Assembly (NCBI RefSeq): GCF_025755255.1 | Contig: NZ_JALIEB010000005.1 | Location: 124,001 to 188,000 of the forward strand | Length of the DNA stretch: 64,000 nt | Source: Roseobacter sinensis | GTDB taxonomy: Bacteria; Pseudomonadota; Alphaproteobacteria; Rhodobacterales; Rhodobacteraceae | Direction: 5' to 3' | Shown here: piece after piece, positions 1-64,000 of the stretch | Numbering within the stretch: the stretch's first letter is position 1 | Layout: each line of letters begins with the position of its first letter | Notes under the pieces: model-generated | The model's database searches: none | The model's input: only the letters and a program-made list of their open reading frames with translations | Told to the model about the DNA's origin: nothing | Program-made: the position numbers and the translations under genes

Positions 1-192
1 GACGCGACCCTTGGGCGGGCAACCCATGTGCGCGACGATCGGATCCCGGCCTTCGTCTACGATGGGGCCGATTATGTTGCACCGGCCGAGCTTGCACCCG
101 GCAACTGGAACCTGCGGATGAAGGCGGTGGCAGCGGACGGGACCGTGTTCCAGCAGCGCGTCATCCTGCGCGTGCCAAAGGGCGCTTCGTGA
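1..192 (+). CDS. fixH: FixH family protein, C-terminal fragment
   Basis: The open frame enters from the left edge and ends at TGA 190-192, giving the last 63 residues of a protein. The readable part contains a beta-rich stretch with a conserved GNWNLRMKA-type segment and ends in VILRVPKGAS, as FixH proteins do. FixH is a membrane-anchored factor that works with the FixI copper pump in maturing cbb3 cytochrome oxidase. Its stop overlaps the GTG start of the next gene by four bases, and that gene is fixI, which is the main support for the name. The N-terminal membrane segment lies outside the window, so the call rests on context and the tail only. Confidence 0.72.
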   Translation, partial: DATLGRATHVRDDRIPAFVYDGADYVAPAELAPGNWNLRMKAVAADGTVFQQRVILRVPKGAS

Positions 193-2378
193 CGACGGCC
201 AGCACAAATACGCCGGTGGGGTGCGCCGGATGCGTTGCGGCGGCGGCCCAGCCCGTTGCCGCGCCGCCTCGGGATGCGCGGATCATGCTGTCCTTGCCGA
301 CGATCCATTGCCAGGCCTGCATCGCGAAGGTCGAACGGGCGCTCAACGCGCACCCTGGCGTGACGTCCGCGCGGGTTAACCTCACTTTGAAACGCGCCCT
401 GATTGACGCGGCACCCGATGTGACGCCCGCGGCATTGGCGGAGCTTATGATGCGCGAGGGGTTCGAGGCGCATGAGCTCGATCCCGCTGCGCTGAACGAA
501 ACCGCGACGGGCAGCGCGGGCCGCGATCTGCTGATGCGTCTGGCGGTGGCCGGCTTTGCCTCGATGAACGTGATGCTTCTGTCGGTCGCGGTCTGGTCCG
601 GGGCCGAGGATGCAACGCGCGATCTCTTCCACTGGATTTCCGCCGCGATTGCCTTGCCTGCGATCGCCTTCTCGGCGCAGCCGTTCTTCGTGAACGCCTG
701 GCATGCGCTGAAGGCCGGGCGGCTGAACATGGACGTGCCCATCAGCCTGGCGATTCTGCTCGCCTTGGTGACCTCCCTCTGGGAGACCTGGCTGTCCGGG
801 CATCACGCCTACTTCGATGCGGCGCTGACGCTGACCTTCTTCCTGCTGGCAGGCCGCTGGCTGGACGCACGTGCCAGATCGGCGGCGCGGTCGGCGGCGG
901 AGGAATTGACTGCCCTGGAGGTCCCCCGCGCGTGGCGTGTGACCGAGGAGGGGCCTGTCGAAGTCCCTGTCTCCGAGTTGCGGCTCGGCGATCACGTGCT
1001 CGTCCGCCCAGGAGGCCGCGCACCCGTCGACGGCCTTGTCATCGAAGGGCGGTCGGAAGTGGACCGGGCGCTGCTGACCGGTGAGACCTTGCCCGAAACG
1101 AAGGGGCCTGGCGACGCCATGAGTGCCGGCGAGGTCAATCTGACCGGCCCGCTCACGCTGCAGGCGACGGCGGTTGGTCAGGACACATCGTTGCAGCGCA
1201 TGGCGGCGCTTGTCGCCATCGCCGAAAGCGGCCGGTCACGGTACACCTCTCTCGCGGATCGGGCGGCGAAGCTCTATGCGCCGGGCGTGCATATCCTGGC
1301 GGCGCTGGCGTTTCTGGGTTGGCTGATCTGGTCGGGGGACATGCGGGTCTCGCTGAACATCGCGGCGGCGGTGCTGATCATCACCTGTCCCTGTGCCCTG
1401 GGGCTGGCGGTTCCGGCGGTGACGACGGCCGCGTCTGGCAGGCTCTTCGGAAAGGGACTTCTGATCAAGAACGCAAACGCGCTGGAGCGGCTTGCGGAGA
1501 TCGATACGGTGGTCTTCGACAAGACGGGCACGCTGACGACCGGGCAGCCCCGGCTGACCAATTGGGATGATCTCGATCCCACGCAGAAGGCGATTGCTCA
1601 TGCGCTGGCGAGCGGGTCGCATCACCCGCTTTCGCAGGCCATCTGCGCAGCGGCGCAGGCGGAGGGGATGCTGCCTGCGGATCTCACGGACCGTGCCGAG
1701 CGACCGGGATATGGCGCCGAGGCTCGGCTTGGCGATCGGCCGGTGCGTCTGGGGCGCCCGGACTGGATCGGGCTGTCGTGCGGTGGATATGATATCTGCA
1801 CTGCCCTGCAGGGTCCGGAGGGGGCGCCGGTTCTGCTGCGCTTCACCGACGCGGCCCGGAAAGGAGCATCGGATACGCTCGCGGCGCTCAAGGCCCAAGG
1901 ATTGGACATAGTTCTGCTGTCCGGCGATCGGCCAGCGGCTGTCTCGACCTTCGCGGACCGGCTGGGCATCGCGGATTGGCACGCGGGGATGCTCCCCGAC
2001 GCCAAGGCGCGGTTTGTCGGCGGGCTCGCAGATGAAGGGCGCAATGTGCTGATGATCGGCGATGGTCTGAACGATACAGCCGCGCTGGCTTCCGCGCATG
2101 TCTCGATCAGCCCGGCACAGGCGCTTGATGCCGCGCGCGCGGCATCCGACATGGTGTTGCTCGGCCAGGATCTGTCGCCCATCGCTGATGCGGTGGCCAT
2201 GGCCCGCCGTGCAACCCGTCGAATTCGCGAAAACTTCCAGATCGCGACGCTCTACAACGTCGTCGCTGTCCCTCTGGCCGTAGCGGGCTTCGCCACACCG
2301 CTGATCGCGGCACTGGCCATGTCGACGTCTTCGATTTCCGTATCCCTGAATGCCTTGAGACTCGGAGGGCGCCGATGA
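189..2378 (+). CDS. fixI: Copper-exporting P1B-type ATPase FixI/CcoI
   Basis: This 729-residue heavy-metal P-type ATPase moves copper across the inner membrane for assembly of cbb3-type cytochrome oxidase. An N-terminal metal-binding domain shows a CQAC motif at residues 41-44. Several membrane helices follow, one with the CPC metal site at about 400-402. The phosphorylation motif DKTGT starts near 444, and GDGLNDT lies near 624-630. The GTG start at 189 overlaps the fixH stop (GTGA), and the stop overlaps the ccoS start (ATGA), so fixH-fixI-ccoS is one translationally coupled operon. The neighbours make FixI/CcoI more likely than a general CopA detoxification pump. Confidence 0.93.
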   Translation: MTTASTNTPVGCAGCVAAAAQPVAAPPRDARIMLSLPTIHCQACIAKVERALNAHPGVTSARVNLTLKRALIDAAPDVTPAALAELMMREGFEAHELDPAALNETATGSAGRDLLMRLAVAGFASMNVMLLSVAVWSGAEDATRDLFHWISAAIALPAIAFSAQPFFVNAWHALKAGRLNMDVPISLAILLALVTSLWETWLSGHHAYFDAALTLTFFLLAGRWLDARARSAARSAAEELTALEVPRAWRVTEEGPVEVPVSELRLGDHVLVRPGGRAPVDGLVIEGRSEVDRALLTGETLPETKGPGDAMSAGEVNLTGPLTLQATAVGQDTSLQRMAALVAIAESGRSRYTSLADRAAKLYAPGVHILAALAFLGWLIWSGDMRVSLNIAAAVLIITCPCALGLAVPAVTTAASGRLFGKGLLIKNANALERLAEIDTVVFDKTGTLTTGQPRLTNWDDLDPTQKAIAHALASGSHHPLSQAICAAAQAEGMLPADLTDRAERPGYGAEARLGDRPVRLGRPDWIGLSCGGYDICTALQGPEGAPVLLRFTDAARKGASDTLAALKAQGLDIVLLSGDRPAAVSTFADRLGIADWHAGMLPDAKARFVGGLADEGRNVLMIGDGLNDTAALASAHVSISPAQALDAARAASDMVLLGQDLSPIADAVAMARRATRRIRENFQIATLYNVVAVPLAVAGFATPLIAALAMSTSSISVSLNALRLGGRR

Positions 2379-2536
2379 ACGTGCTGGCCTACCTGATCCC
2401 GATCTCGCTGGCCCTTGGCGGCCTCGGGCTGCTGGGTTTTCTCTATACCTTGAAGACCCGGCAGTACGACGACCCCGAAGGCGACAGCCGCCGGATCCTC
2501 AGCGACACCTGGGACGACCGGCCGAAGAGCGACTAG
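2375..2536 (+). CDS. ccoS: cbb3-type cytochrome oxidase assembly protein CcoS
   Basis: This 53-residue protein starts at an ATG that overlaps the fixI stop. It has one membrane helix (about residues 4-24) followed by a short charged tail with the TRQYDDPEGD-type segment typical of CcoS/FixS. CcoS is needed for cofactor insertion into cbb3 oxidase. It is the last gene of the fixGHIS block; the next gene runs the other way, and a structured inverted repeat lies just after the stop. The family is normally about 50-60 residues, so this copy looks complete. Confidence 0.9.
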   Translation: MNVLAYLIPISLALGGLGLLGFLYTLKTRQYDDPEGDSRRILSDTWDDRPKSD

Positions 2537-2541
2537 AACGT

Positions 2542-2631
2542 TTCGCCTTTAGCTTGAAACTAGATGTATCGCCTATGGCGTCAATTTTCATTGAAATCAG
2601 GCAGCGATAGGTGATTCAAGTTCAAGGCGAA
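2542..2631. repeat. Nested inverted repeat between ccoS and dacA
   Basis: The outer arms TTCGCCTTTAGCTTGAA (2542-2558) and TTCAAGTTCAAGGCGAA (2615-2631) pair at 14 of 17 positions. Inner arms ATCGCCTAT (2568-2576) and ATAGGTGAT (2607-2615) also pair, and a small hairpin TCAAT-TTTC-ATTGA sits at 2581-2594. It lies between two convergent genes and could end transcription from both sides or be a copy of an extragenic palindrome. Confidence 0.6.
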
Positions 2632-2647
2632 TTGTTTTGGCGCCTCG

Positions 2648-4108
2648 TTACGACGGGCCGACCATCTCGCAGTCGATGTTGCGGGCGGTCAGCCGGCGGC
2701 AGGCCAGATCCGCGCTGTCGCGGGTCATGCCGAGGAAGTTCGCCTCGAACCCGGTCGGCTTCTTGACGACCTTGCGCAATGTACCTTCCAGGGTCGTCAT
2801 CTCTGCCAGAGCGGTCGTCACGAGAGCGCGTTCGGCATTGTACCGTGTGGTATAGCGCCCGACGTTGACGCCCCACTGATGCCCACCGGAGGTGGAAAGG
2901 CGTGTGACCACCTCATTTTCCGGCAAAGCCTCCGCGATGGCCCGCTCGATCGCACTGCCGGGCCGCATGACGGGGCGGACGTCGAGACCTGCGAGACTGC
3001 TGTTGGACAGCGCGGCGGTATCGTCGGCGACCGCCGGGGTCTCGCTTGTCTCTTGCGCGGCAACGAGCGCCATCTGAATATCAGACGACAGCACGCCGCT
3101 CGTGCTCGCGTGGGCGGCGGCCGGCGGCGGCGTCGCGGGCGTTTGCACCGAGGCGATCAGAGGCGTCGTGCCGGCCCGCATCCGGGGGCGGAGGCTGGTC
3201 CGCGTGATCCCGCTCACCCGCACTGTCTTCCCCGTTCCTCCAGCCACATAGGCAGGTTTTTTCGGTTTGCGCAGCGCGACGCGCGACGGTGCGCGCTTGA
3301 AGCCCATGTCGAGCAGTTCGGCAACGCGGGCATTTCGCGCGCTGGTGGAGGTGCCTCCGAACACAGTCGCGATGATCCGTTCGCGGCCACGCTCGGCGGA
3401 CGCAACGAGATTGAACCCGGCCGCGCGGGTGTAGCCCGTCTTGATGCCATCCGCACCGCGATAGGCCGAGAGCAGCCGGCGGTTCGTATTCGCAACTTCG
3501 CGCACGCCGGCGTTGGTGGAGCGGCGCGAGAAGAGGTTGTAGTACTCCGGATAGTCGTAAAGCACGTGGCGGCCGAGTATCGACATGTCCCGCGCCGTCG
3601 AAAGATGTCCCGACTCGGTCAGCCCGTGCGCGTTCTTGAAGGTCGTCCGGGTCATGCCCATGGCTTTGGCGGTCCGGTTCATGCGGCGGGCAAAGGCGGC
3701 CTCGGACCCCTCCAGCGCTTCGGCGATGGCCGTCGCTGCGTCATTGGCCGATTTCACGGCGGCCGCACGGATCAGATAGCGAAGCGCAATGCGCTGGCCT
3801 GGTTTCAGCCCCAGCTTGGACGGAACCTCGGATGCTGCATGACGCGATATCTTCACCTTGGTGTCGAGCGTGATCTCGCCCCGCTCCACGGCCTGGAAGG
3901 CGACGTACAGCGTCATCATCTTGGTGAGCGATGCCGGATGCAGCCGCGTATCCGCATTGCGGGAGTGCAGCACTTCGCCCGATCGCGCATCCATGACAAA
4001 GGCGGCGTAAGGTGCCGCGAGCGCGCTGATCGGCACAATGACCAACATCCACAACGCTGCCAGAACAAATAGCCCGTACCGGGCCGGCACATAACGCCGA
4101 ACCTTCAT
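2648..4108 (-). CDS. D-alanyl-D-alanine carboxypeptidase (peptidase S11) with SPOR domain
   Basis: The 486-residue product trims the terminal D-Ala from peptidoglycan side chains in the periplasm. A signal peptide or anchor covers residues 1-32 and ends in ALAA. The penicillin-binding fold shows all three active-site motifs: SLTK at 60-63, SAN at 120-122 and KTG at 223-225. A proline/threonine-rich linker leads to a C-terminal SPOR-like domain (about 405-486), which would bind denuded glycan at the septum. I chose the ATG at 4108 rather than an upstream start at 4180 because it is followed directly by the signal peptide and has an AGGCAGG ribosome site. It resembles DacA/DacC, but the exact paralogue is not clear. 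Confidence 0.88.
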   Translation of the reverse strand: MKVRRYVPARYGLFVLAALWMLVIVPISALAAPYAAFVMDARSGEVLHSRNADTRLHPASLTKMMTLYVAFQAVERGEITLDTKVKISRHAASEVPSKLGLKPGQRIALRYLIRAAAVKSANDAATAIAEALEGSEAAFARRMNRTAKAMGMTRTTFKNAHGLTESGHLSTARDMSILGRHVLYDYPEYYNLFSRRSTNAGVREVANTNRRLLSAYRGADGIKTGYTRAAGFNLVASAERGRERIIATVFGGTSTSARNARVAELLDMGFKRAPSRVALRKPKKPAYVAGGTGKTVRVSGITRTSLRPRMRAGTTPLIASVQTPATPPPAAAHASTSGVLSSDIQMALVAAQETSETPAVADDTAALSNSSLAGLDVRPVMRPGSAIERAIAEALPENEVVTRLSTSGGHQWGVNVGRYTTRYNAERALVTTALAEMTTLEGTLRKVVKKPTGFEANFLGMTRDSADLACRRLTARNIDCEMVGPS

Positions 4109-4329
4109 GATAACCTGCCTTTTCTGCCTCTCGCCGCCGATTTGTCCGACTGGCTGTTTTTGTCTGTGCGAGACTAACACAGCTTTGGATATCTATAAAG
4201 TCTTTGAATAAAGGTATTTGCGTTAAGTTTTGGTAACCAAGATCCACATATGGTGACCGTGTGGGGCCCAACACCCAGGCGGGCGGGTGTGACCAGAGTG
4301 CAAAGCGCCCGTTCCGCCTGCCGAGGGTA

Positions 4330-5037
4330 TCAGAGCGACTCGATGTGTCCGATCAACGGCGCTAGATCTGCCAGAGATGGTAGCGCCTTGTAGCGTGCGT
4401 CATCCCGCGGCGGCGCGGCCTGCTCCAGATCCCAGGCATGCTCATGCGGGACAAAGACACCCCAACCGCCCGCCTCGATCATTGGCAGCACATCCGAACG
4501 CAGGGAGTTGCCGACCATCATGCCCTTGTCCGGTCCCGCGCCGTGACGAGCAAAGATGTCGACATAGGTTTCCGCGGTCTTGTCCGAGACGATCTCGACG
4601 CCGTCGAACAAATCCCCGAGGCCCGATTGTGCCAGCTTGCGCTCTTGGTCGAGCAGGTCGCCCTTTGTGATGAGAACGATCCGGTGGGTCTGACGGGCGC
4701 ATTCCACGGCTTCGCGCGCATGGGGCAGCAGATCAACGGGATGGCGCAGCATCTCGCGCCCGGCGTCCAGGATTTCGGCGATCACCGGGGTCGCGACCTG
4801 TCCATCGGTGACATCGATGGCGGTCTCGATCATGGAGAGAGTAAAGCCCTTCACGCCGAAACCATAATGCTCGATATTGCGTTTCTCCGCGGCGAGCAGG
4901 CGCTCCATCAGGCTGGTCTTGTCGGTGAACTCGGACAGAAGCTCAGCGAAATGCGCCTGGGTCATCTGGAAGAAGCGCTCGTTGTGCCAGAGCGTGTCGT
5001 CGGCATCGAACCCGATGGTGGTGAGCCTCTGTGCCAT
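4330..5037 (-). CDS. HAD family hydrolase
   Basis: This 235-residue protein carries the HAD phosphatase signature GFDADDTLWHN near its start, with the nucleophile and acid aspartates at residues 11 and 13. Later it has the ITKG (motif II) and VGNS..D (motif IV) segments. It probably removes phosphate from a small soluble substrate that cannot be read from the sequence. A start at 5088 is possible, but the ATG at 5037 is preceded by a strong AAGGGGG site and begins directly before motif I. It is divergent from clpS, with about 90 bases between them for two promoters. Confidence 0.82.
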   Translation of the reverse strand: MAQRLTTIGFDADDTLWHNERFFQMTQAHFAELLSEFTDKTSLMERLLAAEKRNIEHYGFGVKGFTLSMIETAIDVTDGQVATPVIAEILDAGREMLRHPVDLLPHAREAVECARQTHRIVLITKGDLLDQERKLAQSGLGDLFDGVEIVSDKTAETYVDIFARHGAGPDKGMMVGNSLRSDVLPMIEAGGWGVFVPHEHAWDLEQAAPPRDDARYKALPSLADLAPLIGHIESL

Positions 5038-5124
5038 TCCGACGGCCCCCTTTTCTAAATGTTCAGACAGTTTATATAGAGCGCTCAACGACTCACCACG
5101 ACTTAACGCAGATCAGGAGCAGAA

Positions 5125-5466
5125 ATGCACCGCGACGCAGTGATGATGGCGAACCGATCCGAGGACGACGGCGATACCTCGATCCTGACCGCGACCAAGC
5201 CGAAGACCAAGCGCCCTCCGCTCTATAAGGTCTTGTTGCTCAACGATGACTTCACGCCGATGGAGTTCGTGGTGCATGTGCTCGAGCGGTTCTTCGGCCT
5301 GAATCACGCGCAAGCCTTCGAGATCATGCTGACCGTGCACAAGAAGGGCGTGGCCGTCGTTGGCGTGTTTAGCCACGAGATCGCCGAGACCAAGGTGGCG
5401 CAGGTGATGGATTTCGCCCGCCGGCATCAGCACCCCTTGCAATGCACGATGGAAAAAGAAGACTGA
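5125..5466 (+). CDS. clpS: ATP-dependent Clp protease adaptor ClpS
   Basis: ClpS binds proteins with N-degron ends and delivers them to ClpAP. The 113-residue protein has the family core: [17 protein letters not shown] (about residues 34-50), the [17 protein letters not shown] stretch and the [10 protein letters not shown] helix. A variable N-terminal tail of about 30 residues precedes the core, as usual. The ATG follows AGGAG at 5115-5119. No clpA follows here; the next gene encodes an RsmC-like methyltransferase 4 bases after the stop. Rhodobacteraceae often carry two ClpS paralogues, and I cannot say which one this is. Confidence 0.93.
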
Positions 5467-5470
5467 GCGC

Positions 5471-6478
5471 GTGATCGACGCTCGACTTCCGCTCGCCCTG
5501 GATGGGGGCGGGCTGGTTTTTCCATCCGACGGCCGGATCGCCGTGTTTCATCCCACACCTGATGCTGCCCTGCCCGATCTGCCCAAGGACCGGCTCCAGA
5601 TTGTCAGCGATTTCAAGCCGCATGTCGACGTGTGGCGCAGCCGTGGCTATGCCTGCGATGTCACCGCCGAGGACCGTTATGCCGCTGCAATTGTCTTGCT
5701 GCCGCGCGCGAAGGCCGAGGCGCGCGCCCTGATCGCCGAGGCTGCGGCCCGGACGCAAGGGCTGCTCGTGATCGACGGGCAGAAAACCGATGGGGTCGAG
5801 GGGCTGCTGCGCGAGATAAGGCGCGTGGCGACAGTGCGCGGGCCGGTGACCAAGGCACATGGCAAACTCTTCTGGCTGGAGCAGGCGGAGGCCGCCTTGT
5901 TTTCGGACTGGTCGGCCGGCCCGGCGCTGACCGAAGGCGGATTCTGGACGGCGCCGGGCGTTTTCTCGGCCGATGCGATTGATCCGGCGTCGGCGCTTTT
6001 GGCCGAGGCGCTGCCGGATGCGCTGGGGCGTCACGTGGCCGATCTGGGTGCGGGTTGGGGCTTCCTCTCGGCCCATGTGCTGACCCGCCCCGACGTGGAG
6101 GCTGCGCACCTGGTGGAGGCTGGCCATATGGCACTGGAGTGCGCGCGCCACAATGTCACCGACACCCGTGCGCAGTTTCATTGGGCTGACGCGACAACAT
6201 GGCGACCGGATCAGCCGCTGGACACGGTTGTGATGAACCCGCCCTTCCACGGTGGGCGAGTTGCCGATCCAGCGCTCGGGCAGGCCTTCATCCGGGCCGC
6301 CGCTCGGATGCTGCACCGGCACGGGCAGCTTTGGATGGTGGCCAACCGGCACTTGCCTTATGAGGTGAGCTTGCAGAGCTTGTTCGCCACTGTGAAAGAC
6401 TGCGGCGGCGACCGGCGCTTCAAGCTCTTTTGCGCGAGCCGCCCGCATCGCCAACCGGGCCGAAACCGGATAGACTAG
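5471..6478 (+). CDS. Class I SAM-dependent methyltransferase, RsmC-like
   Basis: The 335-residue protein has a degenerate N-terminal half and a C-terminal Rossmann methyltransferase half, the layout of RsmC, which makes m2G1207 in 16S rRNA. The glycine motif DLGAGWGFLSAHVL is near residues 193-206, and the catalytic NPPFHGG motif of N-methylating enzymes lies near 256-262. It starts with GTG at 5471, just after the clpS stop, and is probably co-transcribed with it. The enzyme class is clear; the exact target base is inferred from the duplicated domain layout and the NPPFH motif. Confidence 0.85.
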   Translation: MIDARLPLALDGGGLVFPSDGRIAVFHPTPDAALPDLPKDRLQIVSDFKPHVDVWRSRGYACDVTAEDRYAAAIVLLPRAKAEARALIAEAAARTQGLLVIDGQKTDGVEGLLREIRRVATVRGPVTKAHGKLFWLEQAEAALFSDWSAGPALTEGGFWTAPGVFSADAIDPASALLAEALPDALGRHVADLGAGWGFLSAHVLTRPDVEAAHLVEAGHMALECARHNVTDTRAQFHWADATTWRPDQPLDTVVMNPPFHGGRVADPALGQAFIRAAARMLHRHGQLWMVANRHLPYEVSLQSLFATVKDCGGDRRFKLFCASRPHRQPGRNRID

Positions 6479-6499
6479 ACCGCGCGACAGGGGATCCAG

Positions 6500-7300
6500 A
6501 TGTCATTTTCGATCAACGGCAAAACCGCAATCGTGACCGGCGCGGCCAACGGCATCGGCCTCGCGATCGCCCGGCAATTCGCCGACCGCGGCGCCAACGT
6601 GATGTGCGCCGACATGGACGAGAAGAAATTGGTCAGCGAATGGGGCGACCAGGCGGAAGACGGCAACCTGCGCTACTTTGCCGGCGATCTGCGGCAGCGC
6701 CTGACGATCGCCAACCTGGTCTCGGCCACGATTGATGCTTTCGAGCGCGTCGATATCCTGGTGAACGGATCGCGGCAGGTGATGCAGACCGATGCGCTGG
6801 ATGTCGAAGACACGTCGGTCTCGGTTCTGCTGGATCAGAACCTCATCACCTCGCTGAGCCTCACACAGCAGGTTGCGAAGCGCATGATCAAGCAGGGCGC
6901 GGATCAGGCGGAGGGGCAGCTGGGCTCGATCATCAATCTCAGTTCCATTGCCGCGCAGCGCACCCGGCCCGAACTGATGGGCTATTCGATCGCCTGTGCG
7001 GCGCTGGAACAGATGACCCGCTCCATGGCGCTGGCCTTGGCGCCAAAGCGGATCCGCGTGAATGCTGTTTCTTTCGGGTCGGTGATGAGCGCCTCGCTCA
7101 AGTCCTCCATGATCGAGCATGGCGACTGGCGAGAAGACATCGTGGACCATACGCCGCTGGGGCGCATCGCCAGCCCGTCCGAGCTTGCCGATACGGTCCA
7201 GTTCCTGGCCTCTGAAGGATCGGGCTTCATGACCGGCGAGGTGATCACCGTCGATGGCGGCCGCAGCCTTCTCGATGTGGTGACGGCACCCGCGCACTGA
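6500..7300 (+). CDS. SDR family protein lacking the catalytic lysine
   Basis: This 266-residue protein has the short-chain dehydrogenase fold: the cofactor motif TGAANGIG at 13-20, NLSS near 147-150, and a C-terminal segment that ends in the usual GEVITVDGG. The active site differs from the norm. The YxxxK motif reads YSIAC (Tyr162, Cys166 in place of Lys), and the NNAG stretch reads NGSR. The usual proton relay is therefore missing, so the protein may bind a nucleotide without acting as a dehydrogenase, or may use another chemistry. It follows the methyltransferase by about 20 bases in the same direction. Confidence 0.85.
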   Translation: MSFSINGKTAIVTGAANGIGLAIARQFADRGANVMCADMDEKKLVSEWGDQAEDGNLRYFAGDLRQRLTIANLVSATIDAFERVDILVNGSRQVMQTDALDVEDTSVSVLLDQNLITSLSLTQQVAKRMIKQGADQAEGQLGSIINLSSIAAQRTRPELMGYSIACAALEQMTRSMALALAPKRIRVNAVSFGSVMSASLKSSMIEHGDWREDIVDHTPLGRIASPSELADTVQFLASEGSGFMTGEVITVDGGRSLLDVVTAPAH

Positions 7301-7343
7301 CGATTCCCGCTTTTCGTCCAGCTGCGTTCCGCGCTAGATATGG

Positions 7344-7361
7344 TGTCAGGACAGATTGACA
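7344..7361. promoter_or_regulatory. PpsR/CrtJ-like operator before hemF
   Basis: TGTCA-N8-TGACA lies 13 bases before the hemF start codon. It fits the PpsR/CrtJ consensus TGTc-N10-gACA exactly. The same pattern lies between hemC and hemE. No regulator gene is in the window, so binding is inferred. Confidence 0.6.
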
Positions 7362-7374
7362 CATTGGACGACGG

Positions 7375-8268
7375 ATGACCGACAGCCTTGAAACCGAAAA
7401 ATCACGTGCGGCCGCATGGTTCCGCAGCCTGCGTGACGATATCGTCGCCGCCTTCGAGGCGCTTGAACAGGATCACACGGAGGGCCCGCTGTCGGAGGCG
7501 GCACCAAGCCGCTTCGAAGTGACCGAAACCAAGCGCACCAGCGATGACGGGTCCGATGCCGGGGGCGGTTTGATGAGCGTGATGCGCGGCGGCCGGGTTT
7601 TCGAGAAAGTCGGTGTGAATGTCTCCACGGTCTACGGCACGCTTGGAGAGCGTGCGCAGATGGCGATGGCCGCGCGGAAGGGTATCCCGGGAATGAAGGA
7701 GGATCCGCGATTCTGGGCCTCGGGCATCAGCCTCGTGGCGCATATGCAGAACCCGCATGTGCCCGCCGTGCACATGAACACGCGGATGTTCTGGACGCCG
7801 CACGCCTGGTGGTTCGGTGGCGGTTCGGATCTGAACCCCTGCATCGAGTACGACGAGGATACCGCGCATTTTCACGCCCAACAGCGCGAGAAGCTGGACC
7901 CGCACGGGGCGGAGTTCTACCCGCGCCTTAAGGACTGGGCCGATGAGTACTTCTTCATCCCCCATCGCAAGCGGGCCCGCGGCGTGGGCGGCATCTTCAT
8001 GGATGATCATTGCACGGGCGATTGGGAGGCTGACTTCAGTCTCACCCAGGACATCGGCCGCGCGTTCCTGCCCGCCTTTGTGCCGCTGGTGCGCAAGCGC
8101 CGGGTGCAGGCGTGGAACGAGGCTGACAAGGATGCGCAGCTGGTGCACCGCGGGCTCTATGCCGAGTACAACCTCGTCTACGACCGTGGCACCAAGTTCG
8201 GGCTGGAAACCGGGCACGATGCGAATGCGGTGCTGATGAGCCTGCCGCCGCTGGCCAAATGGGTCTAG
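7375..8268 (+). CDS. hemF: Oxygen-dependent coproporphyrinogen III oxidase
   Basis: HemF oxidatively decarboxylates coproporphyrinogen III to protoporphyrinogen IX with O2. The 297-residue protein has the family blocks GGGLMSVMRGGRVFEKVGVN (about 61-80), a VPAVHMNTRMF segment, WWFGGGSDLNP, GGIFMDDH, and the C-terminal RGLYAEYNLVYDRGTKFGLETG and SLPPLAKW stretches. Its length is typical. Haem genes hemC and hemE follow immediately, and a PpsR-like box overlaps the promoter region, pointing to light and oxygen control of tetrapyrrole synthesis. The stop is 13 bases from the convergent hemC stop. Confidence 0.96.
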   Translation: MTDSLETEKSRAAAWFRSLRDDIVAAFEALEQDHTEGPLSEAAPSRFEVTETKRTSDDGSDAGGGLMSVMRGGRVFEKVGVNVSTVYGTLGERAQMAMAARKGIPGMKEDPRFWASGISLVAHMQNPHVPAVHMNTRMFWTPHAWWFGGGSDLNPCIEYDEDTAHFHAQQREKLDPHGAEFYPRLKDWADEYFFIPHRKRARGVGGIFMDDHCTGDWEADFSLTQDIGRAFLPAFVPLVRKRRVQAWNEADKDAQLVHRGLYAEYNLVYDRGTKFGLETGHDANAVLMSLPPLAKWV

Positions 8269-8281
8269 CCGGTCGCCGGTC

Positions 8282-9235
8282 TCACGACGCCTGGTGCCAA
8301 TCGAAGAAGTCGGCGCCAGCCCTGGCCAGCAGTTCTTCAGCGAGATCCCGGCCCATGCGCTGACCATCCGAGATAGGGCCACGCCGTTCGCCAAAGATCG
8401 CCTCCGATCCGTCCGGGCGCAGCACTTCGCCGCGCAGATGCAACTGGCCGTCGTGGAGCTCCGCAAGCCCCGCAATTGGCGTCTCGCACGAGCCGTCCAG
8501 CGTCAGTAGGAAGCTGCGTTCGGCGACCAGTCGTTGCCCCGTCGGACCGTGGTGAATGGCGTCGAGCAGTGCGGCGGTGCGTTCATCCCCGATGCGGCGC
8601 TCGATCCCGATGGCGCCCTGTGCCACGGCGGGCAGCATGTCTTCCGCCGCGATCGGCGTTGCTGGAACGTCGGTCATCTTCAGCCGGTTGAGGCCGGCTG
8701 TCGCCAGGAATGTGCACTCCGCCACGCCGTCGCTCAGCTTCTTCAGCCGGGTCTGGACGTTGCCGCGAAACTCGACCACCTGAAGGTCGGGCCGCCGGTT
8801 GAGAAGCTGGGCCCGGCGTCTCAGGCTGGAGGTGCCGACGACAGCACCGGTTGCAAGATCGTCAAGTGTGCGCAGCCGCGGCGAGACGAAGGCGTCGCGC
8901 ACGTCCTCGCGCGGCAGATAGGTCCCCAGAACCAGCCCCTCCGGCTGGACCGTCGGCATGTCCTTCATCGAATGCACGGCAATGTCGATTTTTCCCGACA
9001 GAAGATCTTCTTCGATCTCGCGGGTGAAGAGCCCCTTGCCGCCGATGTCCTTGAGCGGACGGTCCTGAATGGCATCTCCGGTGACTTTGATGACCACGAT
9101 CTGAAACGCACCCTCCGGCAGATCAAAGGCCGACATCAACCGGGCGCGGGTTTCATGAGCCTGGGCCAGCGCGAGCGGCGAGCCGCGTGTGCCGATCTTG
9201 AGGGGCGAGTCGGGTGAAGGGAGATGCACTGTCAT
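8282..9235 (-). CDS. hemC: Hydroxymethylbilane synthase (porphobilinogen deaminase)
   Basis: HemC joins four porphobilinogen units into hydroxymethylbilane. The 317-residue protein begins with IGTRGSPLALAQ (14-25) and has the catalytic aspartate in KIDIAVHSMKD (Asp84). The dipyrromethane cofactor cysteine is Cys250 in LDGSCETP. I placed the start at ATG 9235 because the product then opens like other HemC proteins; an upstream in-frame TTG at 9295 would run through the palindrome between hemC and hemE. It is convergent with hemF and divergent from hemE, with which it shares a promoter region. Confidence 0.95.
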   Translation of the reverse strand: MTVHLPSPDSPLKIGTRGSPLALAQAHETRARLMSAFDLPEGAFQIVVIKVTGDAIQDRPLKDIGGKGLFTREIEEDLLSGKIDIAVHSMKDMPTVQPEGLVLGTYLPREDVRDAFVSPRLRTLDDLATGAVVGTSSLRRRAQLLNRRPDLQVVEFRGNVQTRLKKLSDGVAECTFLATAGLNRLKMTDVPATPIAAEDMLPAVAQGAIGIERRIGDERTAALLDAIHHGPTGQRLVAERSFLLTLDGSCETPIAGLAELHDGQLHLRGEVLRPDGSEAIFGERRGPISDGQRMGRDLAEELLARAGADFFDWHQAS

Positions 9236-9253
9236 GGGTTTATCTTTTAGGTG

Positions 9254-9271
9254 TGTCAACTTAAGCTGACA
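9254..9271. promoter_or_regulatory. PpsR/CrtJ-like operator in the hemC-hemE promoter region
   Basis: TGTCAACTTAAGCTGACA is an 18-base palindrome with a single mismatched pair. It fits TGTc-N10-gACA. It lies 19 bases before the hemC start and 45 bases before the hemE start, so one bound repressor could control both genes. Confidence 0.65.
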
Positions 9272-9315
9272 ACTGGAATGATCGGGATTCTCCAACTAGA
9301 AGCAGGACGTGCGCC

Positions 9316-10371
9316 ATGAAAGATGGACCAGACGTGACAAGCGAGACCAAGACCATCCTGCGGGCCCTCGCAGGGGAAACGCTGCCGACGCCGCCGATCT
9401 GGATGATGCGCCAGGCCGGGCGATACCTTCCGGAGTACCGCGCGACCCGCGCGCAGGCGGGGGACTTCCTGTCCTTGTGCTACAACCCGGAACTGGCTGC
9501 GGAGGTCACTTTGCAGCCGATCCGCCGCTACGGGTTCGACGCGGCGATCCTCTTCGCCGACATCCTGCTGCTGCCGCAGGCTCTGGGCGCCGATCTGTGG
9601 TTCGTGACGGGCGAAGGGCCGCGGCTGTCAACGATCCAGACGCAGGCGGATTTCGACAAGCTGGGACCGGCGGAGGATATCCACGCCACGCTCAACCCGA
9701 TCTACGAGACCGTGCGCATTCTGCGGCGGGAACTGCCAGCAGAGACAACGCTGATCGGTTTTGCCGGCGCACCCTGGACGGTCGCGACCTACATGATCGC
9801 GGGGCGCGGCACGCCGGATCAGGGCCCCGCCCACGCCCTGATGCAAGAGAACACTCCGCTTTTCGAAGCGCTGATCAGGCGCATCACTCAAGGCACAATC
9901 GACTACCTGGCGGCCCAGATCGACGCCGGTGCCGAGGTGGTCAAGATTTTCGACAGCTGGGCCGGGTCGCTCAAGGGCGATGCGTTCCGGAAATACGCGC
10001 TGGAGCCTGCACGCGAGATCACAGCGGCGCTCAAGGCGAGATACCCGGATATTCCGGTGATCGGCTTTCCGCGCGAGGCGGGCGACAACTATATCGGCTT
10101 TGCCAAGGCAACGGGCGTGGATTGCGTGGCGCTGGACAATTCGGTGAGTGCGACATGGGCCGCGCAGCACGTTCAGGTCGACGGCTGCGTCCAGGGCAAC
10201 CTGGCCAGCCGTCACATGGTGACAGGTGGGCCGGCCCTGGTCGATGAGACCCGCGCCATCGTAAAGGCCTTCTCGAAAGGGCCGCATATCTTCAACCTCG
10301 GCCACGGGATCACGCCCGACGCCGACCCCGACAATGTGCAGCGCATGATTGATGCCGTCCGGGGGCAATAA
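9316..10371 (+). CDS. hemE: Uroporphyrinogen decarboxylase
   Basis: HemE converts uroporphyrinogen III to coproporphyrinogen III by four decarboxylations. The 351-residue protein has the substrate-binding N-terminal signature [17 protein letters not shown], the [14 protein letters not shown] segment, [14 protein letters not shown], the [11 protein letters not shown] block, and the C-terminal [12 protein letters not shown] motif. The ATG at 9316 is used here; a GTG 18 bases later is an alternative. It is divergent from hemC across a palindromic operator and is followed by tRNA-Met. Confidence 0.96.
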
Positions 10372-10424
10372 CCTCGATTTCAGCCTTGACGGCAGAAGCC
10401 TGCTATCCTAATTCACGCGCTCGT

Positions 10425-10501
<77 letters not shown>

Positions 10502-10686
10502 ACCTCCCTTCTTGTCCAGGCTGTGATCTGACTGCCTCGAGTAGGCTTTTGCGCCCGCCAATAGCGGTCAATTGATGACAAACACGGGTGACATCCCCCC
10601 TGATCTGCAATAGCAATTTGTCAGGGAAGACGAGTCCGGAGCCGCAACACAAGCGGCCCGGTGACGTTCAAAAGGGAGGATACGTA

Positions 10687-11727
10687 ATGACGATCTCACG
10701 CAAGACATTTCTCGGCATGGCCGCTGCGGCGGCGCTGGCCGTGGGCTTCGGCGCGGCCCCGGCGGTTGCGCAGGATGTGACGCTGCGCCTGCACCAGTTC
10801 CTGCCACCGCAAGCCAATGTGCCAAAGCTGGTCCTGGATGTCTGGGCGGACAATGTCGAGGAAGACAGCGGCGGCCGGATCAAGGTCGAGCGGTATCCCT
10901 CGATGCAGCTGGGCGGCAAGCCGCCCGAGCTGATGGATCAGGCGATCGACGGTGTGGCCGATATCGTCTGGACGGTGGTGGGCTACACGCCCGGGCGGTT
11001 CCCCTCGACCGAGGTTTTCGAGCTTCCGTTCATGATGACGAATGCCCGTGCCGCTTCGCGCGCCTATTGGGAAATGTTCGAAAAGCACATGAAGGACACG
11101 GAGTTCAAGGATGTGCACATCCTGGGCACCTGGGTGCACGGGCCGGGCCTGATCCACGCCAACAAGGAGATCCGCACGCCCGCGGACATGGAAGGCCTCA
11201 AGATCCGTGGCGGCTCGCGGCTGGCCAATGCGCTGCTTGAGAAGATGGGCGCAACACCGGTTGGCATGCCGGTCCCGGCGGTGCCTGAAGGCCTGTCCAA
11301 GGGCGTGATCGACGGGACCACGATCCCCTGGGAAGTGACCGCGGCGCTGAAAATTCCTGAACTGGTCGACAATCACACCGAGTTCAGCGGCAATGCACTC
11401 TATGTGCTGACCTTCGTTCTGGCGATGAACAAGGATCGCTACGAGAGCCTGCCGGACGATCTGAAGAAGGTCATCGATGACAACTCCGGCCTTGAATTCT
11501 CGGTCTTTGCGGGCGGCACGCAAGCAGACAGTGACGGACCGGCACGCGAGGCGGCCGCGGCGCGGGGCAACAACATCGTGACCTTGACCGAGGAAGAGAC
11601 CGCCGAATGGCGCGCCGTGTCGCAACCGATCTACGACGAATGGGTGGCCGAGATGAACGAGCGGGGCATCGATGGACAGGCCCTGATCGACGAAGCCCGC
11701 ATGCTGATCGACAAATACACTGAGTAA
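10687..11727 (+). CDS. dctP: TRAP transporter substrate-binding protein DctP
   Basis: The 346-residue periplasmic protein catches an organic acid for the TRAP transporter encoded next to it. A Sec signal peptide (about 1-25, ending AVAQD) is followed by the DctP fold, with the conserved GLKIRGGSRLANALLEKMGA-type stretch at mid-length and VPEGLSKGVIDGT. The start ATG follows AGGGAGGA at about 10672-10679; an upstream in-frame ATG at 10588 would place 33 extra residues before the signal peptide and is rejected. It lies upstream of benzoate-CoA ligase and the box genes, so its ligand is probably benzoate or a related aromatic acid; this is inference from position. Confidence 0.92.
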   Translation: MTISRKTFLGMAAAAALAVGFGAAPAVAQDVTLRLHQFLPPQANVPKLVLDVWADNVEEDSGGRIKVERYPSMQLGGKPPELMDQAIDGVADIVWTVVGYTPGRFPSTEVFELPFMMTNARAASRAYWEMFEKHMKDTEFKDVHILGTWVHGPGLIHANKEIRTPADMEGLKIRGGSRLANALLEKMGATPVGMPVPAVPEGLSKGVIDGTTIPWEVTAALKIPELVDNHTEFSGNALYVLTFVLAMNKDRYESLPDDLKKVIDDNSGLEFSVFAGGTQADSDGPAREAAAARGNNIVTLTEEETAEWRAVSQPIYDEWVAEMNERGIDGQALIDEARMLIDKYTE

Positions 11728-11739
11728 CAGCACCAAACA

Positions 11740-11773
11740 GGGCCCGCCGCACCACAAGCGGCGGGCCCTTTTT
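11740..11773 (+). terminator. Hairpin between dctP and dctQ
   Basis: The arms GGGCCCGCCGC (11740-11750) and GCGGCGGGCCC (11758-11768) pair perfectly and are followed by TTTTT. It has the form of an intrinsic terminator. Placed between binding protein and permeases, it likely attenuates transcription so that DctP is made in excess, and may also protect the dctP message end. Confidence 0.85.
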
Positions 11774-11791
11774 CCTGAAACGGAGCGTCTC

Positions 11792-12292
11792 ATGCATCAG
11801 GCCGTGCATCTGCTTGCCCGCACCACCGCGATCATCGGCGGGCTGGTTCTTGTGGGGCTGGTGATCCTGACCACGGTCTCGACCGCGGGGCGTGAGATCG
11901 GGATCGGTGAGGTCAACGGCAGCTACGAGATACTCGAAGCCGGCGTCGCCTTCGCGATCTTCTCCTTCTTTCCGATTTGCCAGTTGCACGGCGCCCATGC
12001 GACAGTGGACATCTTCACGTCGCAACTGCCCAAGCGCATCAACCGTGCGATCATCGCCTTCTGGGAGGTGGTCCTGACGGCGGCGCTGATCCTGATCAGC
12101 TGGCGGCTCTACGAGGGAATGCAGCGCTATATCGGCAATGGCGAAACCACGTTCTTCCTGCAGTTTCCGGTCTGGTGGGGCTATGCGTTCAGCTTTGCCG
12201 CCTGCGTGGTCACCTGCCTTGTCGCGGTCTACTGCGCGGTCATGCGGGTGCGCGAGTGCCTGTCCGGCCGTGCCCTGTTGCCCACCGCCTAG
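11792..12292 (+). CDS. dctQ: TRAP transporter small permease DctQ
   Basis: The 166-residue protein has four predicted membrane helices, the layout of the DctQ small subunit of TRAP transporters. The conserved region GVAFAIFSFFPICQLHGAHATVDIF lies between helices 2 and 3. It forms a membrane complex with DctM, encoded immediately downstream, and takes substrate from DctP. It begins 64 bases after dctP, beyond a terminator-like hairpin, and is followed by dctM after 9 bases. Confidence 0.88.
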   Translation: MHQAVHLLARTTAIIGGLVLVGLVILTTVSTAGREIGIGEVNGSYEILEAGVAFAIFSFFPICQLHGAHATVDIFTSQLPKRINRAIIAFWEVVLTAALILISWRLYEGMQRYIGNGETTFFLQFPVWWGYAFSFAACVVTCLVAVYCAVMRVRECLSGRALLPTA

Positions 12293-12301
12293 GGACTGAT
12301 C

Positions 12302-13621
12302 GTGAGCAACCTCGAGCTAGGTTTTCTATCCTTCCCGATCCTGCTGCTCATGGTGTTCCTGCGCGCGCCGATTGGCCTCGCGATGCTGCTCTGCGGGTTT
12401 GCGGGCTGGTACTTCGCGATGGGCGGCAACCCGAATGTGCTCCTCAACAAGCTGAAATCCGAGACCTACACGCAGTTCTCCAGCTATTCGCTGTCGATCA
12501 TCCCGATGTTTCTGCTCATGGGGCAGTTCGCGACGCTCTCGGGTATGTCGTCGGCACTCTTCAAGGCGGCCGAGAGCTTTCTCGGGCATCGCCGTGGTGG
12601 TGTCGCCATGGCCTCCGTAGGCGCCTGTGCGGGCTTCGGCGCGATCTGCGGCTCGTCGCTGGCCACGGCTGCCACCATGTCGAAGGTCGCCTTGCCGGAG
12701 CTGCGGCGCTATGGCTATTCGGGCGGGTTTTCGACCGCCACCCTGGCAGCGGGCGGCACGCTTGGCATTCTGATCCCGCCCTCCGTCATCCTTGTGATCT
12801 ACGCGATCCTGACCGAACAGAACATTGCCAAGCTGTTCCTCGCCGCTTTCATTCCGGGGATCATGGCGGCCTTGGGATACATGCTGACGATCTCGATCTA
12901 CGTGCGGCTCTACCCCAAATCCGCCGGTACCCGCCCGGCCCAGCCGATGTCCGAACGCTGGGCCGCGCTGGCCGGGTGCTGGCCGGTGCTGCTGATCTTC
13001 GGCCTCGTTGTGGGCGGCATCTACCTGGGCTGGTTCACACCCACCGAAGGCTCGGCCATCGGAGCGGCGGGCACCGGGCTGGTGGCGCTGCTTTCGGGCA
13101 GCCTCAATTGGGCGGTGTTCCGCGACAGCCTGTTCGGGACCGCCCGCACCACGGCGATGATCTTCTTCATCGTCTTGGGTGCGAGCTTCTACAACAGCTT
13201 CCTCGCGCTCTCGGGCGTGCCGCAATTCATGGCGGACTGGGTGCTGACCCAGGGCTTCAGCCCGTGGCTGGTTCTGTCGGTGATCCTGATCTTCTACCTG
13301 ATCTTCGGCTGCCTGATGGACAGCCTCTCGATGATCCTGCTGACCGTGCCGATCTTCTTTCCGGTGATCTCGGCGATGGATTTCGGCATGTCGCCCGAGC
13401 ATCTGGCGATCTGGTTCGGCATCCTTGTGCTGATCGTGGTCGAAGTCGGGCTGATCACGCCGCCTGTGGGCATGAATCTCTTCATCATCAATGCAATGGA
13501 CCGCGAGACACCGATGACCGAGACCTACAAGGCGGTCCTGTTCTTCGTCGGCTCCGACATTGTCCGGGTCATCATTCTCGTCATGTTCCCGGCCATCACC
13601 CTCTTCCTGCTGCCCGCCTGA
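12302..13621 (+). CDS. dctM: TRAP transporter large permease DctM
   Basis: This 439-residue multi-helix protein is the ion-coupled translocation channel of the TRAP transporter. It has the DctM signature segments: GACAGFGAICGSSLATAATM near 103-122, GGTLGILIPPS near 153-163, and a C-terminal LITPPVGMNLFII stretch near 383-395. The GTG start at 12302 sits 9 bases after the dctQ stop. Downstream come two TGCAC-type palindromes and then the benzoate-CoA ligase gene in the same direction, which ties this transporter to the aromatic pathway. Confidence 0.93.
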   Translation: MSNLELGFLSFPILLLMVFLRAPIGLAMLLCGFAGWYFAMGGNPNVLLNKLKSETYTQFSSYSLSIIPMFLLMGQFATLSGMSSALFKAAESFLGHRRGGVAMASVGACAGFGAICGSSLATAATMSKVALPELRRYGYSGGFSTATLAAGGTLGILIPPSVILVIYAILTEQNIAKLFLAAFIPGIMAALGYMLTISIYVRLYPKSAGTRPAQPMSERWAALAGCWPVLLIFGLVVGGIYLGWFTPTEGSAIGAAGTGLVALLSGSLNWAVFRDSLFGTARTTAMIFFIVLGASFYNSFLALSGVPQFMADWVLTQGFSPWLVLSVILIFYLIFGCLMDSLSMILLTVPIFFPVISAMDFGMSPEHLAIWFGILVLIVVEVGLITPPVGMNLFIINAMDRETPMTETYKAVLFFVGSDIVRVIILVMFPAITLFLLPA

Positions 13622-13630
13622 CGCACGGCG

Positions 13631-13644
13631 TGCACTATCGTGCA
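13631..13644. promoter_or_regulatory. Candidate BoxR operator 1
   Basis: TGCACTATCGTGCA has perfect TGCAC/GTGCA arms around TATC and equals TGCA-N6-TGCA. TGCA repeats are reported in operators of BzdR/BoxR regulators, and a boxR gene lies in this cluster. It sits 10 bases after the dctM stop and 81 bases before the benzoate-CoA ligase start. Confidence 0.55.
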
Positions 13645-13681
13645 GCGTGCCCCGCCAGCGCTTGCGGCGCGCCTGAGGCCG

Positions 13682-13695
13682 TGCACTATGGCGCA
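13682..13695. promoter_or_regulatory. Candidate BoxR operator 2
   Basis: TGCACTATGGCGCA differs from operator 1 at two of fourteen positions and lies 51 bases further on, which is about five DNA turns. It is 29 bases before the GTG of the ligase gene. The spacing would suit two dimers on one face of the helix. Confidence 0.5.
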
Positions 13696-13724
13696 GAGCT
13701 TTTGGTGTTTCGTGGGAGGGACAG

Positions 13725-15269
13725 GTGATCAGCACCTCGATGAACGCGGCCAGCTACTTTGTCGATCGTCACCTCGACGAAGGGCGGGGTGAAAGGGTTG
13801 CCTATCGCGAGGCGGGGTCTGGGCGCGAGATGACGTTTCAGCAGCTGGCCGAGGACGCGGGGCAATGGGCCGGTGCGCTGATCCGTGCAGGCCTTCGGCC
13901 GGAAGAACGCGTTGCCATGCTCATGCTGGATACGCTGGAGTTTCCATCTGTGTTTTTCGGCGCCCTGAAGTGCGGGGTCGTTCCGATCCCGATCAACACC
14001 TTGCTCGCAGCGCCGATCTACGCCGCCATACTGCAAGACAGTCGGGCCGTGACACTTGTGGTCTCGGCCGAGCTTTACGACGCGGTGAAGCCAGCCCTCG
14101 CCGAAGCGCCCCACCTGCGCAGGGTCGTTGTTATCGGTGGCGCGGCCCCGGACGGAACCCAGAGCCATACGCAGTTCCTGTCTGGTGCAGAGAGGCATCC
14201 GACTGCGCCGGTCTCATCCGATGACATTGCCTTCTGGCTATATTCTTCGGGGTCGACCGGCCAGCCGAAAGGTGTCCAGCATGTGCATTCCAGCATGCAG
14301 GCGACAGCGGACACCTATGGCGCCCATGTGCTCGGCCTGACGGAGGACGACACAGTTTTCTCCGCAGCCAAGCTCTTCTTTGCCTACGGGCTTGGTAATG
14401 CGATGACCTTCCCGCTGGCCGTGGGCGCCAAGACGATCCTCTTCGCAGGGCGTCCGACCCCGAGTGATATGATCGCCACGATCGAGGCCGAACAGCCGAC
14501 GCTCTTCGGCGGGGTGCCGACGCTCTATGCCGCGATGGTGGCCCAGATGGATAGGACGGGCGCCCCGAGGGCGCCGTTGCGGCGGTGCATCTCAGCGGGT
14601 GAGGCGCTGCCGGAAGATGTGGGCAGGCGCTGGCAGGCGCTCACCGGCGTGGATATCCTCGACGGTGTAGGCTCCACCGAGATGCTGCACATCTTCCTCA
14701 GCAACAGCGCGGACAATCTGGCCTATGGCACCTCCGGTACGCCGGTGCCGGGATATGACGTGCGCCTCGTTGATGATGCGGGCCGGGATGTGGCCGACAA
14801 CGAGATCGGTGAGATGCTGGTCAATGGCGCCTCGGCCGCCGCAGGCTACTGGAACCAGCGGGAGAAGTCGCGCCGGACCTTCGAAGGCGTATGGACGCGC
14901 ACGGGCGACAAATACGAACGCCGCCCCGATGGGCGGTACGTCTATTGCGGGCGGACGGACGACATGTTCAAGGTCTCGGGCATCTGGGTCTCGCCCTTCG
15001 AAGTCGAACAGGCGCTGGCCAGCCACCCGGCGGTTCTGGAAGCGGCTGTTGTCTCTGCCCGGGATGACGCCGGGCTCGAGAAGCCGAAGGCCTTCATCGT
15101 GCTCGAGACTGACGCGCCGCCCGACCTCGAGGCGCAGCTGATCACACACGTGAAGTCACGGGTCGGTAAGTGGAAGTATCCGCGCTGGATCGAGATCGTG
15201 GACGACCTGCCCAAGACCGCAACCGGCAAGATCCAGCGGTTCAAGCTGCGGGAGATGGAGGCGTCGTGA
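13725..15269 (+). CDS. Benzoate-CoA ligase family protein
   Basis: This 514-residue adenylate-forming enzyme activates benzoate, or a close aromatic acid, to its CoA thioester using ATP. The AMP-binding P-loop YSSGSTGQPKG lies near residues 173-183. The A8 region GRTDDMFKVSGIWVSP is near 408-423, and the C-terminal catalytic lysine is in LPKTATGKIQR. The N-terminal part (NAASYFVDRHLDEGRG) is like known benzoate-CoA ligases. It starts with GTG at 13725 after GGGAGGGA, behind two candidate operators, and its stop overlaps the next start (GTGA). The box genes downstream act on benzoyl-CoA, which supports the substrate. Confidence 0.9.
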   Translation: MISTSMNAASYFVDRHLDEGRGERVAYREAGSGREMTFQQLAEDAGQWAGALIRAGLRPEERVAMLMLDTLEFPSVFFGALKCGVVPIPINTLLAAPIYAAILQDSRAVTLVVSAELYDAVKPALAEAPHLRRVVVIGGAAPDGTQSHTQFLSGAERHPTAPVSSDDIAFWLYSSGSTGQPKGVQHVHSSMQATADTYGAHVLGLTEDDTVFSAAKLFFAYGLGNAMTFPLAVGAKTILFAGRPTPSDMIATIEAEQPTLFGGVPTLYAAMVAQMDRTGAPRAPLRRCISAGEALPEDVGRRWQALTGVDILDGVGSTEMLHIFLSNSADNLAYGTSGTPVPGYDVRLVDDAGRDVADNEIGEMLVNGASAAAGYWNQREKSRRTFEGVWTRTGDKYERRPDGRYVYCGRTDDMFKVSGIWVSPFEVEQALASHPAVLEAAVVSARDDAGLEKPKAFIVLETDAPPDLEAQLITHVKSRVGKWKYPRWIEIVDDLPKTATGKIQRFKLREMEAS

Positions 15270-16087
15270 TCGACTGGAGCGTCACACCTGAGACGCGGCT
15301 GGCCGTGGGGGGTGTGTCGCTCGAATATGCCTGTCATGGCCCGCCACCGGGGCAAGGGCCGACGTTCGTCCTCCTCCATGAGGGCTTGGGGTCTGTGGCC
15401 CTCTGGCGCGATGTCCCGGCCGCGCTGGCGGCGCGCACCGGTCTTGGCGTCTTTGCCTACTCGCGGCACGGCTATGGCAGGTCGGACCCTGCGCGCCTGC
15501 CGCGCCCGCTGGACTACATGACGCGCGAGGCCAAGGCGGTTCTCGGCCCCTTAATGGATGCTGCGGGTCTGGGTGACGTGATCCTGCTGGGGCACTCCGA
15601 TGGGGCAACGATCGTGGGGGAATACGCCGGATCTGTCAGTGACCAGCGGGTGCGTGGGCTGGTGCTGATCGCGCCGCATTTCTTTGTCGAGCCGAAGGGG
15701 ATCGCGGCGATCAGGGCCGCCGGCACGGCCTTTGCCTCCGGTGACCTGCGCGCCCGGCTGGCACCCTATCACGACGATGTGGATGGCGCGTTTCGCGGGT
15801 GGCACGATGCCTGGACGGATCCTTCCTTCGCGGAGTGGAATGTGGCCGATGTGATTGAGTATTGGCGCATCCCGGCTCTGGTGGTCCAGGGCACGGAGGA
15901 CGCTTACGGCAGCCTGGCGCAGGTCGATGAAATCGCGGCACGTGCCTATTCCCCGGTCGAGACACTTATCCTCGAGGGCTGCGGCCACACCCCGCACCTG
16001 GAGCAAACAGAGGCCACGCTCGAGGCGGTGCAGGACTTCGCCGCGCGACTTCTCCGGCTGGAGCGGGCCCATGTTGCGCTGGCCTGA
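15266..16087 (+). CDS. Alpha/beta hydrolase
   Basis: The 273-residue protein has the alpha/beta hydrolase fold: an oxyanion HEG segment near residue 36, the nucleophile elbow GHSDG near 109-113, an acidic residue in QGTEDAYG, and the final histidine in GCGHTPHLEQ. It starts with GTG overlapping the ligase stop and overlaps the next gene by 17 bases, so it is made with the pathway. It may hydrolyse an ester or a CoA thioester of the aromatic route, for example to remove stalled intermediates; no substrate can be read directly. Confidence 0.85.
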   Translation: MIDWSVTPETRLAVGGVSLEYACHGPPPGQGPTFVLLHEGLGSVALWRDVPAALAARTGLGVFAYSRHGYGRSDPARLPRPLDYMTREAKAVLGPLMDAAGLGDVILLGHSDGATIVGEYAGSVSDQRVRGLVLIAPHFFVEPKGIAAIRAAGTAFASGDLRARLAPYHDDVDGAFRGWHDAWTDPSFAEWNVADVIEYWRIPALVVQGTEDAYGSLAQVDEIAARAYSPVETLILEGCGHTPHLEQTEATLEAVQDFAARLLRLERAHVALA

Positions 16088-16535
16088 GCTGTCGGCCGAT
16101 CTGCGCCCTCCGCATGCCTACGTCCCCGGTCGGACGGCGCGCCACCCGGAGGGCTGGTTCGATCACATCAAGGCCTCTGCCCAAGACACTGCAACCCCGG
16201 ACGCGCTGCGGCACACCGCGGCCTTCCGCACCGGTCTGGCTTATCTCGGAGCCGGATACTTCTGGGAGTGCCACGAGGTGCTAGAGGCGATCTGGCTCCG
16301 AACGCCTGACCCAAGTCCGGAACGTGAGCTTGTGCAGGCGCTCATCCAACTGGCCAACGCGCGGCTGAAGCTTGCGATGCGCCGCCCAAAGGCGGCAGGG
16401 CGGCTCTGCGACATGAGCGCGGCGCATCTGAGCAGGTGCGCAGGCCAAGCGACGGTTCTCGGCGTCGGAATCGTCGATCTTCAAGCCGAAGTCGATCAGA
16501 CCCGATATGACCTAAATATGCACTATAAATTATAA
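16071..16535 (+). CDS. DUF309 domain-containing protein
   Basis: This 154-residue protein has the DUF309 core: an N-terminal FRTGLAYLGAGYFWECHEVLE stretch (split here as GYFWECHEVLE near 63-73) followed by ELVQALIQLANARLKL. DUF309 proteins are small helical proteins of unknown function with a conserved His-Glu pair. The ATG at 16071 overlaps the hydrolase stop by 17 bases, so it belongs to the same transcript. Its last codons contain a TGCACTAT element that may be a control site for the next genes. A role in benzoate breakdown is suggested only by position. Confidence 0.82.
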   Translation: MLRWPELSADLRPPHAYVPGRTARHPEGWFDHIKASAQDTATPDALRHTAAFRTGLAYLGAGYFWECHEVLEAIWLRTPDPSPERELVQALIQLANARLKLAMRRPKAAGRLCDMSAAHLSRCAGQATVLGVGIVDLQAEVDQTRYDLNMHYKL

Positions 16536-16600
16536 TTTGGATGTATCCGATCAATATCTTGGCATTATGATCGGTTTTCGATGCCCGGAAAATGTACTAT
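16519..16600. promoter_or_regulatory. Putative control region of the boxC operon
   Basis: TGCACTATAA (16519-16528) overlaps the end of the DUF309 gene, and TGTACTATAG (16593-16602) lies 46 bases before boxC. Both match the left half of the operators before the ligase gene. The region is unusually AT-rich for this window and includes TATAAT (16531-16536) and TACTAT (16595-16600), either of which could be a -10 element. Binding and promoter activity are inferred. Confidence 0.4.
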
Positions 16601-16647
16601 AGTTCCCATGAGTGCTGCGTGATGTGGTGCGACGATAGAGGCCAGCC

Positions 16648-18306
16648 GTGAGCAAGCGCATAGATTTCCAAGTTGATCCGGCCGGGATGAAGCACTGGAC
16701 CGTCGAGCATGACGGGCCAGTGGCTTATCTTTACATGGATGTGGACGAAGACGCCGGGCTCTTCGAGGGGTATCAACTCAAACTGAATTCATACGATCTC
16801 GGCGTCGACATCGAACTGGCGGATGTGGTGCAGCGCATGCGCTTCGAACACCCGGAGGTGAAGGTCGTCGTTCTGACGTCGGCCAAGGACAAGGTGTTCT
16901 GCGCCGGTGCGAACATCCGCATGTTGGGCAGCGCGAGCCATGCCCACAAGGTGAACTTCTGCAAGTTCACCAATGAGACGCGGAACACCCTGGAGGCGGC
17001 GCTGGAAGACAGCGGCCAGAACTACATCTGTGCGGTGCGTGGCGCCTGCGCGGGCGGCGGCTATGAGCTTGCGCTTGCGTGCAACCACATCATGCTGACG
17101 GATGACAGCACCTCCTCGGTGGCGCTGCCCGAGGTGCCGTTGCTTGCAGTGCTGCCCGGCACCGGCGGGCTGACGCGCGTGACCGACAAGCGCAAGGTGC
17201 GCCGCGATCTGGCCGATGTCTTCTGCTCGGTCGAGGAGGGGGTGAAGGGCAAGCGTGCGCAGGAGTGGCGGCTGGTCGACGAGGTGATCCCCAATTCACA
17301 GTTCGATGCGGGCGTGCGCGCCCGTGCCGAGGCCTTTGCTGCCACCTCTCGCAAGCCCGATGTCACGCAGGGGATTGAGCTCAAGCCCTTGCAGCGGCAG
17401 TTCTTGGCCGATGCGGTGATCTATTCGACGATCGATGTGGCGCTGGACCGGCCGGGGCGCCGCGCGGTGATTACCATCAAGGGGCCGGAGACGGATGCGC
17501 CCGCCGATGTGGCGGCTCTCACGGCCGAGGGCTCGGAGACCTGGATGCTGCGGTGCGCGCGCGAATTGGACGATGCCATTCTGCATCTGAGGACCAATGA
17601 AGATGCGCTGGGGCTGATCGAATTCCAGACCGCGGGCGATCCGGCGCGCGTTGTCGCCCATGAGGCGCTGCTGCTTGCCCACGCGGATCATTGGCTGGCG
17701 AATGAGGTACTGTGTCTGTGGAAGCGCGTGCTCAAGCGGGTCGACATGACCTCGCGCAGTCTCGTCGCAATGGTAGAGCATGGCTCCTGCTACGCGGGCG
17801 TTCTGGCCGAGCTGCTCTGGTCGGTGGACCGCAGCTACATGATGTTGGAACCTTTCGAGGAGGACGACCGGCCTCTGGCCTCTGTTCAGCTGACCGACGC
17901 GAACTTCGGACAGTATCGCATGGGCAATGGTTTGAGCCGGCTCGAGACCCGTTTTCTGGGTGCGCCCGATGACATCGCCGGTTTACGCGCGCAGATCGGA
18001 ACGCCGCTGGACGCCGCCAAGGCGGAGACGCTGGGGCTTGTCACCTACGCCTATGACGACATCGACTGGGAGGATGAAATCCGCTTGTTCCGTGAGGAAC
18101 GGGCGAGTTTCTCGCCGGATGCAATGACCGGGATGGAGGCCAACCTGCGCTTTGCCGGCCCGGAGACGATGGAGACGCGCATTTTCGGGCGTCTGACGGC
18201 CTGGCAGAACTGGATCTTCCAGCGGCCCAACGCGGTGGGCCCCGAGGGTGCGCTGCAACGGTACGGAACAGGAGTGCGGGGGGTGTTTGACATGCAACGT
18301 GTCTAG
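16648..18306 (+). CDS. boxC: 2,3-epoxybenzoyl-CoA dihydrolase BoxC
   Basis: BoxC opens the ring of 2,3-epoxybenzoyl-CoA by adding two waters, releasing formate and yielding 3,4-dehydroadipyl-CoA semialdehyde. The 552-residue protein has two crotonase-like halves. The first shows FCAGANIRMLG near residues 88-98 and RGACAGGGYELALACNHI near 131-148; the second shows a GSCYAGVLAELLWSVDRSYMM-type segment near 378-398. The length matches BoxC rather than an ordinary enoyl-CoA hydratase (about 260 residues). It is followed by boxB beyond a palindromic repeat. Confidence 0.95.
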   Translation: MSKRIDFQVDPAGMKHWTVEHDGPVAYLYMDVDEDAGLFEGYQLKLNSYDLGVDIELADVVQRMRFEHPEVKVVVLTSAKDKVFCAGANIRMLGSASHAHKVNFCKFTNETRNTLEAALEDSGQNYICAVRGACAGGGYELALACNHIMLTDDSTSSVALPEVPLLAVLPGTGGLTRVTDKRKVRRDLADVFCSVEEGVKGKRAQEWRLVDEVIPNSQFDAGVRARAEAFAATSRKPDVTQGIELKPLQRQFLADAVIYSTIDVALDRPGRRAVITIKGPETDAPADVAALTAEGSETWMLRCARELDDAILHLRTNEDALGLIEFQTAGDPARVVAHEALLLAHADHWLANEVLCLWKRVLKRVDMTSRSLVAMVEHGSCYAGVLAELLWSVDRSYMMLEPFEEDDRPLASVQLTDANFGQYRMGNGLSRLETRFLGAPDDIAGLRAQIGTPLDAAKAETLGLVTYAYDDIDWEDEIRLFREERASFSPDAMTGMEANLRFAGPETMETRIFGRLTAWQNWIFQRPNAVGPEGALQRYGTGVRGVFDMQRV

Positions 18307-18309
18307 CAC

Positions 18310-18386
18310 GGGTGGCCTGAAAGCCCACCCTACCTGCCAGCACGAACGGTCTGGACCGGCAGGTCGGGTGGGCTTTCAGGCCACCC
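18310..18386. repeat. Dispersed palindromic repeat, full copy 1
   Basis: The two 29-base arms (18310-18338 and 18358-18386) pair at 28 of 29 positions around a 19-base loop. Each arm has the core GGTGGCCTGAAAGCCCACC or its complement. The same element occurs at 61696-61770, and one arm occurs at 35224-35251. It lies between boxC and the ribosome site of boxB. Confidence 0.85.
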
Positions 18387-18405
18387 CATCCGACAGGAGG
18401 ACGGA

Positions 18406-19857
18406 ATGCTCGATCTGATCAACGTGAGCTACGACAGCCAAATTCCCAACAACGTCGGCCTGAGTTCCGACAAGAAGGTGCTGAAGGCGCTTGAGAAATG
18501 GCACCCGGGCTACATCAACTGGTGGAATGACCTCATTCCGCAGAACTTCCAGGAGAGCATGGTCTATCTGCGCACCGCGGTCTCCGTAGACCCGAAAGGC
18601 TGGGCCAAGTTCGACTACGTGAAGATGCCGGAGTATCGATGGGGCGTTCTGCTGGCCCCTGCGGTCGAGGATCGGCGCATTGCCATGGGCGAGCATCTGG
18701 GCGAGCCGGCCTGGCAGGAGGTGCCGGGCGAATACCGCAATATGCTCAAACGCCTGATCGTGATCCAGGGCGACACCGAGCCCGGCTCGGTCGAGCAGCA
18801 GCGGTTTCTCGGGCTCACGGCGCCCTCGCTCTACGACATGCGGAACCTCTTCCAGGTCAATGTTGAGGAAGGCCGACACCTCTGGGCGATGGTCTACCTA
18901 CTTCAGAAATACTTCGGGCGTGATGGGCGGGAGGAGGCGGATGATCTGCTGGTGCGCTCCTCGGGCTCGGAGGAGGCGCCGCGCATGCTTGGCGCCTTCA
19001 ACGAAGAGACGCCCGATTGGCTCAGCTTCTTCATGTTCACCTATTTCACCGATCGCGACGGCAAAATGCAGCTGGAGAGCCTCGCGCAATCGGGCTTCGA
19101 CCCGCTGAGCCGCACCTGCCGCTTCATGCTGACGGAGGAGGCGCATCACATGTTCGTCGGCGAGACCGGTGTCGGCCGCACCATTCAGGCGACGCTGGAG
19201 GCGATGACCAAGGCCGGCATCACAGACCCCACCGATATCAACAAGATCCGCGATCTTGGCGTGATCGACCTGCCCACGATCCAGAAGAAGCTCAACCTGC
19301 ACTACACGCTCAGCCTTGATCTCTTCGGGCAGGAGGTCTCGACCAACGCCGCCAATGCCTTCAACGCCGGCATCAAGGGGCGCTACATGGAGCAGCGGAT
19401 CGATGACGATCACAAGCTGCAAAACGACACATATCCGGTGACGTCGATCAAGGACGGCAAGATCCTGACGGAGGATGTGCCTGCGCTTACCGCCATCAAC
19501 ATGCGGCTGCGCGACGACTATGTGCGGGATGCCGCGGGCGGTATCGGGCGTTGGAACAAGATGATCGCCAAGGCGGGTATCGAGTATGAATTGAAACTGC
19601 CACACGAGGGCTTTCACCGTCAGATCGGCGTGTTTTCGACCGTCGCGGTGGATCCCGATGGGAACATCGTCTCCGCCGAGGAGTGGGCCAAACGGCGGGA
19701 GGACTGGCTGCCCACCAAGGCGGATGGGGATTTCATCCAGTCGCTGATGGTGCCCTGCTACGAGCCTGGAGAGTACGCCTCATGGATCGCGCCGCCGAAG
19801 GTCGGCATCGACAACAAGCCGGGTGATTTCGAATACGTGAAACTGCACATGGCTTGA
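18406..19857 (+). CDS. boxB: Benzoyl-CoA 2,3-epoxidase subunit BoxB
   Basis: BoxB is the diiron oxygenase that forms the 2,3-epoxide of benzoyl-CoA with O2 and electrons from BoxA. The 483-residue length is typical. Candidate iron ligands are visible in EEGRHLW (near 154-160) and EEAHHMF (near 244-250), plus further glutamates in the helical core. The ATG follows CAGGAGGA. It stands between boxC and a small cysteine peptide plus boxA, all in the same direction, so the four form one operon part. Confidence 0.95.
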   Translation: MLDLINVSYDSQIPNNVGLSSDKKVLKALEKWHPGYINWWNDLIPQNFQESMVYLRTAVSVDPKGWAKFDYVKMPEYRWGVLLAPAVEDRRIAMGEHLGEPAWQEVPGEYRNMLKRLIVIQGDTEPGSVEQQRFLGLTAPSLYDMRNLFQVNVEEGRHLWAMVYLLQKYFGRDGREEADDLLVRSSGSEEAPRMLGAFNEETPDWLSFFMFTYFTDRDGKMQLESLAQSGFDPLSRTCRFMLTEEAHHMFVGETGVGRTIQATLEAMTKAGITDPTDINKIRDLGVIDLPTIQKKLNLHYTLSLDLFGQEVSTNAANAFNAGIKGRYMEQRIDDDHKLQNDTYPVTSIKDGKILTEDVPALTAINMRLRDDYVRDAAGGIGRWNKMIAKAGIEYELKLPHEGFHRQIGVFSTVAVDPDGNIVSAEEWAKRREDWLPTKADGDFIQSLMVPCYEPGEYASWIAPPKVGIDNKPGDFEYVKLHMA

Positions 19858-19942
19858 CCTGAATCAAAGCGCGCGGCGGTCGGGCCAGTTTCACTGGCCC
19901 GCATCACCGAACCCATCCCGATCACCGAGAGGAGACAGGACC

Positions 19943-20086
19943 ATGAAGACGCAACCCGCAAAACCCCCCGCTTTCCCCAGCCTGAACTGCATCGGCTGTA
20001 CCGATTGCAAAGGCTTGTGCCGTGACATCGTGGATCTCGCCGTATTGCCCGAGACGTTTCTGAGACGCGCCACCGCCAGCCCATGA
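19943..20086 (+). CDS. 47-residue cysteine-motif protein before BoxA
   Basis: An ATG at 19943 with GGAGACAGGA before it opens a 47-codon frame whose stop overlaps the boxA start (ATGA). The peptide has a compact cysteine cluster, CIGCTDCKGLC (C-x2-C-x2-C-x3-C, residues 16-26), and a C-terminal helix-like half. The spacing is like an iron-sulfur or zinc knuckle and similar to the clusters in BoxA. Translational coupling to boxA suggests a role in electron transfer, cluster loading or assembly of the BoxAB epoxidase. I do not recognise a named family. Confidence 0.75.
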   Translation: MKTQPAKPPAFPSLNCIGCTDCKGLCRDIVDLAVLPETFLRRATASP

Positions 20087-21279
20087 CGACACCTGTCAAA
20101 CAGCATCTGATCGATCCGGAAATCTGCATCCGCTGCTACACCTGCGAGATGACCTGCCCTATCGGGGCGATCCAGCATGACGACACCAATGTCGTGGTCG
20201 ATCCGGACATCTGCAATTTCTGCATGGACTGCATCCCGGTCTGCCCCACGGGCTCCATCGACGAATGGCGCGTGGTCGAGACACCCTACACGCTGGAGCA
20301 GCAGTACGCCTTCGATGAGCTGCCCGAGCAAGACGACATCGCGCTGCCGGAAGACGCCGGCGGCGAGGAGATCGAGGCGCATGACGATGTCGTCGTAGCG
20401 CTGTTGGCAGAGGCGCACAAGGGCACGGGCGGCAAGGCCCGGGCACCTGCGACGGCCTCCAAACCCACCATCAACCTCTATTCTCTGTCGAACCCGGCCA
20501 AAGCGACGGTGCAGGGCAACTACCGCCTGACCGATGCGGCGGGCGACAACGACGTGCGGCATATCATTCTCGATCTCGGCCGGGTGCCGTTTCCCGTCCT
20601 CGAGGGCCAGAGCATCGGCATTGTTCCACCGGGTGTCGATGCGGAGGGCAAGGCGCATCTTCCGCGGCTCTACTCGGTCTCGAGCCCGCGCGATGGCGAG
20701 CGGCCCGGCTTCAACAATGTCTCGCTGACGGTCAAGCGCGAGAAGATGGGGCTCTGCTCGAACTACGTCTGCGATCTTGCCAAAGGCGATGAGGTTCAGG
20801 TCACGGGACCCTTCGGGTCAACCTTCCTGCTCCCGTCCGACCCGGAGGCCCATCTTCTGATGATCTGTACCGGGACCGGCTCGGCCCCGTTCCGCGGGTT
20901 CACGATGCGGCGTCAGCGCGAAACGCCCGGTGCGCGGGACAGTCTGACATTGGTCTTCGGTGCCCGCAGCGCGCGCGACCTGCCCTACTTCGGTCCGCTC
21001 AAGAAGGTGCCGGATCAGTTCATGCGCAAAACCTTCGCCTTCAGCCGCGCCGAGGATCAGCCCCGCCAATACGTGCAGGACAAGCTGCGCGAAGAGGCCG
21101 ATACGGTGGGCGCGCTTCTCAAAACAGAAAAGGCGCATGTCTACATCTGCGGGCTGAAGGCGATGGAAACCGGCGTCGAAGAGGCCCTTGGCGAGATCGC
21201 CGCTTCGGCTGGGCAGGACTGGGCAGAGCTGCGCAACAGGATGCGCGAAGAAGGCCGCTATCATGTCGAAACCTACTGA
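20083..21279 (+). CDS. boxA: Benzoyl-CoA 2,3-epoxidase reductase subunit BoxA
   Basis: BoxA passes electrons from NADPH to BoxB. The 398-residue protein begins with two [4Fe-4S] ferredoxin motifs (Cys 15, 18, 21, 25 and 44, 47, 50, 54). A linker of about 80 residues then leads to a ferredoxin-NADP reductase half, with the FAD-binding RLYSVSSPRD (near 193-202) and the NADP-binding MICTGTGSAPFRGF (near 262-275). It ends in RYHVETY, like plant-type reductases. The start overlaps the stop of the cysteine peptide. The next gene, boxR, starts 39 bases after the stop. Confidence 0.95.
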   Translation: MTTPVKQHLIDPEICIRCYTCEMTCPIGAIQHDDTNVVVDPDICNFCMDCIPVCPTGSIDEWRVVETPYTLEQQYAFDELPEQDDIALPEDAGGEEIEAHDDVVVALLAEAHKGTGGKARAPATASKPTINLYSLSNPAKATVQGNYRLTDAAGDNDVRHIILDLGRVPFPVLEGQSIGIVPPGVDAEGKAHLPRLYSVSSPRDGERPGFNNVSLTVKREKMGLCSNYVCDLAKGDEVQVTGPFGSTFLLPSDPEAHLLMICTGTGSAPFRGFTMRRQRETPGARDSLTLVFGARSARDLPYFGPLKKVPDQFMRKTFAFSRAEDQPRQYVQDKLREEADTVGALLKTEKAHVYICGLKAMETGVEEALGEIAASAGQDWAELRNRMREEGRYHVETY

Positions 21280-21318
21280 GACCGACCTGCGGCTCTCTCT
21301 GCTCCCAGGCGCGATTGC

Positions 21319-22212
21319 ATGACCGAGACACCGCTGGCTGCTGCTGATCGATCTCGGCAACTGAAGGAGCGCGTGGCGGCCCGTGTGCGCAGCCAGCGCA
21401 AGGCGCAAAAGCTGCCCCGGCGCGTCCTGTCCGACAGGTCCGGGGTCTCGCCGCGTTATCTGGCACAATTGGAGGCGGGAGCGGGCAATATCTCCATCGC
21501 CTTGCTGCACCGCATCGCGGTCGCTCTCGACGTGCCGATCGAAAGTTTTCTGTCGGAGGACGCACCCGAGGATCGCGAGATCCAGCGGATCGCGTCCCTC
21601 TACCGCGACGCGCCGCAGGAGGTTCAGCGCGAGGTGCGCAGGCTGCTCGCCCCGCAAAACCCGGCCCTTCTGCGGGCCGGTCGCATCTGTCTGATCGGTC
21701 TGCGCGGTGCGGGCAAATCAACCCTGGGCAAGCTGGCCAGCGAGGCCTTGGGCCTGCCCTTCGTCGAGCTCAACCGCGAGATCGAACAGGAGACGGGCAT
21801 GCCGCTCGCCGAGGTGATGGCGTTCTACGGTCAGGATGGGTATCGCGCGCTCGAAGCCGATGCGGTGTCGCGCGTGGTGGCAACCCACGACCGGCTGATC
21901 CTCGCCGTCGCCGGCGGGCTTGTGACTGAGGAGCCGACCTATCAACAGGTGTTGGAACGATTTCATACGATCTGGCTGCGGACCTCTGCCGCCGAGCATA
22001 TGCGGCGGGTCCGCGCGCAGGGCGATCTGCGCCCCATGCGCGGCAATCCCGCCGCGATGGAACAGCTTCAGTCGCTGCTGGAGGCGCGCAGTCCGCTCTA
22101 CGAGCGCGCGGACGCCGACATCGACACGTCGAACCGTACGGTCAAGGGCTCGCTCAACGATCTCATCAAGCTGATTGCCGCCAGAGGGTTCCTCAACGGG
22201 GCAGTGGGGTGA
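21319..22212 (+). CDS. boxR: BoxR transcriptional regulator (HTH plus shikimate kinase-like domain)
   Basis: The 297-residue protein joins an XRE-type helix-turn-helix (about 15-80, with LSDRSGVSPRYLAQLEAG) to a C-terminal shikimate kinase-like domain (about 120-290) with the P-loop GLRGAGKST (127-135). This architecture defines BzdR/BoxR repressors, whose kinase-like domain senses benzoyl-CoA rather than phosphorylating shikimate. It is the likely regulator of the cluster and of its TGCAC-type palindromes. The ATG lies within TTGCATGAC, so the start itself carries a TGCA element. The stop overlaps the next gene (GTGA). Confidence 0.93.
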   Translation: MTETPLAAADRSRQLKERVAARVRSQRKAQKLPRRVLSDRSGVSPRYLAQLEAGAGNISIALLHRIAVALDVPIESFLSEDAPEDREIQRIASLYRDAPQEVQREVRRLLAPQNPALLRAGRICLIGLRGAGKSTLGKLASEALGLPFVELNREIEQETGMPLAEVMAFYGQDGYRALEADAVSRVVATHDRLILAVAGGLVTEEPTYQQVLERFHTIWLRTSAAEHMRRVRAQGDLRPMRGNPAAMEQLQSLLEARSPLYERADADIDTSNRTVKGSLNDLIKLIAARGFLNGAVG

Positions 22213-22805
22213 CCAGCGATATCGCCGCCCGGCTGGCAGCTGGTCTCGACGGTGCTGCCGATCAATTGCTTTTCGAGGCGACGACCCCGTGGGACCTCGA
22301 TGCGGCCATGACAGATTTCGGGTTCGAAACCGGTGTCTGCGCCGCACAGGACATCGCGGGTCTGGATCGCGTGCACGCGCGCATTCGCGCGGCCGGCGAA
22401 ACCGCCACCCCGGTCCTGCCGCGCATGGTCGCCGAAGGGCGTCTTGGTCGGACGGCCGGTGTCGGGTGGTATCGCTATCCGGGCGGGGGCGGGTTGGTGA
22501 TCGACCCGCTGGTCGAGGATCTTTTGCGGGAGGAAGCCCGGTTTGCCGGAGTGTCGCGCAGAGACCTTTCGGATGACATCTTGATCGCGCGCCTCCTACT
22601 CGGTCTTGCGAAGGCCGCCTTGGCGTTGCTGCGCGCGGGGGCGGACGCGGCCCTGATCGATCGCGTGAGCCAGCGCGCGCTGGGCTTTCCCGCGGCGCAT
22701 GGGGGTGTTCTGAGTTACCTGCGAACAGCGGCCGCCAGGCTGCCGGAGACGGTGCTCGGACGGCTGTCAGAAGACGAGCGTGCAGGTCTGCTTCATCAGC
22801 CCTGA
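22209..22805 (+). CDS. 3-hydroxyacyl-CoA dehydrogenase family protein, C-domain only
   Basis: This 198-residue protein aligns by motif with the C-terminal helical domain of 3-hydroxyacyl-CoA dehydrogenases: TPWDLDAAMTDFGF near 26-39, the GLD segment, and MVAEGRLGRTAGVGWYRYPGG. The NAD-binding Rossmann domain is absent. It starts with GTG overlapping the boxR stop and ends 10 bases inside the convergent DUF2165 gene. It may partner with a separate dehydrogenase in 3-hydroxyadipyl-CoA oxidation, bind CoA esters, or be a decayed remnant; its clean coupling to boxR argues against decay. Confidence 0.82.
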   Translation: MTSDIAARLAAGLDGAADQLLFEATTPWDLDAAMTDFGFETGVCAAQDIAGLDRVHARIRAAGETATPVLPRMVAEGRLGRTAGVGWYRYPGGGGLVIDPLVEDLLREEARFAGVSRRDLSDDILIARLLLGLAKAALALLRAGADAALIDRVSQRALGFPAAHGGVLSYLRTAAARLPETVLGRLSEDERAGLLHQP

Positions 22806-23284
22806 CAGAGCAGCACCATGGTCGCGAGGCCCCAGAGCGTCATCTGGAAATGTGTGTTCTGCGCGCCCTCATGGCAGAACCAATAGCAGAAGTGATTGCC
22901 CACGATCAGGAAGGTGGCCCAGACGGTCGTGAAGCTCAAGGCGCCGAGCAGGGCGAGCATCCGCCCGGTTTCGGGCAAAGCGGTCCCGGCGAGCGCCATC
23001 AGCAACCCGATGGTCCCGATCCACAGCATCAGACAGGCGACGCTCTCGGCGAGGACCACGAGTTTGAAGGCGAGCGATTGCAGTCGGCGGTCGGTGATGG
23101 CGCGATGCGCGACCTGCTGGAACTCCTCGGGGTAGTCCGCCTGCATCCGGGTCATGGCGAGCACCTGGGCTGTGTAGGTCTCGTTCACCGACGGGTAGAG
23201 CAGGTTGTCCCGCAGACCCAGGGACAGCCACGCCGCGATGAGCCCGGTTGCGAGGGCCTGCGCGACCAACACTGCAGTTTCCAT
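22796..23284 (-). CDS. DUF2165 family membrane protein
   Basis: The 162-residue protein has four hydrophobic segments and the DUF2165 features: an N-terminal helix, an NLLYPSVN segment, and a C-terminal FCYWFCHEGAQNTHFQMTLWG stretch (split near FCYWFCHEGA and THFQMTLWG). The function of the family is unknown. The ATG at 23284 follows GGAGG; an upstream start at 23308 is less likely. It overlaps the end of the convergent 3-hydroxyacyl-CoA dehydrogenase-like gene by 10 bases. It seems unrelated to the box operon. Confidence 0.8.
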   Translation of the reverse strand: METAVLVAQALATGLIAAWLSLGLRDNLLYPSVNETYTAQVLAMTRMQADYPEEFQQVAHRAITDRRLQSLAFKLVVLAESVACLMLWIGTIGLLMALAGTALPETGRMLALLGALSFTTVWATFLIVGNHFCYWFCHEGAQNTHFQMTLWGLATMVLLCQG

Positions 23285-23312
23285 GCCGGAGCCTCCTGGC
23301 GGCACCACAAAG

Positions 23313-23338
23313 AAAAAGGGCCGCGCAATGCGCGACCC
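23313..23338 (-). terminator. Intrinsic terminator of the peptide-binding protein gene
   Basis: Read leftward, GGGTCGCGC-ATT-GCGCGGCCC forms a nine-pair stem with one G-U pair, followed by TTTTTC. It lies 17 bases after the stop of the leftward substrate-binding protein gene. Confidence 0.75.
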
Positions 23339-23354
23339 TCGATATCGGTTTGGG

Positions 23355-25019
23355 TCAGGTCCAGGCCATGCGGGCCGGATGGTACTCGAAGGCGATATGG
23401 TGTTCCGCGCCGACGAGCCCCTCCTTCGTGAAGTTGTAGAGCGAGCGCCAGTAGGGCTGGATCGTCACGCCCTCCTCCTGGATCAGCGCCTGCATGTCCT
23501 TCATCAGCTTGCGCCGTTCGTCGACGTCCGCGGTTGCAAGAGCCACGTCGAGCATCTTGTCGAACTCTTCGTTCGACCAGCCGAACTCGTTCCAGGCTTC
23601 GCCCGACCGGTAGGCGAGCGCCCAGATCTGCACGCCCAGCGGGCGGTGGTTCCAGTTGGTCGAGGAGAAGGGATACTTGACCCAGTCGTTCCAGAAGGTC
23701 GAGCCGGGCAGGATCGTCCGCTTGACGTTGATACCGGCGTCGCGCAGCTGGGCTGCGACCGCATCGGTGGTGTCCTTCCGCCAGGCGTCGTCGATCGAGA
23801 TCAGCTCGTGCTCGAAGTCGCCCATGCCGGCCTCGTCCATCAGCGCCTTCGCCGCCGCGGGATCCACCTTGCGCGGGGGCAGCTCTGCGTAGTCGGGGTG
23901 CATCGGGCCCACGTGATGGTTTTCGGCTTCGATGCCGCGCCCGCCATAGCCGAGCTCCAGCAGCACGGCATTGTCCACCGCCATGGTCAGCGCCTGGCGA
24001 ACGCGCTTGTCCGCGTAGGGTTTCATGCCATCGACCTCCGCCAGTTGGTTGGGGCGGATGACGATGGTCGCCGCAGTGGCGATGGAGTTTTCCACCCAGC
24101 CGTCCAATGTCGCGAAGATGTCGATGAAGTCGCCCTCGATGGAATAGATCGCGTCGATTTCTTCAGCCTCGGCAGCGGACACGAAGGCGGAGGGGTCGGT
24201 GCCGTAGTCGATGTACTCCAGCCGGTCGATGTAAGGCCCGCCAAAGACGTCAGTGCCCCACCAAGTGTGTTCGGTGTTCTTCACCAGCACGCCCTTGACG
24301 CCCACTTCCAGCGACTCGGGCAGGTAGGGCCCGGTGCCGATCGGGTTCTCGAGCATGGTGGCGGCATCGAAGCCGGCCGGCGTGATGGCAGCGGGATAGT
24401 CCGCCATGCCCGCGATGAGCGAGATATCCGGCTGCGGAAGGGTGAGTTTCACCGTATGGCTGTCGACGACGGTGACCGCACCGTCGATGGCCTGCCCGGT
24501 TTCTTCGTCGATCAGCACCGCGAAGCGGCCCGCCATCGAGTTCCCCTCAAGGCTCTTGTCGCACCAGCCGGAGATGTTGCGCGCCACATCCTCTGCCGTA
24601 AAGTCGCTGCCGTCGTTCCACTTCACACCCTGGCGCACATTCAGCGTGTATTCGGTCGCATTGTCATTGATCTCCCAGCTTTCCAGCAGGGCGGGCGAGA
24701 AGGTGCCGTCGTTTTCGTAAATCACGAGGTACTCAAGCCATCCACGCGAGAAATTCGCGATCTGCGACCAGTCGTAGGTGCGCGGATCCTTCAGCGCGCG
24801 CACTTCCATCTGCATGCGGACAACGCCGCCCTCCTGATGGCCTGCCGCGCGGGCGGGGGCGGCCATGCCGATCATCGAATAGGCTGTGGCCGTGGTTGCG
24901 CCGAATGCACTGGCGATGGCCAGAAACTCACGACGGTTGACCGGGTCGGTGCCGACCTTGGCCGCGGAGTCCACCACGGTCTTCGGCAAGGGTTTGCCGG
25001 TACGTGTGAAAAATGTCAT
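23355..25019 (-). CDS. ABC transporter substrate-binding protein (family 5, Tat-exported)
   Basis: This 554-residue family 5 solute-binding protein captures peptides or similar ligands in the periplasm. Its N-terminus carries a twin-arginine signal with RREFLAIAS near residues 29-37 and a hydrophobic stretch ending in AAPARAAG. The core shows [30 protein letters not shown] (in parts LESWEI and [15 protein letters not shown]) typical of DppA/OppA proteins. No permease or ATPase genes lie beside it, so it is an orphan here, flanked by a terminator and a 577-base gap. The ligand is unknown. Confidence 0.88.
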
Positions 25020-25596
25020 TTTCTTCCTCTCTGTTTTTGCACGTCTTCCTGGCGTGCGGTTGCCGGACGATTGCCGGCGCGGTGATGCAGTTTGTCTGCT
25101 TTTTTGCAGGCCCTCACGGGGACGCCGAGAGTTTCAGGTGTCGTAGGCGTGGCGTCAACCCTTTCTCCGGGGCTCGCTGAGTGCCCACCTGCCGGTCGTC
25201 GGCGGTGCTGCCGCTTCTCGACATGCAACGTTCCGCGACCGCCGTGCCGTGCTCCAGCCAAATCGCTTTGGAAAACCGGCGAGACGGCCCAACTGTGCCG
25301 AATTCTTGACGTCTGATGTCGCTAACGCACAAAGCTTTTGCGTTTCGATGTGGCAGGCCGCCTCGCCGCGCCCTCTGGGCCGCACACGAAAAACGCCCCT
25401 GCCGGTGCGGCAACTTTTTTCCCGCGCGCGGTTTTGGCCCGCCCGATCCTGTGGCAAAGGGCTGCATCAGGGCCGGCATCCGAGGTTTCGCGAATCTTGC
25501 CCGTGGCTGGTCTAGGTGCGCCGCTTCGACATCGGCCGCTTGCGATGCGCGGTGCATCGGCGATCATGCGCCCGTTGAACGTGGAGGATAGAGCCC
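25020..25596. other. 577-base stretch without a convincing gene
   Basis: This divergent gap separates the substrate-binding protein gene from ridA. Open frames of 70-150 codons exist in it on both strands, but their arginine- and proline-rich products look like translations of GC-rich noncoding DNA. I see no RNA gene or perfect repeat. It should hold two promoters; TGCAG and TTTTTTGCAGG at about 25087-25110 are the only notable short motifs. Confidence 0.5.
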
Positions 25597-25989
25597 ATGA
25601 AACCGCTGCAGCCGACAAGCATCGCTCCGCCCTTCGCGCGTTATTCCCACGGTGTCGAGCTGCCCGCCGGCGCGCGCCTGGTGCGCACCTCCGGTCAACT
25701 GGGGCTCGCCGGAGACGGCAGCGTCCCCGACGGCGCAGACGCGCAAGCCGAGATCTGCTTTCAGAACATCGCGGCCATCCTGGCCGAGGCTAACATGACT
25801 CCGGCGCATGTCTGTCACCTCAGCGCATATGTCACGGCCCGCGAGCATATGCAGGGGTACATGGCGGCTCGGGATGCCTTCCTGCGAGATGTGCCGGTTC
25901 TGCCGAGTTCAACCCTTGTGATCGTGTCGGGCTTCACCCGCCCAGAGTTCGTTGTCGAGGTCGAGGTCTGGGCCGCGTCGAATCAGTGA
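25597..25989 (+). CDS. RidA family protein
   Basis: The 130-residue protein has the RidA/YjgF fold: FARYSHGVELPAGARLVRTSGQLG near the start, QNIAAILAEANMTPAHVCHLSAYV in the middle, and PSSTLVIVSGFTRPEFVVEVEVWA at the end. RidA proteins hydrolyse reactive enamine/imine intermediates made by pyridoxal enzymes. The active arginine region (usually near SxxxxxxLArpe..vE.E) reads GFTRPEFVVEVE, so an arginine and the final glutamate are present. It overlaps the end of a convergent small membrane protein gene by 7 bases. Its physiological partner is not evident. Confidence 0.88.
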   Translation: MKPLQPTSIAPPFARYSHGVELPAGARLVRTSGQLGLAGDGSVPDGADAQAEICFQNIAAILAEANMTPAHVCHLSAYVTAREHMQGYMAARDAFLRDVPVLPSSTLVIVSGFTRPEFVVEVEVWAASNQ

Positions 25990-26204
25990 TCGGAGGCGTC
26001 GGAATACTCCTTTCGGATCAGCTTCTTCAGGCTCCACAGGAACGTGCCGCCAAAGAACGCGCCCGCGATCCCGATGGTCTCGAACATGGCTGGGCCCTGA
26101 GGCATTCCGCGATAGGCGATGGCAGCGGCCATAAAGGCAAGCCCTGCGATGGAGACGTAGAGCCGGAACTTCAACTCCTTCCGGCCGGGTCCGTATCTGT
26201 TCAT
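25983..26204 (-). CDS. Small two-helix membrane protein
   Basis: This 73-residue protein has two hydrophobic segments (about residues 14-31 and 41-57) between positively charged ends. It starts at ATG 26204 and overlaps the DinB-like gene stop by four bases, indicating translational coupling. Codon use is like its neighbours. I do not recognise the family, and no catalytic residues are visible. Confidence 0.68.
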   Translation of the reverse strand: MNRYGPGRKELKFRLYVSIAGLAFMAAAIAYRGMPQGPAMFETIGIAGAFFGGTFLWSLKKLIRKEYSDASDH

Positions 26205-26737
26205 CTCCAGTAAGCCTCCGCTGTTGGGGCGCGTTCGAAAGAGAGGTGGAAGTCGTCAAGCTGTGGCGGGGCGATCCCGAGTGTCTGAAGCTGCACATGC
26301 GCCTGCCCGCGATGATGGACCTGATGCTGGAAGAGGTGCAGCAACAAGGCCTGGACGTTTTCCCGGATGGTTGTGCCCGGGCGCTCGGTGTCGCGCATCT
26401 CGATCAGCTTGTCCGCGGTCAGCGCCTGACAGAAGGCGATCAGGCGGCGGTCGAGGCTCGCTTGCAGCGCTGCAAGTGCGTCGAGTGATGTCACCTCTTC
26501 GCGCTCGAAAACGGTGTACCCTTTCCCGCCCTGTTCCAGAGCGTCCACGTAGTAGAGATCGACCTCGTAGATGTGGTTGAGCGTGGCCGCGAGTGTCGGG
26601 AAGAAACCGGGCACGGGATCTGTCTGCCGACCGTCCGGCAATCTGCGCGCTGCGTCGTAGAACGTGGCATTGGCCCAGGCATTGTTCTCGGCCATTCGCC
26701 GGAACGCATCGGCCGGTTGCGGGGCCTGCGCCGTCAT
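26201..26737 (-). CDS. DinB family protein
   Basis: The 178-residue protein has the four-helix DinB/YfiT layout, with metal-binding histidines in TLNHIYEVDLYYVDAL (near residue 50) and in LLLHLFQHQVHHRGQAH (near 134-150). Members include metal-dependent thiol S-transferases and proteins of unknown role. The ATG at 26737 overlaps the stop of the upstream small membrane protein (ATGA). A longer reading frame to 27004 is open but would run across that gene and a palindrome, so it was rejected. Confidence 0.85.
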   Translation of the reverse strand: MTAQAPQPADAFRRMAENNAWANATFYDAARRLPDGRQTDPVPGFFPTLAATLNHIYEVDLYYVDALEQGGKGYTVFEREEVTSLDALAALQASLDRRLIAFCQALTADKLIEMRDTERPGTTIRENVQALLLHLFQHQVHHRGQAHVQLQTLGIAPPQLDDFHLSFERAPTAEAYWR

Positions 26738-26871
26738 CCCGCCTGATCGTCGGGGGGCGGGGCGCCGTTCCGCTTCTTGCGGGCCTGCAGCCAGCGGAAC
26801 AGGAAAAACAGGGCGATGAAGAGCCCGGTCCAGAATAGCAGATCGATCAAAGCTGTGCCCATGCGGTACAT
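26734..26871 (-). CDS. Small single-helix membrane protein
   Basis: The frame gives about 45 residues with one strong membrane helix (FWTGLFIALFFLFRWL) followed by ARKKR and a proline-rich tail. Its stop overlaps the DinB-type gene start by four bases. Start codons at 26871 and 26862 are both possible, and neither has a clear ribosome site. It looks like a real small membrane protein made with the DinB-type protein; no function is known. Confidence 0.55.
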   Translation of the reverse strand: MYRMGTALIDLLFWTGLFIALFFLFRWLQARKKRNGAPPPDDQAG

Positions 26872-26979
26872 GTAAGGCGCACCGGGCGGCCCGTCGAATG
26901 TTTTTTGGTGTCGCGGCGGGGAGAGGCCAGTTACGACCTGCACAAGCGGCGCGATGATCGACGGTCGGAACGCGAAAGG

Positions 26980-27001
26980 CCCGCGAAAGGCCTTTCGCGG
27001 G
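26980..27001 (-). terminator. Perfect 22-base palindrome after the VPLPA-CTERM gene
   Basis: CCCGCGAAAGG is followed directly by its complement CCTTTCGCGGG. It lies 6 bases beyond the stop of the leftward 27008-27841 gene. No long T-run follows, so it may be a weak terminator or a message-end stabiliser. Confidence 0.5.
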
Positions 27002-27007
27002 CAAGTA

Positions 27008-27841
27008 TCAGCGGTGCGCCTTGCGGCGATGACGCCAGCCGAGGAAGCCCAGGGCCCCGAGCAGAAGCGGCGCGCTGGCCGGCAGTGGAACCGGCGCCAC
27101 CTCCGAGATCTGGATGGTCAAAAGGCCGAACGCCGCCGGATCCGTGGTGAAATCGATCAGCGCCGGATCCAGCGTGTCGCCCGTGGCGAGCAGCACACCC
27201 GGTGCAACGAGCTCATTGGACAGTGGGATGCCCTGCTGGATGCTGCCTTCGCCAGCGGGGCTGTCGGCGATGTCAACACCCTGGATAAAGGCGGCACCTT
27301 CCAGACCGTTGGCTTCCGTGCCAGCATCGTAGATCTGGGCGCCGGTCACGCTGATCGTGCGATCACCGGTGAAATTGCCGCTGTCGTCGAAGATCTGGTA
27401 GGCGAGCGGATTGTCGTTGCCGATGAAATGATCGTTCGACGGCAACAGCATCGACAGAAAAGTGAAGAACAGCGGGCCGGTCGCGGTCACGTCGATTGTG
27501 TCCGTGACGATCTCTCCCGGCTGGATCGGAGGCGGGCCGCTGGGCGATGCCAAAACCAGAGGTTGCGAGTCCGGATCGACGGCGCGGCGCTCGGCCGCAA
27601 CCGTGCCCGGCATTCCGGTTTCCGCGATCAATTCGATGCCCGGCGAGGCCATGCCGCCGAGGTCGAAGGCGTCAAAGCTGCCATCATGGAATGCGGTGTA
27701 GAGCGGCGTGATCGAAAGCCCGCCCTCGGCCTGAGTGTTCGTGACCGTGATTTTTAGGGTTGTCGCCTGCGCGGAAAGGCCCGCGCTGGCGCCAATGGCG
27801 GTCACCGCCAGAGCCAGCAGGTGTCTGGTTGCTGATTTCAT
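27008..27841 (-). CDS. Spondin-domain-like protein with VPLPA-CTERM sorting tail
   Basis: The 277-residue exported protein has a signal peptide (about 1-26, ending SAQA) and a beta-rich domain with the spondin-like opening LKITVTNTQAEGGLSITPLYTAFHDG (in parts ITVTN and LSITPLY.AFHDG). The tail has VPLPAS, a hydrophobic helix (LLLGALGFLGW) and RHRRK. That tail is the PEP-CTERM-like variant VPLPA-CTERM, processed by an exosortase encoded elsewhere. The protein is probably delivered to the cell surface or matrix. It is monocistronic, with mipZ 146 bases upstream in the same direction. Confidence 0.85.
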   Translation of the reverse strand: MKSATRHLLALAVTAIGASAGLSAQATTLKITVTNTQAEGGLSITPLYTAFHDGSFDAFDLGGMASPGIELIAETGMPGTVAAERRAVDPDSQPLVLASPSGPPPIQPGEIVTDTIDVTATGPLFFTFLSMLLPSNDHFIGNDNPLAYQIFDDSGNFTGDRTISVTGAQIYDAGTEANGLEGAAFIQGVDIADSPAGEGSIQQGIPLSNELVAPGVLLATGDTLDPALIDFTTDPAAFGLLTIQISEVAPVPLPASAPLLLGALGFLGWRHRRKAHR

Positions 27842-27987
27842 GTCTTACTCCTGTCAGATTGGCCTCCGGACCCGGAGGCTGGCGCACCTTAGGAACAGGG
27901 CGCGATCAACAGGGACTCACACCTGCGTGAGAAGGCGGCGGCTCTGCAGGTTGTGAAAAAAACTGAAATTTCCGTGATTTGGCCGTG

Positions 27988-28797
27988 TCAGAACTCGATC
28001 GAGACACCGGGTAGGTTCAGCGCCTTCATCAGATCGCGCAGCTCTTGCCGCGCTGCGATGTTGGAGATGTTGAGCTGCTTGACCCCAATGTCCTTCAGAT
28101 CGAGCAGTGTCAGCCCGCGCGGGAACAACTCGCGAAAGATGACCCGTTCCGAAAAGCCCGGCGCGACCCGAAAGCCGATCCGCTTGCTGAGGTTCTTGAT
28201 GGCGCGCTCCATCTTCTCCTTGTTGACCATGCGCTGCGCGCCCATCCGGTTCCGCACGACCACCCAGTCGATGGGCGTCAGGCCGGCCTGGGCGCGCAAC
28301 TGCCGGGCGTTCCACACCATCTCGGAATAGACTGAGGGGCCGAGGATCTTGTCGCCCGTGGAATCCGTCCGTGCCAGCAGGTCGAAATCGACAAAGCTGT
28401 CATTCAGCGGCGTAATCAGCGTGTCGGCCAATGAATGTGCCACCTGGCTGAGCCGGGTGTGCGAGCCAGGGCAGTCGATCAGGATGAAATCGTTGTCCGG
28501 CTCGAGCGAGGCGACAGCGGCGGAGAGGCGATGGTCATAGATGTTTTCGCCGGGTTTCAGGCTCTCGGGGGGGATTTCGGGCAGCTCCCGGGTGCTGGGG
28601 CTCGCAAGATCGAGACCGGCGCCGTCAAGAAAGGCTCTGCGGTTCTCGGTGTAGCGACCGAAGGTGCGCTGGCGCAGGTCGAGATCAAGCGCGCTGACCT
28701 TATGCCCCATCCGGGCCAGCGCAGTCGCCACATGCATCGAAACGGTGGATTTGCCGGCACCGCCCTTCTCATTCCCGACGACGATAATGTGCGCCAT
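27988..28797 (-). CDS. mipZ: Division plane positioning ATPase MipZ
   Basis: MipZ is a ParA-like ATPase that forms a bipolar gradient on DNA and blocks FtsZ near the poles. The 269-residue protein has the deviant Walker A KGGAGKST (11-18), a LDLDLRQRTFGRY segment, and IDCPGSHTRLSQ as Walker B/switch. The C-terminal GFSERVIFRELFPRGLTLLD block separates MipZ from plain ParA proteins. No parB is adjacent, so it is not the chromosomal parA. A 234-base gap upstream holds its promoter. Confidence 0.93.
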   Translation of the reverse strand: MAHIIVVGNEKGGAGKSTVSMHVATALARMGHKVSALDLDLRQRTFGRYTENRRAFLDGAGLDLASPSTRELPEIPPESLKPGENIYDHRLSAAVASLEPDNDFILIDCPGSHTRLSQVAHSLADTLITPLNDSFVDFDLLARTDSTGDKILGPSVYSEMVWNARQLRAQAGLTPIDWVVVRNRMGAQRMVNKEKMERAIKNLSKRIGFRVAPGFSERVIFRELFPRGLTLLDLKDIGVKQLNISNIAARQELRDLMKALNLPGVSIEF

Positions 28798-29031
28798 GGC
28801 CCGATCCTTTGCCCCGGCCGCTTTCTGCGGCTTATCTATTTGGCGGCACTATATGTAGTGTTTGGTACTTTGGGAAGGCGTGCAGCGGCCAAATCGCGTT
28901 GACGCCGACGAGGTGTTGCCTCGATGCCGGACCGGGGTCCGAAAGTGTCTCGTGATCCTGACATCTGATGTGTCTTAGGGGCTTGCAAACGCCCCACTGG
29001 TAAAGCCGCAGAAAGACCAGCAGGGGGAGCT

Positions 29032-29331
29032 ATGCCGGTCTTCATCCATGTCTTCGCATTTGCCTTCGCGGCCCTCGCTGGGCCGGTGCTGGCGCTGGCG
29101 AGCGCCAAACCCGTCCCCGGCGAGATCATGTTGGCCATCGGCCCTGCGGCGGTGCTGCACGAGGCCGTCGCATTGTCGCACAGCGGACGCGTGCTGGGAC
29201 CCGAACTCGCCCGTTTTGGGGTCTTGGTTCAGTCGGATCAGACGAATTTTGCACCGGTGCTCCTTGAGAATGGAGACTGGTTTGTGGTCGACGGCAGACG
29301 CATTGCCGCGATTTGTGGAGTAGACATATGA
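29032..29331 (+). CDS. Hypothetical exported or anchored small protein
   Basis: The 99-residue product starts at ATG 29032 after GGGGGAG. It has a hydrophobic N-terminus (about residues 3-25) that could be a signal or anchor and a soluble rest ending in [17 protein letters not shown]. Its stop TGA overlaps an ATG at 29328, the arrangement of coupled genes; that ATG would open the chemoreceptor but for a frameshift. I do not recognise the family. Confidence 0.6.
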
Positions 29332-29392
29332 TTACCCCCTGACCTTCCGTGATGAGGCGTGGAACGCGGCTGCAGACAAGGCAGCGCTTCAG

Positions 29393-31165
29393 GTGGCCCT
29401 TGGCAGCCTCGCGCTGGTGCCCTGCGTGCTGGTTGCCGCCTGGATCGCCGGCACATCCCTGCTGCTGCCTGGCGGTGTGTCCCTTGCCTTTGCTGGCATG
29501 GCTGTTCTTGGCGCGCGCATGCTCAACACGCAGGGTCGGATCCTGGCGACCGTCGGGCTCATCGGGCAGGCGATCTGCCTCACCGCGGCCCTGTCCGGCC
29601 ATCCGTGGCAGCTGGACAGCCACATGCTGTTCTTTGCGTTGCTGGCGGTCTGCATGATCATATCGGAACCCATCGTAATCCTTGCCGCGGCTGGGGTCAT
29701 CGCGGTGCACCACCTGAGCCTGTCCATCGCCCTGCCGGCGCTGGTCTACCCCTCGGTTGATCTTCTCACCAACCTCAAACGCACCGCACTCCATGGCGTC
29801 ATCGTTGTGATCGAAGCGGCGGTGCTGTGGTTTGCTCTGCGCAACCGAAATCGCGCCTATGCCGAGACCCTTCACCAGAATGCGACGATTCTTGCCTCGG
29901 CGGAGGAAACGCGGGCGGCGCTGGCTAAGGCCGAAACTGCCCGGATCGAAACGGAAGGCGCATTGAATGACGCAAAGCTCGCTCAGGAAGAGGCTCTGGC
30001 TGCCCGAAAAACGGCTGAGCAGGAGACTCAGAACGCGATTGAAACAGATCGCAAGGCGCGCGAGGCCGAAGAATTGGCGCGTGAGAGAAGCGCCAAGGTC
30101 GAAGCCGAGCAATCGCACGTGGTCGAGACGCTGCGCGATGCGCTTCGCAGTCTTTCAGCGGGCGACCTCTGCAAGGAAATCGACACCCCTCTTCCCGAGA
30201 AATACGAAGAACTTCGTAAGGATTTCAACAGTGCGTTGACCGCGCTGCGGGAGGCGATGACAGTCGTCGATCAGAATGCGGAAACCATCGTTGAGGATGT
30301 GGCGTCTATCGAAGACGCGGCTGACACGCTTGCGAAACGGACCGAGGCGCAAGCCTCAACCTTGGAAGAGACTACCGCCGCCATTTCGCAGATCGCCACC
30401 AATTCGGGGAATTCGGCCCAAAGTGCGCGGCAGGCCAGCGATGCCGTTCTGACGGCGAAGTCCAATGCGGAGTCCTCTGATCAGATCGTGCAGAACGCCA
30501 TTGCCGCCATGGCGGAGATCGAAGCCTTCTCCGGGCAGATCGCCAAGATCGTCGACGTGATCGAGGAAATTGCGTTCCAAACCAACCTTTTGGCGCTCAA
30601 TGCGGGGGTCGAAGCGGCACGGGCTGGCGAGAGCGGGCGGGGCTTCTCGGTGGTCGCCTCGGAGGTCCGCGAGCTGGCGCGGCGGTCCTCCGAAGCGGCG
30701 CGGGAGATCGGCGGGCTGATCGAAGCGAGCGGCAAGCAGGTCGCAAACGGTGTGGAACTGGTCAGCGGGACCGGGTCGGCCTTGCAGAGCATCAACGCGG
30801 CGGTCGATGACATTGCGAGCTTCGTCTCGGTGATTGCCGCGGCGGCCGAGGAGCAATCGCTCAGCATCTCGGAATCGAATGACGCCATGCAGCAGCTCGA
30901 GGGCGTGACACAGCAAAACGCGGCCATGTTCGAGGAAACGAATGGGGTGACGCAGTCGCTGGCGCGGCAGGCGGAGAGCCTGAAGGCGGCCGTGGCGCGT
31001 TTCAGCATCGGCGCGGTACGGGACCGAGCGCCGCAGCCTGCGGCGCGGTCTGCCATGCCGGTCGGCGGTGAGAGGGCAAAACCAGTGTCGATGCCTGTCG
31101 CTGCGACACATGGCAACGCGGCGGCGGCAATGCCAGCGCAGGAGACCGGTTGGGAGGAGTTCTAG
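29393..31165 (+). CDS. Methyl-accepting chemotaxis protein (start uncertain)
   Basis: The 590-residue frame has about six hydrophobic segments in residues 1-150. A coiled coil follows (about 155-250), then a HAMP-like region with [26 protein letters not shown] features, and a signalling domain with the hairpin tip [22 protein letters not shown] (tip near 400-420). The C-terminal GWEEF resembles the NWETF-type docking pentapeptide for CheR/CheB. The first in-frame start is GTG 29393. Upstream, ATG 29328 overlaps the previous stop but reaches TGA after four codons. One extra C in the CCCCC run at 29335-29339 would join it in frame and add [12 protein letters not shown] to the protein. Confidence 0.85.
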
Positions 31166-31215
31166 AGTCGCTCCGACGCCCTGCGCAGAAGGGCTATCAA
31201 AGACCGTTCGGCGAA

Positions 31216-31246
31216 CAAAAAAGCCACCCGCACATGTGGGTGGCTT
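31216..31246 (-). terminator. Intrinsic terminator of rpmE
   Basis: Read leftward, AGCCACCC and GGGTGGCT form an eight-pair stem followed by TTTTTTG. It lies 21 bases after the rpmE stop and could also serve the chemoreceptor gene from the other side. Confidence 0.85.
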
Positions 31247-31267
31247 TCGGCGTTTCGGCGGTTGATC

Positions 31268-31489
31268 TTAGAACCCAAGACCGGCGTATTTGTTCTTGAA
31301 CTTGGAAACACGGCCGCCGGTGTCCATCAGGCGGGACGATCCGCCAGTCCATGCGGGGTGCACGGTGGGGTCGATGTCCAGCGCGAGCTGGTCGCCTTCC
31401 TTGCCCCAGGTGGATTTCATCTGAACCACGGTGCCATCGGTCATCTTGACATCGATGATGTGATAGTCGGGATGTGTATCGGCTTTCAT
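31268..31489 (-). CDS. rpmE: 50S ribosomal protein L31
   Basis: The 73-residue protein begins [19 protein letters not shown] and has the L31 core [30 protein letters not shown]. The zinc-binding cysteines of the C+ form are absent, so this is a C- (zinc-independent) L31. It is the last gene of the leftward ribosomal block, 11 bases after rplS, and is followed by a terminator. Confidence 0.95.
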
Positions 31490-31500
31490 CGGTCAGATCC

Positions 31501-31884
31501 TTACGCTTCGGCGCCCGACTTGGGCTTGTAGTTGGTGTTCTCGGTGATCCGGGCGGATTTGCCCCGGCGGCTGCGCAGGTAGTAGAGCTTGGCGCGGCGC
31601 ACGCGCCCCCGGCGCACGACGGTGATGCTGTCGATATTGGTCGAATGCAGCGGAAAGACGCGCTCCACACCTTCGCCGAACGAAATCTTCCGCACCGTGA
31701 AAGAGCCCGCAATGCCCGAGCCGTTGTTGCGCGCGATGCACACGCCTTCATAGTTCTGCACGCGCGTCCGCGTGCCTTCCGTGACCTTGAAGCCAACGCG
31801 GACGGTGTCGCCCGCACGAAAATCGGGAATATCCTTTCCCAGAGCGGCAATCTGTTCCGCCTCGATCTCTGCAATCAGATCCAT
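31501..31884 (-). CDS. rplS: 50S ribosomal protein L19
   Basis: L19 lies at the interface of the two ribosomal subunits. The 127-residue protein shows [30 protein letters not shown] (in parts RVGFKV and QNYEGV), [17 protein letters not shown] and [15 protein letters not shown]. The ATG at 31884 follows TAGGAGA. Unlike the common order, trmD is not directly upstream: a rightward gene and a small leftward gene stand between them. rpmE follows after 11 bases. Confidence 0.96.
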
Positions 31885-32239
31885 CTGATCGTCTCCTATT
31901 CTGCTCGTGGTTGGTCCACGAAGGTTGTGCCGCGTCTCAGAGCTTCCGGTCTGTCGTCGGGTCCGCCTCTTGCGCCCGCCGGGAGGATTCAAACGTCATT
32001 CCTTGATGTCCGCCCCGCATCGGCGCCGACAGAGAGAGGCGCAGTGATCCACGAAGGACGGGTCCGGGGCCGCGTCGCAGCACCGAACCCGCGCCGTATA
32101 AGCGGGATCGATCTGGGGATCAAGGGGGCAAAACGACCTTCAATACTTCGTTAATGGTTTGAAGCGTAGCCTGTGCGCCGGCGCCCCGTGCGGAGAGCTG
32201 CGCGGAGTGTTTTGGTATAGGTACAAGGGTCGTTGGGTC
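31885..32239. other. 355-base divergent gap before rplS
   Basis: This gap between leftward rplS and a rightward hypothetical gene must hold the promoter of rplS-rpmE and that of the other gene. Long frames extend into it from both sides without ribosome sites. I see no RNA gene or strong hairpin in it. Confidence 0.45.
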
Positions 32240-32785
32240 ATGGCACAGACGCAGGCATCGGGCAGAGGTCAGTCTCCTGAGCAGGAAGATCGCGCGCTCT
32301 TCAGAACATACGGCGGGCCGATCGAGGTCGAGCTCGTGCCCCGGCTCAGCCGAACGGCAGACGGCGATGTCATCATCAGTGGCTTTTTCAAGCGATCGAC
32401 GGAGATTTCGGTGCTCTTTCCCGGACGGCGCGCCCGGGAGATCGGCCCGCTCGATGCGCATCTGCGCTGGATCGACAGTCAGGCCCGACGGGCGGCGGTC
32501 GCGGCGCGACGCCCGTCCCCGAACCCCGACCTGATCCGGTTGCCGGTAAAGATCAAGGGCGCGTGGCGGCAACGGTTCTGGCGTGATGCCGACGACAACG
32601 AGACCGGGATCTACCAGCTGGTGGCGGCCCGCTGGGCCTTCACCGATCAGACCGGAACGCTGGTGCAGTTCGGCGAGGCTCCGGCTTATGATGTGAGCGC
32701 CCGCCAGCGCCCGAAATCCTACATTCTGACCGCGCGGGAGATCGATGCCGTGCCGCGGTCCGCGCCCGCGACCCACTTGGAGTGA
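32240..32785 (+). CDS. Hypothetical protein
   Basis: The 181-residue product has no signal peptide or membrane helix. It contains a beta-rich first part (GGPIEVELVPRLSRTADGDVIISGFFKRSTEISV in parts VELVPRL and IISGFFKRST), a basic middle (RRAAVAARRP), and a WRQRFWRD segment. The ATG at 32240 was chosen over an upstream TTG at 32159, which lacks support. It lies rightward between leftward trmD and rplS and so breaks the usual trmD-rplS neighbourhood. I do not recognise the family. Confidence 0.62.
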   Translation: MAQTQASGRGQSPEQEDRALFRTYGGPIEVELVPRLSRTADGDVIISGFFKRSTEISVLFPGRRAREIGPLDAHLRWIDSQARRAAVAARRPSPNPDLIRLPVKIKGAWRQRFWRDADDNETGIYQLVAARWAFTDQTGTLVQFGEAPAYDVSARQRPKSYILTAREIDAVPRSAPATHLE

Positions 32786-32824
32786 CCCGCTGGCCCGCCG
32801 GGCCGGAACCTTTCGCAGGTCCGG

Positions 32825-33127
32825 TCAGCGGTTTTCGGCAAACCTCTGGGGCAAGGCGTTGCGCAGCACCGCCGTGGAGACACCGGCCTCCGAGTAGAGG
32901 TGCGCGTTCTCGTCAATGGGTGGCGCGACCGGTCTGGCAGTGGCCTGCATGGGACGCTCCGCCTGCGCGGGAACAGCGCCCAGACTGGTCTCATCCGCGG
33001 GTGTTCTGAACTCTTCCGCGGCGCCCTTTCGCGTCTTGTCGTGCCCGAACCGCGTGTACCGCAGGTCACTGGTTGCGTGACGACTCCGTCTGGAGGACGG
33101 CCCGAACGCCCCAAATAGTTTCATCAT
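32825..33127 (-). CDS. Hypothetical small protein
   Basis: A 100-residue leftward frame starts MMKLFGAFGPSSRRSRH and has a basic N-terminal third and a low-complexity, alanine/proline-rich middle. It fills most of the gap between trmD and a convergent hypothetical gene. Its amphipathic start and even codon use suggest a real gene, but there is no recognisable domain. It could be mistaken coding in GC-rich DNA. Confidence 0.45.
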   Translation of the reverse strand: MMKLFGAFGPSSRRSRHATSDLRYTRFGHDKTRKGAAEEFRTPADETSLGAVPAQAERPMQATARPVAPPIDENAHLYSEAGVSTAVLRNALPQRFAENR

Positions 33128-33266
33128 ATCCCATCACCCCTGATTGACGCTGCCTGTCTCGTCGAGGGTCACTGTCGCAATGCGCCATCAAAAATGAAGG
33201 GTTTTGCCGGGATCCTGGGGTGGTTGGCGAAGAAAGGCCGACCGGTGCGCGAGGTTTCGCCGCCGA

Positions 33267-34073
33267 TCAGTCCTTCTGCTCGAGTTTTGACCACAAATCC
33301 GGTCGCCGGCTGCGAGTGAGCGCTTCGGCCTGCGCTCGGCGCCAGGCCTCGATCTCGCCGTGGTGGCCCGACATCAGGACATCGGGGATAGCTCTGCCTT
33401 CCCAGGTTGCCGGGCGGGTGTACTGGGGATGTTCGAGGAGCCCGCGCGCATGGCTTTCGTCGGCGATGCTTTCGGCATTGCCCAGCACGCCCGGCAAGAG
33501 CCGCACGGTGGCATCGACCATCGCTTGCGCGGCAAGCTCTCCGCCTGTCATGACGAAGTCGCCGAGAGAGACCTCGGTTACCTGAAAATGCTCGAGCACC
33601 CGCTCATCAACACCCTCGAACCGCCCGCACAAGATCGTCACGCCGTCACAGCGTGCCAGGTCTCGGGCCATGCCCTGGTCGAACGGCTGTCCGCGTGGGG
33701 ACATGTAGAGGATCGGCCACCGCCCGCGGGCGTGCTGTTGTGCATCCGCAAGCGCCGGACCGACCACATCGGCCCGCATCACCATGCCGGCGCCACCGCC
33801 CGCCGGCGTATCGTCAACATTGCGGTGCTTGCCGATGCCGAAGTGGCGCAGATCGTGCGTGTGCAGCTGCCAGCGCCCCTCCTGCAGTGCCTTGCCGGTC
33901 AGCGAGAGGCCCAGCACGCCGGGAAAGGCCTCCGGGAACAGCGTGACGATCCGGACCTGCCAGGCGCGCGCAAGCGTCTCTGCCTCGTCCATCAGGGATC
34001 GCGGTGTCAGCGTCGGGCGGAGGCTCTTGCGACCGTGGCTCTTGGGCGGGCGGGACATGTCAGAAGAGGCCAT
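33267..34073 (-). CDS. trmD: tRNA (guanine-N1-)-methyltransferase TrmD
   Basis: TrmD makes m1G37 in tRNAs and so prevents frameshifting. The 268-residue protein has the knotted SPOUT fold with [18 protein letters not shown] near 90-107, SPRGQPFDQ, the [17 protein letters not shown] stretch and [15 protein letters not shown]. An N-terminal extension of about 40 residues precedes the usual start of the family. Its ATG lies inside the end of rimM (14 bases overlap), so the two are coupled. Confidence 0.95.
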
Positions 34074-34566
34074 CCGGCGGGTCCGCCACGATCCGGCCGG
34101 CGCCGAGATCTACCGTCGGTACCGCCGCACGTGTGAAGGGCAATAGCACGGTTTCGGAGGAACCGGGGCGCTGAACTTCCAGCAGATCGCCAGCGCCGTG
34201 GTCGAGCACCGACTTCACCCGGCCCAGGGTCGTCCCGCCGGTGTCGAAGACCTCCAGCCCGATCAGATCGGCGTAATAGTATTCGTCATCCGGCAGGCTC
34301 GGCAGCTGATCGCGAAGCGCAAAGAGCTGCGTGCCTTTCAGCCCGTCCGCCTCTTCCTTGGTTGCCACCTCGGCGATGCGCGCGACAAAGCCATTCTTGA
34401 TCGGACGAATGAGCGCAAGGTGAAAGGACCGCTCGCCCGTTTCGCTGGTCAGCGGGACGTAGGTTTCGATGTCTTCGGGGACGGCGCAGAAGCTCTTGAC
34501 GCGCAGCTCGCCGCGCACCCCATAGGCGCCGCCGATCGCGCCGACACAGATCTTCTCTGCGCTCAT
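34060..34566 (-). CDS. rimM: Ribosome maturation factor RimM
   Basis: RimM helps fold the head of the 30S subunit during 16S rRNA processing. The 168-residue protein has the N-terminal RimM domain ([19 protein letters not shown]) and the C-terminal PRC barrel ([17 protein letters not shown] and the [14 protein letters not shown] stretch). It overlaps trmD downstream and, at its start, the stop of a small anchored protein gene (ATGA). Order and direction fit the rpsP-rimM-trmD operon. Confidence 0.95.
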
Positions 34567-34706
34567 TCCTCCACTCCTATACAGAGACCTTCTGACATCG
34601 CCCCGCCGCGATCAAGGCAGCCGTCGCGCTGGTTGGCCCGCTCGACGAAAAGGCCAGCGAGGAACGCGACAACCACCAGCATCAGTGTGCGGATCGGGCG
34701 GAACAT
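34563..34706 (-). CDS. Small membrane-anchored protein between rpsP and rimM
   Basis: The 47-residue product has one N-terminal hydrophobic segment (about residues 4-19) and a short outer part with two cysteines (GCLDRGGAM...LCIG). The start at 34706 gives this layout, and the stop overlaps rimM by four bases. It sits in the ribosomal operon and is translated with rimM. No family is recognised; the two cysteines could form a disulfide in the periplasm. Confidence 0.62.
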
Positions 34707-34792
34707 GGGACACCTTTGCGCGGGTCGGCAGTATCGCCGCGCCAAGAGGAGCGTGGGCTGCCCGGTGATCGAGCAGCCCGAAACGCGGAGGC

Positions 34793-35203
34793 TTACTCGG
34801 CGGTTTCCTCGGTCGTCTCTTCTGCAGGTGCCTCTTCCGTGGGCTCCTCTGCAGGTGCCGCGGCGTCGGCAGCCTTCGCGGCCTTTTCCTCGGCGCGTTC
34901 CTGAGCTTTCTTGCCAGGTGTGCCCTTCTTGGGGTTGTTGCGCTCGGCTTTGTCTTTCAGGCCAGCGGCTTCCAGCATGCGGGCGACCCGGTCGGTGGGC
35001 TGGGCGCCCTGGCCCAGCCAGTGCTGGATGCGCTCGACATCCATCTTCACCCGCTCTTCGCTGTCTTTCGGCAGGAGCGGGTTGTAGGTGCCCAGCTTCT
35101 CGATGTAGCGCCCGTCGCGCGGCATCCGGCTGTCGGCCGCTACGATCCGGTAGAACGGGCGTTTCTTGGAGCCCCCGCGGGCAAGACGAATTTTCATAGC
35201 CAT
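34793..35203 (-). CDS. rpsP: 30S ribosomal protein S16 with long acidic tail
   Basis: S16 is an assembly protein of the small subunit. The first 80 residues are a normal S16 ([28 protein letters not shown], in parts [11 protein letters not shown] and YRIVAADSR). A lysine-rich stretch follows, and then a tail of alternating Glu, Ala, Thr and Pro (about residues 113-136), giving 136 residues in total. Long S16 tails are known in alphaproteobacteria. A start at 35197 (MKIRLAR) is equally possible. Confidence 0.95.
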
Positions 35204-35223
35204 GGTGTATTTCCTTTTCAGTC

Positions 35224-35251
35224 GGCAGGTGGGGTGGGCTTTCAGGCCACC
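35224..35251. repeat. Dispersed palindromic repeat, half copy
   Basis: This 28-base arm, with the core GGTGGGCTTTCAGGCCACC, is identical to the right arm of the copy at 61743-61770. It lies between rpsP and the chorismate mutase gene, touching the latter's stop codon. The partner arm is missing. Confidence 0.8.
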
Positions 35252-35551
35252 CTATTTCTGGTGTTGATGGTGGTGCTGAATGACTTCAGCGATGATGAAG
35301 TTGAGAAACTTCTTGGCGAATTCCGGGTCCAGATCGGCCCGCTTCGCCAGATCTTCGAGCCGCTCGATCTGTGCCGCTTCGCGGGCGGGATCGGACGGGG
35401 GAAGGTCGTGTGTGGCCTTGAGTTTCCCCACGGCCTGCGTGTGTTTGAAGCGCTCGCCCAGCGTATAGACCAGAATCGCATCGAGACGGTCGATGGAAGC
35501 GCGGTGCTCTTTGAGCACCTCTGCGGCGCGGGTGGTGGTGTCGATCATCAA
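35252..35551 (-). CDS. Chorismate mutase (AroQ type)
   Basis: The 99-residue all-helical protein matches AroQ chorismate mutases, which turn chorismate to prephenate for Phe and Tyr synthesis. It has EHRASIDRLDAILVYTLGERF near the N-terminus, the KHTQAVGKLKATHDLPPSDPARE stretch, and a C-terminal FLNFIIAEVIQHHHQHQK end. Starts at 35551 and 35548 are both ATG. Its place between GNAT genes and rpsP is common in Rhodobacteraceae. A repeat arm abuts its stop codon. Confidence 0.88.
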   Translation of the reverse strand: MMIDTTTRAAEVLKEHRASIDRLDAILVYTLGERFKHTQAVGKLKATHDLPPSDPAREAAQIERLEDLAKRADLDPEFAKKFLNFIIAEVIQHHHQHQK

Positions 35552-35641
35552 AGGTCTCCAAACGGGCGCCGGCGGTCACCCGGTCTCGCGCCGGTCATGC
35601 GTCGGGGTGATGCCGGCGCGCGGCAGGTGTTGGGGTGGCAC

Positions 35642-36244
35642 CTAGTCAATGGCCCAGCCTTTCGGTTTAAAGAGCGGATCGGCGTAGTGGCTGATCTCCA
35701 TTTCGATCCCATGGGCCAGCTGTGAGCCGCGCAGATCATCGGGCGCAGGGTGGCGGTAGACCGCATCGTTGCCGTCGATGGTGGCGGCCTCGTGGTCCTT
35801 GACGGCGCCCAGGCGCTCGGCCAGCCGGATGCTGTCAAGGTTCTTGGGGTCGATGTAGCTCACCGCGGTGTCCCAACCCCGCTGGTCGTAGAGATATCCG
35901 CGCACGCGGTGGGTGGCCTCGAGCGCATAGCCCTTGCCGCCCCGGTCGGGCCAGATCACCCATGCAATTTCGGCTTCGGGCCATTTCGCGGGTTTCCAGC
36001 CGCCCGCCATGCCGAGCGTCTCGTCGCTCGCCTTGTCGTGGATCATCCACATGCCGTAGCCGCGGATCTGCCAGTGGCCGATCTCGGCGGCGTAGAGCAT
36101 CCAGGCTTCATAGGCATTGAGCGGCCCGCCCATGAAGCGCGCGCGGTAGCTGGTGAAGGTGGCCTTGAAGTTCGGATAGTCCTCGGGCTCGGGGCCGCGC
36201 AGGACCAGGCGCCGGGTCTCCAGTGTCGGGATCTGCGTGGTCAT
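35642..36244 (-). CDS. GNAT family N-acetyltransferase 1 (RimJ/RimL type)
   Basis: The 200-residue protein opens with the RimJ/RimL-type IPTLETRRLVLRGPEPEDY and has the acetyl-CoA-binding segment near DRGGKGYALEATHRVRGYLY. The later PKNLDSIRLAERLGAVKD stretch is the end of the fold. It would acetylate an amine, possibly a protein N-terminus or small molecule. It is the last of five related genes in a leftward array; the frame beyond 36244 is open but lacks support. Confidence 0.87.
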   Translation of the reverse strand: MTTQIPTLETRRLVLRGPEPEDYPNFKATFTSYRARFMGGPLNAYEAWMLYAAEIGHWQIRGYGMWMIHDKASDETLGMAGGWKPAKWPEAEIAWVIWPDRGGKGYALEATHRVRGYLYDQRGWDTAVSYIDPKNLDSIRLAERLGAVKDHEAATIDGNDAVYRHPAPDDLRGSQLAHGIEMEISHYADPLFKPKGWAID

Positions 36245-36332
36245 GGCGCAGCTCGCTGATCGACGGCCGCGCGGGCTGTGAGCGCGGACCGCCTCCGGCG
36301 GGAGTATTTGCAGACGGGTGAAGGGGCCAGGC

Positions 36333-36863
36333 TCATGCCAGACCCTCCGGGCGCGGGTGGCGGTAGACGTAGCCGGGGGTGTCAGGTTTGGGCTGTTGGG
36401 CCGTTTCGTCGAGCGTGGCGCCGAGGCGTTTGGCCAGCGCCACGGAGGCGTCGTTGCCATGGGCGATGTAGCTGACGATGGTCGGCCAGTTCAGCACGTG
36501 CCAGGCGTGGTCGATACAGGCTTGCGCCGCCTCGAAGGCGATGCCCTGGCCTTCGCTCGCCGCGTCAAAGAGCACCCAGCCTACTTCTTTTTCGGGCCAG
36601 CCCCAGGGGTACCAGTGGCCGACGATGCCCAAGGGTGCGTCCGATCCTTTCTGTGTGACGACAAACATGCCAAAGCCGTGGATCGCCCAGTGGCCGATCT
36701 CGGTGCCGAAGAAGTTCCAGGCCTGCCGCGGCGCCATCGGCCCGCCCGTATATTGCGACCGGTCGGTGGCGTAGAACGCCATGAAGGCTTCGGCGTCCGA
36801 AGCCTTCGGGCCGCGCAGGACCAGGCGCTCGGTTTCGAGTGTCGGGAAGGTCGTTAGGTTCAT
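36333..36863 (-). CDS. GNAT family N-acetyltransferase 2
   Basis: The 176-residue protein begins FPTLETERLVLRGPKASDAEAF and shows the GNAT acetyl-CoA site around DAASEGQGIAFEAAQACIDHA, then AHGNDASVALAKRLGATLDE. The layout is the same as its neighbours, with which it shares perhaps a third to a half of its residues by eye, so it probably arose by tandem duplication. Its ATG overlaps the upstream GNAT stop by four bases (ATGA), so the pair is translationally coupled. Confidence 0.87.
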   Translation of the reverse strand: MNLTTFPTLETERLVLRGPKASDAEAFMAFYATDRSQYTGGPMAPRQAWNFFGTEIGHWAIHGFGMFVVTQKGSDAPLGIVGHWYPWGWPEKEVGWVLFDAASEGQGIAFEAAQACIDHAWHVLNWPTIVSYIAHGNDASVALAKRLGATLDETAQQPKPDTPGYVYRHPRPEGLA

Positions 36864-37417
36864 GTCGCAAGCCCCGCGGTGCCATAGCGCCAGACCTGGG
36901 CGTCCTCGACCATGCCGTCCCGGACGCCTCCGAGCCGGTCGGCAAGGCGTTGCGCGCGCGTATTCGCCGGGTCGATGTAGCTGACCAGCGCGGTCCAGCC
37001 GAGGCTGTCGAAGGCATGGCTGCGCGCGGCGGTTGCAGCCTCGAACGCGATGCCTTCGCCCTCCGCTTCCGGCAACAGAAGGAAGCCCAGTTCCGGATCC
37101 AGATCACCCGGCTCGAAGCCCAGAAGCACGAAACCTGCAATCTCTCCGCTGCGTCCGATGGTCCAGACACCATGCCCGTGCAGCAGCCAGGTTGCGGTCA
37201 TCTGGGTGAAATCGCTCCAAGCGTCTTCGCGCGTCATCGGACCGCCGAGGTACTGGCCGCGCGCGCTGCAGGCGATCCGGGCGAAGGCTTCGAAATCCTC
37301 GACCTTCGGCGCGCGCAGCAGCAGCCGATCTGTGACAAGCAGCGGCAATTCACCTTGCAGCTGCAATGCGAAGGCGGCGGCCGGGCCGGGGCGTGGTGTT
37401 TCGCAGGCAAATCTCAC
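36860..37417 (-). CDS. GNAT family N-acetyltransferase 3
   Basis: The 185-residue protein has an N-terminal extension of about 25 residues before LLVTDRLLLRAPKVEDFEAFARIA. The acetyl-CoA-binding segment is LLPEAEGEGIAFEAATAARSHA, followed by DPANTRAQRLADRLGGVRD. It overlaps its neighbours by four bases at both ends, so the three genes 36333-37914 are read as one message. Its substrate is unknown. Confidence 0.87.
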   Translation of the reverse strand: MRFACETPRPGPAAAFALQLQGELPLLVTDRLLLRAPKVEDFEAFARIACSARGQYLGGPMTREDAWSDFTQMTATWLLHGHGVWTIGRSGEIAGFVLLGFEPGDLDPELGFLLLPEAEGEGIAFEAATAARSHAFDSLGWTALVSYIDPANTRAQRLADRLGGVRDGMVEDAQVWRYGTAGLAT

Positions 37418-37914
37418 GCCGCCACCTCGTAGCGATAGACCACGTCGTCGGCGTCGTGGGTCTTGCCCGCGGGGTCGTGGGTCCCGCCGAGGCGCTTGGC
37501 AAGAGCGATGGAGCGGGTGTTGTCGCGGTGGATGTAGCTGACCAGCGAGGCCGGTTTCAGGTGGTTGCGTGCATAGTCGAGCGCGAGGCGCGCGGCCTCG
37601 AACCCGATGCCCTTGCCCTCAAAGCCTTCAAGCAGGAACCAACCCAGTTCCGTCTCCTCAAAATGCGGTGGGTGAATGATGGCGATCTGGCCTGCGAATG
37701 CGCCCTCCACGTCGATACCCCAGCCGCCCATGCCGGTGAGCGTCCAGGACCCCACTTCAGAGGCGAAGCCGTACCAGAGGTGGGTACGGTTGTTCGGACG
37801 ATCCATGAACTGGGCGCGTGGGCTCTGATAGAAGGCCCAGAAGGCCTCCATGTCATCGATGACATGGGGGCGCAGGCGCACGCGGTCGCCGGTTATGACG
37901 GGGGCGGCACTCAT
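37414..37914 (-). CDS. GNAT family N-acetyltransferase 4
   Basis: The 166-residue protein starts MSAAPVITGDRVRLRPHVIDD. It has EGFEGKGIGFEAARLALDYA as acetyl-CoA site and HRDNTRSIALAKRLGGTHD near the end. The ATG at 37914 overlaps the stop of the upstream GNAT gene; an open frame to 38142 would lie wholly in that gene and was rejected. It belongs to the coupled array between ffh and the chorismate mutase gene. Confidence 0.87.
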   Translation of the reverse strand: MSAAPVITGDRVRLRPHVIDDMEAFWAFYQSPRAQFMDRPNNRTHLWYGFASEVGSWTLTGMGGWGIDVEGAFAGQIAIIHPPHFEETELGWFLLEGFEGKGIGFEAARLALDYARNHLKPASLVSYIHRDNTRSIALAKRLGGTHDPAGKTHDADDVVYRYEVAA

Positions 37915-38426
37915 GCGGCGACAGTCGCCTCCAGGCGGTAGGTGAGGCAGCCGGGGTACCATGCGGGCGCGTCTTCGTCCGTTTTCCGGGCGCCGACTTT
38001 CTCCGCAATTCGGCGGGAGCCGATGTTCTCGGGTTGTACAAGCACCAGCATCTCGGGCCAGCCCAGGTCTTCGAAGAGATGGGTTTTTACGGCCTGCGCC
38101 GCTTCGGTCGCGAAGCCACGTCCTTCGAAGGTGCCATCCCACAGCGTCCAGGTGAGTTCAGGCGGCGTGTCGGTGACGACGGCGAGAGGACCGACATGGC
38201 CGATGGCGCGGCCTTCGTATTCCATCACGTAGCGCCCGAAGCCGCGCAGGGTCCAGTGGCCGATGATGGCGGCGAATTTGTCGAAAGCTTCCTGCGCCGT
38301 GAACGGCCCGCGCACGAACCGCGAGCGCTCGCTGGCGCAATAAGCCGTGTAGGCGGGCAGGTCTGTCGCCTTCGGCATACGCAGCGTCAGCCGCGCGGTG
38401 GTGAGGGTGGGGGCCGCTTGCATCAC
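37911..38426 (-). CDS. GNAT family N-acetyltransferase 5
   Basis: The 171-residue protein opens APTLTTARLTLRMPKATDL and has DGTFEGRGFATEAAQAVKTHLF as acetyl-CoA site, followed by QPENIGSRRIAEKVGARKTDE. Two adjacent ATG codons (38426 and 38423) can start it. The gap to the upstream NIPSNAP gene is one base, so it is part of the same leftward message. Substrate unknown. Confidence 0.87.
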   Translation of the reverse strand: MMQAAPTLTTARLTLRMPKATDLPAYTAYCASERSRFVRGPFTAQEAFDKFAAIIGHWTLRGFGRYVMEYEGRAIGHVGPLAVVTDTPPELTWTLWDGTFEGRGFATEAAQAVKTHLFEDLGWPEMLVLVQPENIGSRRIAEKVGARKTDEDAPAWYPGCLTYRLEATVAA

Positions 38427-38427
38427 A

Positions 38428-38763
38428 TCATGCCCAGTTCAGTTCTGCGGGCGTCTGGCCTTCAAAGACCGGGCGGGTGAAAGAGCGGTCATAGCGGCGG
38501 ATGCACTGCGTTTTGGCTGCGAAGGCGTAGGCGGCCTTGCATTCGTCATCCTCCCACATGCGGGTGCGGTAATCCTCATAGGCCGCGAGCGACGGGAAGG
38601 AAAAGTGGCAATAGGCGATGTCATTCGGCCCTTCATGCGGCATGTGATAGCCGTGATGCGTGCCGCCCAAGGCCGGGACCTTGTAAATCCAGAACCGCGC
38701 ATAGCGCTCGAAGGCGTCGAGCTTGGCCGGGTCGATTTCGTATCGGACAGTGCAGGTGATCAT
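38428..38763 (-). CDS. NIPSNAP family protein
   Basis: The 111-residue protein has the NIPSNAP dimeric ferredoxin-like fold: ITCTVRYEIDPAKLDAFERYARFW at the start, GGTHHGYHMPHEGPNDIAYCHFSFPSLAAYEDYR in the middle and MWEDDECK afterwards. The role of bacterial NIPSNAP proteins is not established. It stands among acetyltransferase genes and overlaps the stop of the upstream one by four bases. It is the only non-GNAT member of the ffh-side array. Confidence 0.85.
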   Translation of the reverse strand: MITCTVRYEIDPAKLDAFERYARFWIYKVPALGGTHHGYHMPHEGPNDIAYCHFSFPSLAAYEDYRTRMWEDDECKAAYAFAAKTQCIRRYDRSFTRPVFEGQTPAELNWA

Positions 38764-39299
38764 CCGACGCTGCTTGCGGGTTGGTGGCGGTAGATCAGGA
38801 GTTCGCCAAGATCTTCATGCACGAAACTGCCCTCACGTGTGGCGGCCATCCGTGTGGCCAGAGCCTGGCTGCGGGTGTTGTCGGGCGGTATGCAGCTGAT
38901 CACTGTGGACCATCCCAGCACGTCATAGGCATAGGTGCGCGCGGCCAGCGCGGCCTCGTAGGCCACACCCTTGCCCTCGGCGCCGCCAAAAACCGACCAC
39001 GCGATTTCCGGCTCGGGCCAGGTGGGGGTGTTCATCAGGCCCACGACGCCCAACGGTGCGTCGTCTTCATCGGCCACCATCCAGCGGCCATAGCCCTCGA
39101 CTTGCCAGTGGCCGACCAGCCCGCAGAGGCTTTCGTGGGCGTGCTCGCGCGAATAGGGCCCGCCAACGCCCACGGCGCGATCAGACGCCCGGAAGGCGGC
39201 ATAGGCCTCGAAATCCGACGCCTTCGGGGCGCGCATCACAAAGCGCTCCGTCCGCAGGGTCGGAATGCGGATGAGGGTATGATCCTCGACCTGCATCAT
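38760..39299 (-). CDS. GNAT family N-acetyltransferase 6 (next to ffh)
   Basis: The 179-residue protein has IPTLRTERFVMRAPKASDFEAYAAF near its start and GGAEGKGVAYEAALAARTYAYD as acetyl-CoA site, then PPDNTRSQALATRMAATREG. Two ATG codons in a row (39299 and 39296) overlap the ffh stop, so it is translated with ffh. It is the sixth RimJ/RimL-like gene in the block if the one at 35642 is counted as the first. Substrate unknown. Confidence 0.87.
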   Translation of the reverse strand: MMQVEDHTLIRIPTLRTERFVMRAPKASDFEAYAAFRASDRAVGVGGPYSREHAHESLCGLVGHWQVEGYGRWMVADEDDAPLGVVGLMNTPTWPEPEIAWSVFGGAEGKGVAYEAALAARTYAYDVLGWSTVISCIPPDNTRSQALATRMAATREGSFVHEDLGELLIYRHQPASSVG

Positions 39300-40804
39300 T
39301 TCTTCTTGCCGAAACCTGAGAGACCGGGAGGCAGTTGCATGCCGCCGCCCATCCCACCCAGACCGCCGGGGAGTTTGCCGCCCATGGCCTTGGCTGCGGC
39401 TTCGAGTTGCTTCGGATCCATCTGGCTGGGGTCCATGCCGGGGGGCATCCCGCCCTTGCCGAACATGCCCTTCATGGCCTGTTTCAACATGCCGCCTTTA
39501 CCCATGCGGCCCATCTTCTTCATCATGTCACCCATCTGGCGCTGCATCTTCAGCAGCTTGTTGAGCTCGGAGACCTCGAGGCCCGCACCGGCAGCAATGC
39601 GTTTCTTGCGCGAGGCCTGCAGGATCTGCGGGTTGGCGCGCTCCTTCTTCGTCATCGACTGAATCAGCGCGATCTGGCGCTTCAGGATGGAGTCGTCGAA
39701 GCCCGCCTCCTGCACCTGTTTGGCCATCTTGCCCATGCCGGGCATCATGCCCATCATGCCTTCCATCCCGCCCATCTTGAGCATCTGTTCGAGCTGCATC
39801 TTGAGGTCGTTCATGTTGAACTGACCCTTGGCCATGCGCTTCATCATGCGCTCGGACTGTTCGAGCTCGAGCGTTTCCTGCGCCTTTTCGACGAGGGCCA
39901 CGATGTCGCCCATGCCCAGGATGCGGCCCGCGATGCGCTCGGGCTCGAAGGTCTCGATGGCGTCCATCTTTTCGCCGAGGCCCACGAATTTGATCGGCTT
40001 GCCGGTGACCGCACGCATCGACAGCGCCGCACCGCCGCGCCCGTCGCCGTCCATCCGGGTCAGCACGACGCCGCTCACACCGATCTTGTCGTCGAACTCG
40101 GTCGCGACGTTCACCGCGTCCTGACCGGTGAGGCCGTCGACCACCAGCAAGGTCTCGCGCGGGTTGGCCACGTCGCGCACCGCCGCCGCCTGGGCGATCA
40201 GTTCCTGGTCGATGTGCAGCCGACCGGCGGTGTCGAGCATGTAGACGTCGTACCCGCCCAAGCCCGCCTGCGTCTTGGCGCGTTTGGCGATGGCCACGGG
40301 GTCCTCGCCCTTGACGATGGGCAGGGTGTCGACGCCGATCTGAGTGCCGAGGATGGCGAGCTGCTCCATCGCCGCGGGGCGGTTCACATCGAGCGAAGCC
40401 ATGAGCACGCGCTTGCCCTCGCGGTCGGTCAGGCGCTTGGCGAGTTTGGCGGTGGTGGTTGTCTTGCCCGAGCCCTGCAGGCCGACCATGAGGATCGGTG
40501 CGGGCGGGTTGTCGATCTTCAAGGCCCCCGGTTCGCCTTCGCCTTTCAGCACGTCGATCAGTGCATCGTGCACGATCTTCACGACCTGCTGGCCGGGGGT
40601 CACCGATTTGGTCACGGCCTGACCGGTCGCCTTCTCTTGCACGGCTTTCACGAAGTCTCGGGCGACCGGCAGCGAGACGTCAGCTTCCAGCAGGGCCACG
40701 CGGACCTCGCGCAGGGCTGTCGCCACATCCTCTTCGGAGAGCGCGCCCTGTTTCGTGAGCCGGTCAAAGACGCCGCCAAGGCGTTCGCTGAGGTTTTCAA
40801 ACAT
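39296..40804 (-). CDS. ffh: Signal recognition particle protein Ffh
   Basis: Ffh binds signal sequences and the 4.5S RNA and targets membrane proteins to FtsY and Sec. The 502-residue protein has the N domain (about 1-90), the GTPase domain with GLQGSGKTT (109-117), a DTAGRLHID motif and TRMDGDGRGG, and a methionine-rich M domain (MEGMMGMMPGMGKMAKQ near 345-361). It ends in a glycine/methionine-rich tail and GKKK. It is the first gene of a long leftward block that ends with rpmE. Confidence 0.96.
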   Translation of the reverse strand: MFENLSERLGGVFDRLTKQGALSEEDVATALREVRVALLEADVSLPVARDFVKAVQEKATGQAVTKSVTPGQQVVKIVHDALIDVLKGEGEPGALKIDNPPAPILMVGLQGSGKTTTTAKLAKRLTDREGKRVLMASLDVNRPAAMEQLAILGTQIGVDTLPIVKGEDPVAIAKRAKTQAGLGGYDVYMLDTAGRLHIDQELIAQAAAVRDVANPRETLLVVDGLTGQDAVNVATEFDDKIGVSGVVLTRMDGDGRGGAALSMRAVTGKPIKFVGLGEKMDAIETFEPERIAGRILGMGDIVALVEKAQETLELEQSERMMKRMAKGQFNMNDLKMQLEQMLKMGGMEGMMGMMPGMGKMAKQVQEAGFDDSILKRQIALIQSMTKKERANPQILQASRKKRIAAGAGLEVSELNKLLKMQRQMGDMMKKMGRMGKGGMLKQAMKGMFGKGGMPPGMDPSQMDPKQLEAAAKAMGGKLPGGLGGMGGGMQLPPGLSGFGKKK

Positions 40805-40962
40805 GGGCTTTTGGCCCCCTTCGATGTCGGTTGCGGGATGCTCCTGATGTAGGCGGCCCGCCGTGAATGCACAAACGCCTCCGTGGGCGCAACGCGCTGA
40901 CGGAGGGCGATCCCGATGGGTTCGGGACCGGAAGGCTGGTGCTTCCGGATGTTGAAGGGCGT

Positions 40963-41454
40963 TTAGGGTGTGGCCCGGGCGGAGTCAAGCCACCTGTTGA
41001 TCTGCCCGACGATCCGCTCGGCCTGGGGGCCACTGCGATAGCTGCGGGTCAGGCCTTGGCGATTTTCCCAGCGGTCCGCGCCGAGGACAAGCGCGACGCG
41101 ATGAGTATCCGAGCTGTCGTGATCGCCCTTGCGGGTCTGGAGCATGGCGCGGGTCACCTGATCGAGCGAATACGTTTCGACCCGGTCGCCCGAGAGGCGC
41201 CGCACGCGCCATGTCACAGTGCCCGCGTGCCGGTCAAAGGTGACCTGCACGCGCTCCACTGCGAACCAGAAGGCTGGGCCCATGAGCGCGGCTGTAATGA
41301 AGAACACGAAGTGCCCGGTGGCGGCCCGGCCCTCGGCGTAGTGGATCATTGCGGCGTAGACCAAAAGCAGTGTCAGCGCCACAAGCCCTAATCCGAACAG
41401 AATGGGCCGATGCTCGAGCACGAGGCGGTCGGGGGTGTCGATCAGAACCTTCAT
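40963..41454 (-). CDS. Hypothetical two-helix membrane protein
   Basis: The 163-residue protein has two membrane helices (about 18-36 and 47-64) and a cytoplasmic beta-rich part (VQVTFDRHAGTVTWRVRRLSGDRVETYSLDQV in parts VTFDRHAGTVTWR and YSLDQVTRAML). That part resembles the PH-like domains of small bacterial membrane proteins. The ATG at 41454 places the first helix at the usual distance. Between it and ffh lie 158 bases, probably the ffh promoter. No known function. Confidence 0.65.
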   Translation of the reverse strand: MKVLIDTPDRLVLEHRPILFGLGLVALTLLLVYAAMIHYAEGRAATGHFVFFITAALMGPAFWFAVERVQVTFDRHAGTVTWRVRRLSGDRVETYSLDQVTRAMLQTRKGDHDSSDTHRVALVLGADRWENRQGLTRSYRSGPQAERIVGQINRWLDSARATP

Positions 41455-41676
41455 GCGCCGAAAGCTGCCGCAAAAGAATGGTGGTATTGCGGCAGCATCC
41501 GAGCAGGAGGGTGGCGGTGGCGCCGCGTGGCCCGCGGCGTATTTGAGTATTTGGGGACGGGTGAAGGCAGGCGCCTCGCGAGAACGCAACTTGTGTTGAT
41601 CTGGCTCAAGGCGGGGCGTCGCGATGCTCGTCAGAGTGAGCCCCGCGAACAGTGAGCTTTGGCGACGAGGGATAGG

Positions 41677-41853
41677 ATGATTGGAAGACTGACCTTGGCC
41701 GCGGTCATTTGGGCCGCGACGTCAGCATGTGCGGGTCTGGCGGATCCGCCGCGCCCGGACAACACGGAAATCTCGCATGGGGGCGGGTGCCGCAAAAGCT
41801 CGCCGCCGGGGCAGTGCTGCCACGGCGGGTCGCAACCCTATCATTGCCACTGA
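41677..41853 (+). CDS. Small secreted Cys/His-rich protein
   Basis: The 58-residue product has a signal peptide (about 1-27, MIGRLTLAAVIWAATSACAG) and a short mature part with CRKSSPPGQCCHGGSQPYHCH. That end has four cysteines and three histidines within 21 residues, a pattern that could bind metal or form disulfides in the periplasm. It is followed by a hairpin and the convergent azoreductase gene. I recognise the SPPGQCCH...HCH ending as recurrent in Rhodobacteraceae, without a known role. Confidence 0.62.
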   Translation: MIGRLTLAAVIWAATSACAGLADPPRPDNTEISHGGGCRKSSPPGQCCHGGSQPYHCH

Positions 41854-41861
41854 GCCGGGAC

Positions 41862-41889
41862 ATCGGGGGTGCTGTTGTCCACCCCCGAT
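41862..41889. terminator. Bidirectional hairpin between convergent genes
   Basis: ATCGGGGGTG (41862-41871) and CACCCCCGAT (41880-41889) pair perfectly around an eight-base loop. It lies between the stops of the small secreted protein and the azoreductase. No T-run follows, so termination strength is uncertain. Confidence 0.5.
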
Positions 41890-41901
41890 CATCGTGACGT
41901 A

Positions 41902-42480
41902 TCAGGCAGCGAGCGCGGCGACCTGGGCTGTGGCGTCGGCCATGGCTTTCTCTGCATCCGCCATCACCCGGTCTGCCGCGATGATCTCGACATCGGTGAT
42001 GCCGATGAAGCCCATGATGTGGCGCAGATAGCCGCTTGCGAAGTCAATCTCGGACCCCACGGGCGTGCCGCCGGTGGCCAGGGCGATCACAGCGCGTTTG
42101 CCGTGCAGCAATCCAACGGGTCCGTTCTCGGTATATTGAAAGGTCAGCCCGGCGCGCGCGATCTGGTCGACCCAGGCTTTGAGCGCCGCGGGTACACCGA
42201 AGTTGTAGACCGGCACGCCGATCACGATGACATCGGCCGCCTTGACCTCCTCGACTAGGGTATCAGAGAGGGCCAGCGCGTCGCGTTGTGCCTGGCTGCG
42301 CTGATCGACGGGGGTGAAATTGGCGTTCACCCACGCCTCGTCAATCTGCGGAATGGCCTCGGTCAGATCGCGGCGGATGACGGTGCCGCCAAACTTGTCC
42401 ACGATGGCGGCGGAGAGCTGGCGGGTGTTGGACCCGTCGAACCGGGCCGAGCTGTCGATGTGCAGGATGGTCTGTGTCAT
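41902..42480 (-). CDS. azoR: FMN-dependent NADH-azoreductase
   Basis: The 192-residue flavodoxin-like enzyme reduces quinones and azo compounds with NADH. It opens TILHIDSSARFDGSNTRQLS, has VPVYNFGVPAALKAWVDQIARAG in the FMN-binding region, and ATGGTPVGSEIDFASGYLRHIMGFIG near the end. The ATG at 42480 was chosen; an open frame to 42630 would cross the promoter. A LysR gene is divergent 127 bases away and is the natural candidate regulator. Confidence 0.9.
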   Translation of the reverse strand: MTQTILHIDSSARFDGSNTRQLSAAIVDKFGGTVIRRDLTEAIPQIDEAWVNANFTPVDQRSQAQRDALALSDTLVEEVKAADVIVIGVPVYNFGVPAALKAWVDQIARAGLTFQYTENGPVGLLHGKRAVIALATGGTPVGSEIDFASGYLRHIMGFIGITDVEIIAADRVMADAEKAMADATAQVAALAA

Positions 42481-42607
42481 GTCGGGTGTCCTTTGCGGAG
42501 GCTGAAATCTCTTTGGCCTCGAATATGAGCATTGCAATTTCGAACGCAATTGGGGATGTTCCACATCAAGTGTGCGGTCTTGCACAGGGGGCGTGGAGCG
42601 GGGTCGG

Positions 42608-43486
42608 ATGGAAAACTGGGACGAGATCAAGACCGCCTATCAGGTGGCGCGTCTGGGCACGGTCAGCGGGGCGGCGGATGTGCTGGGCGTGCACCACGCG
42701 ACCGTCATCCGCCACATCGACGCGCTGGAGGGGCGGCTCGGCGTGAAGCTCTTTCAGCGGCACGCGCGGGGGTATACGGCCACCGAAGCCGGGCAGGACC
42801 TGCTGCGCGTCGCACAAGCGACGGATGACCAGTTCAGCCAGCTCGCAGGGCGCATCAAGGGGCTGGGTGACGAGGTCTCGGGCGATCTGGTGATCACCTC
42901 GCTGATCAGCCTCGCGCCCCGGATGGTGCCGCTGCTGGCGCAGTTCCAAGAGCAATATCCGGATGTCGTCGTGCGCTATCTGACGGGCGAGCGGCTCTTC
43001 CGGCTGGAATACGGCGAGGCGCATGTGGCGGTGCGCGCAGGCAGCGCCCCGGACCAGCCCGACAATGTGGTGCAGCGGTTTCACCAGCAGCACATGGGGC
43101 TTTACGCGACCCGTGGCTACCTGGCGGCGCATGGCACGCCGAGTTCGATCGCCGATCTCAAGCACCACCGCTTTGTCGGGCATGACAGCGACCAGAGCCG
43201 CGCGCCCTTCTACCGCTGGCTGCGGGCCACGGTGCCGGTCGAGGCGATCACCTTCCGCTCGACCGACACGCGCGCGCTCGATGTGGCGGTGACATCGGGT
43301 GCGGGTATCGGCTTCATGGCGGTGCTCGATGCGCGCGACGATCCTGATCTCGTTGAGGTGATCCCGCGGCAGGCGGACTGGTCGGCGCCGCTGTGGCTCG
43401 TGACCCATGTGGACCTGCACCGGACCACCAAGGTGCAGGCGTTCTTGAGCTTTCTGAAGGAGCAGGCGAAAGACTGGGAGGTATGA
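42608..43486 (+). CDS. LysR family transcriptional regulator
   Basis: The 292-residue protein has an N-terminal winged helix-turn-helix (TVSGAADVLGVHHATVIRHIDALEGRLG near 20-47) and a C-terminal ligand-binding domain. The HTH reads HHATVIRHI where many LysR proteins have QPALSRQI. It starts at ATG 42608, divergent from azoR, and overlaps the DMT transporter by four bases. It may control azoR, the transporter, or both, in answer to an aromatic or quinone ligand; this is inference. Confidence 0.88.
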   Translation: MENWDEIKTAYQVARLGTVSGAADVLGVHHATVIRHIDALEGRLGVKLFQRHARGYTATEAGQDLLRVAQATDDQFSQLAGRIKGLGDEVSGDLVITSLISLAPRMVPLLAQFQEQYPDVVVRYLTGERLFRLEYGEAHVAVRAGSAPDQPDNVVQRFHQQHMGLYATRGYLAAHGTPSSIADLKHHRFVGHDSDQSRAPFYRWLRATVPVEAITFRSTDTRALDVAVTSGAGIGFMAVLDARDDPDLVEVIPRQADWSAPLWLVTHVDLHRTTKVQAFLSFLKEQAKDWEV

Positions 43487-44400
43487 GCCCGGGCGCGCAG
43501 GGCCATCTGGCAATGCTGGCGTTCTCGGGGCTCGTGGCGGGTTCGTTTTCGCTTGGGGCCCAGGCGGCGAATGCGATCGACCCTGCGGTTATCAATGCCG
43601 TGCGCTTCGTCATTGCAGCAGCTGTGATCGGTGCGGCGGCGCTGGCCACAACCGGCCTGCCGCGCAGCGCGTTCCGCGCGCCCTGGCGCTATGCGGTGCT
43701 GGGCGGCACGTTCGCGATCTACTTCGTGCTGATGTTCGAGGGGTTGAAGACAGCGCCGCCGGTGAGTGCCGCGGCGGTCTTCACGCTGACACCGGTGATG
43801 GCGGCGGGCTTCGGCTGGCTGCTCTTGCGCCAAATCACCACGCCGCGCATGGCGCTGGCGCTGAGCATCGGCGCTGCGGGGGCGCTTTGGGTGATCTTTC
43901 GGGCCGATTGGGCCGCATTCCGTGCTTTTGAGATCGGGCGGGGCGAAGCGATCTATTTCGTCGGCTGTGTCGCCCATGCGGTCTATACGCCGATGGTGCG
44001 CAAGCTGAACCGGGGCGAACCGGCGGTGGTTTTCACCTTCGGGATGCTGGTGGCTGGGGCGCTCCTGCTCAGCGTGATCGCCTGGCGCGATGTCGTGGCT
44101 ACGGAGTGGCGCGCGCTGCCCGGCATCGTTTGGATCACGCTGATCTACGTGGCGCTCTTCGCCTCAGCCGCCACGTTCGTGCTGTTGCAATTCGCCACGC
44201 TGCGGCTGCCGAGCGCGAAGGTCATGGCCTACACCTACCTTACGCCCAGCTGGGTGATCCTTTGGGAGATCGCCTTTGGAAACGGCGCGCCGCCGGCGCT
44301 GGTGTTGGGTGGCGTGGCGCTGACGATTGTCGCGCTCGGGATGCTGATACGCGACGACACGCGGTCGATTCGGGAACAAAACGCGCTGCGGCCACGTTGA
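43483..44400 (+). CDS. EamA/DMT family transporter
   Basis: The 305-residue protein has ten hydrophobic segments in two EamA repeats, the form of drug/metabolite exporters. The second repeat shows the usual LPSAKVMAYTYLTPSWVILWE near residues 243-263. The ATG at 43483 overlaps the LysR stop (ATGA). It may export a metabolite or toxic compound sensed by that LysR protein. Substrate unknown. Confidence 0.87.
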   Translation: MSPGAQGHLAMLAFSGLVAGSFSLGAQAANAIDPAVINAVRFVIAAAVIGAAALATTGLPRSAFRAPWRYAVLGGTFAIYFVLMFEGLKTAPPVSAAAVFTLTPVMAAGFGWLLLRQITTPRMALALSIGAAGALWVIFRADWAAFRAFEIGRGEAIYFVGCVAHAVYTPMVRKLNRGEPAVVFTFGMLVAGALLLSVIAWRDVVATEWRALPGIVWITLIYVALFASAATFVLLQFATLRLPSAKVMAYTYLTPSWVILWEIAFGNGAPPALVLGGVALTIVALGMLIRDDTRSIREQNALRPR

Positions 44401-44428
44401 CCTCTCAAGCAATTGGAGAGGATTGACC

Positions 44429-44500
44429 ATGTTGAACAGCATTATTTATCTCGTCGGCCTTGTGGTGATCGTGATGGCGGTGATCAACCTCGCCACCTGA
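44429..44500 (+). CDS. 23-residue single-helix membrane peptide
   Basis: ATG 44429 follows GGAGAGG at 44416-44422 by a good distance and opens a 23-codon frame, MLNSIIYLVGLVVIVMAVIN plus three residues. It is almost all one membrane helix. Similar very short peptides recur in Rhodobacteraceae. It lies between the DMT transporter and a convergent ArsR gene. Confidence 0.6.
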   Translation: MLNSIIYLVGLVVIVMAVINLAT

Positions 44501-44504
44501 GCGC

Positions 44505-44837
44505 TCACGCGCCTGCATCCGGGAGTTCGGCCGCGAGGAACCGCTCGAAGGCATCGAGGTTCACCGGCTCGAACTGCCCGAAACCCTGCATCCAGACCGA
44601 GGCGGCGCGCAGCGCGTCCGGCTCAAGCTTGCACCATTTCACCCGCCCGCGCTTTTCCTGAGAGATCAGCCCCGCGGCGGTCAGAACACCCAAATGCTTC
44701 GAGATCGCGGCAAGCGACATCTCGAAAGGCTCGGCCACATCCGTTACAGCCATATCGTCTTCCAGCAGCATCGTCAGAATGGCCCGCCGGGTCGGATCCG
44801 CCAGCGCGGCGAAAGCCTGATCGAGATCGCGTGTCAT
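44505..44837 (-). CDS. ArsR family transcriptional regulator
   Basis: The 110-residue protein is a winged helix repressor: LADPTRRAILTMLLEDDMAVTDVAEPFEMSLAAISKHLGVLTAAGLI (in parts LADPTRRAIL and SLAAISKHL) and a basic wing EKRGRVKWCKLEP. No metal-binding CxC is visible; there is one lone Cys. Such regulators often stand next to SRPBCC/activator of Hsp90-type genes, which are absent here, so its target is unknown. Confidence 0.88.
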   Translation of the reverse strand: MTRDLDQAFAALADPTRRAILTMLLEDDMAVTDVAEPFEMSLAAISKHLGVLTAAGLISQEKRGRVKWCKLEPDALRAASVWMQGFGQFEPVNLDAFERFLAAELPDAGA

Positions 44838-44876
44838 GCCCTGTCATAACGCCGCGCGCGGAGCAGGAAAAGCCTT

Positions 44877-45098
44877 TCAACCCCGCGGGTGGTAGGTGGT
44901 CTCGGACGGCAGCTTCAGCCTGTAGCGCTCGATTTGGGCTTTGGAGAGCCCGATGTCGCGCGCGAGGTGATCGCTGATCCGGCTGAGATCCGGGTTCTTC
45001 GGCGCGGGTTTTAACCAGCGCAGCCACTCCCACAGCAGGTTTTTCTGTGATTTTGAGGCAAAAGTCTGGCTTTCGCGCGAACGCGTCACATCGGCCAT
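44877..45098 (-). CDS. DUF1127-like small protein
   Basis: The 73-residue protein ends with a DUF1127-type motif, RISDHLARDIGLSKAQIERYRLK, after a basic tryptophan-containing middle (LLWEWLRWLKP). DUF1127 proteins are short, often RNA-binding or regulatory helices. The ATG at 45098 lies eight bases after GAGGAG; a GTG at 45107 is too close to that site. It is divergent from a LysR gene. The assignment rests on the C-terminal motif. Confidence 0.7.
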   Translation of the reverse strand: MADVTRSRESQTFASKSQKNLLWEWLRWLKPAPKNPDLSRISDHLARDIGLSKAQIERYRLKLPSETTYHPRG

Positions 45099-45201
45099 CT
45101 GCCGCACTCCTCTTCAGGTATGCTTGGATTCTTCTCGATTTGCGGCGTTCATTCAAATTCAATTGCTTGACGAAACCTGTGCAGAAAAGCCACATATCTG
45201 T

Positions 45202-46095
45202 ATGAGCCGACAGCTTCCGCCCTTGAACGCCCTGCGCGCCTTCGAGGCTGCCGGGCGTCACGAGAGCTTCTCGCGCGCCGCCGAGGAGCTGGGCGTGAGC
45301 CATTCCGCCATCAGCCGTCACGTGCGCGGGCTCGAAGACCGGCTGAACACGCGGCTCTTCCGCGAGGCGTCGCGGGGCGTGGAATTGACGCGGGACGGGG
45401 CTGCCTATCTGGCCCGGGTCACCCCGGCCCTCGACACCATCGCGGAGGCCACCGACCGGGTCACAGAGCGCCCGGCGGGCGTTGTCGTTGTAACCTGCGA
45501 GCCACTTCTGGCCGCCAAGTGGTTGGTCCCGCGGCTCTCCGACTTCATGGCGCAGCAGCCCGACATCGACATCCGGCTCGAGGCGTCGGACAGTCTGGTC
45601 GATGTCAACCGCTACGAGGCGGATGTGGCGATCCGGTTCCTGTCGGTGGCCGGCTCCGATCCGGATGCGCTGCTGGTCAGCGACGCGCCGCTCTACCCCT
45701 TCGCAGCCCCCGGGCTGGTCCGAGACGACAGGCTGGAGCCCGCGGCGCTTGACCAATACAAGCTGCTTCGCGACCGCGCGCGCGACACCTGGGCAATCTG
45801 GAGCGCGTGCGCGGGCGTTGCCCCGGATGTGATCCGCCCGATGGCGGCGTGGCGGCTGCGCGCACCTCTCGCCCATGCCGCAACCTTGGCTGGGCAGGGT
45901 GTCTTGCTGACATCGCAAGAGATCGTGTTCGACGATGTCGCCGCGGGCCGGTTGCTGCAGGTGTCGGATGTGGGGTTCCGTGACGGAGGATACTACACGC
46001 TGCTGGGAGAGAACGCGCGCCGGCGCCGGCCGGTGCGGCTCTTTCGCGACTGGCTGCTCGAGACAAGTGGCGTGCATCGCGGGCAGCTGATCTGA
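45202..46095 (+). CDS. LysR family regulator, GcvA-like
   Basis: The 297-residue protein starts MSRQLPPLNALRAFEAAGRH, the opening of GcvA-type LysR regulators. The HTH is SFSRAAEELGVSHSAISRHVRGLEDRL (near 21-47). The effector domain shows EPLLAAKWLVPRLSDFM and a C-terminal LLTSQEIVFDDVAAGRL stretch. The start at 45202 was chosen by this family opening. It is divergent from the DUF1127-like gene. Targets cannot be read. Confidence 0.9.
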   Translation: MSRQLPPLNALRAFEAAGRHESFSRAAEELGVSHSAISRHVRGLEDRLNTRLFREASRGVELTRDGAAYLARVTPALDTIAEATDRVTERPAGVVVVTCEPLLAAKWLVPRLSDFMAQQPDIDIRLEASDSLVDVNRYEADVAIRFLSVAGSDPDALLVSDAPLYPFAAPGLVRDDRLEPAALDQYKLLRDRARDTWAIWSACAGVAPDVIRPMAAWRLRAPLAHAATLAGQGVLLTSQEIVFDDVAAGRLLQVSDVGFRDGGYYTLLGENARRRRPVRLFRDWLLETSGVHRGQLI

Positions 46096-46242
46096 CAAAG
46101 ATCAACCAGATGGTTGAATGAGCCTTGCCGGCGAAACCGCGCGAAACCGGGATGCGGCAAAGCGCACCGCGTCCCTTCACCCGTCCAAAAATACTCATTT
46201 TTCCAGTGGGTTGCGACATCATATCCGTTGCATGCTGGGCGC

Positions 46243-46271
46243 TTGACTCACCCCGCCCCGCGCAATAGCAA
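46243..46271 (+). promoter_or_regulatory. Possible promoter of the F0 operon
   Basis: TTGACT (46243-46248) and TAGCAA (46266-46271) are spaced by 17 bases and lie 32 bases before the atpI start. The -35 fits well; the -10 matches only three of six consensus positions. Confidence 0.35.
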
Positions 46272-46302
46272 CAGCGCAACCATCCAGCGGGGTGTTTTGC
46301 GC

Positions 46303-46632
46303 GTGACTGACCCGGACGAGAAGCGGCGACTCGAGCAGCTTGAGGCCCGGATCAAGGCGGCAAAGGAGGGCCAGGCGCCCAAACCTCGGCAGGATGAGCA
46401 CTATTCCCAGGCACAGTTGGCCTGGCGCATGGTGATCGAATTGGTAGCCGGTTTGGGGATCGGTTTCGGCATGGGATACGGGCTTGATAGCCTCTTCGGG
46501 ACACTCCCGATCTTCCTGGTGCTGTTCACGCTTCTGGGCCTCGCGGCGGGCATCAAAACGATGCTGCGGTCTGCGCAGGAGGTGCAGGACAAGAAGTTGG
46601 CCGAAGAGGCCGAAAAGAAGGATGGAGCCTGA
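46303..46632 (+). CDS. atpI: ATP synthase assembly protein AtpI
   Basis: The 109-residue protein has a charged N-terminal coil ([20 protein letters not shown]) and two membrane helices with the family stretch [31 protein letters not shown] (in parts [17 protein letters not shown] and PIFLVL). AtpI helps assemble the c-ring. It starts with GTG at 46303; longer open frames upstream have no ribosome site. It is one base from atpB and heads the F0 operon, typical of alphaproteobacteria where F1 genes lie elsewhere. Confidence 0.88.
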
Positions 46633-46633
46633 G

Positions 46634-47380
46634 ATGGCGGAGAGTGCAGAAGAAGGCGGCCTGGTCTTCCACCCGATGGATCAGTTCATCATCCAGCCGC
46701 TGTTTGGCGGCGATGTGACCTGGTACACGCCGACGAATGCGGCGCTTTGGATGGGCTTCTCGATCATCGCCATCATCGTCCTGCTGGTTCTGGGCAGCCG
46801 CCACCGCGCCATCGTCCCGAGCCGGTCGCAGTCGATCGCCGAGCTGGCCTACGGGTTCATCTACAAGATGGTCGAGGACATCTGCGGCAAGGAAGGCCTG
46901 CGCTACTTCCCCTACATCATGACGCTCTTCATGTTCATTGTCTGCGCGAACTTCCTCGGGCTGATTCCGACCGCTTTCACACCGACCTCGCATTTTGCTG
47001 TCACGGTCGTGCTGGCGCTCGCGGTTTTCATCACTGTCACGGTGCTGGGCTTCGTCAAGAATGGCGCGGGTTTTCTGAGCCTCTTCTGGGTGTCTTCGGC
47101 GCCGCTCGCTCTGCGACCCATCCTCGCGGTGATCGAACTGATTTCCTATTTCGTACGGCCCGTGAGCCACTCCATTCGTCTCGCGGGGAACGTGATGGCC
47201 GGCCACGCGGTGATCAAGGTCTTCGCCGGTTTCGCCGCGCTGACCGCCGTAAGCCCTATCGCCGTGCTCGGCATCACCGCGATGTACGGACTGGAGGTGT
47301 TGGTGTCCTTCATCCAGGCCTACGTCTTCACGATCCTCACATGCGTGTACCTCAAAGACGCGCTGCACCCGCATCACTAA
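46634..47380 (+). CDS. atpB: ATP synthase F0 subunit a
   Basis: Subunit a forms the proton half-channels against the c-ring. The 248-residue protein has about six membrane helices. The essential arginine is Arg182 in [14 protein letters not shown], and the C-terminal helix pair ends in [17 protein letters not shown]. It starts one base after the atpI stop and is followed by atpE. No unusual features. Confidence 0.96.
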
Positions 47381-47435
47381 TTCGGACGGGACAGTCCGTT
47401 CAACAACGCAACTTCCAACGCACAGGAGAATTCAC

Positions 47436-47660
47436 ATGGAAGGCGAACTCGCACATATCGGCGCAGGTCTGGCGGCAATCGGCTCTGGCGCTGCGGCCAT
47501 CGGGGTGGGCAACGTGGCTGGCAACTACCTGGCCGGCGCTCTGCGCAACCCTTCTGCCGCGGCCAGCCAGACCGCGACCCTCTTCATCGGCATCGCCTTC
47601 GCAGAAGCTCTGGGGATCTTCGCGTTCCTCGTCGCCCTGCTGCTGATGTTTGCCGTCTAA
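47436..47660 (+). CDS. atpE: ATP synthase F0 subunit c
   Basis: The 74-residue hairpin protein builds the rotor ring. Helix 1 is glycine-rich ([21 protein letters not shown]), the loop is ALRNPSA, and helix 2 has the proton-carrying Glu57 in [11 protein letters not shown]. The ATG follows ACAGGAGA. It is separated from atpB by 55 bases and from the b' gene by 82 bases, which leaves space for a strong local ribosome site. Confidence 0.97.
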
Positions 47661-47742
47661 GCTCTAGAGACGATTTTCCTGATGCTCGGGCGGCGCGGCA
47701 ACGCGCTGTCCGATGTATGGAACCGCCTCGAAGGAGACCACC

Positions 47743-48270
47743 ATGGCAACAGAAACACCCGGCGCAGACGCCGCCTCCTCGGGGGGCATGCCACAGCTCG
47801 ATTTCTCGACCTGGGGCAACCAGATCTTCTGGTTGGTTCTGACGCTCATTGTCATTTACTTCGTGCTGGCGCGCATCGCCCTGCCGCGCATCGCGGCCAT
47901 CCTGGCGGAGCGGCAGGGTACGATCACGAGTGATCTTGCCGCCGCGGAAGACCTGAAAGCCAAGGCCGAAGAGGCCGAGGCGGCCTATGAAAAGGCGCTG
48001 ATCGACGCCCGCGCCGAGGCACATCGGATCGTCGCCGAAGCCAAGGCCGAAATTCAGGGCGATCTGGACGCGGCCATAGCGAAAGCCGATGCGGAGATCG
48101 CCGCCAAGGCCGCTGAATCCGAGAAAGCGATTGCCGAAATCCGCGCCGGTGCGCTGGAGGCGGTGAAAGAGGTCGCTGGCGAGACTGCACAGGAAATCGT
48201 GGCCGCGATGGGTGGTCAGGCGGACGCCTCCGCCATCGCCACTGCTGTTGATGCCCGGGTGAAAGGATGA
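47743..48270 (+). CDS. atpG: ATP synthase F0 subunit b'
   Basis: The 175-residue protein has a short N-terminal tail, one membrane helix ([22 protein letters not shown] region, about 29-49) and a long coiled coil rich in Ala, Glu and Lys. It starts MATETPG after AAGGAGA. With the following gene it forms the heterodimeric b'/b stator of photosynthetic and related alphaproteobacteria. The stop overlaps the next start by four bases (ATGA). The gene is also called atpF' or atpX. Confidence 0.92.
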
Positions 48271-48848
48271 TTGCCGTGCGGACACTCACTGGACGGATAT
48301 CGCTGGCGCTGGGGCTGCTGATGGCAAGCCCCGCCTTCGCTGCGGGAGACAAGCCGTTTTTCTCGCTGAAGAATACGGATTTCGTGGTGCTTCTCGGGCT
48401 GATCGTGTTCGTGGCGATCCTGGTCTACTTCAAGGTGCCGGGGATGATCGGCGGCATGCTCGACAAGCGCGCGGACGGCATCAAGTCCGAGCTCGAAGAG
48501 GCCCGCAGCCTGCGCGATGAGGCGCAGGCACTGCTGGCAAGCTACGAGCGCAAGCAGCGCGAAGTGCAGGAGCAGGCGGACCGCATCGTCGCCGCGGCCA
48601 AGGAAGAAGCGAGCGTTGCCGCCGAGGAAGCGCGCGCGGATCTGGCCAAATCGCTTGAGCGGCGGATGGCTGCTGCCGAAGAGCAGATCGCCAATGCGCA
48701 GAGCGCGGCGATCAAGGAGGTGCGCGACCAGTCCGTGACCGTGGCGATGTCGGTCGCGCGCGAGCTGATCGCCAAGCAGATGAGTGCGACGCAAGCCAAC
48801 AGCCTGATAGACGAGGCGATTGCCGAGGTGGACGCCAAGCTGCATTGA
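48267..48848 (+). CDS. atpF: ATP synthase F0 subunit b
   Basis: The 193-residue protein has a signal-like N-terminus ([16 protein letters not shown]), a membrane helix ([17 protein letters not shown]), and a long coiled coil (about 60-190). The N-terminal extension with AFAAG is typical of alphaproteobacterial b subunits. It is coupled to b' by a four-base overlap and followed by a clear terminator, which ends the F0 operon. Confidence 0.94.
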
Positions 48849-48875
48849 GCGGCCACATGCACACGAACTCGAAAA

Positions 48876-48898
48876 CCCGGCCATGTGCCGGGCTTTTT
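48876..48898 (+). terminator. Intrinsic terminator of the F0 operon
   Basis: CCCGGC (48876-48881) and GCCGGG (48887-48892) form a stem with a five-base loop, extended by A-T pairs, and are followed by CTTTTTC. It lies 27 bases after atpF. Confidence 0.85.
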
Positions 48899-49094
48899 CG
48901 TGCGACCCCGTTTGTGACGTGTCCGTGACGATATGGCGATCCGGTGTCTGATGACGGCCCGAAATGGAGCGGACCGTTCCAAGGTCTGGCATCAACGCGG
49001 CGCGCCAAGGACCAGCATGTGGCAGCCTGCCCACGTCGCGTGCGAGTTTGCCACGTGAGGAAGGGCTGCATCCGACCTCAGGTCATCGCGGCGC

Positions 49095-49865
49095 TCAGCG
49101 CTGGTGCACCTCATGATCCAGGCGCTGTTGTGCCACTTCTTCGTTGCGCTGAGCCTTGATCTGGTCTTGCAGGCAAAGCTCGACATAGTCGAGATGCGCC
49201 TCGACGGCAGCCCGCGCGCCTGTCGCATCCCGCGCCTGCAGGCTGTCGTTGATCGCGCGATGCTGGTCGAGCAGGGTCTGCCGGGTGGCGCGCTGTTTGA
49301 ACATGATCTGCCGGTTGTAGAAGACGCCTTCGCGCAGCAACTCGTACATCGAGCGCATCATGTGCAGCATGACCACGTTGTGGCTGGCCTCGATGATCGC
49401 CATGTGGAATTGCGCGTCCAGCCGGGCCTCGTCTTCCGGACTTCGCTTCGTGTGGGCGGCCTCCATCTTGTCGAAGATGGTCTGGACCACGCGCAGATCG
49501 GTATCGGAAGCGAGGCGCGCCGCGCGTTCCGCAGCCAGGCCTTCCAGGTCGCGGCGGAATGACAGGTAGTCGAAGACCGCATCGTCGTGGCGCGCAAAGA
49601 GCTGCACAAGAGCCGGTGCGAAGGCCGAGCCCAGCACCTCTGCCACATAGACACCCGCGCCCGCGCGGGAGGTCAGCAGGCCCTGCGATTGCAATGTGCT
49701 GATTGCATCCCGCAGGCTCGGGCGCGAGACGCCCAGGCGCTCGGCCAACTCGCGCTCTGCGGGCAGCCGCTCGCCTGGCCGCAGAATGCCGCGCAGGATC
49801 AGCTGTTCGATCTGGCGCACCACGGCGGTGGAGAGTTTTTCGGATTGCACGGGACGGAAGGGCAT
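49095..49865 (-). CDS. FadR-subfamily GntR transcriptional regulator
   Basis: The 256-residue protein has a GntR winged helix (ILRPGERLPAERELAERLGVSRPSLRDAISTLQSQGLL, in parts RLPAERELAERLGVSR and SLRDAISTL) and an all-helical FCD ligand domain (about 95-235). It resembles PdhR/LldR-type members that bind organic acids through a metal site (Asp and His residues such as FHMAI, QHRAI, HLDY). A 23-base palindrome sits 11 bases before its start, suggesting autoregulation. No metabolic genes adjoin, so other targets are unlinked. Confidence 0.9.
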   Translation of the reverse strand: MPFRPVQSEKLSTAVVRQIEQLILRGILRPGERLPAERELAERLGVSRPSLRDAISTLQSQGLLTSRAGAGVYVAEVLGSAFAPALVQLFARHDDAVFDYLSFRRDLEGLAAERAARLASDTDLRVVQTIFDKMEAAHTKRSPEDEARLDAQFHMAIIEASHNVVMLHMMRSMYELLREGVFYNRQIMFKQRATRQTLLDQHRAINDSLQARDATGARAAVEAHLDYVELCLQDQIKAQRNEEVAQQRLDHEVHQR

Positions 49866-49876
49866 GATGGCTCCAT

Positions 49877-49899
49877 TTTGGTCAAATTATATGACCAAA
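49877..49899. promoter_or_regulatory. Palindromic operator before the FadR-type gene
   Basis: TTTGGTCA (49877-49884) and TGACCAAA (49892-49899) are perfect inverted arms around AATTATA. The TGGT/ACCA cores are like FadR-family sites, although the spacing is longer than their usual three bases. It lies directly before the leftward regulator gene. Confidence 0.65.
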
Positions 49900-50083
49900 C
49901 AGCGCGATCCGTAAACTCCTTTTCCACCAAGACCTTGGGGGTTGCGCGGCCGGTTTCTGCTCGGGCTGGAACAATATGTTGTGGATAACTGGGGCCTCCC
50001 CGCATCCTGTGGTGTGTTTCGGTTGACACACCCTGCTGCCGCTCGCAGGCTGGGGCACCACGGGAATCATCGGGCGGACGGCT

Positions 50084-53000
50084 TTGCGCTTCTCCAAACT
50101 CAGACTGACAGGCTTCAAGAGCTTCGTGGACCCAACCGATCTGATCATCGCGGACGGTCTCACGGGTGTGGTCGGGCCGAATGGCTGCGGCAAATCCAAC
50201 CTGCTCGAGGCTCTGCGCTGGGTGATGGGGGAAAACCGGCCCACGGCCATGCGCGGCGGCGGTATGGAAGATGTGATCTTCGCTGGGGCCGCGACCCGGC
50301 CGGCGCGCAATTTTGCCGAAGTGGCCTTGCATATCGACAATGCCGAGAGGCTAGCGCCCGCGGGGTTCAACGATCACGATCAGCTGGAAATCGTGCGGCG
50401 CATCACCCGCGACGTGGGCAGCGCCTACAAGGTCGGAGCCAAGGACGTCCGGGCGCGCGATGTGCAGATGCTCTTTGCGGACGCCTCGACCGGCGCACAC
50501 AGCCCCGCCCTTGTCCGGCAGGGGCAGATTGCGGAGCTGATCAACGCCAAGCCCAAAAGTCGTCGCCGGATCCTGGAGGAGGCCGCGGGCATCAGCGGGC
50601 TCTACCAGCGCCGGCATGAGGCGGAGCTCAAGCTCAAGGGGGCCGAGACCAACCTCGCGCGCGTCGACGATGTGATCGAGCAACTTGCCAACCAGCTCGG
50701 TCAACTGGCGCGGCAGGCGCGGCAAGCGGCACGGTATCGCGAGATCGGTACGGCGCTGCGGCGTGCCGAGGGCATGCTGCTGTATCGCCGCTGGCGCGAG
50801 GCGGATGAGGCGCGGGAGTTGGCCGAACAGGCGCTGCGCGGTCGGGTGACAGAGGCGGCTCAGGCCGAAGCAGCGGTTCGGCAGGCAGCGAAGGCCCGCG
50901 AAACGGCGGAGGCGGCGCTGCCGCACCTGCGCGAAGAAGAGTCGATTGCCGCAGCGGTTTTGCAGCGGCTGACGGTGGAGCGCGACACGCTTAACGATCA
51001 GGAGACGCGGGCGCTGGCCCTCATTGAAACACTGACCGGGCGGATTGCGCAGCTGGGCCATGACATCGCGCGCGAGGGCGGGCTGAACCGCGATGCCGGC
51101 GACACGATTGAGCGGCTCGAGTGGGAAGCGGCCGAGCTGGCCAAGGCGTCCGAGGGGCACGAGGCGCTGCTCGCCGAGGCGGCCGAGGCTGCGCGCGAGG
51201 CAGCGGCAGTGCTTCAGGCGCGCGAGGAGGACATGTCGACCCAGACCGAGGACATGGCCCGGCTGTCGGCGCGCCACGCTTCGGCGCAGCGGTTGTTGGA
51301 GGACAGCCGGACGACCCAGGACAAATCCGAAGCCGAGGCCGCGCGGGCGCGCGAAGCGGTGGCCGCGAGCGAGGCGGCGCTGGCCAAGGCGCGGGCCGAC
51401 TTCACTGCCGCGGAGGCGGCCGAGAAAGAGGCCGTGACCACATCCAAAGCCGCCGATGCAGCCCTCATCGCAGCGGAAGAAGCCCGCGCCGAGACACAGG
51501 CCAGAGAGGCTGAAGCGCGCGCGCAACGCTCCGAGGCCGAGGGTGAGATGAATGCGCTGCGGGCCGAAGCCGGAGCTTTGGCAAAGCTGGTCGATCGCGA
51601 TACGGCGGAAGGCGGGCAGGTGCTCGACCGGCTGCATGTGACATCGGGCTACGAGAAGGCCCTCGGAGCGGCGCTCGCAGATGACCTGCGCGCGCCCGAG
51701 GTGGCGGCCGACGGGCCGTCGGGCTGGGCTGTTCTGCCCGCCTATACGGCGCATCAGCCGTTGCCCGAGGGTGCAAAGCCGCTGTCGCTCTTTGTCGAGG
51801 TGCCGGAGGTTCTGGCGCGCCGGATCAGCCAGATCGGGCTGGTCGAACCCGATGACGGGCCGCGGCTCCAAGCGGCGCTGAAGCCCGGGCAGCGGCTGGT
51901 CTCGGCCGAGGGTGACCTTTGGCGCTGGGACGGGTTTCGCGCCTGGGCCGAGGATGCGCCATCCGCGGCGGCGCTGCGGTTGCAGCAGTTGAACCGCCTC
52001 GAGGAGTTGAAACAAGGGCTCGAGGCCGCGACGCAGCGCGCAGACGGCGCGCGGGCGGCGCATGTGCGACTGGGCGCGCAGCTCGAAGACCTGACCCGTG
52101 CCGACAAGACGGCCCGCGAGGCACGGCGGGCCGCGGACAAGCTGATGGCCGAGGCGGGCCGGCAATTGAGCCGCGCCGAGGCGGACCGGAACCTCGCGGA
52201 AGGCCGGCTGGAATCCCTCGGGCTCGCGGTGGCGCGGCACGAAGAGGAGGCGATGGGCGCGCGCACGCGCCTGAAAGAGGCCGAGCGCGCGCTTGAAGAG
52301 CTGGGCGATCTGGACGAGGCACGCGCCCTGGTCGAGCAGGTCCGCATGGCTGTGGAAGCCGCCCGGATCACGATGATGTCGCGCCGCTCCGCGCATGATG
52401 AATTGCGCCGCGAGGGCGAAGCACGGACCAGACGCGCGCAGGAGGTGATCAAGGAAATCAGCGGCTGGCGGCAACGGTTGGAAACGGCCGAGAAGCGCTC
52501 TGCCGAGCTGGTCGCCCGCAAGACCTCGGCGGAGGAAGAGCTGGATCTGGCCCAGGCAGCGCCTGCGGAGATTGCGGCGAAGCGGGCCGAGATGAGCGAT
52601 GCGATCTCGGTGGCCGAGGTGCGCAAGGCCCAAAGTGCAGATGCGCTTTCCGAGGCGGAGGCTGCCCTGCGCAATGCGGCACAAGCCGAGCGCGAAGCCG
52701 AGCGCGTGGCATCAGAGGCACGGGAAGCGCGTGCCGGAGCCGAGGCGCGCAGCGACGCCGCGCGCGAGACGGTGGCCCAAGCCGCGGAACGGATCGCGGA
52801 TGAGGCGCAGGTCACGCCCAGCCAGCTTCTGGGTCAACTCGAGGTCACGCCGGACGATATGCCGAAGGCGGACGCGCTGGAGGCGGACGTGAACCGGCTC
52901 AAGCGCCAGCGTGATGCTCTGGGCGCGGTCAACCTGCGCGCCGAGGAAGACGCCGCCGAAGTGCAGACCGAGCATGACACGCTGACGCGCGAGAAAGCGG

Positions 53001-53539
53001 ATCTGGAAGAGGCGATCAAGACCCTGCGCGGCGGCATCGCAAGCCTCAACAAGGAAGGCCGCGAGCGCCTGCTCACGGCTTTCGAGCAGGTGAACGCAAA
53101 CTTCTCGATGCTGTTCACCCATCTCTTCGGCGGTGGTGAGGCCAATCTGGTCATGGTGGAGAGCGATGATCCGCTTGAAGCGGGGCTGGAGATCATGTGC
53201 CAGCCGCCAGGCAAGAAGCTGTCGACGCTGAGCCTGCTGTCGGGCGGTGAACAAACGCTGACCGCGATGGCCTTGATCTTTGCCGTGTTCCTCGCCAATC
53301 CGGCACCGATCTGCGTGCTCGACGAGGTCGATGCGCCGCTGGACGACGCCAATGTGACGCGCTTCTGCGATCTGCTCGACGAGATGTGCCGCCAGACCGA
53401 AACACGGTTCCTGATCATCACGCACCATGCGGTGACCATGGCGCGGATGGACCGTCTCTTCGGCGTGACGATGGCGGAGCAGGGGGTGAGCCAGCTGGTC
53501 TCGGTCGATCTGAAGAAGGCCGAGACGCTGGTGGCGTGA
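50084..53539 (+). CDS. smc: Chromosome segregation protein SMC
   Basis: SMC compacts and arranges chromosomes with ScpA and ScpB. The 1151-residue protein has the head Walker A GPNGCGKSN (31-39), long coiled coils rich in Ala, Glu and Arg (about 160-500 and 650-970), a hinge near 510-640 (GYEKALGAALADDLRAP onward), and the C-terminal signature LSGGEQTLTA (near 1050) with Walker B VLDEVDAPLDD. It starts with TTG at 50084, giving the family opening MRFSKLRLTGFKSFVDP. It is separated by 218 bases from the divergent regulator. Confidence 0.96.
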   Translation: MRFSKLRLTGFKSFVDPTDLIIADGLTGVVGPNGCGKSNLLEALRWVMGENRPTAMRGGGMEDVIFAGAATRPARNFAEVALHIDNAERLAPAGFNDHDQLEIVRRITRDVGSAYKVGAKDVRARDVQMLFADASTGAHSPALVRQGQIAELINAKPKSRRRILEEAAGISGLYQRRHEAELKLKGAETNLARVDDVIEQLANQLGQLARQARQAARYREIGTALRRAEGMLLYRRWREADEARELAEQALRGRVTEAAQAEAAVRQAAKARETAEAALPHLREEESIAAAVLQRLTVERDTLNDQETRALALIETLTGRIAQLGHDIAREGGLNRDAGDTIERLEWEAAELAKASEGHEALLAEAAEAAREAAAVLQAREEDMSTQTEDMARLSARHASAQRLLEDSRTTQDKSEAEAARAREAVAASEAALAKARADFTAAEAAEKEAVTTSKAADAALIAAEEARAETQAREAEARAQRSEAEGEMNALRAEAGALAKLVDRDTAEGGQVLDRLHVTSGYEKALGAALADDLRAPEVAADGPSGWAVLPAYTAHQPLPEGAKPLSLFVEVPEVLARRISQIGLVEPDDGPRLQAALKPGQRLVSAEGDLWRWDGFRAWAEDAPSAAALRLQQLNRLEELKQGLEAATQRADGARAAHVRLGAQLEDLTRADKTAREARRAADKLMAEAGRQLSRAEADRNLAEGRLESLGLAVARHEEEAMGARTRLKEAERALEELGDLDEARALVEQVRMAVEAARITMMSRRSAHDELRREGEARTRRAQEVIKEISGWRQRLETAEKRSAELVARKTSAEEELDLAQAAPAEIAAKRAEMSDAISVAEVRKAQSADALSEAEAALRNAAQAEREAERVASEAREARAGAEARSDAARETVAQAAERIADEAQVTPSQLLGQLEVTPDDMPKADALEADVNRLKRQRDALGAVNLRAEEDAAEVQTEHDTLTREKADLEEAIKTLRGGIASLNKEGRERLLTAFEQVNANFSMLFTHLFGGGEANLVMVESDDPLEAGLEIMCQPPGKKLSTLSLLSGGEQTLTAMALIFAVFLANPAPICVLDEVDAPLDDANVTRFCDLLDEMCRQTETRFLIITHHAVTMARMDRLFGVTMAEQGVSQLVSVDLKKAETLVA

Positions 53540-53633
53540 CACGAGGCCGGGCGATGGCCTGCAACCGTGATGAATGGGGCGCGGTCACTGGAACGTGTCT
53601 TGGCTGCGGGATGCGAGCCGTTAGGGTGGCCCT

Positions 53634-54002
53634 ATGGTTCGGATTTTCTGTCTCGCGGTGCTCTGGTCGTTGCCTACCGTTGCGGTGGCCCAAGACTGGG
53701 CGTTGCGTGCGGATGATCGGCTTCTGACGCGGGACGAGGTGGCCCAGCTCACCGAGGGGCAGACACTGGTGTTCTATGACGATGGGCGGTCCAAATTCTC
53801 AGCCGGTGGCGCCTATTCCTATACATATGCGAGCGGCCAATCCGCCTTTGGGCGCTACCGGGTCGAGGTGGATGGCACGGTGTGCATCGACTATCGCAAC
53901 GGGTTCAGCCGCTGCGATCGCTATGTCGAAAGCGGCAGCCGCATCGTGATGCTGACGGAGAAGGGCGAGCGCTTTCCGATCCGTCCGTCTGCTTCAGACT
54001 AG
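53634..54002 (+). CDS. Hypothetical periplasmic protein
   Basis: The 122-residue protein has a signal peptide (about 1-20, ending AVAQ) and a beta-rich mature part with a paired-Cys segment, GTVCIDYRNGFSRC. The LVFYDDGRSKFSAGGAYSYTYA stretch suggests an extracytoplasmic beta domain. It follows smc by 94 bases in the same direction. I do not recognise a named family. Confidence 0.65.
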   Translation: MVRIFCLAVLWSLPTVAVAQDWALRADDRLLTRDEVAQLTEGQTLVFYDDGRSKFSAGGAYSYTYASGQSAFGRYRVEVDGTVCIDYRNGFSRCDRYVESGSRIVMLTEKGERFPIRPSASD

Positions 54003-54014
54003 CAGTGCCCGGAA

Positions 54015-54048
54015 AGAAAAGACCCTGCGGCACGCAGCGCGCAGGGTC
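54015..54048 (-). terminator. Terminator between convergent genes, mainly leftward
   Basis: GACCCTGCG (54021-54029) and CGCAGGGTC (54040-54048) pair perfectly. Read leftward, the stem is followed by TTTTCTTTCC. It serves the transglycosylase gene and may also end the periplasmic protein transcript. Confidence 0.75.
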
Positions 54049-54127
54049 GTAGAGTGGCAAACCTGAATGAATGTTGCACTGGGAAGATTAGATGCCCGCC
54101 GGTAAAGAAAGGTAAACGCGACGACCG

Positions 54128-55291
54128 TCAAAGCCGTGACAGCAGCGCCGGCGTGGGCCAGGCGTCAGCGGGCAGGCCGAGGCGTTTCTGCTCGGCCTGT
54201 ACCGCGGCGCGGCTGCGAGCCCCGAGGATCCCATCGACTTTGCCTACGTCATGGCCACGTGCCTGAAGTTTGCGCTGAAGCTCCTTGATCTGTGCACCGC
54301 TGAGCCCCGGATCGGGATTGCCGGCGTCGTAGACCGGTGCGCCCTCGAGCCGCGTGCCGAAGTAGGCGGCCGTCAGAACATAGGTAAAGCTTTGATTCCA
54401 TTCGAAATAGACGCGGAAATTTGGATAGGCCAAGAAGGCCGGGCCTTTGTGTCCCTGCGGCAGCAGGAGCGAGGCGGGCAGACCGCGCGCGAGGCTGCCA
54501 TTGCGCGCACGCACACCGAGCGCTTCCCATTCTGCGGCGGACTTCTGCGTTCGCAGACCGCTTTGCGACCAGTCCATGTCAGCGGGTACCGTGACTTCCT
54601 GCAGCCAGGGCTCACCGGCGCGCCAGCCCAGGCTTTGCAGCATCTTGCCGCCGGACATCAGCGCATCGACTGCCGAGGTCTTTAACGAAACCTTACCGTC
54701 GCCGTCGCCATCGACCCCGTTTTCGATAATGTCGCGAGGCAGCATCTGCACCATGCCGATCTCCCCGGCCCAGGCGCCGGTCGTCCTGCGCGGATCGAGC
54801 GCGCCCTGTTCAAAGAGCTCCAACGCCGCGAAGACCTGCGGGCGGAAAAGGTGCGGGCGCCGGCAATCATGCGACAGGGTCACCAGCGCGTTGACAGTGT
54901 TGAAATCGCCCTGAAACCCGCCGTAATCGGTCTCAAAGGCCCAAAAGGCAAGAAGGACACCGCGGCTCACGCCATAGGTTTGCTCGATCCGGTCGAAGAC
55001 TGCGTCGTATTTCTGCGCGTTGCTCTGGCCGCGCCGCAAGCGATCCGCCGAGATGAGGCGCTGAGAGAAATCGAGGAACGGGCGCTGAAAGACGCCCTGC
55101 GCCCGGTCGGCCTTCAGTACCGCGGGATCCTGACGCACGCCGGAGAAGAATTGCTCCACCGCGGCGCGCGCATGGCCTTTTTGGACCGCCTCTGCCTTAA
55201 GATCGTTGACGAAACCGGAGAACGACCCACCGCAGGCCTGCGCGAGGCCGGGCAGGAGGACGGCAAGAGCAGCGATCAGGGGTAGGCGCAT
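54128..55291 (-). CDS. Lytic murein transglycosylase with C-terminal peptidoglycan-binding domain
   Basis: The 387-residue protein cleaves peptidoglycan glycan strands to anhydro-muropeptides. It has a signal peptide (1-19) followed by a cysteine at 20, so it could be a lipoprotein. The MltB-like SLT_2 domain has the catalytic glutamate in AFWAFETDYGGF (Glu120) and GEIGMVQMLP. A C-terminal PG-binding domain (about 325-385) has the DVGKVDGILGARSRAAVQ repeat. The start at 55291 overlaps the cobD stop by one base. Confidence 0.92.
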   Translation of the reverse strand: MRLPLIAALAVLLPGLAQACGGSFSGFVNDLKAEAVQKGHARAAVEQFFSGVRQDPAVLKADRAQGVFQRPFLDFSQRLISADRLRRGQSNAQKYDAVFDRIEQTYGVSRGVLLAFWAFETDYGGFQGDFNTVNALVTLSHDCRRPHLFRPQVFAALELFEQGALDPRRTTGAWAGEIGMVQMLPRDIIENGVDGDGDGKVSLKTSAVDALMSGGKMLQSLGWRAGEPWLQEVTVPADMDWSQSGLRTQKSAAEWEALGVRARNGSLARGLPASLLLPQGHKGPAFLAYPNFRVYFEWNQSFTYVLTAAYFGTRLEGAPVYDAGNPDPGLSGAQIKELQRKLQARGHDVGKVDGILGARSRAAVQAEQKRLGLPADAWPTPALLSRL

Positions 55292-56214
55292 CAGAGGTCT
55301 CCAACGAGTTGCAACACAAGAACAACGACGCAGAGCGCGACGAACAGCGCCCATGCGCGCCACAGCATCGCGATACTTGCGTCGATGTCCACAGGCGTCA
55401 GCAGTTTACGGCCGGTCGCGTTAACAAAGGGGAAATCGCGCAGCGTGCCGTCATAGGCACGTGGTCCGGCCAGTGCGATGCCGAGCGCACGCGCCATCGC
55501 CGCTTCGGGCCACCCGGCATTGGGCGAGCGGTGCCGGCGCGCGTCGGACCTGATGCCGCGGGCCTCAGTCGCACGACCCGTCAGGGCGATGAGCCCGGCC
55601 GTCAACCGGGCCGGAATGAGGTTCAGAAGATCGTCCAGCCGTGCAACCGCCCAACCGAAATCCTCGTGGCGTGGCGTGCGGTAGCCGATCATGCTGTCGC
55701 CGGTGTTGATGAGCTTGTAGGTGATCACGCCTGGCAGCCCAGCGAGCAAGAACCAGAAGGCAGGCGCGATGACCCCATCGGAGAGGTTTTCCGCAGCACT
55801 TTCGATGGCGGCTCGGGCGGTCTGGCTCTCATCCATGGCGGCGGTGTCCCGGCTGACGATCCGGGCCACGGCGCGGCGGCCTTCGGGGAGTGAGACGCGC
55901 AACCCATCCGCGACCTCGGCCACATGTTCGACCAGAGAGCGCTGCGCCAGCAGCACAGCGGTGGCCAGAACTTCTGCGAGCGGCCCCAGCCAGCTCAGAG
56001 CAGTGCCGATCAGGAGGCCGGTGAGGACGAGCAGGACGGCACAAAGCGCGCCCTTAGCGCGCCGGGCGGCGCCTGCGTTGAGCAGGCGCTCGAGGCCGCC
56101 CACGAGGCGACCCATCAGCACGGCCGGGTGCGGCACCCGATCCCACAGCCAGCGCGGCTCGCCCAGGACGGCGTCGAGCAGCAGGGCGCCGATCAGCAGT
56201 GCGGCTGTCGTCAT
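55291..56214 (-). CDS. cobD: Adenosylcobinamide-phosphate synthase CobD/CbiB
   Basis: The 307-residue membrane protein attaches aminopropanol phosphate to adenosylcobyric acid. It begins [32 protein letters not shown] (in parts LLDAVLGEP and HPAVLMG) and has the conserved [34 protein letters not shown] block (in parts SRDTAAMDE and [13 protein letters not shown]). Several membrane helices are visible. It is coupled to cobC by a four-base overlap. Confidence 0.94.
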
Positions 56215-57167
56215 GCCAGTGCGGCCTCGAGGCGCGGCCAGTGTAAGCTATGCGGCAGGCCGAGGCGCAGCCAACGTGGATTGTAGGGGAAGATCCGGCT
56301 CCAGATCCGATGGGTGGCGAGCCGCTCCTGCCAGATGGCGGCATCCTCGACCTCGTAGAGCCGAAAGAGCGTGGTGCCGCCACGGACTCGGGCGCCGGCG
56401 ATCTGCATCAGCGCATCAAGACGCGCCGCATCCTCGGCGAGCCGGGCGCGGGTCTCTCGCGCCCAGTCCACATCGGTGAGGGCGGCAGTGCCGATGTGCA
56501 ATGCCGGTCCGGAAACGGGCCAGGGGCCCAAGGCTTCGCGCAGCATGTCGATGAGGCCCGGGTCGCCTGCGACAAAGCCGAGACGCATCCCCGCGAGGCC
56601 CCAGAATTTGCCAAAGCTCTTCAGGATCAGGATGCCAGGCTGTGTGGCGAGCGTCATCAGCGAACAGGTCGGCGCGACGTCGCAAAAGCTTTCGTCGATC
56701 AGGGTGAGGTCTGCATCGGGCGAGGGCAGCGTCTCCGCCGTCATAAGCTTGCCATCGGGGTTGTTCGGATGCACCACCACCCGCGCAGCGGCAGGCGTAT
56801 CCTCCACCTGTCGCCAGCCATGGGCGGCGAAGGCGGCCGCGTGCTCGTTGTAGGTGGGCCCCGGAATGCAGACCGTGGCCGGAGGCCGCAGCTGCGGGAC
56901 CCGCGCGATGAGTGCCGAGGCACCGGGCGCAGCGAGCAGATCAGCGGTGTCGGGGACGCCCCAGAATGCTCGGGCGGCATCGATCAGAGCCGCTTCAGCG
57001 GCGCGATCGGGCAGGGCCGTCCAGGCGTCGGCCGGTAACACAGGAACCGGGTAGGGATGCGGATTGATACCTGTCGACAGGTCGATCCAGCCGATTCGTT
57101 TTCCCCCGAACCGAGCGATTGCAGCATCGAGGCCGCCGCCATGGTCGCGTTTACATTTCGTCAACAA
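56211..57167 (-). CDS. cobC: Threonine-phosphate decarboxylase (CobC-type aminotransferase fold)
   Basis: The 318-residue pyridoxal enzyme makes aminopropanol phosphate for the next step, CobD. It opens [14 protein letters not shown], has [31 protein letters not shown] and the cofactor lysine in [17 protein letters not shown]. No ATG exists at the start; TTG at 57167 or 57164 are the candidates, placing the family DHGG motif at residue 8-9. With cobD this completes the nucleotide-loop side of cobalamin synthesis here; no other cob genes are near. Confidence 0.9.
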
Positions 57168-57281
57168 TCAGCCCCAAACCCAAGGAACGTGGCGCAAAAC
57201 CGCAGTTTTGCCCCTCGCAGAAAGCGGAAATCAGCCGGTTAATCAAGTCTGACCGCAAATCATAAAGTTGTCGTGGATTGC

Positions 57282-57296
57282 TTAATCGTTTGTTAA
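57282..57296. promoter_or_regulatory. CtrA-type site before the receiver gene
   Basis: TTAATCGTTTGTTAA matches the full CtrA consensus TTAA-N7-TTAA exactly. It lies 65 bases before the start of the single-receiver protein. Binding is inferred from the motif. Confidence 0.6.
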
Positions 57297-57360
57297 CCTT
57301 TGAGGCAGACCAAGATGTTACAGAGTGCAACAATTCCGGATCATCCGGGATGGAGGACAG

Positions 57361-57741
57361 ATGAAGGTTCTGATTGTCGAGAGCCAAAACGATCTGGCTC
57401 AAATCTGGCAGAAGCATTTGGAGCGCATGGGCATGAGCGTGTCGCTTGCGCTTGGCCAAACCGAGGCCATTCGCCATCTCAGCACCCATGGCACGGACAT
57501 CATCATCATGGATCTCGTTCTCACGGATGGGTCCGCACTCGCCGTAGCGGATTATGCGAGTTATCGCCAACCCGAGGCGAAGGTGATCTTCGTCACCAAT
57601 ACGTCCTTCTTTTCGGATGGCTCGATCTTCTCGCATGCCACAAACGCCTGTGCCTTCGTGCAAAGCGCAACCCCGCCCGAAGACCTCGCGGCGATGGTCG
57701 AACACTACGGTGCGCCGACGCAGCAGTCCGGCGCGGCCTGA
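57361..57741 (+). CDS. Degenerate single-domain response regulator
   Basis: The 126-residue protein is one receiver domain, opening MKVLIVESQNDLAQIW with a possible phospho-acceptor Asp51 in IIIMDLVL and VTNTS for the conserved Thr. The first acidic pair reads E8-S9 instead of two acids, and the conserved Lys of the last strand reads FVQS with Gln. So phosphorylation may be weak or absent. It has no output domain. The start follows GGAGGACAG, behind a CtrA-type site, hinting at a cell-cycle or motility role. Confidence 0.82.
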   Translation: MKVLIVESQNDLAQIWQKHLERMGMSVSLALGQTEAIRHLSTHGTDIIIMDLVLTDGSALAVADYASYRQPEAKVIFVTNTSFFSDGSIFSHATNACAFVQSATPPEDLAAMVEHYGAPTQQSGAA

Positions 57742-57755
57742 GGCGCTGGCGCACG

Positions 57756-58736
57756 CTAGCCGCGCCCATGCGGTTCGGTGAAATCGAGGTCCGGCCCGAT
57801 GGGGACGATGCGGTGCGGGTTAATCGTTTCGTGACTGTAGTGATAGTGGCGGATGATATGCGCGAAGTTGACGGTCTCGGCCACGCCGGGGGTCTGATAT
57901 AGTTCGCGCGTATAAGCCCAAAGATGCGGGTGGTCGACAAGGCGCTTGCGGTTGCATTTGAAATGCCCGTGATAGACCGGATCGAAGCGGACCAGCGTGG
58001 TAAAGAGACGCCAGTCAGCTTCGGTGAGCCGGTCACCCATGAGATAGCGGTTGCCGGCGAGCCGGCCCTCGAGCCAGTCAAGTGTTTCGAACAGCGGGGT
58101 GATAGCCGCGTCATATGCCTCTTGGGTGGTGGCGAAGCCGGCTTTGTAGACGCCGTTGTTCACGGTGTCATAAATACGGTCGTTCACCGGTGCGATGGCG
58201 TCGCGCAACTCTTCCGGCCAGTAGTCATCGGTGTTGCCGGTGAGCCCGTCGAAGGCGGAGTTGAACATGCGGATGATCTCGGAGCTTTCGTTGCTCACGA
58301 TGGTTTCGCGCTCCTTGTCCCAGAGGATGGGCACGGTCACGCGACCGGAGATCTGCGGGTCGGCCTTGAGGTAGATATCCCGGGCGAACGGCAGTCCATA
58401 GAGCTTATCTCCGGTGGCGCCGTGATCATCGGTTTCGAATGTCCAGCCGTCGCCCAGCATGTCGGGATGCACGACGGAGACCGAGATATGATCGGTCAGT
58501 TCCTTGAGATGCCGGAAGATCAACGTACGGTGTGCCCAGGGGCAGGCATGGCTGACATAGAGGTGATAGCGCCCCGAATCGGGTGTGAACCCGCCGATGC
58601 CCGAGGGGCCAGCGGCACCGTTTGCCGTGATCCAGTTGCGGAATTTCGCCTCCGAGCGCTTGAATTTTCCACCTGTCGATGCCGTGTCATACCACTTGTC
58701 ACGCCAGACGCCGTCTACGAGTAAGCCCACCCGCAT
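57756..58736 (-). CDS. Glutathionyl-hydroquinone reductase (Xi-class GST)
   Basis: The 326-residue enzyme reduces glutathionyl-hydroquinones with glutathione. The thioredoxin-like domain has the catalytic Cys65 in VSHACPWAHRTLI, and TVPILWDKE with SNESSEIIRMFN afterwards. The helical domain has LEGRLAGNRYLMGDRLTEADWRLFTTL and YTRELYQTPGVAETVN. The CPWA motif identifies the YqjG/EcM4 type. It is convergent with the receiver gene, 14 bases apart. Confidence 0.92.
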   Translation of the reverse strand: MRVGLLVDGVWRDKWYDTASTGGKFKRSEAKFRNWITANGAAGPSGIGGFTPDSGRYHLYVSHACPWAHRTLIFRHLKELTDHISVSVVHPDMLGDGWTFETDDHGATGDKLYGLPFARDIYLKADPQISGRVTVPILWDKERETIVSNESSEIIRMFNSAFDGLTGNTDDYWPEELRDAIAPVNDRIYDTVNNGVYKAGFATTQEAYDAAITPLFETLDWLEGRLAGNRYLMGDRLTEADWRLFTTLVRFDPVYHGHFKCNRKRLVDHPHLWAYTRELYQTPGVAETVNFAHIIRHYHYSHETINPHRIVPIGPDLDFTEPHGRG

Positions 58737-58913
58737 TCTCCTTCATTGCTTGGCCGAAACCTACGGGTCCGACGCACGCCGTACCAGCCCGGCAGATGCG
58801 CAGCCCCTCTGCGCTGCCGCACAAGGTCGGTGCTGTGCCATAAAAACTTAACTTGATTTTTAAGGACTGCGGGCATCATCTAGGAGCAGGGGGTGCTGTA
58901 AGGTTGTAACGAT

Positions 58914-59276
58914 ATGGAAGCGATTTTTTCCAAAGAGATTCAAGCAGGTCTGGATCAAGCCCGACTGGACGCGTTGAAGAAGTCAGCGCGGTTGCGGGTC
59001 TCTGCAGACGGTGCGATCCACCCGGTTTTGCGCATGTGGAAGACGGGGTTTGTGCTGGAAAGCGAAGCGCCCCCTCTGCGCGGTCTGGTGGATCTTTACG
59101 ATGGAAGTATCCATCTGTTTCAGTGCCTGATCGTCACCAGCGATGACGAGGATGGCGAGCGACGCTACGAGTTCAAACGTGCCACGGCCGTGTCGGAAAA
59201 GCCGGCGGTCGATTTCGAGATACCTGACGACACGCCGGCAGGGCTGATCGAAGACACGCGCGAGCACGGCACCTAG
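58914..59276 (+). CDS. Hypothetical PilZ-like small protein
   Basis: The 120-residue soluble protein starts at ATG 58914. It has a basic first part (LDALKKSARLRVSADG), then WKTGFVLESEAPPLRGLVDLYDGS and YEFKRAT, a beta-rich pattern that loosely recalls PilZ domains. The RxxxR and DxSxxG motifs needed for cyclic di-GMP are not clearly present. It ends in an acidic tail. It stands alone between divergent and convergent genes. No confident family. Confidence 0.62.
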   Translation: MEAIFSKEIQAGLDQARLDALKKSARLRVSADGAIHPVLRMWKTGFVLESEAPPLRGLVDLYDGSIHLFQCLIVTSDDEDGERRYEFKRATAVSEKPAVDFEIPDDTPAGLIEDTREHGT

Positions 59277-59390
59277 AGCATCCCAGCCACGCCCGCTCGG
59301 GATCGGATGCCCCGCCTCGTCCCAGGGCGGGTCGGCCCGGAGCTGGGTGCGACAGTGTGCTTCAGATTTTCCGGACGGGGCTGACGCGGA

Positions 59391-60584
59391 TTACTGCAGA
59401 TCTCCGAAGGCGCGGGCGAGCCGCGCACAGGCGTCCTTCACGCGTGCGCGCTGGGTGCCGATGTTGAAACGCATGAAGCTCTCGCCGCCGCTGCCGAAAC
59501 TGGTGCCGTGATTGGCGGCGATCTCGGCGCCCTCCTGAATGCGCCGGATCACTTCGGCTTGCTCCATGCCGGTGCCCGAAAAATCCACCCAGGCGAGATA
59601 GGTGCTTTCCAGTGCCATCGACCGCAGACCGGGGATGGCATTGACCTCGGCGTCGAAGAGTTGGCGGTTGCCGTCGATATAGGCGACCAGATCATCCACC
59701 CAGGCGGCCCCCTCGGGGCTGTAGGCGGCGCGCGCCATGACCAGTCCGAAGGAGTTGGCCGACAGACCCAGGCCCGCCATGCGGCGCCCAAACTGCGCGC
59801 GCAGGTCCGGGTCTTCGATGATGACGTTGCCCGTGTGATGGCCTGCCAGATTGAACGTCTTGCTGGTGGCGGTCATCATGATCAGCCGGTCGGTGATCCC
59901 CTCGATCAGTGCGGCCGGGATATGGCTGTGGCCCGGCATGACCAGATCGTGGTGGATCTCGTCCGAGACGAGGATCAGGTCGTGGCGGCGCGCAAAGGCT
60001 GCAAGCGCGTCCAACTCGCTCCGGCTCCAGACCCGGCCGCCCGGATTGTGCGGCGAGCAGAGAATGATCATCTTCTCTGCGCCGGTCATCTGCGCATCGT
60101 AGGAATCGAAGTCCATTTCGTAGCGCCCGTCTGCGTTGACCAGCTTGCATTCGACGACCTCACGCTCCGCGGCTTTGATGACGCGGGCAAAGGCGTGATA
60201 GACGGGCGTGAAGAGGATCACCCCGTCACCGGGCTCGGTGAAGGCGTCGATGCAGAGCCCGGTGCCGTTCACCAGCCCGTGGGTGTTGAAGATCCACTCC
60301 TTCTCGATGTGCCAGCCGTGCCGCGTCTGCATCCACCACTGGATCGCATCACGATAGCTGCCTTCGTCGCCGTAGTAGCCATAGACCCCGTGGTCGATCA
60401 TGCCTTGCAGAGCCTGCTGCACGCAGTCTGGCGGGTGAAAGTCCATATCGGCCACCCACATCGACAGGCCGGTGTCCGGCGACACGCCGTAAAGGCTCTG
60501 CATGCTGTCCCACTTGGCGCAATCGGTGCCGCAGCGGTCGATCAGCGTGTCAAAGCGGGTATCGAAGGGGGTGTCTAGGCTCAT
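59391..60584 (-). CDS. patB: PatB/MalY-type pyridoxal lyase (cystathionine beta-lyase)
   Basis: The 397-residue fold-type I pyridoxal enzyme probably cleaves C-S bonds in cystathionine or cysteine conjugates. It has MWVADMDFHPP near 42-52, VYGYYGD, SPHNPGGRVWS near 177-187, SDEIHHDLVMPGH, and the cofactor Lys242 in ATSKTFNLAG. These are PatB/MalY marks rather than MetC ones. In Roseobacters such lyases may act on DMSP-related or other sulfur compounds, but nothing adjacent supports that. It is divergent from the deformylase gene. Confidence 0.9.
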   Translation of the reverse strand: MSLDTPFDTRFDTLIDRCGTDCAKWDSMQSLYGVSPDTGLSMWVADMDFHPPDCVQQALQGMIDHGVYGYYGDEGSYRDAIQWWMQTRHGWHIEKEWIFNTHGLVNGTGLCIDAFTEPGDGVILFTPVYHAFARVIKAAEREVVECKLVNADGRYEMDFDSYDAQMTGAEKMIILCSPHNPGGRVWSRSELDALAAFARRHDLILVSDEIHHDLVMPGHSHIPAALIEGITDRLIMMTATSKTFNLAGHHTGNVIIEDPDLRAQFGRRMAGLGLSANSFGLVMARAAYSPEGAAWVDDLVAYIDGNRQLFDAEVNAIPGLRSMALESTYLAWVDFSGTGMEQAEVIRRIQEGAEIAANHGTSFGSGGESFMRFNIGTQRARVKDACARLARAFGDLQ

Positions 60585-60682
60585 CGGGCTCTCCTGCTTC
60601 TGGCGCGCAAGCTAGCGGGAATCTCCGGCGCTGCAAGCCCGGTCGAGTTGCAGACGCTGTCCGGCTGACATACATCCGTTGC

Positions 60683-61201
60683 ATGAAGAGAAAGATTCTG
60701 CTGCATCCCGATCCGCGCCTCAAGAAGGTGTCCGCGCCGGTCCCAGATCTGAGTGACGATCTGCGCGCTTTGGCCGATGACATGCTGGAGACCATGTATG
60801 ACGCGCCCGGCGTCGGGCTGGCCGCACCCCAGGTCGGGATCTTGCAGCGCCTCGTGGTGATGGATTGCGTGAAGGGCGAGAATGAAGCACCCCGCCCGCT
60901 GATCATGTTCAACCCCGAGATCGTGTCGTCTTCGGACGAGACAAATGTCTACGAAGAGGGGTGTCTCTCGTTGCCCGAGCAGTTCGCCGATGTGACGCGT
61001 CCTGCGGAGGTCGAGGTGCGCTGGATCGATCGCGAGGGCAAGGCGCAGCAGGAGGTGTTCACCGGGCTCTGGGCCACCTGCGCGCAGCATGAGATCGACC
61101 ATCTGGAGGGCAAGCTCTTCATCGACTATCTGAAGCCGCTCAAGCGCCAGATGATCACCCGCAAGATGGTCAAGATGAAGCGCGAGCTGGCGCGCACGTG
61201 A
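60683..61201 (+). CDS. def: Peptide deformylase
   Basis: Def removes the formyl group from new proteins. The 172-residue protein has all three motifs: GVGLAAPQ (43-50), EGCLS (92-96, Cys94 binds metal) and HEIDH (136-140, Glu137 catalytic). The length is typical. It overlaps the GTG start of a second, degenerate deformylase by four bases, and fmt follows, the usual grouping of formyl addition and removal. Confidence 0.96.
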   Translation: MKRKILLHPDPRLKKVSAPVPDLSDDLRALADDMLETMYDAPGVGLAAPQVGILQRLVVMDCVKGENEAPRPLIMFNPEIVSSSDETNVYEEGCLSLPEQFADVTRPAEVEVRWIDREGKAQQEVFTGLWATCAQHEIDHLEGKLFIDYLKPLKRQMITRKMVKMKRELART

Positions 61202-61695
61202 GCAGGCGCGCTTTGCTGCAATGGCCGGACGCGCGGTTGCGCGCCACGGCCGATCCGGTCGATGAAATCACCGATGAGATCCGTACCCTCTGGGAGGAGA
61301 TGATCGAGACGATGGACGCGATGCCGGGGGTCGGCCTGGCCGCACCTCAGATCGGAGTGATGCTGCAGGTGGCCGTGGTGGATGCCTCCGACGCGCGCAA
61401 CCGGCGGATCCGTCTGGCCAACCCCGAGATCCTCGATACCTCGGCCGTCATGAACGTGCATGACGAAGCGAGCCCCAATCTGCCGGGTGTCTCGGCCAAA
61501 GTGTCTCGCCCACGTGGCGTGGCGGTGCGCTATATGGATGAGACGGGGATGTACGTGCGGCGCGATTTCGCCGGTTTGGAGGCGACCAGCGTGCAGCACC
61601 AGATAGACCATCTTCAGGGACGGATGTATTTCGACCGGCTGAGCAAGGTGAAACGCGACATGCTGCTGCGCAAGGCCCGCAAGCTGCAGCGGTAA
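61198..61695 (+). CDS. Peptide deformylase-like protein without catalytic residues
   Basis: The 165-residue paralogue of Def keeps motif 1, GVGLAAPQ (44-51). Motif 2 reads EASPN in place of EGCLS (90-94), so the metal-binding cysteine is lost, and motif 3 reads HQIDH (134-138) with Gln for the catalytic Glu. It should not hydrolyse formyl groups. It may bind ribosomes or formyl-peptides or modify Def. It starts with GTG at 61198, coupled to def, and is followed by a palindromic repeat and fmt. Confidence 0.9.
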   Translation: MSRRALLQWPDARLRATADPVDEITDEIRTLWEEMIETMDAMPGVGLAAPQIGVMLQVAVVDASDARNRRIRLANPEILDTSAVMNVHDEASPNLPGVSAKVSRPRGVAVRYMDETGMYVRRDFAGLEATSVQHQIDHLQGRMYFDRLSKVKRDMLLRKARKLQR

Positions 61696-61770
61696 GGTGG
61701 CCTGAAAGCCCACCTCACCTGCCGGTGGCTGACCTCTGGGCTGGCAGGTGGGGTGGGCTTTCAGGCCACC
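61696..61770. repeat. Dispersed palindromic repeat, full copy 2
   Basis: The 28-base arms 61696-61723 and 61743-61770 pair at 27 of 28 positions around a 19-base loop. The cores GGTGGCCTGAAAGCCCACC and GGTGGGCTTTCAGGCCACC are identical to those at 18310-18386. The left arm begins one base after the stop of the deformylase-like gene, and the right arm ends 20 bases before fmt. Confidence 0.85.
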
Positions 61771-61789
61771 CCGGGTAAGGAGTAACGAT

Positions 61790-62695
61790 ATGCGCGTGAT
61801 CTTCATGGGAACGCCGGCATTTTCGGTTCCGGTGCTGGACGCCCTGGTGGCGGCGGGGCATGAGATCGCCTGTGTCTATTGCCAGCCGCCGCGCCCGGCC
61901 GGACGTGGCAAGCAGGAACGGCCGAGCCCCGTCCACCAGCGCGCGTTGGAGCTGGACCTGCCGGTGCGTACGCCCACGAACCTGAGAGATCCTGACGCGC
62001 AGGCTGCCTTTCGGGCGGTCAACGCCGATGTTGCGGTGGTCGTCGCCTACGGGCTGATCCTGCCGCGCGCGATCCTTGAAGCCCCCGCGCATGGCTGCCT
62101 CAACATCCATGCGAGCCTCTTGCCGCGCTGGCGCGGTGCGGCCCCGATCCACCGGGCCATCCTGGCGGGCGATGCGCAGACCGGTGTCTGCATCATGCAG
62201 ATGGAGGCGGGTCTCGACACCGGTCCGGTGGTGCTGCGCGCTGCCGTCGACATCGGGCCGGAGGAAACCACCGCAGAGTTGCACGACCGGCTGAGCGCCC
62301 TCGGGGCTGGTCTGATCGTCGACGCGCTCTCGCAGATCAACGAGCTCGTGCCCGAGCCGCAACCCGACGACGGCGTGACCTACGCGGACAAGATCGAGAA
62401 GGCGGAGGCCCGCGTGGACTGGCACCGCCGCGCTCAGGACGTGGACCGCCTGATCCGCGGGCTCTCGCCCTTTCCGGGCGCCTGGACACTGGATGGCGAG
62501 ACGCGCATCAAGCTGCTGGCCTCCCGCCTTGCCGAAGGTGAGGCGCCTGCGGGCACCGTCTTGACCGATCCGCTGCGCGTGGCCTGTGGTGAGGGGGCGG
62601 TCGAACTCCTCCGCTTGCAGCGCGCGGGCAAAGGGGTGCAGGATGCCGAAGATTTCCTGCGCGGCTGGCCCATGCCCGCGGGCAAGCAGTTGTAG
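61790..62695 (+). CDS. fmt: Methionyl-tRNA formyltransferase
   Basis: Fmt formylates the initiator Met-tRNA. The 301-residue protein has the N-terminal formyl transferase domain, with [19 protein letters not shown], the [13 protein letters not shown] loop, and the active-site block [18 protein letters not shown] (His near 105). A C-terminal OB-like domain (about 205-301) follows. The ATG at 61790 follows AAGGAG, just behind the repeat. It completes the def - def-like - fmt group. Confidence 0.96.
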
Positions 62696-62708
62696 AGGAG
62701 CACGCCCC

Positions 62709-62945
62709 ATGTTTCCAACGATCATCGGCACCGTGGTGATTGCGGGCATCGTCGGCTATCTCTGCGAGAAGACCGGCTTCACGCACAACGGCGTGCTGCA
62801 GAGCATCGTGATCTGCGTCGGCGGTGCCTTCGTCTTCTACTTCATCACGCTCATGTTCGGCATCGGCTTCCGCAGCCCAGGCGTGAACGCCATCGTCGCT
62901 TCAGTCGGCGCACTGATCATCGTACCGTTTCACTGGCGGAGGTAG
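62709..62945 (+). CDS. Small three-helix membrane protein
   Basis: The 78-residue protein has three hydrophobic segments and short loops, including a GYLCEKTGFTHNGVLQSI segment. The layout recalls GlsB/YeaQ/YmgE (transglycosylase-associated) proteins, which are small stress-linked membrane proteins, but the match is by pattern only. It starts 13 bases after the fmt stop and ends next to the convergent RND gene. Role unknown. Confidence 0.65.
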   Translation: MFPTIIGTVVIAGIVGYLCEKTGFTHNGVLQSIVICVGGAFVFYFITLMFGIGFRSPGVNAIVASVGALIIVPFHWRR

Positions 62946-62947
62946 CG

Positions 62948-64000
62948 TTACTCCGCCGGGCTCTTGCTGAGCGCGGCGTCCTCGTCGGTGCGCGGCGCTC
63001 GCACGCAGAGCCGCAACAGCGGTGGCACCGTGAGAAGCGTCAGAAAGGCTGACATCGATAGCCCGCCGACAACCACGGCGCCCAAGCCGCGATAGAGCTC
63101 GGAACCCTCACCGGGGATCAGTACCAGTGGCAGCATCCCGAAGACGGACGTCAACGTCGACATGAAGATCGGCCGGATCCGGTTGCTTGTCGCCTCCTCG
63201 ATGGCGGCGATGGGGGCCATGCCTTCCTCGCGTAGATGATAGAGCGTCTGGTGCACGATCAGGATTGCGTTGTTCACCACGATGCCCACGAGGATGATGA
63301 AGCCAAGCAAGGTGAGCATATCCAGCGGCTGGGTCTGGTAGGTGTTCAAGAGTGCGAGCCCGCCCACACCGCCGGCCGCAGCGACCGGGACCGAAATCAA
63401 AATCACCAGCGGCAGCACGAAGCTCTCGAAGAGGATCGCCATCACCAGGAACACGATTATCAGCGCCACGGCGAGGTTGATCTGGATCGCGTCCCAGGTC
63501 TGGCTGAGCTGGTCTGCCGTGCCGGAGACGCTCATGCGGATACCATTCGGCAGGCCCTGTTCTTCGAGCACATCGACCACTTCGGTCTGCAAGAGCTCCA
63601 CGGCTGCTTCCAGTGGCAGCGCGTCGGACGGACGGACCTCCAGCGTGACGGTCCGCAGCCGGTCGCGGTGACGGATCTCGGTCGGCCCGGCGGTGACAAT
63701 CACATCGGCGAGTGCCGTGACAGGGACGATCTGGCCCGAGGGGGTGACCACGGGGTAGTTGCCGATATCCTGCGTGCGCTGCGCCAGCTGCAGCCCCGGA
63801 TCGCCCTTGAGCATCAGGTTCAGACGTTCGGCGCCTACGGTGATCTCGGCGATGCGCAGCCCGTCGTTGAAGGCGTCCACTGTCACTGCCAGATCGGAGG
63901 CCGTGAGCCCCGCATCGGCCAGCCGCAGCCGGTCGGGGACCAAACGCACTTCCGGCGCACCCAGCTCGAGGCCAGGGATGGGCCGGAATTGGTGCCCTTC
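62948..64000 (-). CDS. RND efflux permease (AcrB/MMPL type), C-terminal part
   Basis: The gene continues past the right edge; 350 codons are visible up to the stop at 62948. The visible part has a periplasmic segment (RDRLRTVTLEVRPSD and so on) and the membrane block with VALIIVFLVMAILFESFVLPLVILISVPVA, GFIILVGIVVNNAILIV, and SNRIRPIFMSTLTSVFGMLPL (in parts), which are RND motifs. It drives proton-coupled export of drugs or other compounds with a periplasmic adaptor that must lie beyond the edge. It is convergent with the small membrane protein gene. Confidence 0.92.
   Translation of the reverse strand, partial: EGHQFRPIPGLELGAPEVRLVPDRLRLADAGLTASDLAVTVDAFNDGLRIAEITVGAERLNLMLKGDPGLQLAQRTQDIGNYPVVTPSGQIVPVTALADVIVTAGPTEIRHRDRLRTVTLEVRPSDALPLEAAVELLQTEVVDVLEEQGLPNGIRMSVSGTADQLSQTWDAIQINLAVALIIVFLVMAILFESFVLPLVILISVPVAAAGGVGGLALLNTYQTQPLDMLTLLGFIILVGIVVNNAILIVHQTLYHLREEGMAPIAAIEEATSNRIRPIFMSTLTSVFGMLPLVLIPGEGSELYRGLGAVVVGGLSMSAFLTLLTVPPLLRLCVRAPRTDEDAALSKSPAE

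Follow-up and report, generated by a model that had tools for sequence, protein, structure and literature searches.

A four-cysteine small protein gene between boxB and boxA in Rhodobacteraceae, present also in genomes without boxB

Gene content of the locus

The window, a stretch of 64,000 nucleotides from Roseobacter sinensis (contig NZ_JALIEB010000005.1, positions 124,001 to 188,000), carries genes of benzoyl-CoA epoxidation downstream of a transporter and a ligase, with a short frame between boxB and boxA. The features considered here, all on the forward strand, are as follows:

10687..13621, +, TRAP transporter genes DctP, DctQ and DctM, 5' of the ligase gene (PF03480, PF04290, PF06808)
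13725..15269, +, benzoate-CoA ligase family protein (TIGR02262)
16101..16535, +, DUF309 protein, start approximate (PF03745), kept with the peptide in two boxB-less genomes of the window's genus
16648..18306, +, boxC, 2,3-epoxybenzoyl-CoA dihydrolase (TIGR03222, over the NCBIfam cut-off)
18406..19857, +, boxB, benzoyl-CoA 2,3-epoxidase subunit BoxB (TIGR03225, 900 bits, cut-off 499)
19881..19901, +, hairpin CGGGCCAGT-TTC-ACTGGCCCG, between boxB and the peptide gene
19930..19934, +, AGGAG, ribosome-binding-like, 8 nt 5' of the peptide ATG
19943..20086 (stop included), +, four-cysteine small protein of 47 aa, read as a frame and a member of a homologous family
19988..20020, +, loop codons C-x2-C-x2-C-x3-C (C16 to C26), aligned by the family profile to PsaC [4Fe-4S] loops
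20083..20086, +, ATGA overlap (4 bases) of the peptide stop and the boxA start
20083..21279, +, boxA (TIGR03224, 539 bits, cut-off 459), with two complete CxxCxxCxxxCP motifs
21319..22212, +, BoxR-type regulator with HTH and shikimate-kinase domains (PRK08154, HTH_3, SKI)

The peptide frame begins with ATG, runs for 47 codons to a TGA stop and has cysteines at residues 16, 19, 22 and 26; its coordinates, its length, the C-x2-C-x2-C-x3-C spacing and the overlap of its stop with the boxA start, as given in a sequence-only reading of this DNA, were confirmed in the window sequence. The same ATGA junction was found in 37 of the 54 homologous cases in which boxA follows, and most homologues have, as judged by eye, a similar purine-rich stretch 5' of their start.

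The spacer from boxB to the peptide start measures 22-207 nt (median 81, n=58). Its hairpin was stronger than all 30 of its own shuffles in 43 of 57 spacers, compared with 1 of 71 pieces taken inside boxA, while 6 of 15 box gaps without the peptide folded better than all their own shuffles. The hairpin in homologous spacers is strong and its sequence is not conserved. A search of the window for terminator-like sites found none, and the hairpin could adjust the amount of boxB message relative to the message downstream.

Conservation and constraint of the peptide gene

Searching 394 genomes of the window's family with the single peptide sequence gave a match in 66 (E <= 0.01), two of which (G303 and G340) were missed by the profile, look non-homologous and are probably false; a peptide profile searched against the same genomes was positive in 67 at E <= 1e-4, gaining G009, G017 and G143. 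The regions following boxB were read in 80 of the 82 boxB genomes (window included; G102 and G344, both lacking a profile copy, were left out) and contained a CxxCxxCxxxC peptide in 58, a CxxxCxxCxxxC variant in three, a frameshifted copy in one (G009), a degenerate copy in one (G109, a coupled frame with displaced cysteines) and nothing recognisable in 17. The proposal that the frame is a genuine conserved gene, usually located in the boxB-boxA gap within this family, is thus borne out by its presence in the same place in 58 of 80 regions.

Because the 58 gap peptides had been picked using the motif as a filter, two motif-free tests were added. In each gap of 150 nt or more, the longest open frame was taken that has 40 or more codons and a stop overlapping the boxA start; this frame contained CxxCxxCxxxC in 42 of 49 cases, and the seven exceptions comprised five gaps with the peptide in another frame, the frameshifted copy and the degenerate copy. 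In addition, loci retrieved with a cysteine-free seed pattern and tblastn had CxGCxxCxGxC in 51 of 51 named cases. The cysteines are also "invariant" in alignment A1, though by construction, since its 49 members (41 of the 58 gap peptides and eight copies without adjacent box genes) were hand-picked and all chosen with the motif.

Synonymous changes exceeded nonsynonymous changes per site, roughly 2-7 fold, in every group compared (pN/pS 0.14 to 0.46). Expressed as dN/dS, in mean pairwise Nei-Gojobori values that ignore the tree, the estimates were 0.14 for seven Ruegeria box copies, 0.22 for 11 other box-cluster copies, 0.10 for four Mameliella second copies and 0.15 for 11 Leisingera-like copies in genomes without boxB, the nonsynonymous share in the last group being 37% against 74% expected without selection. 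The frame therefore encodes a genuine small protein, conserved and constrained at the codon level, which occurs also without box genes.

Relation to known protein families

The shortest copy read has 45 residues and the gap set ranges from 47 to 70, with starts chosen by the analyst. Members share a layout of a variable N-terminal part, the four-cysteine loop and a conserved stretch predicted as helix. Compared with PsaC, the family profile aligned with the [4Fe-4S] loops (best whole-sequence E 5.5e-5), ferredoxins matching more weakly, which supports a loop of the [4Fe-4S] ferredoxin type.

Regarding established family models, the window peptide stayed below the gathering thresholds of Pfam, with 15.8 bits for Fer4_21 (cut-off 35) and 13.9 bits for Fer4_2 (cut-off 24.5), and Fer4 matches of the remaining 48 A1 members were weak (best E 0.00054, Fer4_21). 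In NCBIfam the window peptide reached no cut-off, its three best scores lying between 11 and 12.8 bits where at least 93 would be needed, and the best E-value of the other A1 members was 0.0012 among the 25 of 38 families listed. Assignment to a known family was consequently rejected, the peptide and the 49 A1 members having given just weak ferredoxin-type matches in Pfam and NCBIfam.

The peptide has the CxxCxxCxxxC loop in common with the 2[4Fe-4S] ferredoxins and PsaC (Fer4 families); it differs from them in having one loop rather than two, in lacking a conserved proline after the fourth cysteine and in the helix that follows the loop. The pair of motifs that marks Fer4 proteins, each with a proline directly after its last cysteine, is accordingly not present, the window peptide having a single motif, and a proline after the fourth cysteine occurs in only two of the 58 gap peptides and two of the 51 named loci. 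As the protein corresponds to half of a two-cluster ferredoxin with a rare Cys-Pro, zinc is a possible ligand. Two AlphaFold models were of low confidence (mean pLDDT 63.8 and 63.9, pTM 0.25 and 0.32), the better of which reads helix - loop - helix. Taken from its sequence, the product is most likely an accessory protein predicted to carry a single [4Fe-4S] cluster, zinc being the main alternative.

BoxA (TIGR03224) shares the operon with the peptide and bears two such loops; in contrast to the peptide, it has FAD and NAD domains, and the peptide is encoded by a separate gene that occurs without BoxA too. PaaD, MmoD and DmpK are small accessory proteins of diiron oxygenases, and the peptide gene resembles theirs in genomic setting, being small and next to the gene of such an enzyme; it differs in that it is missing from some box clusters and persists without boxB.

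In the open-access literature searched, no description of such a gene was found, which is no proof of absence. Protein lengths in the excerpt of Table 1 of PMC3305630 that was examined are 93 aa or more and the peptide gene is not among them, and the portions of text consulted from PMC9873259 and PMC12442348 make no mention of it. We rate small ferredoxin-loop proteins as a known kind and the genomic role seen here as new.

Distribution relative to boxB

A boxB gene scoring over the cut-off was detected in 82 of the 394 family genomes. The peptide profile and boxB occurred together in 59 genomes, the peptide alone in eight and boxB alone in 23, with neither in 304 (Fisher p about 5e-42, uncorrected for relatedness). 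Of the 17 box regions with nothing recognisable, which include one-contig genomes (G045 and G055), 15 have boxA adjoining boxB, and a genome-wide profile search gave no match elsewhere in these 17 genomes. In a tree built from 71 BoxA rows, of which 54 have the peptide and 17 do not (the frameshifted G009 and the degenerate G109 being scored as without), the presence label changed at least 11 times, nine changes being forced by well-supported branches; the label is nonetheless clustered, only one of 500 shuffles being as low.

Outside the window's family, five clusters in which boxB and boxA are neighbours, one from Mycetohabitans and four from other genomes, showed no peptide in the gap; in four further boxB loci boxA was out of reach. 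A class-wide profile search of 337 genomes, some of them of the same family, returned the peptide's own genome and four weak matches with E between 3.6e-5 and 8.3e-4. Two of these fall in long frames (417 and 499 codons) and two in short ones (45 codons, and 52 codons with an internal stop); all four are taken as ferredoxin-motif matches. In a plasmid collection the window peptide had one weak match (E 0.3), within an annotated NADH:flavin oxidoreductase, and a 58-aa family member used as query had none. The 51 named homologues belong to Rhodobacteraceae, from which NCBI now separates Roseobacteraceae, except for three titled just Alphaproteobacteria bacterium. Among the genomes searched, the peptide family was thus found in Rhodobacteraceae only.

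Loss of the frame or of its cysteines from orthologous boxB-boxA gaps, on which the sequence-only reading had made its proposal depend, was seen in a minority of gaps only. Being present in most box regions and missing in 17 of 80, the peptide gene is therefore a true gene of the box operon and not a fixed part of BoxAB.

Peptide copies in genomes without boxB

Searching for boxB in 28 peptide genomes gave no match passing E 1e-20 in 24, equivalent to 21 distinct genomes after removal of three duplicates; the other four are Mameliella genomes with boxB elsewhere. Exchanging G143, whose copy is frameshifted, for G404 leaves 21 distinct genomes with an intact copy and no boxB, several of which are drafts in which boxB may have been missed in individual cases.

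In nine genomes drawn from the window's genus the peptide was found in all nine, while boxB was not found in two (G266 and G404), whose loci retained the TRAP genes, DUF309 and the peptide; ligase, hydrolase, boxC, boxB, boxA, regulator and 3HCDH genes were all not found there. The DUF309 gene is retained in these two loci (L115 and L230) and is absent beside some other peptide copies. This pair had a pN/pS of 0.46, compared with 0.34 for box copies of the same genus, and box loss may thus be recent in part of the boxB-less genomes. The locus of Sedimentitalea arenosa, which has no boxB, aligns with that of S. xiamensis, which has a full box cluster, across the peptide, 84 bases 5' and 43 bases 3' of it, and contains a boxA remnant of 14 codons followed by a stop; to judge from this alignment, it is a scar of box loss in which the peptide was kept.

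A recurrent arrangement without boxB, seen in Leisingera, S. arenosa and others, is DctPQM - peptide - AlkZ-like gene; in Pseudodonghicola xiamenensis and Cribrihabitans marinus the peptide lies beside the AlkZ-like gene alone, and a 4HBT thioesterase gene is located 3' of the peptide in Leisingera sp. ANG1 (L148), the sole such locus that was read closely. TRAP genes were in the locus for 15 of the 20 distinct intact boxB-less copies examined, and also in L230. The second copy in Mameliella has the order (from L184) DctPQM - dehydrogenase (named by eye) - acyl-CoA synthetase - peptide - BoxR-type gene - 3HCDH, and a box-cluster copy is also present in three of the four genomes, the three that were readable. 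At L182-L185 and L118 a second peptide copy lies near TRAP genes, directly 5' of a BoxR-type regulator and 3HCDH. Near the peptide in G217 and G332 none of the query genes was found. Aromatic-acid uptake and CoA metabolism are a common theme of these contexts, but the TRAP/AlkZ neighbourhood is possibly ancestral synteny.

Proposed role of the peptide

Because the peptide is kept in some box-less genomes and missing in some box genomes, it probably assists the aromatic-acid operon at large and is not a fixed part of the enzyme. With moderate confidence we regard it as a small ferredoxin-loop protein, probably [4Fe-4S], that is an accessory of Rhodobacteraceae aromatic-acid operons and not of BoxAB alone. 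A protein of this kind, with its CxGCxxCxGxC loop followed by a helix, would most likely bind a single [4Fe-4S] cluster, possibly in dimeric form, and serve as a redox or iron-sulfur accessory in aromatic-acid catabolism; in box clusters, translational coupling would link its synthesis to that of BoxA. The likely target beyond BoxAB is a function that these operons have in common, namely uptake, the CoA-thioester steps or the control of these, or else it lies in another part of the cell. The strong association with box genes speaks against this wider role in that it fits a box function too.

Regarding that function, the sequence-only reading had suggested that the peptide could be a third component of BoxAB or help in its assembly. 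A required role of this kind is not supported: the peptide is missing from 17 of 80 box regions and from the five clusters outside the family, so it does not occur wherever boxB and boxA do, and it occurs in genomes in which boxB was not detected. Nor is its role bound to BoxAB, given its persistence under codon constraint where no boxB was found and a canonical copy following boxB in G390, a genome with no BoxA match over the cut-off. An obligate BoxAB subunit was rejected on the grounds of the 17 regions and the copies without boxB. A dedicated BoxAB accessory, serving as a third electron-transfer component or in assembly of the BoxB diiron centre or the BoxA clusters, with the box-less copies as lingering or re-used remnants, would agree with the profile match in 59 of 82 boxB genomes compared with 8 of 312 others, with the ATGA-coupled position between boxB and boxA and with the ferredoxin-like loop; yet the empty box regions, the mixed presence and absence over the BoxA tree, the peptide-free clusters outside the family, the codon constraint where boxB is lacking and the G390 copy all count against it, and we consider it somewhat unlikely.

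Alternatively, the peptide could be a zinc-binding or redox-sensing regulator of the operon and not an electron carrier, with four cysteines that would respond to iron, oxygen or thiol state and with a transcription factor or transporter as its target. The four Mameliella copies that lie directly 5' of a BoxR-type regulator and after an acyl-CoA synthetase gene (order from L184) are consistent with such a role, as are the TRAP genes at most boxB-less copies; however, the peptide gave no match to a DNA-binding domain, the 12-kb loci of the Leisingera-like copies contain no BoxR-type gene and the TRAP neighbourhood is possibly mere ancestral synteny, which makes this alternative unlikely. The ATGA overlap and the strong hairpin 5' of the gene would suit a leader peptide whose translation controls boxA as an attenuator or coupling device, its protein product being irrelevant, but a dN/dS of about 0.15 in copies that no boxA follows marks constraint on the protein itself and renders this very improbable. 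That the frame is spurious, short as it is and over no family-model cut-off in the window, has practically no probability left, being contradicted by its conservation in homologues, in motif-free frames and in the cysteine-free seed loci.

The gene adds to a well-studied pathway a small, conserved protein that bears a metal-binding motif and lies outside the family models searched. Related genomes provide a two-way deletion series (box and peptide, box alone, peptide alone), and a need of BoxAB can therefore be tested directly against a need of the wider operon.

Box clusters without an adjacent boxA

Three clusters (G302, G139 and G240; L199, L200 and L201) consist of boxB, the CxxxCxxCxxxC variant peptide and a flavodoxin-like gene, with no BoxA over the cut-off. 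The variant is weakly related to the family, with a profile E of 0.003 for G302, and all three genomes miss the threshold of 1e-4. Two further clusters (G378 and G056; L202 and L203) have boxB and the flavodoxin-like gene with neither BoxA over the cut-off nor the peptide. The flavodoxin-like gene of G240, the one copy scanned, matched Flavodoxin_1, and its location in the place of boxA is possibly a sign of a changed electron donor to BoxB, so that these clusters offer a second lead on electron supply to this enzyme. A bolder picture, which we offer as doubtful, would have the peptide as a Rhodobacteraceae-specific, stand-alone "half-ferredoxin" of about 50 residues that serves aromatic-acid catabolism in general as a redox or iron switch and stays through losses of the box genes and, as the variant, through the change from BoxA to flavodoxin, while the proteins that supply BoxB with electrons change. 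In two other genomes (G080 and G213; L207 and L208), boxB and the peptide are located on one contig and boxA, ligase and hydrolase genes on another.
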